This document shows, piece by piece, positions 1 to 21,984 of a DNA stretch of 21,984 bases. Below the pieces are notes generated by a model. It saw only the letters and a list, made by a program, of their open reading frames with translations. It did not search any database and was not told where the DNA came from. The stretch lies in IMG/VR virus record IMGVR_UViG_3300027368_000017, positions 1 to 21,984 of that record. One strand, written 5' to 3'. The stretch's first letter is position 1, and each line of letters begins with the position of its first letter. Source of the stretch: a virus. A program made the position numbers and the translations under genes.

Positions 1-570
1 GATCTCGGCAGTCGTCATGCGATCTTTCGCACGGAACAGCTTGTCGATCTCGTTCTCGTCACGAGTCTCACCAGTGGGCTCGTACACACCGGCATCGTTC
101 TTCTTGGTCTTGTCGACCGTCTGACGAAGCACGCCGACGATGATTTCCTTGCCCAGCAAGTCCATCAGCATCTCGACCTTGGTCGGCACTTCAGACTTGG
201 CTTCGGCCGAGTACACGTTGACCACCTTGGTTTCGGTGTCGAGCTCGGAGATCTCCTTGCCGCAAGTCAACAGAGCCAAGCTGTTGGCATGGTTGAAGCC
301 AGGCAGGTAGAACTTCTCGCCGTCCTTCTCGTAGTAGTTCTTGCCGCCCTTGGCAGTACCGGAGGTCATCCAGAGGGTTTGACGGAGCTCACGACCAGCT
401 TCGGTCTTGAGGTTCAGCACCAGACCCATGGCACCACCAGCGGACTTGGTGACGTAAGCCAGGGCTACGGTGGATTTGTACAGACCGGAGTCCAGAGGAC
501 CGCTGGAGCCTACCGAGTCTTTTTCTTCGGTGACGGACGCATCGGTCGAAAGGTTTGAGAGCAGAGACAT
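1..570 (-). CDS. Probable phage ssDNA-binding protein (3' end beyond window)
   Basis: The frame is open from an ATG at 570 to the left edge (190 codons), so the C-terminus is missing. The start is preceded by GAAAGAAAACATC, an A-rich Shine-Dalgarno like those of the neighbouring genes. The N-terminus reads MSLLSNLSTD, followed by a Ser/Thr/Glu-rich segment, then alternating beta-type stretches (for example LYKSTVALAYV and GLVLNLKTEAGRELRQTLW) and a lysine-rich part around KGGKNYYEKDGEKFYLP. It resembles small OB-fold-like proteins often annotated in phages as ssDNA-binding proteins; this is recalled similarity, not a motif proof. Its place directly downstream of a Sak4-like annealing ATPase, in an operon with helicase-primase and exonuclease, supports a role coating ssDNA in replication and recombination. 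It could instead be another virion or replication accessory protein. Confidence 0.55.
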   Translation of the reverse strand, partial: MSLLSNLSTDASVTEEKDSVGSSGPLDSGLYKSTVALAYVTKSAGGAMGLVLNLKTEAGRELRQTLWMTSGTAKGGKNYYEKDGEKFYLPGFNHANSLALLTCGKEISELDTETKVVNVYSAEAKSEVPTKVEMLMDLLGKEIIVGVLRQTVDKTKKNDAGVYEPTGETRDENEIDKLFRAKDRMTTAEI

Positions 571-587
571 GATGTTTTCTTTCAGGA

Positions 588-610
588 TTGGTTAAAGGTT
601 GGTTTTGGTT
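588..610 (-). promoter_or_regulatory. Triple AACCAA box in the leader of the SSB-like gene
   Basis: The 49-base spacer between the Sak4-like gene and the SSB-like gene contains three copies of AACCAA on the minus strand (seen as TTGGTT at 588-593, 599-604 and 605-610) just upstream of the GAAAGA Shine-Dalgarno. Single copies of the same hexamer occur at the equivalent place before the genes starting at 1345, 3537, 4555 and 7836. The role is unknown; it may be a translational enhancer or a protein-binding site. Confidence 0.35.
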
Positions 611-619
611 TTACTGTGC

Positions 620-1345
620 TCACGCATAGTATTCTTTCAGCCGGTCCAAGACCAACTGGATATTGTTGTCGATAAAAGTCTCCTTTGTATCGAACAACCC
701 GAGTGGACCACGAAGACGTTCATTGACCGTCTCTTTGGTGATCTTGGTTTGGAAGACATACTTGAATCCAAGTGCTTCCTCTTCAGGAGTAATGGTCAGC
801 ATGTCTGAGCCATAGTCCTTCAGCGCTTTGAGTGCCACTTTCTTGCTGGCAATGACAACGGTGAAGTAGGACTCCAGACCGTTGTTCTTCAAGGAGCCCT
901 TCACAGGAACCTTGGTCTCCATCAGCATCTCCGATTCGTTCAGCGTGTCAGAGGTGTGCGCAGTGAAGATGATTCGCTTGGTAGAGCGAGCCACATACTG
1001 CTGCATCAGCGCTTTGAAGTACTGAGCAAACTGACCCCAGGCCTGCATGCCGTTGCTGGAATTCAGCACGTACAGGCTCTCGTACATGTCGAGCAGGTAC
1101 GTCAGGGAGTCGATGATGATGGTGTGGATCTGAGGTTGAGTCTCAGCCCAGTCGAATGCCTCGTTGATCTGAAGCGGATCGGTGACCGTCTTCTGGATGA
1201 ACTTGGCTCTGAATGGAAGCCGCTTGCCGGCCTCACAGTTCAGGTACAGAACGCCTTCAGGATCTTTGAGACCCATCAGCGAGGATGATTTGCCGGTGGC
1301 TGACTTACCACACAGCAGGACCAAATGGTCGTTGGTGTCGGACAT
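620..1345 (-). CDS. Sak4-like RecA-fold ATPase (single-strand annealing/recombination)
   Basis: A 241-residue P-loop ATPase. Walker A is GKSATGKSS at residues 13-21 and a Walker B-type strand HTIIIDS lies at 74-80; a later strand RIIFTAHTSD fits the sensor-like strand of RecA-fold proteins. Size and motif spacing match the Sak4/AAA_24 type of phage ATPases, minimal RecA-like proteins that help SSB-coated strands anneal. It starts at the ATG at 1345, preceded by AAGGAAAACC. It lies between the helicase-primase and the SSB-like gene, and a PD-(D/E)XK exonuclease is in the same operon, so an exonuclease-annealase-SSB recombination set is inferred. A packaging or helicase-loader ATPase is less likely given length and context. 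Confidence 0.8.
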   Translation of the reverse strand: MSDTNDHLVLLCGKSATGKSSSLMGLKDPEGVLYLNCEAGKRLPFRAKFIQKTVTDPLQINEAFDWAETQPQIHTIIIDSLTYLLDMYESLYVLNSSNGMQAWGQFAQYFKALMQQYVARSTKRIIFTAHTSDTLNESEMLMETKVPVKGSLKNNGLESYFTVVIASKKVALKALKDYGSDMLTITPEEEALGFKYVFQTKITKETVNERLRGPLGLFDTKETFIDNNIQLVLDRLKEYYA

Positions 1346-1370
1346 GGTTTTCCTTGTTTGGTTTACCGCA

Positions 1371-1391
1371 GGAGCGCCGGAGAGCGCTTCC
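1371..1391 (-). other. Intergenic hairpin upstream of the Sak4-like gene
   Basis: The sequence folds as GGAGCGC / GCGCTTCC with a six-base loop and one bulged base. It sits between the helicase-primase stop (1396) and the Sak4-like leader. No U-tract follows on the minus strand, so a complete terminator is unlikely; an RNA-processing or stabilising hairpin is possible. Confidence 0.35.
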
Positions 1392-1395
1392 CGAG

Positions 1396-3537
1396 TTAGC
1401 GTTTGGAGATGGTCTTGGCCACTGTGATCATGATGGTGCTCATGACCTCGGCTTCGTCCAGCTTGTCTGCGATCTTGTTGTTCAGAGTCATGACTCGCTG
1501 GCGGATGTTTTCGAAGTCGAAACCACCATCCAAGAGAATCATTGCGTAGCGCAACAGCATGTTGTTGCGGTTGCCGTCACCGATGTTGTTGATCACCCAG
1601 CGCTCCAGGTTGTCCATGGATTGCTGTGAGTTCATCAGCTCCTTGCGCTCTTCGTTCTTGCTGGTCTTCGGAATGAAGGGCAGGGCGTCGAGCACTTCAC
1701 CTTCGTTGTACTCATAGGTGCCGTCATGAGACAGCCACTTGCGTGCACGTTGGTTGGTTGCTGTGTCCACTTCGAATGGAAGCCACTCGTAGATGTTGGA
1801 CATGAACTCTTTGTAGTCCTTGGCATCCATGGCCAACTCGTAGTTGATTGGCAGGATGATGCGGAACCGGTTCTCTTCTTCAGTGTGACGCTTGGTCGTG
1901 TAGATCAGGAACTTGTAGTTCTTCATCAACAACTTGACCGTGCTCATGCTGACACCGCCGTCAACGTCGATCACCACCAGGTTGAAGCCTGGAATGCAGT
2001 TGTCTTCGTTGCGATAGCCGCCATTCAAGTGGTGCGCCACCCAATGCAAGCCAGGGGCTTGAGTGAGTTGGTGCAGCTTCTCGAAAGGTGCGTGCTCGTT
2101 GCGGTAGTCAGTCGTGATGTCGGTGCTGTAGCTCAACACCATCTTGGAGAGATCAGTCGCTTTCAGCGTCTCGCCCCGAAGGAACTCGATGCCGTCAGAG
2201 AAGGACTTCTTGATGATGATGTTGTTTTTGTAGCCATAGGCAATGGCCAGAGACAGCATCTCCGACTTTTGACCTGTGGCTCCACGGTAGAACGGCAAGT
2301 CCTCGACCAGATCAGCCTGGGTCACATCACGCTTGCAAGTAGCGATGTACTTGGCCAGCTTGACGTAAGGACGATCACGGGTCAGCAGCTTGTTGAAAGC
2401 GTTGCCTGACTCCTCGGCCAGCTTGATGGCTTGGTACAGATGCTCCTGGGTCAACTCGGGAGAGTCGTCAATGAAGGCATAGGCACCGGCCAACTTCAGG
2501 GCCTTGAAGTAGCGGTGAGAGATCTCGGCTTTCTTGATCTCCTCGTGCTCTGGGTAGAGCTCGGCTTCACGCTCACACTTCAAGCGGTACTCGATCAACA
2601 GCAGACTGGTTTCCTTGCTGACGATCAGACGCTTGTTGACGTTGATGATGTCGGCCAGCGCTTCCAGCTTGTCCGACAGCTCGTCCAGGTAGGTGTTGCT
2701 GTCCTGGTTTGTCAGTTGGACGTACACCTCTTCAGGTGTCATCTCAGTGGACTTGTTGGACGCTCGGCTGTAACCGAAGAAGCAGCGGCGTGCGTAACCG
2801 GTCTCGAGCATGGAGTACAGCTCTTCCTCGGTCTTGCTACCGTTGAGCAGTTTGGCTGGGGTGCCAAACAGCATCATGTTGGTTGGAGTGCGGCCAACGA
2901 TCTCTTCGTTGCGAACGCTGTCAGCGGTGTTCTTGATCAGCTTCTGCTTGACCAGGCCTACGTCGTACAGCTCCAGGAACGTGTTCAAAATCTCGACGTT
3001 GCCAACCAGGTTGGAACCAATCTCATCGATCTGCAGGTTCATCGAACCCGCATCAGCCATGAGCAGCTTGTGGCGCATCTGCTTGACCGCAGGTGCAGTA
3101 CCTGAGTCGAAGCTGAACATCAGCGAGCCAAGGCTGTCGAATTCCTTCTGCACGCGCACCAGCTCTTCATCGGGGTCAGTGCTCTTGCGGTTGGCTCGTT
3201 TGAGTGCCAGCTTTGGCAGGTTGTTTTCAGCCAGGATTGGGAACGTCTCTTCGAGGAAGCGTCCACGGAACTGGTTGATCACCTGGTTCTCCATGATGTT
3301 GGTGGAGAAGCCCTTGCCGGAACCTGATGTGCTCAGGTTCAAGGCATACATGTTCACAGGGATGTCCCCACGATCATGGGTGGCAATCGTGGTTCGCATC
3401 ATCGAAGCCACCAGGCTGAAGTAGTAGCCCACCAGCACACGGAAGAACAACGGGTTGCTGTTCTGGGTCTTGCTGCACAGGATCTGCACCAGTTTTTCTG
3501 AGGCTGGGTGGTACTCCATCTCGTCAAAGGTTTTCAT
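1396..3537 (-). CDS. Phage helicase-primase: N-terminal P-loop ATPase, C-terminal AEP primase with PriCT-like tail
   Basis: A 713-residue replication protein. The N-terminal half is a P-loop ATPase: a Walker A-like SGSGKGFS at residues 71-78, with Gly after the Lys instead of Ser/Thr, and Walker B NLQIDEIGS at 167-175, followed by a helical region. The C-terminal part looks like an archaeo-eukaryotic primase: LVVIDVDGG with the metal-binding D524xD526, then a TTKRHT...RFRIILP stretch at 547-563, then VDTATNQRARKWL with D591. The last 65 residues (GDGNRNNMLLRYA onward) resemble the helical PriCT domain. It probably unwinds the fork and makes primers. The start is set at the ATG at 3537, preceded by AACCAAGAAAGAAACTC. 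An in-frame ATG 42 bases upstream would overlap the nuclease gene and lacks this site. The domain order is reversed relative to D5-type AEP-then-helicase proteins. Confidence 0.82.
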   Translation of the reverse strand: MKTFDEMEYHPASEKLVQILCSKTQNSNPLFFRVLVGYYFSLVASMMRTTIATHDRGDIPVNMYALNLSTSGSGKGFSTNIMENQVINQFRGRFLEETFPILAENNLPKLALKRANRKSTDPDEELVRVQKEFDSLGSLMFSFDSGTAPAVKQMRHKLLMADAGSMNLQIDEIGSNLVGNVEILNTFLELYDVGLVKQKLIKNTADSVRNEEIVGRTPTNMMLFGTPAKLLNGSKTEEELYSMLETGYARRCFFGYSRASNKSTEMTPEEVYVQLTNQDSNTYLDELSDKLEALADIINVNKRLIVSKETSLLLIEYRLKCEREAELYPEHEEIKKAEISHRYFKALKLAGAYAFIDDSPELTQEHLYQAIKLAEESGNAFNKLLTRDRPYVKLAKYIATCKRDVTQADLVEDLPFYRGATGQKSEMLSLAIAYGYKNNIIIKKSFSDGIEFLRGETLKATDLSKMVLSYSTDITTDYRNEHAPFEKLHQLTQAPGLHWVAHHLNGGYRNEDNCIPGFNLVVIDVDGGVSMSTVKLLMKNYKFLIYTTKRHTEEENRFRIILPINYELAMDAKDYKEFMSNIYEWLPFEVDTATNQRARKWLSHDGTYEYNEGEVLDALPFIPKTSKNEERKELMNSQQSMDNLERWVINNIGDGNRNNMLLRYAMILLDGGFDFENIRQRVMTLNNKIADKLDEAEVMSTIMITVAKTISKR

Positions 3538-3553
3538 GAGTTTCTTTCTTGGT

Positions 3554-4555
3554 TCAAAGGATGAGATCACCCGCTGCAATCAGTTGATCTTTTTGGGTGC
3601 ACGCTGCAAATGCAGGGCAGTACTTGCATGCAGTGACTTGGCCAGGAACCTCTTTGACGATGCCGACGTTGCCGTCTTCTGAAAGACGGATGATTGCGTC
3701 TTGCATCGTGTCGAAGTTCTTGGTGCTGCGAGCAGTCTTGTCAGGGTTCTTGTAGTACTTGAAGACCGGCTCACTGCGCCACAGCTCTGAGTCATCACAT
3801 TGAGGAATCTCTTCTTCAGGTGCATCCCAGTACTGTTCGATCAAAGCCAGCTTCTTGCGGATGTAGGCTTCGGTCTCGTTGAGTGACAGCAGATCAAATG
3901 ACTGCTTGTGGAACCGACGAGGTGGATAGCCTGGATCGGTTTTGACCATTGCACCTTTCCAGTCGGTGAAGATGTAATGAATGTCCATCTGATCCTGGTG
4001 GATCTTCTTGGGATCAAGCCAGCGGTAGATGCTGCCTTGCAGTGGAAACTTGTCAGCACCGGTTTGGTTCTTGTAGGTGAACACTGAGGTGGACTTGAAG
4101 TCCTGCACTCGGCCTTCACCAATGAAGTCAAACTTGCCGGTGATTTTCCACTTGCCCAGTTGGCGGCTGAGTCGCTGTTCCAGGTAAATTGGAATTGACT
4201 CGACGCCATCGGCTGCAAGGTCTTGCAACTGTTCGTCAGTTGGGTTGATTCGGATCTTGTCGATGACTCGCTGAGGCAAGCCAATGTTTTGCATGGCTTG
4301 CTTGTAGTTCGACATCCACGCACGTTCGATGCCGTCGTGAATGGCAGTACCCATCCGGCTGTTCATCATGTCGGCCAGGTTGACCAGGCCTTCACCTGGA
4401 GGAACTCGAGTCGGCAGAATGATTTGTCGGAGTGGTTTCAGCAGTGTAGTTGCGCTGATGGTATTGGGATCATTGTCATGATCGTAGTGATCGGTGGCCA
4501 GGAATACTGCTAAGGCCAAAGGAACTTCGGATACGTTTGCGTAAATGGCGGACAT
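3554..4555 (-). CDS. PD-(D/E)XK exonuclease, Cas4/RecB-like, probable Fe-S protein
   Basis: A 333-residue nuclease of the RecB/Cas4 fold. Visible motifs in order: GTAIHDGIE with H73, YLEQRLSR with E126, GKFDFIGEG with D143, VQDFKST with D152 and K154 (the D-x-K signature), and a QxxxY motif at Q173-Y177. C253 together with C310, C313 and C319 near the C-terminus would provide four iron-sulphur ligands, although in canonical Cas4 the first Cys is N-terminal. It is expected to resect DNA ends for the neighbouring Sak4-like annealase or to process replication intermediates. The start at 4555 is preceded by AAACCAACAAAGGCAAACC, the recurrent leader. The stop lies 17 bases from the helicase-primase start, so the two are co-transcribed. 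Confidence 0.85.
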   Translation of the reverse strand: MSAIYANVSEVPLALAVFLATDHYDHDNDPNTISATTLLKPLRQIILPTRVPPGEGLVNLADMMNSRMGTAIHDGIERAWMSNYKQAMQNIGLPQRVIDKIRINPTDEQLQDLAADGVESIPIYLEQRLSRQLGKWKITGKFDFIGEGRVQDFKSTSVFTYKNQTGADKFPLQGSIYRWLDPKKIHQDQMDIHYIFTDWKGAMVKTDPGYPPRRFHKQSFDLLSLNETEAYIRKKLALIEQYWDAPEEEIPQCDDSELWRSEPVFKYYKNPDKTARSTKNFDTMQDAIIRLSEDGNVGIVKEVPGQVTACKYCPAFAACTQKDQLIAAGDLIL

Positions 4556-4583
4556 GGTTTGCCTTTGTTGGTTTATCGAAGAA

Positions 4584-4597
4584 GCGGACGGAGCCGC
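4584..4597 (-). other. Weak intergenic hairpin upstream of the exonuclease gene
   Basis: GCGG / CCGC forms a four-base-pair stem with a six-base loop in the 50-base spacer between the DUF3310-like gene and the exonuclease; TTCTT follows on the minus strand. It is a marginal structure, recorded because hairpins occur in several other spacers of this operon. Confidence 0.2.
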
Positions 4598-4605
4598 GTG
4601 CTTGC

Positions 4606-4971
4606 TTACGGGGCAGACTCGTGAAGTTGGATGTAGCGGGTAAGCGTGTCCCGCGCTTCCTTGATGTCTTTGAGAGCTGACTTGCCACCAGTGCGAACAC
4701 CGGAGAGCAACAGCTTCTTGCTGGCATGCTGGATGCAGCCAGATGGGTCTTGGATGTCGAAGAGGTGGTGCACCGCATAGACATCGATCTCTTTGAGATC
4801 ACCGACTGGCTTGTAGTACTGAGGATATTTCTGAGCCATGCTTGGCTCATTGGCACTGATAGTCTTGGTTCCGAGTACCGTTTGAAGTTGCAGCTGGCAG
4901 TGGTTACAGAAGTCGGTTCCTTTGGTTGCGTGGTTTTGGCAACCGACCGATCTACAGGTTTCGCGCTCCAT
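4606..4971 (-). CDS. Zinc-finger plus DUF3310-like protein (possible nucleotide kinase relative)
   Basis: A 121-residue protein in two parts. Residues 6-25 carry C-x4-C-x10-C-x2-C (C6, C11, C22, C25), a probable zinc-binding knuckle. Residues about 49-116 (PQYYKPVGDLKEIDVYAVHH, then a GCIQHASKKLLLSGVR segment, then KSALKDIKEARDTLTRYI) match the layout of DUF3310 proteins, the family that includes the T7 gp1.7 nucleotide kinase. The neighbouring nrdJ and thyX make a role in nucleotide supply plausible, but there is no classical P-loop and the activity is inferred. The ATG at 4971 is preceded by AAGAAAGGAAAAAAC. The gene begins only 24 bases after a hairpin that looks like the nrdJ terminator. 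Confidence 0.65.
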   Translation of the reverse strand: MERETCRSVGCQNHATKGTDFCNHCQLQLQTVLGTKTISANEPSMAQKYPQYYKPVGDLKEIDVYAVHHLFDIQDPSGCIQHASKKLLLSGVRTGGKSALKDIKEARDTLTRYIQLHESAP

Positions 4972-4988
4972 GTTTTTTCCTTTCTTGT

Positions 4989-5021
4989 AAAGAAGAAGAG
5001 CCCCAGGATTTGGGGCTCTTC
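4989..5021 (-). terminator. Rho-independent terminator downstream of nrdJ
   Basis: A perfect 10-base-pair inverted repeat, GAAGAGCCCC (4995-5004) and GGGGCTCTTC (5012-5021), surrounds a 7-base loop. Read on the minus strand, the stem is followed by TTCTTT. It lies 30 bases past the nrdJ stop. A second small hairpin (ACCCC / GGGGT, 5027-5040) stands just before it. There is no obvious room for a promoter between this hairpin and the next start at 4971, so it probably attenuates rather than fully ends transcription. Confidence 0.75.
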
Positions 5022-5050
5022 ACATAACCCCCGGAGGGGTCTGACGCTGC

Positions 5051-6991
5051 TTACAGAATCTCGCAGACGCCAGCCGTACAGGCCAGCTCTTTGGTATTCA
5101 CAGTGGCATCGTCTTTCTCGAACTGAGCCAGTTGGCTCCAGTCGAGAGCAGGCATGCGTGCCAGCAATGCTTCGTACTCTGCTTTGGTGCATTCGGTGTA
5201 CGGAGCCTGTTGGTACGTGTGATCGCTGTGAGGCAGGAAGCTCACACCAGCCAGCTGGTCGAAGTTCTGATACACCCAATCACCCACACCCATCCACTCG
5301 TGATCCTTGACGTAGACCGTCACGGACACGTTGTGCTCAGTCCATTCGGTCTGCAGCATCAAGTAGTGATCCAGCTGCTCAAGGGCAGTGCGATCGTTTC
5401 TGAACACTGCATGGCTTGGGCCTTGCACTGGGAAGCTGAAGATGTCTGTGCTGTCTGGCTTCATCACGCAGTCCTCGACTGGGAAGCCCTGTGCACGCAT
5501 CAGCAATGCGAGTGGGTCTTTCTTGTCTGCACGGACTGTGCGGATGTAGTACTCAGAGTAGCGAGGGTGAATGCCGGATGCAGAGTCCACCAGTTGGCTG
5601 ACTGTTCCGCTTGGCTTCACGGTGGTAATGGCCACCGATTGGTTGATGCCCAGCTTCTCAGCCCATTCCTTGTTGGTGGCAATCGCGGCTTTCTTCATCT
5701 GGCGCAACCAGTCACGCGATGTCTCACTGGTGTGGCTCAGGACTGGGTGATCCATGATGCCGGTCAGTGACACACCCAGCAGACGCTCTTCGATCTGGTT
5801 TTCTTTCCAGATGTCACGCACGTAGCGGAACTCGGTCAGCAAGGACTGGTAAGTCCCGATGATGGTGGCAACCTGAACCTTGTCGATCAGGTCTTTCAGT
5901 GTGTCTTCCTTGCGGATCACCACTTCAGACAGGTTGCAGACACCAGCGCTGCGAAGCGTGATCTCTGCACAAGGGTTGACACCCACGATCTTGGAAGGAT
6001 CACGACGGCCTGAGTCGATGGCTTTTTTAATGGCCGCTTCACGGTTGAAGATGCCACGCTCACCTGACTTGGATTCGATCAGGCTCAGCCATTCCTTCAT
6101 GAAGAGCTCCATGGCTGGACGCTCTGTGTAGGCTGCTGAGTTGTTGGCCAGAGCACGCTGAGGCTCGATTGCCCACCACTGACCGCTCTTGGCGCTACGC
6201 ATGCGGTCGTCAGACAGGTTGCTCAGAGAAATCAGAGCACTGCGACGAACACCGCCTACAACCACGATGTCAGCGATCTTGCACACCAGGTCATGGCATT
6301 CGATCGATGTCAGCTTGCGACCGGCTGCACCCTTAAAGGTCTGGACGGCGAACTTGAAGAGATCGATCAGAGGCTGGGGACCACTGGCTCGGCCACCGAA
6401 GACCTTGAGCTTGGCTCCAGCTGGACGAACCAGGCTGGTGTCCCAGTTGGGGATGTAGCCTGCGTAGAGGTAGGTCAGCAGCTCACGGAAAGCTGAAGCC
6501 CAACCACGCTTGCTGTCCTGAACCACAATCGTGTGATCGACTGGAGTCAGGTGATCCACGGTTTGAATGTGCAGCTTGCCTTCTGAATCCATCATTGCTT
6601 GAGCACCGATGATCGGCAACTTGGCAATGAATTGACGTTCAACAGAGAATCCCATGCCAGTGCCGCACATCAGGATGTACAGGATCTCGTCAAAAGCTCG
6701 GGGGTCTTCAATTGCGACGAATGCGCAGTTGTAGCCAGCCATTGGATCACGTTCAAGTGCAGGGCCAGCTGTCATCAAGGCACGCATGGAAGGCATGGTG
6801 CGCAGACTCAGAATGCTGTTGAAGATCTGGTCTTTGGGGTAATGAGGAAACTTCTCAGCAAAGTAGTTGACGTACCGTTTGACGGTTTCATCCCAGTTTT
6901 CACGGCGCTGTTCAGCGTCGATCCACCGGGCATACCGACTTTTGTGCACGTATTCTTGAAGCGGGGTAGGGAGTTGGTTTGCTGGTTGCAT
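5051..6991 (-). CDS. nrdJ: Class II (adenosylcobalamin-dependent) ribonucleoside-triphosphate reductase, monomeric type
   Basis: A 646-residue reductase that would convert ribonucleotides to deoxyribonucleotides using coenzyme B12. Expected catalytic residues are all visible: C89 in GYNCAF, C341 and E343 in NPCAEI, C352 in GVCNLSE, and the C-terminal pair C638/C643 in CTAGVCEIL. The spacing of 11 between C341 and C352 and of 5 between the last two matches the Lactobacillus leichmannii enzyme as I recall it (C408/C419, C731/C736). TVKPSGTVSQ is the phosphate-binding loop typical of the family. It is somewhat shorter than the roughly 740-residue bacterial RTPR. The ATG at 6991 is chosen because of CAGAAAGACCCA in front of it; an upstream TTG at 7027 lies inside the preceding terminator stem. 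No cobalamin riboswitch was recognised upstream. Confidence 0.93.
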   Translation of the reverse strand: MQPANQLPTPLQEYVHKSRYARWIDAEQRRENWDETVKRYVNYFAEKFPHYPKDQIFNSILSLRTMPSMRALMTAGPALERDPMAGYNCAFVAIEDPRAFDEILYILMCGTGMGFSVERQFIAKLPIIGAQAMMDSEGKLHIQTVDHLTPVDHTIVVQDSKRGWASAFRELLTYLYAGYIPNWDTSLVRPAGAKLKVFGGRASGPQPLIDLFKFAVQTFKGAAGRKLTSIECHDLVCKIADIVVVGGVRRSALISLSNLSDDRMRSAKSGQWWAIEPQRALANNSAAYTERPAMELFMKEWLSLIESKSGERGIFNREAAIKKAIDSGRRDPSKIVGVNPCAEITLRSAGVCNLSEVVIRKEDTLKDLIDKVQVATIIGTYQSLLTEFRYVRDIWKENQIEERLLGVSLTGIMDHPVLSHTSETSRDWLRQMKKAAIATNKEWAEKLGINQSVAITTVKPSGTVSQLVDSASGIHPRYSEYYIRTVRADKKDPLALLMRAQGFPVEDCVMKPDSTDIFSFPVQGPSHAVFRNDRTALEQLDHYLMLQTEWTEHNVSVTVYVKDHEWMGVGDWVYQNFDQLAGVSFLPHSDHTYQQAPYTECTKAEYEALLARMPALDWSQLAQFEKDDATVNTKELACTAGVCEIL

Positions 6992-7015
6992 TGGGTCTTT
7001 CTGGTTCCTGGAATG

Positions 7016-7059
7016 AAAAAGAGCCAAAGTCTCCCCAGGAAAACTGGAAACCTTGGCCC
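7016..7059 (-). terminator. Strong Rho-independent terminator downstream of thyX
   Basis: On the minus strand GGGCCAAGGTTTCC (7059 downward) pairs with GGAGACTTTGGCTC (down to 7021) over 14 consecutive pairs including three G-U wobbles, and TTTTT follows immediately (7020-7016). It begins about 37 bases after the thyX stop and ends 25 bases before the nrdJ ATG. The nrdJ gene therefore needs read-through, antitermination or a promoter I cannot see. Confidence 0.85.
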
Positions 7060-7095
7060 TTTGATTGGGGGATCTAAGTTTACTGGTTTTGGGTC

Positions 7096-7836
7096 TCAGT
7101 AGTTACCCTGAGTCAAAGCCGACCAAGAAACCGGGAATAGAGGTTGAATGATTTGGTTCACTTGTTCAGCCAGATCCTGGATTTCCTTTTGGGCATGGGA
7201 ATCGGATCGCTGGTTGTAGAAGTTCGCATAGGCGTACAGGGAGCCTGTCCAGACCCAGTTGACCTCTACCCCTTGGGGCAGCATAAAACGGGCTTGCTCG
7301 GGGCATACGCCGTCGTCAATGGCCTTCTCGTAGCGGCGGATCAGGTGCTCGCAGTCTTCCCGGTACACATGGAGCCACATTTCACTGCGAGGATGCTTGC
7401 CGGCACTGCCTTGTTTCACTGATGCGGCCGACTCCCGGAAGTGATCCGGCAGGTAGAACTGGGGCTTGGTCGAGATGTACCGGCGAGACTCTTCCGACTC
7501 TACAAAACCGATCTTGTGCTTGAAGCACTGGACTCGGATGGGAATGGGAGCCTGCATCCGGAGAGTGATCTGGGGATGGCCAAACGGCACCCAGTGGCAA
7601 GGAATGCTTCTGAGGTAGGTGGCTTGGCGCTTGACCTCTTCGGTGCTCATGCCTTCGGCACCCAGCTCCTTGATCAGCTTTTCCCAGTCTCCAGAGGCCA
7701 TGCCTCGAGCCAGGAACCTGACCAGGTTGTTGTTCTGGGCTTCGGTGAACTTGTCAGCCAGGGTGGCAAAGGATTGCCTGGCGTAATTGGCTACATCCCT
7801 GTCTGTCAGGTAATGATTTTCGTAAACAGCTTTCAT
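7096..7836 (-). CDS. thyX: Flavin-dependent thymidylate synthase ThyX
   Basis: A 246-residue enzyme that methylates dUMP to dTMP using FAD, NADPH and methylenetetrahydrofolate. The ThyX signature is present in the variant form KHKIGFVESEESRRY (residues 106-120), where the canonical motif is RHRxxSxNExSxRY; Arg-to-Lys changes and a one-residue insertion resemble other phage ThyX proteins. Residues 179-187 (PEQARFMLP) and 193-209 (NWVWTGSLYAYANFYNQ) match the C-terminal substrate-binding part. The ATG at 7836 is chosen because AACCAACTGAAAGAACCA precedes it; longer in-frame starts would run into the divergent fibre gene. It is the first gene of the minus-strand block, diverging from the plus-strand tail genes. 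Confidence 0.92.
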   Translation of the reverse strand: MKAVYENHYLTDRDVANYARQSFATLADKFTEAQNNNLVRFLARGMASGDWEKLIKELGAEGMSTEEVKRQATYLRSIPCHWVPFGHPQITLRMQAPIPIRVQCFKHKIGFVESEESRRYISTKPQFYLPDHFRESAASVKQGSAGKHPRSEMWLHVYREDCEHLIRRYEKAIDDGVCPEQARFMLPQGVEVNWVWTGSLYAYANFYNQRSDSHAQKEIQDLAEQVNQIIQPLFPVSWSALTQGNY

Positions 7837-7900
7837 TGGTTCTTTCAGTTGGTTTAAGGGGAATGGAGGATAATCGATCGCATTTATCGGAGATGTCTCT
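7837..7900. promoter_or_regulatory. Divergent 64-base spacer between thyX and the tail-fibre operon
   Basis: Both transcription blocks start outward from here. It holds the thyX leader (AACCAA box 7849-7854, GAAAGA Shine-Dalgarno), a GATAA...TTATC dyad around a CGATCG palindrome (about 7869-7888), and the GGAG Shine-Dalgarno of the fibre gene at 7889-7892. No convincing -35/-10 pair is visible for either direction. The dyad could be an operator or part of overlapping divergent promoters. Confidence 0.35.
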
Positions 7901-10900
7901 ATGACAGCTTGCTCAACAAATACGTGTGGGGTCGGTGGCTGGGGTGGTCCCCTGCCTGGAGATCCGGACAACAACTCTGTCCTGACGGCAACTCCCGCTT
8001 TTGGCGGGATTGATGTGTCTTGGTCTTACCCTGCAGTCAATCCTTTTGCAGTGGCTCACACCCTGTTGTTCAGGGGTTTGACCGATGACTTTAATTCTGC
8101 TTTGCAGATTGCCGTGGTATCGGGAAGCCAATACTACGACAAGACAGAAAACAATCAGCTGATCGAGTATTTCTACTGGATCAAGATTGTTTCTGTGAAT
8201 GGGACTGTGGGTGAATTGATTGGCCCAGCTTCTGCTGTTGCCAGACCAACCATCGATCAGATGATCGAATTGTTGAGTGGCAGGATCAATGCAGGTGTTT
8301 TGGCTCAGGCTTTGAGAACAGACATCGACCGTATTCAGTTGGTCAGTGCTGAGCTGCAAGCGGAAATTGACAGTCGTGACTTAGCCAACGCTGCAAACAA
8401 CCAGCTGTTGGCTGAGATGCAGGCAGAGATCAATGCTAGCTTAGGCATCATCACTGACGAGATCACCGGTCGCCAGGAAGGCGAGTCAGCACTGTTGGCA
8501 GAAGTCAATGCAGCGGCAGCAGCCATCGCTCTGGAGTCTACGACCCGAGCAGCGGCAATCCAGAACGAAGCAGATGCAAGAGCAACGGCTCTTTTGAATG
8601 AGGCTTCTGCCAGGTCTTCTGGTTTGTCTGCTTTGCAGACTCAGATCAACACGCTTCAGGCTGCGTCTTCTGGAGACTTTTCAGAGCTGCTGTCTGTGCT
8701 GCAGACAGAGCAGACAGCACGTATTGCTGGAGATCTTGCTGAATCGACATCCAGAGAGACTCTGGCTGTTCAGTTGCGTGGCGACTATCTAGGAAACAAC
8801 CCAGCCGAGTTGTCGACAGGTTTGTTGTTTGCTGAGCGCCAGGCTCGCATCGCGGCAGATGAAGTGGTGGTGAGTTCAATCACTGCGCTGAGTGCCACGG
8901 TCAGCACCAACGCTGCTGCACTGACTACGGAATCGACTACTCGAGCCAACGCTGATACGGCGCTTTCGAACCAGTTCACTACTCTGAGTGCACAGGTCAA
9001 CAACGCTACGACTGGTCTGCCTGCCACTCGAGCTACGCTGCTGAACAGCTACTACACCAAAACAGCGACCGACTCTGCGATCTCTGCTGCCACATTGAAC
9101 TTGGTTTCCAGCACTGGTTTGGCTACGGTTCTGGCCAGCTATCCGACCACAGCTTCGTTGACCCAGAACTACTACACCAAGTCTGCGACCGATGCTGCCA
9201 TCAGCAGTGCAACGACAACGCTGACAAGCACCTTCAATACAAGCCTTGGTTTGTATGTGCCAACGGCGACACTGACGAACAACTACTACACGAAGACGGC
9301 AACGGATCTGGCTATCTCGACAGCCTCGACTACGTTGTCTTCCGCGTTTGATGTGAAGCTTGGGCTGTACACGCCGACGGCAACGCTGACGAACCTGTAC
9401 TACACCAAGACTCAGGCCGACAGTGCGATCAGTGCAGCAACCCAGAACCTTGTTTCGACAACTGCTCTGAACACTGCGTTGACGGGCTACACGACAACTG
9501 CTGTTCTCAACACCAACTACTACACCAAGACTGCTGCAAACAGTGCGATCTCTGCAGCTGTTCAGAACTTGGTTTCGACTACGGCGTTGAACACTGCGCT
9601 CAGCAGCTATCCAACGACTGCCACGCTGACCACGAACTACTACACCAAGACGGCTGTAGATTCAGCGATCAGCTCTGCGACTCAGAGCCTGGTCTCGAAC
9701 GCCGGTTTGGCAACCACGCTGGCTGCGTACCCTACGACAGCGACGCTGACCAACAGCTACTTCACCCAGGCGCAGACCAACTCTGCGATCAGTCTGGCAA
9801 CCCAGAACCTGGTGTCGAACACAGGACTGGCTACGACTTTGGGCGGGTATGTCACCAACGCCACGTTGACGACGAACCACTACACAAAGACCCAGACCGA
9901 TTCTGCGATCAGCAGTGCGACAACTACCTTGGTGTCGAACGCTGGCTTAAACACAGCCTTGGGTGCGTACACGACAACCTCTGCGCTGCAGACAAACTAC
10001 TACACCAAGGCCCAAGCCAACACAGCAATCAGTGCTGCGATCACGACTTCCCAAACAACGCTGAACGGGAACATCGCTTCGGCTCAGTCCACGCTGCAGA
10101 CCAACATCAACACGGTCGATGGCAAGGTCACTTCGATCGGTGCTCGATACACAGCGGTGGTGTCAGCCAACGGTTTGGTTGGTGGCTTCGGGGTCTACAA
10201 CAACGGCACCGTGATTCAGGCTGGTTTTGATGTCAATGAGTTCTGGGTAGGCTCAAGCCAATCGAACAAGCGCAAGCCGTTCATCATCAGTGATGGCATC
10301 ACCTACATCGATGACGCTGCGATCAACAAGCTGACCTTCACCAAGCTGCGGGATGAGTCTGGCTCTGTGCTGATCGAGAACGGCAAGATCAAAGCCAACT
10401 ACTTGCAGGTTACTTCGATCAGCGGAGGTAACTACACTGGGTACGCTTGGCCTTCCAGCGGCACAGGCTTTCATCTTGGTCCTAGTGGTTTGCTATTGGG
10501 CAGGTACTCTGCAACCGATCCGACCAGCGGGTACTTCCAGTTCGACACCGCCACCAAAGCCATTTACATGAATGGTATGAGTATTGTGAACGGCCAGATT
10601 GCTTTCTCTGGCACGGTGATCAATACCGACAACATCAACAACGAGTCGGTCAACATCTTCAAGTTGGCTCGTGGTGCTGCGCTTCCGGATTACGTACGTA
10701 CCTACAAAGGAGGCTCAACTCCTGGAGTGACTGTCAATGGTTGGTTGCCTTTGCAGTTGGATGCAGCAGCTTTGAACAACAAATTAGGTGCGGTTGATTA
10801 CGACGCCTATCGTATTTTGTTACCTGCAGGCACTTACTTTTACGAGCTGTCAGTCCCAGTAAAGTGTGATGGTAGTGATACCAATGATGCTGCTTACACT

Positions 10901-11233
10901 GCCATCCTAGTAAATCCGCCAGGAACATCTGCTGGTTCTACGCAAACTGTGTGCGGTGAGGTAAATGTGGGAGGATGGAAAGACCCTCAGTATGTGTACA
11001 CATGCTGGGAGGAATACACCCCAACAAACTTTACTGTCCTCAGTACTGCAGGCGTAAACGTATTAGGTGACTGGCAAACTGGAACTATTTTTGGTGTCGG
11101 TCGATTTACAGTCAACGGGTCGACTTACATTTCTGCTGCTGTAAAAACTACGGACGGCGGTCCTGCACTTCGAGTTGTGGCTCGAAACGGGTATTCGACT
11201 ACGATTCTTCGTATCTGGCGTGACGCTACATAA
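7901..11233 (+). CDS. Tail-tip/tail-fibre protein with FN3, coiled coil, 40-residue repeats and DUF1983-like part
   Basis: A 1110-residue structural protein. Residues 1-25 are Cys/Gly-rich (TACSTNTCGVGGWGG). Residues about 26-112 form a fibronectin III-like domain (AFGGIDVSWSYP ... EYFYWIKIVSVNG). Residues about 120-375 are Ala-rich coiled coil with repeated ESTTRA-type segments. Nine 38-40-residue units beginning NYYTKTxxDxAIS occupy 382-717. Residues about 740-850 (SANGLVGGFGVYNNG ... FIISDGITYIDDAAINKLTF) resemble the DUF1983 part of lambda J-type tail-tip proteins. The remainder is a distinct distal tip with scattered cysteines, probably the receptor-contacting end. It starts at the ATG at 7901 with GGAG 8 bases upstream and heads the plus-strand block. 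It looks like the distal half of a J protein without the hub domains. Confidence 0.85.
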   Translation: MTACSTNTCGVGGWGGPLPGDPDNNSVLTATPAFGGIDVSWSYPAVNPFAVAHTLLFRGLTDDFNSALQIAVVSGSQYYDKTENNQLIEYFYWIKIVSVNGTVGELIGPASAVARPTIDQMIELLSGRINAGVLAQALRTDIDRIQLVSAELQAEIDSRDLANAANNQLLAEMQAEINASLGIITDEITGRQEGESALLAEVNAAAAAIALESTTRAAAIQNEADARATALLNEASARSSGLSALQTQINTLQAASSGDFSELLSVLQTEQTARIAGDLAESTSRETLAVQLRGDYLGNNPAELSTGLLFAERQARIAADEVVVSSITALSATVSTNAAALTTESTTRANADTALSNQFTTLSAQVNNATTGLPATRATLLNSYYTKTATDSAISAATLNLVSSTGLATVLASYPTTASLTQNYYTKSATDAAISSATTTLTSTFNTSLGLYVPTATLTNNYYTKTATDLAISTASTTLSSAFDVKLGLYTPTATLTNLYYTKTQADSAISAATQNLVSTTALNTALTGYTTTAVLNTNYYTKTAANSAISAAVQNLVSTTALNTALSSYPTTATLTTNYYTKTAVDSAISSATQSLVSNAGLATTLAAYPTTATLTNSYFTQAQTNSAISLATQNLVSNTGLATTLGGYVTNATLTTNHYTKTQTDSAISSATTTLVSNAGLNTALGAYTTTSALQTNYYTKAQANTAISAAITTSQTTLNGNIASAQSTLQTNINTVDGKVTSIGARYTAVVSANGLVGGFGVYNNGTVIQAGFDVNEFWVGSSQSNKRKPFIISDGITYIDDAAINKLTFTKLRDESGSVLIENGKIKANYLQVTSISGGNYTGYAWPSSGTGFHLGPSGLLLGRYSATDPTSGYFQFDTATKAIYMNGMSIVNGQIAFSGTVINTDNINNESVNIFKLARGAALPDYVRTYKGGSTPGVTVNGWLPLQLDAAALNNKLGAVDYDAYRILLPAGTYFYELSVPVKCDGSDTNDAAYTAILVNPPGTSAGSTQTVCGEVNVGGWKDPQYVYTCWEEYTPTNFTVLSTAGVNVLGDWQTGTIFGVGRFTVNGSTYISAAVKTTDGGPALRVVARNGYSTTILRIWRDAT
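9044..10051 (+). repeat. Nine tandem approximately 120-base repeats coding the fibre shaft
   Basis: Each unit encodes about 40 residues (two units encode 38) with the consensus N-Y-Y-T-K-T-x-x-D-S-A-I-S-x-A, then a variable L-V-S stretch ending T-A-T-L-T. Unit starts fall near 9044, 9164, 9278, 9392, 9512, 9632, 9752, 9872 and 9992; the last unit is incomplete. The reading frame is kept throughout, so copy number could change by recombination without breaking the gene. The pattern is that of a rod-like trimeric fibre shaft. Confidence 0.9.
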
Positions 11234-11242
11234 GGACTTGCA

Positions 11243-11668
11243 ATGTTTTCAATCTACGATTTGTTTACGGGAGAGATCAAAAGGGTCTCTGAAACAGCCA
11301 ACCCAAGCCACGGAGAAGGCTTTGTTGAGGGGGAATACAGTTCAGCAACGCACTACGTCAAAAAAGGTGTGGTGCTTGAATTGCCTGCAAAGCTTGCCAA
11401 TGAGCCTGTCTTTGACTACTTACTAGAACGATGGGTAGAGGTTGCAAACTTGGACACCCGCAGATTGTTGATGCAGCGGGGGAAGCTCTTGTCTGATTCC
11501 GACTGGACTCAGATGCCAGATGTCAATTTGGCAAACAAAGCAGAGTGGGCTGCATACAGGCAAGCCTTGAGAGACATGACGTTGCAGCCTGGCTACCCAG
11601 TGAACGTGGTTTGGCCTGTCAAGCCTGAACCAATAAGGTCTCAGGTCTTTGATGTGGGGAGCATGTAA
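11243..11668 (+). CDS. Phage tail assembly chaperone-like protein
   Basis: 141 residues. The C-terminal region (about 72-127: RRLLMQRGKLLSDSDWTQM, then EWAAYRQALRDMTLQPGYP and NVVWPVKP) matches the layout of Phage_tail_APC proteins: paired arginines, a DSDWTQ motif, YRQALRD, then a WP motif. Such proteins usually sit beside a tail or fibre gene and help it fold or assemble. Here the gene begins 9 bases after the long fibre gene with AAGGA in front, so it is probably the chaperone for that fibre. The N-terminal 70 residues are not recognised. Its stop overlaps the next ATG by one base. Confidence 0.75.
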   Translation: MFSIYDLFTGEIKRVSETANPSHGEGFVEGEYSSATHYVKKGVVLELPAKLANEPVFDYLLERWVEVANLDTRRLLMQRGKLLSDSDWTQMPDVNLANKAEWAAYRQALRDMTLQPGYPVNVVWPVKPEPIRSQVFDVGSM

Positions 11669-12138
11669 TGTACTCGTTTGAAAAACAAGACCTGAATGGC
11701 TTTGTAATACATAAGTCTTACCAGCAGATGGGTGACAAACACCACAAGAGGTTTGGGGTTGGTGTAACTCCTTTGAACCAAGGCACCTTGAACGTGTATA
11801 TCCAAGGACAGTTCAAACTCAAATGTGCTGGCTTTGAGCAAGTGCTCAATGCTGGCCAGACAAGTTTGGAAGTTGCTTTGGAAACTTATCCTGCAGGTCA
11901 GGTGTTTGAAGAAGAGGTGCTGAGTGATACTGGCACCCGCTTTTGCATTGGTTGCAAGCAAAAGGGAACTTGGTACAGAGCCAAGATTGATGTGACACCA
12001 GAAACCCCTGTGACAGGTCCAGGCTTGATGGTGGTTTTGTCTGGGGAAATCGGGGGACAAGGTGTTGGAAGCTGCTTTGTCTTGAATGAAAACGAAGTGG
12101 GTATTGGCACTGGCACGGTAATTCGCTGCTGGGTATAA
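11668..12138 (+). CDS. Unrecognised fibre-associated protein
   Basis: 156 residues, translationally coupled to the preceding chaperone-like gene (ATGTAATG junction; GGGGAG upstream). I do not recognise the family. It has no signal peptide or membrane segment. It is rich in Gly and short beta-type stretches, contains three CxxC-like or isolated cysteines in the middle (CIGCKQKG), and ends with a Gly-rich segment GEIGGQGVGS followed by NENEVGIGTGTVIRC. Base composition here is lower in G+C than the flanking fibre genes. Its position suggests a fibre decoration or accessory protein moved together with the fibre tip, which is an inference from context only. Confidence 0.6.
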   Translation: MYSFEKQDLNGFVIHKSYQQMGDKHHKRFGVGVTPLNQGTLNVYIQGQFKLKCAGFEQVLNAGQTSLEVALETYPAGQVFEEEVLSDTGTRFCIGCKQKGTWYRAKIDVTPETPVTGPGLMVVLSGEIGGQGVGSCFVLNENEVGIGTGTVIRCWV

Positions 12139-12150
12139 CCAAGTTTCCTA

Positions 12151-12159
12151 TGGTCTAAT
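12151..12159 (+). promoter_or_regulatory. Candidate extended -10 promoter element
   Basis: TGGTCTAAT fits an extended -10 (TG-N-TATAAT with one mismatch) in the only sizeable plus-strand spacer (12139-12249). No good -35 hexamer lies 17 bases upstream, which is tolerable for extended -10 promoters. A start site near 12166 would give a leader of about 84 nt that contains the hairpin at 12191-12244. Confidence 0.35.
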
Positions 12160-12190
12160 ACGGACCTATCAACGGATGTCTGACTGAAGC

Positions 12191-12244
12191 AGGAACTTCC
12201 GACACGCAAATCTTGGATGCTATGCATCCATAGTCGGAGATCCT
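12191..12244 (+). promoter_or_regulatory. Structured 5' leader that pairs with the Shine-Dalgarno
   Basis: Nested inverted repeats: AGGA (12191-12194) with TCCT (12241-12244), TTCCGAC (12197-12203) with GTCGGAG (12233-12239), and an inner perfect GGATGC-TAT-GCATCC (12215-12229). The GGAG presumed to be the Shine-Dalgarno of the next gene (12236-12239) lies inside the middle stem, so folding would hide it. No U-tract follows, so it is not a standard terminator. Confidence 0.5.
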
Positions 12245-12249
12245 GCAAG

Positions 12250-12585
12250 ATGACTGAACGAATCAAGCTGGTTCGAGGCGATACAGCTCCACAAATTCGC
12301 CTCACGCTGACTGATGAAGTCAGCACCACCCCCATCAATTTAACGGGCGCTACGGTCACTCTGCACTTCCGTGCAGTCGGTGCTGACACCGTGCTGTTCT
12401 CCCGTCCGGCATTCATCAACCAGGACATTGCTGCCACAGGTGTCTGTGTCATCTCCTGGGAAGAGGATGACTTGGATGTGGAGGCGGGTGATTACGAGGG
12501 CGAGATCGAGATCGTCAGGGCTGGTGGTGGCCGTGAAACGATCTACGACATCCTCAAGTTCCGAGTGCGAGAAGACTTCGCATGA
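12250..12585 (+). CDS. BppU-like baseplate/fibre N-terminal domain protein
   Basis: 111 residues: MTERIKLVRGDTAPQIRL, then INLTGATVTLHFRAVG and a DYEGEIEIVRAGG stretch before the end. The GDT-x-P opening followed by an L-T-G-A-T-V beta strand is the pattern of BppU N-terminal (DUF2479-like) domains that attach baseplate or fibre components. No membrane segment. The ATG at 12250 is chosen over an in-frame ATG 33 bases upstream because GGAG lies about 10 bases before it and the upstream ATG has no Shine-Dalgarno and falls in the leader hairpin. The stop overlaps the next start (ATGA). Confidence 0.7.
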   Translation: MTERIKLVRGDTAPQIRLTLTDEVSTTPINLTGATVTLHFRAVGADTVLFSRPAFINQDIAATGVCVISWEEDDLDVEAGDYEGEIEIVRAGGGRETIYDILKFRVREDFA

Positions 12586-13715
12586 GCTTTCGAGGGGTAG
12601 CCAATGCCGTCCGCGTCGCAGCCGTCAGGCTGAGCGCGGATGTTTCAGTTCGTCCTCTGAGTACCGTTCTGGTAGCTCGAGACGAACGCATTGCTGCCTC
12701 TTACACCGCCAGCAACATCCTGGCTGGGATTGTCCCGGCACACACCCATGCAGCGATTTCCGTATCGGCCGCTCAGCTGGCCTACGACCTGGGCGTCTGG
12801 CTGACTCACCTGAGGTATCAAGACAGCTTTGGTGCCATGGACAAGGCACTGTTCTCGTTCTTCAAGACCAAGACTGAAAACCTGCAGCTGGCTGAGGATG
12901 TCACGGCCCAGTTCTACAAGAACCTCAGTGAAACCCTTGGCTTGACGGACAAGCAGATCTTCTTGGTCTTCAAGAAGCTGGTTGATGAGGCTGGTGTTGA
13001 AGAGCTGTACCAGATGCGTTTTGCACGCAGCCGCTTTGAGCAGGCTGGTGCCACGGATGCCTATCAGCACATCCTGAACAAACAACCAAAAGAGACTGCC
13101 GGTGTACGAGATCTCCAAGGGTTTACCCTATACAAAGGCTTCAGTGAAGCCGGAGCAGTAGCTGAGAGCTCGCTCAGGGTTTTCACCAAGAACAACAACG
13201 ACTTTGCAAGATTGCTTGATCAACGACAGAAAAGCTTTTCAAAGTCGCTCAAAGACTTTTTGAATGCTACTGATGACGTTGACGGTGCTGCTTCAATCTT
13301 AGATGACCAGGAAATTCAGTTCATCAAACAGCGTACCGATCTTGGTTCGGTATCTGATTTGTTTGCGTTTGCAATGTCCTACGTCCGTGCCTATGAGGAC
13401 AGCTACAAAGCTCTGGACAAGATCATCTTTGGTTTTGGAAAGACGTTGCTCGAGACGAGCAGGTTTTCTGATTCAAAGAGCTTTGTATTCAGCAAGAAGC
13501 TGGCTGATTCATTTGGTTCAAGGGATGTGTTGGCCAAGGCAATGGCTCGACCTATAACCGATAATGCGCGTGCTGTGGATCTGAAGGCATTTGCCCTCAG
13601 TAAAGCACGAACGGATGCGGCCACATTGTCCGACAGTGGTTCGTTGAGAAGTCAAGGTTACTGTGATTTCTCTTACTTCTCAGAAGATTACGTCGGCACC
13701 TTCAGAACTTTCTAA
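12582..13715 (+). CDS. Virion protein built of 18-residue repeats, possible beta-solenoid fibre
   Basis: 377 residues, coupled to the preceding gene by an ATGA overlap. Residues 1-68 are a non-repetitive, Val/Ala-rich head. Residues 69-350 are about fifteen units of 18 residues, with Asp/Glu at position 1, a hydrophobic residue at 7, Lys/Arg at 9 and Asp/Glu at 13 (for example DKIIFGFGKTLLETSRFS and DSKSFVFSKKLADSFGSR). One 10-residue insert (231-240) and one 20-residue unit (259-278) interrupt the register. The C-terminus, GYCDFSYFSEDYVGTFRTF, ends in a motif like the YFAEDYVG tail of other phage structural proteins. Location among fibre genes supports an elongated virion component; the exact role is unknown. 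Confidence 0.7.
   Translation: MSFRGVANAVRVAAVRLSADVSVRPLSTVLVARDERIAASYTASNILAGIVPAHTHAAISVSAAQLAYDLGVWLTHLRYQDSFGAMDKALFSFFKTKTENLQLAEDVTAQFYKNLSETLGLTDKQIFLVFKKLVDEAGVEELYQMRFARSRFEQAGATDAYQHILNKQPKETAGVRDLQGFTLYKGFSEAGAVAESSLRVFTKNNNDFARLLDQRQKSFSKSLKDFLNATDDVDGAASILDDQEIQFIKQRTDLGSVSDLFAFAMSYVRAYEDSYKALDKIIFGFGKTLLETSRFSDSKSFVFSKKLADSFGSRDVLAKAMARPITDNARAVDLKAFALSKARTDAATLSDSGSLRSQGYCDFSYFSEDYVGTFRTF
12786..13631 (+). repeat. Fifteen 54-base (18-residue) protein-level repeats
   Basis: Units begin at residues 69, 87, 105, 123, 141, 159, 177, 195, 213, 241, 259, 279, 297, 315 and 333. By direct alignment, position 1 is acidic in 15 of 15, position 9 is Lys/Arg in 13 of 15, and position 13 is acidic in 14 of 15. 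The DNA of the units has diverged, so the repeat is conserved at protein level. Confidence 0.8.
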
Positions 13716-13727
13716 AAGGAAAACATC

Positions 13728-14186
13728 ATGATCAATGACAACCTCAAACTCTCTGGTGCCTTGAGCATCGTTTTGACTGACAAGGACGGCAACGTCAAGG
13801 ATTCCCGCGAGGTGAAAAACCTGGTGGTGAATGCTGGCTTGGCCTACATCATCAGCCGCATGGTTGGTACAGCCAAAGCTGTGGTGAGCCACATGGCTCT
13901 TGGTGCTGGTACGAGTGCTGCAGCGGCTTCTCAGACCGATTTGGTGTCGATGCTGGGCTCCCGTGAGCCATTGGACAGCACCACGATCACAGGCACCAAC
14001 CTGGAGAAGGTCCAGTACATCTCGACCTTTGAACCAGGTGATGCCACAGGTGCTGTGACTGAAGCAGGTTTGTTTAACGCTGCTTCGGGTGGCGACATGC
14101 TGTGCCGCACGGTGTTCCCTGTCGTGAACAAGGCTGCTGACGATCAAATGGCCATCACTTGGACCATCACTCTGAGCGCTATTTAA
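13728..14186 (+). CDS. Small phage virion structural protein
   Basis: 152 residues, start preceded by AAAAGGAAAACATC. Order of features: an N-terminal beta-rich part (LSIVLTDKDGNVKDSREVKN), then NLVVNAGLAYIISRMVG, then VVSHMALGAGTSAAAASQT, and a C-terminal GAVTEAGLFNAASGGDMLCR stretch ending in ITWTITLSAI. This layout is common among small virion proteins encoded beside fibres in many phages, as I recall it. It has no signal peptide or membrane segment. It lies directly before the large S74 fibre and may form its attachment or collar; that role is inferred from position. Confidence 0.65.
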   Translation: MINDNLKLSGALSIVLTDKDGNVKDSREVKNLVVNAGLAYIISRMVGTAKAVVSHMALGAGTSAAAASQTDLVSMLGSREPLDSTTITGTNLEKVQYISTFEPGDATGAVTEAGLFNAASGGDMLCRTVFPVVNKAADDQMAITWTITLSAI

Positions 14187-14198
14187 TAAGGAGCTCAA

Positions 14199-17100
14199 AT
14201 GGTGGCGATTACTCTTCGCGCCGACCTTACTCGTGGTCTGACTAACGAGGAGATCGACGCCAATATGACAAACCTCAAGGCGGCAGCGGAAGCTGCTGCT
14301 TTGACGGCTTCTTGGGCAGGTGTCACTGGCAAGCCAGCAACGCTGGCTGGCTATGGCATTACTGATGCTCAGCCTGTCGATGCTGATCTGACTGCCATTG
14401 CAGCCCTTGCTGGTACGTCTGGCTTTTTGAAGAAGACTGCCGCCAACACTTGGGCTTTGGATACCAGTACCTATTTGACTGGCATCACATCAGGTCAGGT
14501 GACTACGGCTCTGGGCTTTACCCCGTACAACGCTACGAACCCGAACGGGTACATCACAAGCAGCGCCAGCATCTCCGGCACGTCGGCTGCGGTGAACTAC
14601 ACAGACACTAGAACGATTTCTCCCTCATCGCATGGAGCAAACAGGCTCACGTTTGGCTTCACAAGCTGGAGCAACAACAACACTTCGCCTTGGGCTGACT
14701 ACCTGCATCTGCGCGGCTACACGGACGCCACGGGTGGAAGTGACAACCTGCTGATGTTCCGCAAGGATGGGCTTGGCATTCGCGTATGGCAGCAATCCTT
14801 TGGCTCCGCAACGGCCTACTCCACGTTTAAAGATGTTGCGTGGACTGATGGCACGAACGCCTCCGGTACGTGGGGTATCAACGTCACCGGCTCGGCGGCC
14901 ACACTGACCACGGGCCGCACTATCGCTATGACTGGCGATGTGACCTACACCAGCGGCAGCTTCAATGGCTCAGCGAACGTCACAGGTACTGCAACGCTGG
15001 CAGCATCTGGGGTCACAGCAGGAACCTACGGCAGCTCGACAAACATTCCTCAGTTGACTGTTGATGCAAAAGGCCGAGTAACTGCGGTTTCCAACGTCGC
15101 AGTCAGCATCCCATCGGGATCGCTGACATTTACTGGAGACGTTACTGGCACGGGCACCACTGGTTCAAGTACAGCCTTGACTCTGGCGAACTCTGGAGTG
15201 ACCGCAGGAACCTACACCAAGGTGACGGTCGATGCCAAAGGCCGGGTGACCACTGGTGCTGCTCTTGCGGCTGGCGATGTGCCCACCCTGAACCAGAGCA
15301 CCACCGGTAATGCAGGGAGCGTTACCAACGGTGTTTACACAACTGGTGAACAAACAATTACTGCCCGCAAGATCTTTTCTACGACCAACAGTGCTATTGC
15401 AAGTGCAAGTGGAGATCTTTCAACCTTAGAAGTACGCTCTACCAGCACCGGGGCGGCTTTTATGGCCTTCCATCGCCCCACTCTTTATGCGGCTTACTTT
15501 GGCCTCGACAGTGACAACGTGTGGAAGGTGGGCGGCTGGTCGATGGGGGCCAACTCTTACCCGATTCTCCACTCCAACAACTACAACACCTACGCACCAA
15601 CGCTGACAGGCACAGGTGCATCTGGTACATGGAGCATCAACGTCACCGGAAATGCTGGGTCGGCGACGACTGCTGCGAGAGCAAGCGCAACCACTGTTCC
15701 TGCATCAACTGCTTTTACTAAATGGTTGTTTGCTACCACGAGCACTTCTGGGACTCTGGACTGGAACCACGTATCCAATACAAACCCTGGGGTTGGGGAA
15801 ACGCTTCTGCTTGGGACGGCTACTAACGGACCTGGCGGAAGCAATTATTACCACCCATTCAACATTGAGTATTCAGGAATCAGTGGTGTCGGTAACGTCA
15901 CTCAGATGGCGGTCGCTTACGGCAACGTCGGCAATGAGTTGTACATGCGTGGCCGATTTGGCGGCACATGGACGGGGTGGTCTCGGTATCTGAATAGCAG
16001 CAACTACAACTCGTACAGCCCAACTCTTACCGGCACTGGTGCTTCGGGGACTTGGGGTATCTCAGTCAGTGGAAGCGCTGGCTCAGTCTCTGGCGGTGCG
16101 GTAAGCGCAAGCTCCGTTTACAACTCGGGCATGTGGTACACATTCCCGGACGCCAATCGAGACGCCAACAACGCCGTCTGGTCTCCAAGCGCCGTTACTC
16201 GTGGCGTGGCTTACTTCTTTGGCACCGCATCGAGCGTCGGCACAGGTGGCAACTACGCCGGTGTGATGCAGTTCAACCCTTGGATTGGTACAACAGCAAG
16301 CACCGGTGATGCTTCATATCAACTGGCTTTTGGTAGCACAGCGGCCAACGGCGGGGGCGTGCCTCAACTCAGGATTCGCAAGGGTATCGACACCACCTGG
16401 AACAGCTGGTACGACCTTCTGACATCGGCCAACTACAGCACCTACGCACTGCCATTGACTGGCGGCGCTCTCAGTGGGGTGCTTACCATCAACAGCACCA
16501 GCGATAATCAGTTGCTGCTCCAGTCTACGGACTCGTGGACTGGTATTGGTTTCAATGACTCGGCTGTTTTAAACACAGAATACATCTGGCACAACGGAAC
16601 TAATGGTACGTTTGCGATTGGTGGAGGTGGCGCAAACGTCGCTGGTAAGAAGTTGCACGTTCATGGCGGCATGACAGTTGGAGCAGGATACGCCACAACT
16701 GGCAATCCGACCAACGGCTTGAACGTCGAAGGTGCGATTCAGCAAGCTGGCAATCAAGTCCTTCACGCTGGCAACCACACAAGCTACAGCCCATCTCTCA
16801 CTGGTACTGGTGCAAGCGGGTCTTGGGGCATAAGCGTCACTGGTTCTGCTGCGACACTGACCACAGCTCGCACGATCAACGGCGTGAGCTTCAACGGCAG
16901 TGCCAACATCACAGTCGCCGATTCGACCAAGCTGCCTCTTGCTGGTGGAACGCTGACAGGCGCTCTCACGATCCAGTCAGCAGCACCGATCCTGAACTTC
17001 TTCGAGAGCGATCAGACTCTCCCCGCTGGTCGTCGCCGATTTGTGCAGGACGGAAACGCGTTCTCACTGCGCCGGAATACTGCGGCAGGTGGCGATTTTT

Positions 17101-17477
17101 CCACCGAGGTTTACGACCTCAACGTGGATGCCTCCGGGAACTTCACTGCACTCGGCAACGTCACAGCCTACTCCGATGAGCGCCTGAAGCGGGACTGGGC
17201 TCCAGTTGCTTCTGACTTCGTTGCTCGCCTGGCAACCCTCAAGAGCGGAACCTACACCCGTATTGACAGCGGAGAGCGTCAAGCGGGTTCGTCTGCTCAA
17301 GACTGGCAGAAGCTCTTGCCTGAGGTGGTAGCCAGCAAAGACGAAACAGGCATCCTTGGTTTGGCCTATGGCAACGCAGCCCTTGTCTCAGCCATCGAGC
17401 TGGCCAAAGACAATCTCGAGCTGCGTGCTCGCATCGAGCGCCTCGAAGCTGCACTGAGCAAGCTGATCGGAGACTGA
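14199..17477 (+). CDS. Tail fibre/spike with C-terminal S74 intramolecular chaperone domain
   Basis: 1092 residues, start preceded by AAGGAG. Residues 1-110 form an N-terminal helical and GYGITDA-type part common in phage fibres. The shaft contains GVTAGTY / TVDAKGRVT modules and four copies of a GTGASGTWGIxVxGxA module. A pyocin-knob-like stretch lies around 510-600 (WNHVSNTNPGVGETLLLG ... GGTWTGWSRYL). The C-terminus is a Peptidase_S74 chaperone: YSDERLK with S992 and K997, AQD at 1033-1035, and a final coiled coil (ELRARIERLEAALSKLI). In this family the domain trimerises the fibre and then cuts itself off before the Ser, which would release residues 992-1092. This is probably a host-recognition fibre. 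Confidence 0.92.
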   Translation: MVAITLRADLTRGLTNEEIDANMTNLKAAAEAAALTASWAGVTGKPATLAGYGITDAQPVDADLTAIAALAGTSGFLKKTAANTWALDTSTYLTGITSGQVTTALGFTPYNATNPNGYITSSASISGTSAAVNYTDTRTISPSSHGANRLTFGFTSWSNNNTSPWADYLHLRGYTDATGGSDNLLMFRKDGLGIRVWQQSFGSATAYSTFKDVAWTDGTNASGTWGINVTGSAATLTTGRTIAMTGDVTYTSGSFNGSANVTGTATLAASGVTAGTYGSSTNIPQLTVDAKGRVTAVSNVAVSIPSGSLTFTGDVTGTGTTGSSTALTLANSGVTAGTYTKVTVDAKGRVTTGAALAAGDVPTLNQSTTGNAGSVTNGVYTTGEQTITARKIFSTTNSAIASASGDLSTLEVRSTSTGAAFMAFHRPTLYAAYFGLDSDNVWKVGGWSMGANSYPILHSNNYNTYAPTLTGTGASGTWSINVTGNAGSATTAARASATTVPASTAFTKWLFATTSTSGTLDWNHVSNTNPGVGETLLLGTATNGPGGSNYYHPFNIEYSGISGVGNVTQMAVAYGNVGNELYMRGRFGGTWTGWSRYLNSSNYNSYSPTLTGTGASGTWGISVSGSAGSVSGGAVSASSVYNSGMWYTFPDANRDANNAVWSPSAVTRGVAYFFGTASSVGTGGNYAGVMQFNPWIGTTASTGDASYQLAFGSTAANGGGVPQLRIRKGIDTTWNSWYDLLTSANYSTYALPLTGGALSGVLTINSTSDNQLLLQSTDSWTGIGFNDSAVLNTEYIWHNGTNGTFAIGGGGANVAGKKLHVHGGMTVGAGYATTGNPTNGLNVEGAIQQAGNQVLHAGNHTSYSPSLTGTGASGSWGISVTGSAATLTTARTINGVSFNGSANITVADSTKLPLAGGTLTGALTIQSAAPILNFFESDQTLPAGRRRFVQDGNAFSLRRNTAAGGDFSTEVYDLNVDASGNFTALGNVTAYSDERLKRDWAPVASDFVARLATLKSGTYTRIDSGERQAGSSAQDWQKLLPEVVASKDETGILGLAYGNAALVSAIELAKDNLELRARIERLEAALSKLIGD
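14856..16877 (+). repeat. Dispersed fibre modules (four copies) within the S74 fibre
   Basis: A module reading approximately SPTLTGTGASGTWGIxVxG, then a small Ala/Ser-rich stretch, recurs near 14856, 15592, 16018 and 16792; the first copy is partial. Preceding segments (NYNTYAPTLTG, NYNSYSPTLTG, NHTSYSPSLTG) repeat too. Each copy separates a longer, dissimilar insert, so the fibre looks like beads of exchangeable domains joined by this linker. Confidence 0.75.
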
Positions 17478-17478
17478 G

Positions 17479-17883
17479 ATGGCACTACCAGCAACAGGTG
17501 CCATTTCAATGTCTCAGATCAACACTGAGCTTGGCAGGTCTGCAACTGCAGCTCTGAGCATGAACGACGTTCAGTGCCGAAGCCTTGCAGGCAACGGCAC
17601 CACGATTGCCTCAGGTGCAAGCTGGAGCCTTGGAACAATTCGTGGTCGGCAGTGGAAAAGGTACAGCTTGGTTAGCACGATCTTTTACTGGGTTGAGTTT
17701 GGCTCAGGAGGCGGTCAAGTTGTATATGACGGCGCAACGCGAGGGTCTTTTGTGGGCGCTGCTCCTTCTAGCTTCACCACTGGTGGCTACACATATTACA
17801 GGGGGAATTTTATGTATACCGAGACTGTAACTGTGGGCTACTACAGCGACACCAACTCTTATTATGAAATCTCTCGAGCTTGA
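17479..17883 (+). CDS. Short tail-fibre-like protein (MALPATGAISMSQINTELG family)
   Basis: 134 residues, starting one base after the S74 fibre stop with GGAG upstream. The N-terminus MALPATGAISMSQINTELGR, followed by a segment of the type SLAGNGTTIASG, is a widespread phage fibre-associated motif. After it come a basic turn (IRGRQWKRYS) and a Tyr/Gly-rich beta region (GGYTYYRGNFMYTETVTVGY) that may be a small receptor or glycan-contacting domain. It has no membrane segment. The conserved head suggests attachment to a common virion partner while the C-terminal half is replaceable. Function beyond being a virion protein is inference. Confidence 0.7.
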   Translation: MALPATGAISMSQINTELGRSATAALSMNDVQCRSLAGNGTTIASGASWSLGTIRGRQWKRYSLVSTIFYWVEFGSGGGQVVYDGATRGSFVGAAPSSFTTGGYTYYRGNFMYTETVTVGYYSDTNSYYEISRA

Positions 17884-17894
17884 AAGACAAACCA

Positions 17895-18341
17895 ATGATT
17901 ACAAAGTTCAACATCAAAAGTGTCAAAGTCTTCGATAAGATCGGGGATGCGATTAACGTAATTGGCATGGTCGAATGGGTTGTTCGTATTTCAAACGAAG
18001 AGACTTCGATTCTGGGTATGGGTGAAACATTCATCCCAATTGGTGACCTTACAAACTTCACTGCTGTCGAAGATTTAGACGAGCAAACAGTGATGTCGTG
18101 GGTCATTGCCGCAGAAGGCGGAGATGAGTTTGTTCAGCGACTGATTGATGCACACAGGCCAATGCTTGAGCGCAAAGCCATCGAGTCCAGGATGACCGTC
18201 TTAAAGGTTCCGTTTGCGGGAGCTGATCCAAACAGACAAATCTTCCCAACCGCTTCTTCTGGGACAATCCCGTCGGCAGGTCAAATGGGCTTGCAGGCAA
18301 TGAACCCAAGCCGACCAGCCAATACTCTTCAATCAGTTTAA
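17895..18341 (+). CDS. Small phage protein, DUF7936-like, upstream copy
   Basis: 148 residues; the ATG at 17895 is chosen (GAAAGACAAACCA upstream) over a TTG 15 bases earlier. Residues 5-90 (FNIKSVKVFDKIGDAINVIG ... EDLDEQTVMSWVIAAEGGD) have the layout of a small domain seen in many environmental phages: a beta strand, V/I-rich sheet, a DL-T-E-x-V-x-W motif, then an amphipathic helix. I think this is DUF7936, not checked. The Pro/Ser-rich tail of about 45 residues is not recognised. A shorter relative lies at 19306-19650, so the two flank the cupin pair. Confidence 0.6.
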   Translation: MITKFNIKSVKVFDKIGDAINVIGMVEWVVRISNEETSILGMGETFIPIGDLTNFTAVEDLDEQTVMSWVIAAEGGDEFVQRLIDAHRPMLERKAIESRMTVLKVPFAGADPNRQIFPTASSGTIPSAGQMGLQAMNPSRPANTLQSV

Positions 18342-18349
18342 GGATTGCC

Positions 18350-18706
18350 ATGACCGCACCAATCATCAACGTAGGCCTTGTATCAAACGTCTTTGTTCGG
18401 CAAATGCACTTTGCTGCAGTGGGCGACTCAGAAGTGGGGCACAAGCATCGCTACGACCACATGACGCTGCTCGCCAAAGGTCAGCTCAGGGTCACCGTCA
18501 ACGGCCAAGCAACCGACTACACAGCGCCGATGATGATCTTTATTCGTGCCAACCTGGTGCATGAGCTCGAGTGCCTCTCTGAGAACACGGTGGCTTACTG
18601 CATCCACGGACTGCGTGATGCCGACAAGTCAGACGACATTGTTTCGCCAGACATGGTTCCTCGTGGTGTTGTACTTCGCTCAATGATTGCTCAGGTCATC
18701 GAGTAA
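18350..18706 (+). CDS. Small single-domain cupin, first of a tandem pair
   Basis: 118 residues with AAGGAT before the ATG. The cupin motif 1 reads GHKHRYDHMTLLAKG (residues 30-44): H31-x-H33-x3-H37-x6-G44, matching the usual spacing HxHx3-4Ex6G but with His at the Glu position. Motif 2-like residues are P60 and H71 in MIFIRANLVHELE. A small beta-barrel protein that probably binds a divalent metal is expected; substrate unknown. It sits directly before a second cupin (TAA followed at once by ATG) within the fibre-to-lysis interval, so the pair are co-translated. It could be a virion component or an enzyme acting on a small molecule or sugar. Confidence 0.72.
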   Translation: MTAPIINVGLVSNVFVRQMHFAAVGDSEVGHKHRYDHMTLLAKGQLRVTVNGQATDYTAPMMIFIRANLVHELECLSENTVAYCIHGLRDADKSDDIVSPDMVPRGVVLRSMIAQVIE

Positions 18707-19288
18707 ATGACTGCGGTTAACCGATTTCATTCCTCAGAGTTTTTTGGGGGCGCACCCATTCCTGACGAATGGGAAGATGCCCGTGCGTTCATGAATTGGT
18801 ACATGACGAACGGAATGCCGTGGATGATTCCATGGGGAGCGGAAGTGATTTGCTCTGACGATGCAACTGCTATTGCTCTGTTTCGTAAGGGACGTTGGCT
18901 TGCTGAACTTTACTTGGTTCATCCGAATCTGCCTGTGCCGGTTCATTCGCATCCAGACGTTGAGTCGATCATCGTGTACTTAGGCGGTGGTGAGCAGGAG
19001 CAAGAGGATGAATTCGGTATGTCCACCAAGTGGGGCGTGATTGCTCCTCTCTTAAAGAGCGGCGAAACCCATGGCGGAAGACCTTTTGGTCAGTCTGCAA
19101 AAGGGTATGCCATGATCAATTTTCAGCACTGGCCCGAAGGCGTTGAAGTAACCTCTGCAGCTGTTCGCTGGCAAGGTGACACAGCCGGCCCAAAACAAGA
19201 TGCACTGATTGCCAGGTATTTCCCGGCAGCAGTTCCTGTACCTGGCTTTGCAGATATAACTGCTTGTGCTCCAACTCCAATTCTTTAA
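18707..19288 (+). CDS. Cupin-type metal-binding protein, second of a tandem pair
   Basis: 193 residues, starting on the base after the preceding stop codon, so probably translated by coupling. The motif VHSHPDVESIIVYLGG fits cupin motif 1 exactly (H80-x-H82-x3-E86-x6-G93), and H122 in GETHGG is the likely fourth ligand. Residues 20-45 (EWEDARAFMNWYMTNGMPWM) form an unusual Trp/Met-rich N-terminal extension. No signal peptide or membrane segment. Metal-dependent catalysis or sugar binding is typical of cupins, but nothing in the sequence fixes a substrate. The canonical Glu is kept here, unlike in the first cupin, so this partner may be the active one of the pair. Confidence 0.72.
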   Translation: MTAVNRFHSSEFFGGAPIPDEWEDARAFMNWYMTNGMPWMIPWGAEVICSDDATAIALFRKGRWLAELYLVHPNLPVPVHSHPDVESIIVYLGGGEQEQEDEFGMSTKWGVIAPLLKSGETHGGRPFGQSAKGYAMINFQHWPEGVEVTSAAVRWQGDTAGPKQDALIARYFPAAVPVPGFADITACAPTPIL

Positions 19289-19305
19289 CCAACCAAGGAA
19301 CCACC

Positions 19306-19650
19306 ATGTCCGCAACCTTTGAAACCAAAATCAATGCCATCCGCACCGGTACCGTGGGCGAGCTCACAAACGTCGTCAAGCGCGTCGAATTCACCGTGAA
19401 GGGTACTGAGCAAGGCCAGAGCTTTGAGCTGCCTCAGAACGTCGATTTGGCCGATCCACAGAGCGAGGCCTTCGTGCCCTTGGCTCAAGTGACTGAAGCC
19501 AACGTGGTTCAGTGGGTGAACGAGAACTTCACCAACATGAGTGCTGTTCAAGAGCATATCCAATACGTGCTGAACCAAGAGGTAGCCAAGGTTGCTCTGG
19601 CTGAAGCTCCTCTTCCTTGGGCTCCAGCTCCTGAGCCTGTTACTCCCTGA
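19306..19650 (+). CDS. Small phage protein, DUF7936-like, downstream copy
   Basis: 114 residues. The ATG at 19306 is chosen because AACCAACCAAGGAACCACC precedes it, the same AACCAA-plus-AAGGAA leader seen on the minus-strand genes; a longer in-frame start would run into the cupin gene. The body (FETKINAIRTGTVGELTNVV ... TEANVVQWVNENF ... HIQYVLNQEVAKVALAE) and the terminal PLPWAPAPEPVTP follow the same plan as the 17895 protein and many phage homologues that end in PxLPW. It is a likely paralogue of that gene. Function is unknown. Confidence 0.65.
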   Translation: MSATFETKINAIRTGTVGELTNVVKRVEFTVKGTEQGQSFELPQNVDLADPQSEAFVPLAQVTEANVVQWVNENFTNMSAVQEHIQYVLNQEVAKVALAEAPLPWAPAPEPVTP

Positions 19651-19669
19651 TCCATAGAAAGCTGTACTC

Positions 19670-19900
19670 ATGGAACAGATGGACGTATCCCACCGGGAGA
19701 TCTATGACCGCTTGATAGCGGTCGAAGCAAAGGTCGACAAGATCGACAAGGCCACTACTGATGTGGTGGCTGCATTCGGTGCCGCTCAAGGCGCTTTCGT
19801 TGTTCTCGAATGGTTCGGCAAGATTGCAAAACCAATCCTTTGGGTTGGCGCATCAATCACCGCGATCGGAGTCATATGGCAAAACATCCGCATTAAGTAA
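19670..19900 (+). CDS. Holin-like small membrane protein
   Basis: 76 residues. The N-terminal half (SHREIYDRLIAVEAKVDKID) is a short soluble coiled coil and the C-terminal half a single hydrophobic segment (PILWVGASITAIGVIW, about 55-70) with a basic tail IRIK. This coil-then-membrane layout resembles XhlA-type and class III-like phage holins. It is the first gene of the lysis region and is followed by two more membrane proteins, so which one makes the hole cannot be decided from sequence. Start context is AGAAAG about 10 bases upstream, a weak Shine-Dalgarno, which would suit a low-abundance timing protein. Confidence 0.6.
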   Translation: MEQMDVSHREIYDRLIAVEAKVDKIDKATTDVVAAFGAAQGAFVVLEWFGKIAKPILWVGASITAIGVIWQNIRIK

Positions 19901-19914
19901 GAAAGGGGGTTTCT

Positions 19915-20397
19915 ATGGAACCCATCACCATGGCCCTGACTGCCATGGCTGCTGTTCAAAAGACAGTATCCATGATCAAGCAGGCATCTAAAACCGCTGA
20001 TGATGTGAGAAGTCTTGGCCCCTTGTTGGGCAGGTACTTCGAGCAGAAACATGAAGTCTCCAAGGCGCTGAACCAAGCTAAAAGCAAGGGCGGCTCCAAC
20101 ATGGGCAAGGCGGTCCAGATTGAACTGGATCTAAAAGCCCAACGTGACTTCGAAGAACAGGTCAAAGGCCTCTTCTTCCCTAACAACATGGATGTCTGGA
20201 ACTCCATCATGGTCCGAGTGGCTGAGATGGACAAGCAGGACAAGATTGATCAGCAGATAGCTCGAGACCGTCAACGTCGAGCCAAGCAGGATCAAGAAGA
20301 AATGATAGAGATCCTGATCGTTGTCGGTGGCGTCATCGTTATTTTTCTCTTGGTTGGCTTCGGTGCCTACCTCGTTATGTTCGAGATGAAGCGATGA
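19915..20397 (+). CDS. Membrane protein with C-terminal transmembrane segment, lysis region
   Basis: 160 residues, strong AAGGGGG upstream. The N-terminus is a mildly hydrophobic helix (MALTAMAAVQKTVSMIKQA). The middle is highly charged (residues about 40-125, including KQDKIDQQIARDRQRRAKQD). A strong transmembrane segment (ILIVVGGVIVIFLLVGFGAY, about 133-152) ends in the basic FEMKR. I do not recognise the family with certainty; similar proteins sit beside holin-like genes in phages of aquatic bacteria, as I recall. The stop overlaps the next ATG (ATGA). It may be an antiholin, a holin partner or a virion-exit protein. Confidence 0.6.
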   Translation: MEPITMALTAMAAVQKTVSMIKQASKTADDVRSLGPLLGRYFEQKHEVSKALNQAKSKGGSNMGKAVQIELDLKAQRDFEEQVKGLFFPNNMDVWNSIMVRVAEMDKQDKIDQQIARDRQRRAKQDQEEMIEILIVVGGVIVIFLLVGFGAYLVMFEMKR

Positions 20398-20609
20398 AAT
20401 ATCTGATCTTCCTCTGTTTGGGACTCTTCACAGGTTGTGAAGAGCAATACCGCTATTACTGTCAGAACCCAGACAACTTCCATGCAGAACGCTGCCAGAA
20501 GCCAAAGTGTCAATTCACTCAGACTTGTCCGGAGTATCTAGTCGCCCCAGTTTTGGAGAAACAAATTGAACAAACAAGACCTGCCTCTGCGCCAACCCCT
20601 GTCCGCTGA
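20394..20609 (+). CDS. Small Cys-rich lipoprotein
   Basis: 71 residues, coupled to the preceding gene by an ATGA overlap. A short signal sequence (MKYLIFLCLGLFTGC) has a lipobox with the lipidated Cys at 15. The mature part has four cysteines (C23, C34, C39, C45) in a YYCQNPDNF...RCQKPKCQF...TCPEYL pattern, known to me as a recurrent small phage lipoprotein of unknown role. It would sit in the outer membrane of a Gram-negative host. Being next to holin-like genes it may act in lysis or superinfection exclusion; neither is shown. Its 3' end overlaps the next gene if that gene uses the TTG start. Confidence 0.68.
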   Translation: MKYLIFLCLGLFTGCEEQYRYYCQNPDNFHAERCQKPKCQFTQTCPEYLVAPVLEKQIEQTRPASAPTPVR

Positions 20610-21099
20610 AGAGGCGGTCATGATCATGGAGGTCCGAGTATGGGCCTTCGTTGTTGTGGCTGTGACCATCATCTTGTTTGGCATTGTGGTGGCTCTTCTG
20701 TACTCCGTGACTTTCGTAACGCAGCCGATCAAGTCAATGGCTCCCATTGACCAGGCCTACACGAAGATGCTGAATGACATCGTGCTGCTGATCGTGGGTG
20801 GTATTGGTGGTGTGATTGGTAAGCGTGCTGTATCGACAGCAGCCAAAGCATTCTCACCACAGCCCCCACAGCAGCCGATGTGCCAACCAATGATGGGTGG
20901 CTACAACCAGAACAGTTACGCCCCTCCACAGTCTGCGTATGGCTTGCCATCACAGCCGTTTGGTGCAATGTCTGTCTGGAAGAACCCAGAGCTCGATGAG
21001 AGCTGGACACCAGGTCCGCCTCCCACGACACCGCCTGAATATCAAGAGCCTGACGAAGACCGCGCAGAGATTGCTGCAGCACGGAAGGAAGAAGAATGA
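20566..21099 (+). CDS. Membrane protein with two transmembrane segments, holin candidate
   Basis: 177 residues from a TTG at 20566 that has GGAG seven bases upstream. An alternative ATG at 20620 also has a plausible site (GAGG) and would avoid the 44-base overlap with the lipoprotein gene. Two hydrophobic segments are visible: AFVVVAVTIILFGIVVALLY (about 27-46) and DIVLLIVGGIGGVIG (about 71-85). The rest is a Pro/Gln-rich cytosolic tail ending in acidic and Lys-rich residues (DEDRAEIAAARKEEE). Two-TM topology and location before Rz fit a class II holin, but the long tail is unusual. The stop overlaps the Rz start (ATGA). Confidence 0.65.
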   Translation: MNKQDLPLRQPLSAEEAVMIMEVRVWAFVVVAVTIILFGIVVALLYSVTFVTQPIKSMAPIDQAYTKMLNDIVLLIVGGIGGVIGKRAVSTAAKAFSPQPPQQPMCQPMMGGYNQNSYAPPQSAYGLPSQPFGAMSVWKNPELDESWTPGPPPTTPPEYQEPDEDRAEIAAARKEEE

Positions 21100-21599
21100 A
21101 TCCGCTAACCCTTTACCCAGCGATTGCGCTTGTTGCACTCCTTGCCATAGGTGGCTTCTACAAGTACGGCTACAGCAACGGTTGGGATGATCGGGATACC
21201 GAGACTCAAATAGAGATTGCTCGCAAGAACGAAGAAGCTCGAGTCAAAGAGCAAGAGATGGCAGCAGTTGTTTCTGCCAAGGAAGCTGAACTTAGAAAGG
21301 CCAACGATGTTGTCAACAAAAAGCAAACTGATCTTAATCGCCTCATTGCTACTGGCAGGGTGCGCCTCCCCGCCGCCAGTTGTCCACAAGCCAGCGTCAA
21401 TCCCGCCACTCCCTCAGGAGATCGGGACAAAGCGCCAAGCCAACCTGACCCAGCGACTGACGGACCTTCTGATTCCGAGCGAGAAACCCTCCAGCTTATC
21501 GCCCAAATCGCCGCAGACGGAGACCGGGCAATCAATCAGCTCAACGCCTGCATTGACGCCTACGAAGAAGTAAGGAGCAAAGCAAATGGTAACCCCTGA
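21096..21599 (+). CDS. Rz: Rz-like inner-membrane spanin (i-spanin)
   Basis: 167 residues, AAGGAAG before the ATG. An N-terminal anchor (LYPAIALVALLAIGGFY, about 6-22) is followed by a long charged coiled coil (about 33-85, EIARKNEEARVKEQEMAAVV...), a Pro-rich middle and a C-terminal helix (ERETLQLIAQIAADGDRAIN). This is the layout of lambda Rz, which spans the periplasm and pairs with an outer-membrane lipoprotein to fuse the two membranes at lysis. That partner is encoded inside this gene in the +1 frame (21307-21573). The gene precedes the endolysin here, unlike lambda, where Rz follows it. Confidence 0.85.
   Translation: MNPLTLYPAIALVALLAIGGFYKYGYSNGWDDRDTETQIEIARKNEEARVKEQEMAAVVSAKEAELRKANDVVNKKQTDLNRLIATGRVRLPAASCPQASVNPATPSGDRDKAPSQPDPATDGPSDSERETLQLIAQIAADGDRAINQLNACIDAYEEVRSKANGNP
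21307..21573 (+). CDS. Rz1: Rz1-like outer-membrane spanin lipoprotein nested in Rz (+1 frame)
   Basis: 88 residues, wholly inside Rz in the +1 frame. The ATG at 21307 is chosen because AGAAAGG lies six bases upstream and because it places a clean lipoprotein signal at the N-terminus: SKLILIASLLLAGC with the lipidated Cys at 19. Longer in-frame starts would put the signal internally. The mature protein opens with a Pro-rich segment (ASPPPVVHKPASIPPLP), typical of Rz1, and continues with LTQRLTDLLIP. With Rz it forms the spanin complex that disrupts the outer membrane of Gram-negative hosts. Full nesting matches lambda Rz/Rz1. It ends with a TAA at 21571 that overlaps the endolysin Shine-Dalgarno region. 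Confidence 0.88.
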   Translation: MLSTKSKLILIASLLLAGCASPPPVVHKPASIPPLPQEIGTKRQANLTQRLTDLLIPSEKPSSLSPKSPQTETGQSISSTPALTPTKK

Positions 21600-21984
21600 A
21601 CAACTGCAACGATTGCACATTGCTCCTCAATGGGCCGAGCCACTGAACGCTACCTTTGAGCGATTCAACATCCGGACTCCTCGTCAGCAAGCAGCCTTTA
21701 TTGGCCAGTGTGGGCATGAGAGCGGAAACTTCCGTGTGCTTGAAGAGAACCTCAACTATCGTGCTGCCACGTTGCTGAAACTCTTTCCAAGAACACCAAA
21801 GAGAACTTGGGGATTCACGCCTGAAGAGGCTGCAGCCTACGAGCGCCAGCCCAAGAAGATCGCCAACCGCATCTACGGCAATCGAATGAACAACCGCGAC
21901 GAAGCGTCAGGCGATGGCTTCCGTTTTCGTGGACGCGGAATTTTGCAATTGACCGGCTCGGCAAACTACCACCACGCAAGCCAA
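21586..21984 (+). CDS. GH19 chitinase-like endolysin (5' part; runs off the right edge)
   Basis: 133 codons are visible. The ATG at 21586 has AAGGAG eight bases upstream and overlaps the Rz stop by 14 bases. GH19 signatures are clear: AAFIGQCGHESGNF with catalytic E45, EENLNYRA with E54, KKIANRIYGNRMNNRDE, and the substrate-cleft motif SGDGFRFRGRGILQLTG (108-124). No signal sequence is seen at the N-terminus, so a holin is needed for release into the periplasm. In phages such proteins cut the peptidoglycan glycan strands. The C-terminal half, which may hold a cell-wall-binding domain, lies beyond this window. Confidence 0.92.
   Translation, partial: MVTPEQLQRLHIAPQWAEPLNATFERFNIRTPRQQAAFIGQCGHESGNFRVLEENLNYRAATLLKLFPRTPKRTWGFTPEEAAAYERQPKKIANRIYGNRMNNRDEASGDGFRFRGRGILQLTGSANYHHASQ

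Follow-up and report, generated by a model that had tools for sequence, protein, structure and literature searches.

What does a phage build from a protein that consists largely of 18-residue repeats? The question is raised by a gene in the window, the whole 21,984-nucleotide stretch of viral DNA analysed here (positions 1 to 21,984 of IMG/VR virus record IMGVR_UViG_3300027368_000017), for which an earlier note had described a virion protein of fifteen such units and suggested a solenoid or fibre fold.

The 18-residue repeat and its family

A recount on the translated ORF bore out the 15 units of 18 residues over residues 69-350, which start at residues 69, 87, 105, 123, 141, 159, 177, 195 and 213 and, after an insert, at 241, 259, 279, 297, 315 and 333 (Table 1). 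The charge pattern first reported was reproduced, with an acidic residue at unit position 1 in 15/15 units and at 13 in 14/15, Lys/Arg at position 9 in 13/15 and a hydrophobic residue at 7 in 14/15. Acidic pairs at lags of 18, 36 and 54 residues number 26, 21 and 18, versus shuffle means of 4.9, 4.6 and 4.3 (sd ~2), and identical, basic and hydrophobic residues likewise peak at lag 18. The register score, for which every offset and one 10-residue insert were allowed, is 31, and none of 200 shuffles exceeded 15. The insert that had been said to break the register is present but not single, since a +2 break follows the +10 one. Nor is it a mere interruption: its motif DD[VLIF][DGN]G is a conserved landmark found in 75/93 relatives (twice in 8 of those), many relatives have a 20-residue unit after it, corresponding to a recurrent +2 break, and both breaks recur in the family.

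Table 1. Features of the repeat gene and its cassette in the window
Feature	Position	Strand	Remarks
BppU_N-like protein, 122 aa	12217..12585	+	111 aa from in-frame ATG 12250; stop overlaps repeat-gene start by 4 nt
18-residue repeat protein, 377 aa	12582..13715	+	ATG start
N-terminal segment ahead of units, residues 1-68	12582..12785	+	
First array, nine 18-residue units, residues 69-230	12786..13271	+	
Conserved +10 insert DDVDGAASIL, residues 231-240	13272..13301	+	Opens family motif TDDxDGxASxxDDQE
Second array, six units, residues 241-350	13302..13631	+	+2 break at 277-278
C-terminal cap, residues 351-377	13632..13712	+	Best-conserved part of the family
Phage_tail_fib / GP4 gp80-like protein, 152 aa	13728..14186	+	
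Variable tail fibre, 1092 aa	14199..17477	+	N-terminal anchor motif; C-terminal Peptidase_S74 chaperone domain

The repeat appears to be old and selected rather than a product of recent slippage, as had been proposed, because Tandem Repeats Finder (score 30) detects no DNA-level tandem repeat in the window gene and most of 54 non-redundant relatives have their strongest acidic signal at lag 18. Mean pairwise identity between units is ~33% for DNA and 15% for protein in a register that omits the +2 break. The protein has no Pfam match, in line with the suspicion that it lies outside named families, and the uncurated family of which it is part is large, with at least 540 relatives in IMG/VR and 68 from a scan with a second member; in a set of bacterial and archaeal genomes with a single genome for each species, only two turned up. 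Full-length tblastn searches of phage records with the window protein and two relatives gave no match at E 1e-5, and a short cap query matched Achromobacter phages in such records. The cap, GSLRSQGYCDF[ST]YFAEDYVG, is near-invariant across the family. In many relatives, a 9-residue repeat (e.g. FARIKSSVS), half the main period, stands in the N-terminal segment ahead of the 18-residue units (for example in L135:887-2329, L076 and L158); lag-9 identity reaches z ~20, and some of these segments still hold 18-residue units.

The consensus of 700 units has an acidic residue at position 1, a hydrophobic one at 5, an acidic one at 7, hydrophobic residues at 11 and 13, Lys at 15 and Leu at 17, and is the originally described pattern shifted by 12. 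Odd positions hold 13.2 bits of information versus 4.0 for even ones. Because the conserved positions are odd-numbered and in phase across units, the unit is probably beta-strand-like with one buried or interacting face, and this alternation favours an extended beta structure that may form only in an oligomer. The proposed solenoid found no backing in monomer prediction: AlphaFold2 models of the window protein and of L080, a very regular relative, have mean pLDDT values of 51 and 47, the repeats of L080 are modelled with almost no secondary structure, and since both models are low-confidence the term solenoid is unproven. Sequence searches of the repeat against solved structures returned only weak unrelated matches. 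A helical reading, in which 18 residues make five helical turns, was rejected, as the helices modelled in window residues 36-131 are not reproduced in the L080 repeats and the odd/even alternation also opposes it. We consider it unlikely that the units form a monomeric beta-solenoid with 18 residues per coil, either an RTX-like beta-roll or a left-handed beta-helix. The known geometry of both folds would suit 18 residues per turn, and the in-phase alternation and the 9-residue repeats of the N-terminal segment fit as well; however, the core GGxGxD of the RTX nonapeptide GGxGxDxUx occurs in 0/93 proteins, Lys at consensus position 15 (76% of units) lies on the conserved face, and no confident solenoid came from AlphaFold2 for either protein.

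A conserved four-gene cassette

The repeat gene stands second in a conserved cassette that encodes, in order, a BppU_N-like protein, the repeat protein, a tail-collar/GP4-fibre-like protein and a variable fibre. The BppU_N-like gene adjoins upstream in 84/91 testable relatives by script, its stop overlapping the repeat-gene start by 4 nt in 52/84 and by 1 nt in 25/84; the other seven have a BppU_N-like profile match nearby, and their ORF starts may be mis-set. By the same approach, the Gp80-like gene lies directly downstream of the repeat gene in 85/85 relatives, and the gene after it carries the anchor motif in 66/73, with a variant seen by eye in six of the remaining seven; the variable fibre of the cassette begins TIxTRxxKGSPLTNxEVDxNFxNLN. 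BppU_N (PF10651) matches 15/39 relatives of the upstream protein (best E 2.1e-5) and does not match the window's own at 0.1. Among 34 relatives of the downstream protein, Phage_tail_fib matches 10 and GP4 fibre I gp80 (PF23140) weakly matches 24; the window protein itself scores 18.3 bits against the latter, under the cut-off of 27, and finds the PDB chain 8jou_a at E 0.76. In most IMG/VR relatives the Gp80-like protein is ~48-82% identical to the window's, the remaining window genes are mostly not found and the flanks outside the cassette differ. Elsewhere in the window, positions 7901-11233 encode a 1110-aa tail fibre protein whose translation has tandem units around YYTKT(A/Q)xxxAIS.

Occurrence in different phages and likeness to known fibres

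The cassette is common to N4-like podophages, GP4-like podophages and siphophage-type loci. The window's own phage group would be N4-like, going by G003, a 71.5-kb relative with the window's gene order that encodes a 3450-aa virion RNA polymerase (phrog_2206, E 0) and N4-like portal and head genes; by analogy with G003, a 3468-aa frame in the window's longer twin contig (L112:2775-13181) is probably also a virion RNA polymerase. In the GP4-like podophages G011 and Achromobacter phage CF418P1 and in a Xenophilus prophage, the trio is placed after a GP4-type adaptor (8jov_2, E 3e-42 in G011 and 5e-30 in CF418P1), and G011 also has a match to the GP4 nozzle (8jov_A, E 5e-69). In the Achromobacter siphophage JWX, gp22 has the repeats and cap after the tape measure, with a Gp80-like gene next; the version in EBPR siphovirus 1 is short. 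The repeat protein of Aeromonas phage phiA008, which has a strong lag-18 signal, lies between BppU_N-like and Gp80-like genes, and in a Gammaproteobacteria MAG contig the cassette comes after a long upstream frame that is tail-fibre-like by look. A four-gene set shared by such different phages is apparently part of the host-gripping apparatus. Three candidates were rejected: in Synechococcus phage BUCT-ZZ01, which combines a Gp80-like gene with an anchor-motif fibre, a baseplate hub gene takes the upstream place of the repeat; Achromobacter phage phiAxp-1 differs from the family in its C-terminus; and the BppU_N-like match in Roseobacter phage CRP-6 is followed by an unrelated gene.

The closest catalogued family is PHROG 384, siphophage virion structural proteins such as JWX gp22, which share with the window protein the C-terminal ~100 residues, with acid-hydrophobic-acid units and a YFxExYVG cap, and the Gp80-like gene next. 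While JWX gp22 matches profile positions 1-392, the window protein covers only positions 294-388 of 393 (E 0.0016) and lacks the large N-terminal region (~290 profile residues). In addition, JWX gp22 directly follows the tape measure gene, without a BppU_N-like gene between. The annotation of these relatives and the fixed place in a putative host-recognition cassette are consistent with the earlier reading of a virion protein with a fibre fold, both parts of which we infer from context rather than observe.

Arrangements of a similar kind are known from other phages. For instance, in the Bcep22/GP4 trio (BcepIL02 gp55-gp57), a GP4-type adaptor is followed by three small genes, for Gp80, a repeat protein and a 92-93-aa partner; gp55 and gp57 match the GP4 chains 8jou_a and 8jou_D, with a further repeat protein, gp56, encoded between them. 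Here, however, the gene order is reversed and the middle repeat is unrelated: the Bcep22-like middle protein has no profile match to the 18-residue repeat and no match in the PDB, the BppU_N-like protein has no profile link to the 93-aa partner, and the Gp80-like protein has a short profile link to the Bcep22-like Gp80 family (24 columns, probability 24%). Owing to the reversed order and the unrelated repeat, the two sets are alike in arrangement and not in membership. GP4 Gp80-like proteins are themselves common, with 266 phage records matched by the 8jou_a query, 224 of them mycobacteriophages. Compared by description, gp80-gp82 of Anabaena phage A-1(L) likewise form a three-gene virion fibre of repeated modules, a neck fibre in which ~14 gp81 trimers make a bead chain (PMC10966104), but there the repetition lies in many copies of one small trimer, in contrast to units within one chain. 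The host-recognition module of Alteromonas phages A5, V22 and P24 is also a receptor-binding gene set common to podo-, sipho- and myophages, and differs, by description, in its central fibres and a tail fibre with a DUF4376 chaperone (PMC10579305). In Alishewanella phage LSH1, gp34-gp36 are again three co-occurring virion genes by description; one of the products matches GP4 8JOU by HHpred, one has an Ig fold and one is poorly predicted, and the authors cite the GP4 protein as a fibril connecting the adhesin with the tail collar, although the large LSH1 protein differs in having a lyase-like domain (PMC13243795).

A candidate shaft of the host-adsorption fibre

Gene order, gene coupling and conservation support a reading in which the repeat protein is probably a virion-attached shaft or spacer, with a length given by the number of units, that joins the host-binding fibre to an adaptor on the virion side. 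Docking on the tail would fall to the BppU_N-like protein and/or the N-terminal segment of the repeat protein, and the 18-residue units would make up an extended, beta-rich rod, probably in oligomeric form only. The C-terminal cap would then dock the Gp80/Phage_tail_fib-like protein, which may in turn hold the variable distal fibre via its conserved N-terminal anchor. Gain or loss of whole units could alter the reach of the fibre and leave these interfaces untouched. Counting against such a shaft are the repeat's want of a match among solved structures, the low confidence of the monomer predictions and the analogous Bcep22-like trio, whose middle protein is a different repeat and was not among the proteins detected in JC1 virions, together with the short or missing profile links of the flanking proteins to that trio.

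The repeat protein might instead be a scaffold that lines up several Gp80-like copies in a bead-chain fibre, with the copy number set by the number of units. The GP4 fibre entry 8jou, with 10 Gp80 chains and 3 chains of the 93-aa partner, offers a precedent, as does the bead chain that A-1(L) makes from a three-gene operon (PMC10966104), and the Gp80-like protein is conserved while unit number varies; yet the A-1(L) chain is built from gp82, gp81 and gp80, its description mentions no repeat backbone, and the best-conserved possible interface here is the cap and not the units, so that we regard such a scaffold as improbable. Least of all do we expect an assembly chaperone or disordered linker that is not kept in mature virions: the low predicted structure would fit, as would the virion proteome of JC1, in which both trio neighbours were detected and the Bcep22-like middle protein was not (PMC9144972), but unit spacing is strictly conserved, the cap is invariant, the C-terminal match region belongs to a "virion structural protein" family and the BcepIL02 middle gene is annotated as virion-associated.

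For the favoured shaft, unit number would be the property that sets its length. Between 3 and 29 units were detected per relative (11 in L080, 7 in L132 and 18 in L134), and among close relatives the differences come in whole units, being exactly 3 or 7 in the five pairs with the highest N-terminal identity. Less close pairs show other differences too, partly because simple patterns defined the array boundaries. We tentatively suggest, as a possibility only, that a mobile adhesin-fibre cassette of podo- and siphophages carries the 18-residue-repeat shaft, of undescribed fold, as a ruler, which sets fibre length or Gp80-like copy number and is adjusted as whole units are gained or lost. The natural series of 3-29 units is material for asking whether phages adjust how far their fibres reach through the number of repeats, and one shared module would tie podophages to siphophages. 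Together, the units, the cap, the two flanking genes and the anchor motif may serve as a signature by which to locate the adsorption apparatus, and with it the variable fibre that binds receptors, in many uncharacterised environmental phages. Within the array itself, a second cap-like motif (YCDxTYFxEDYV) occurs in seven relatives, L040, L053, L059, L060, L061, L065 and L088.
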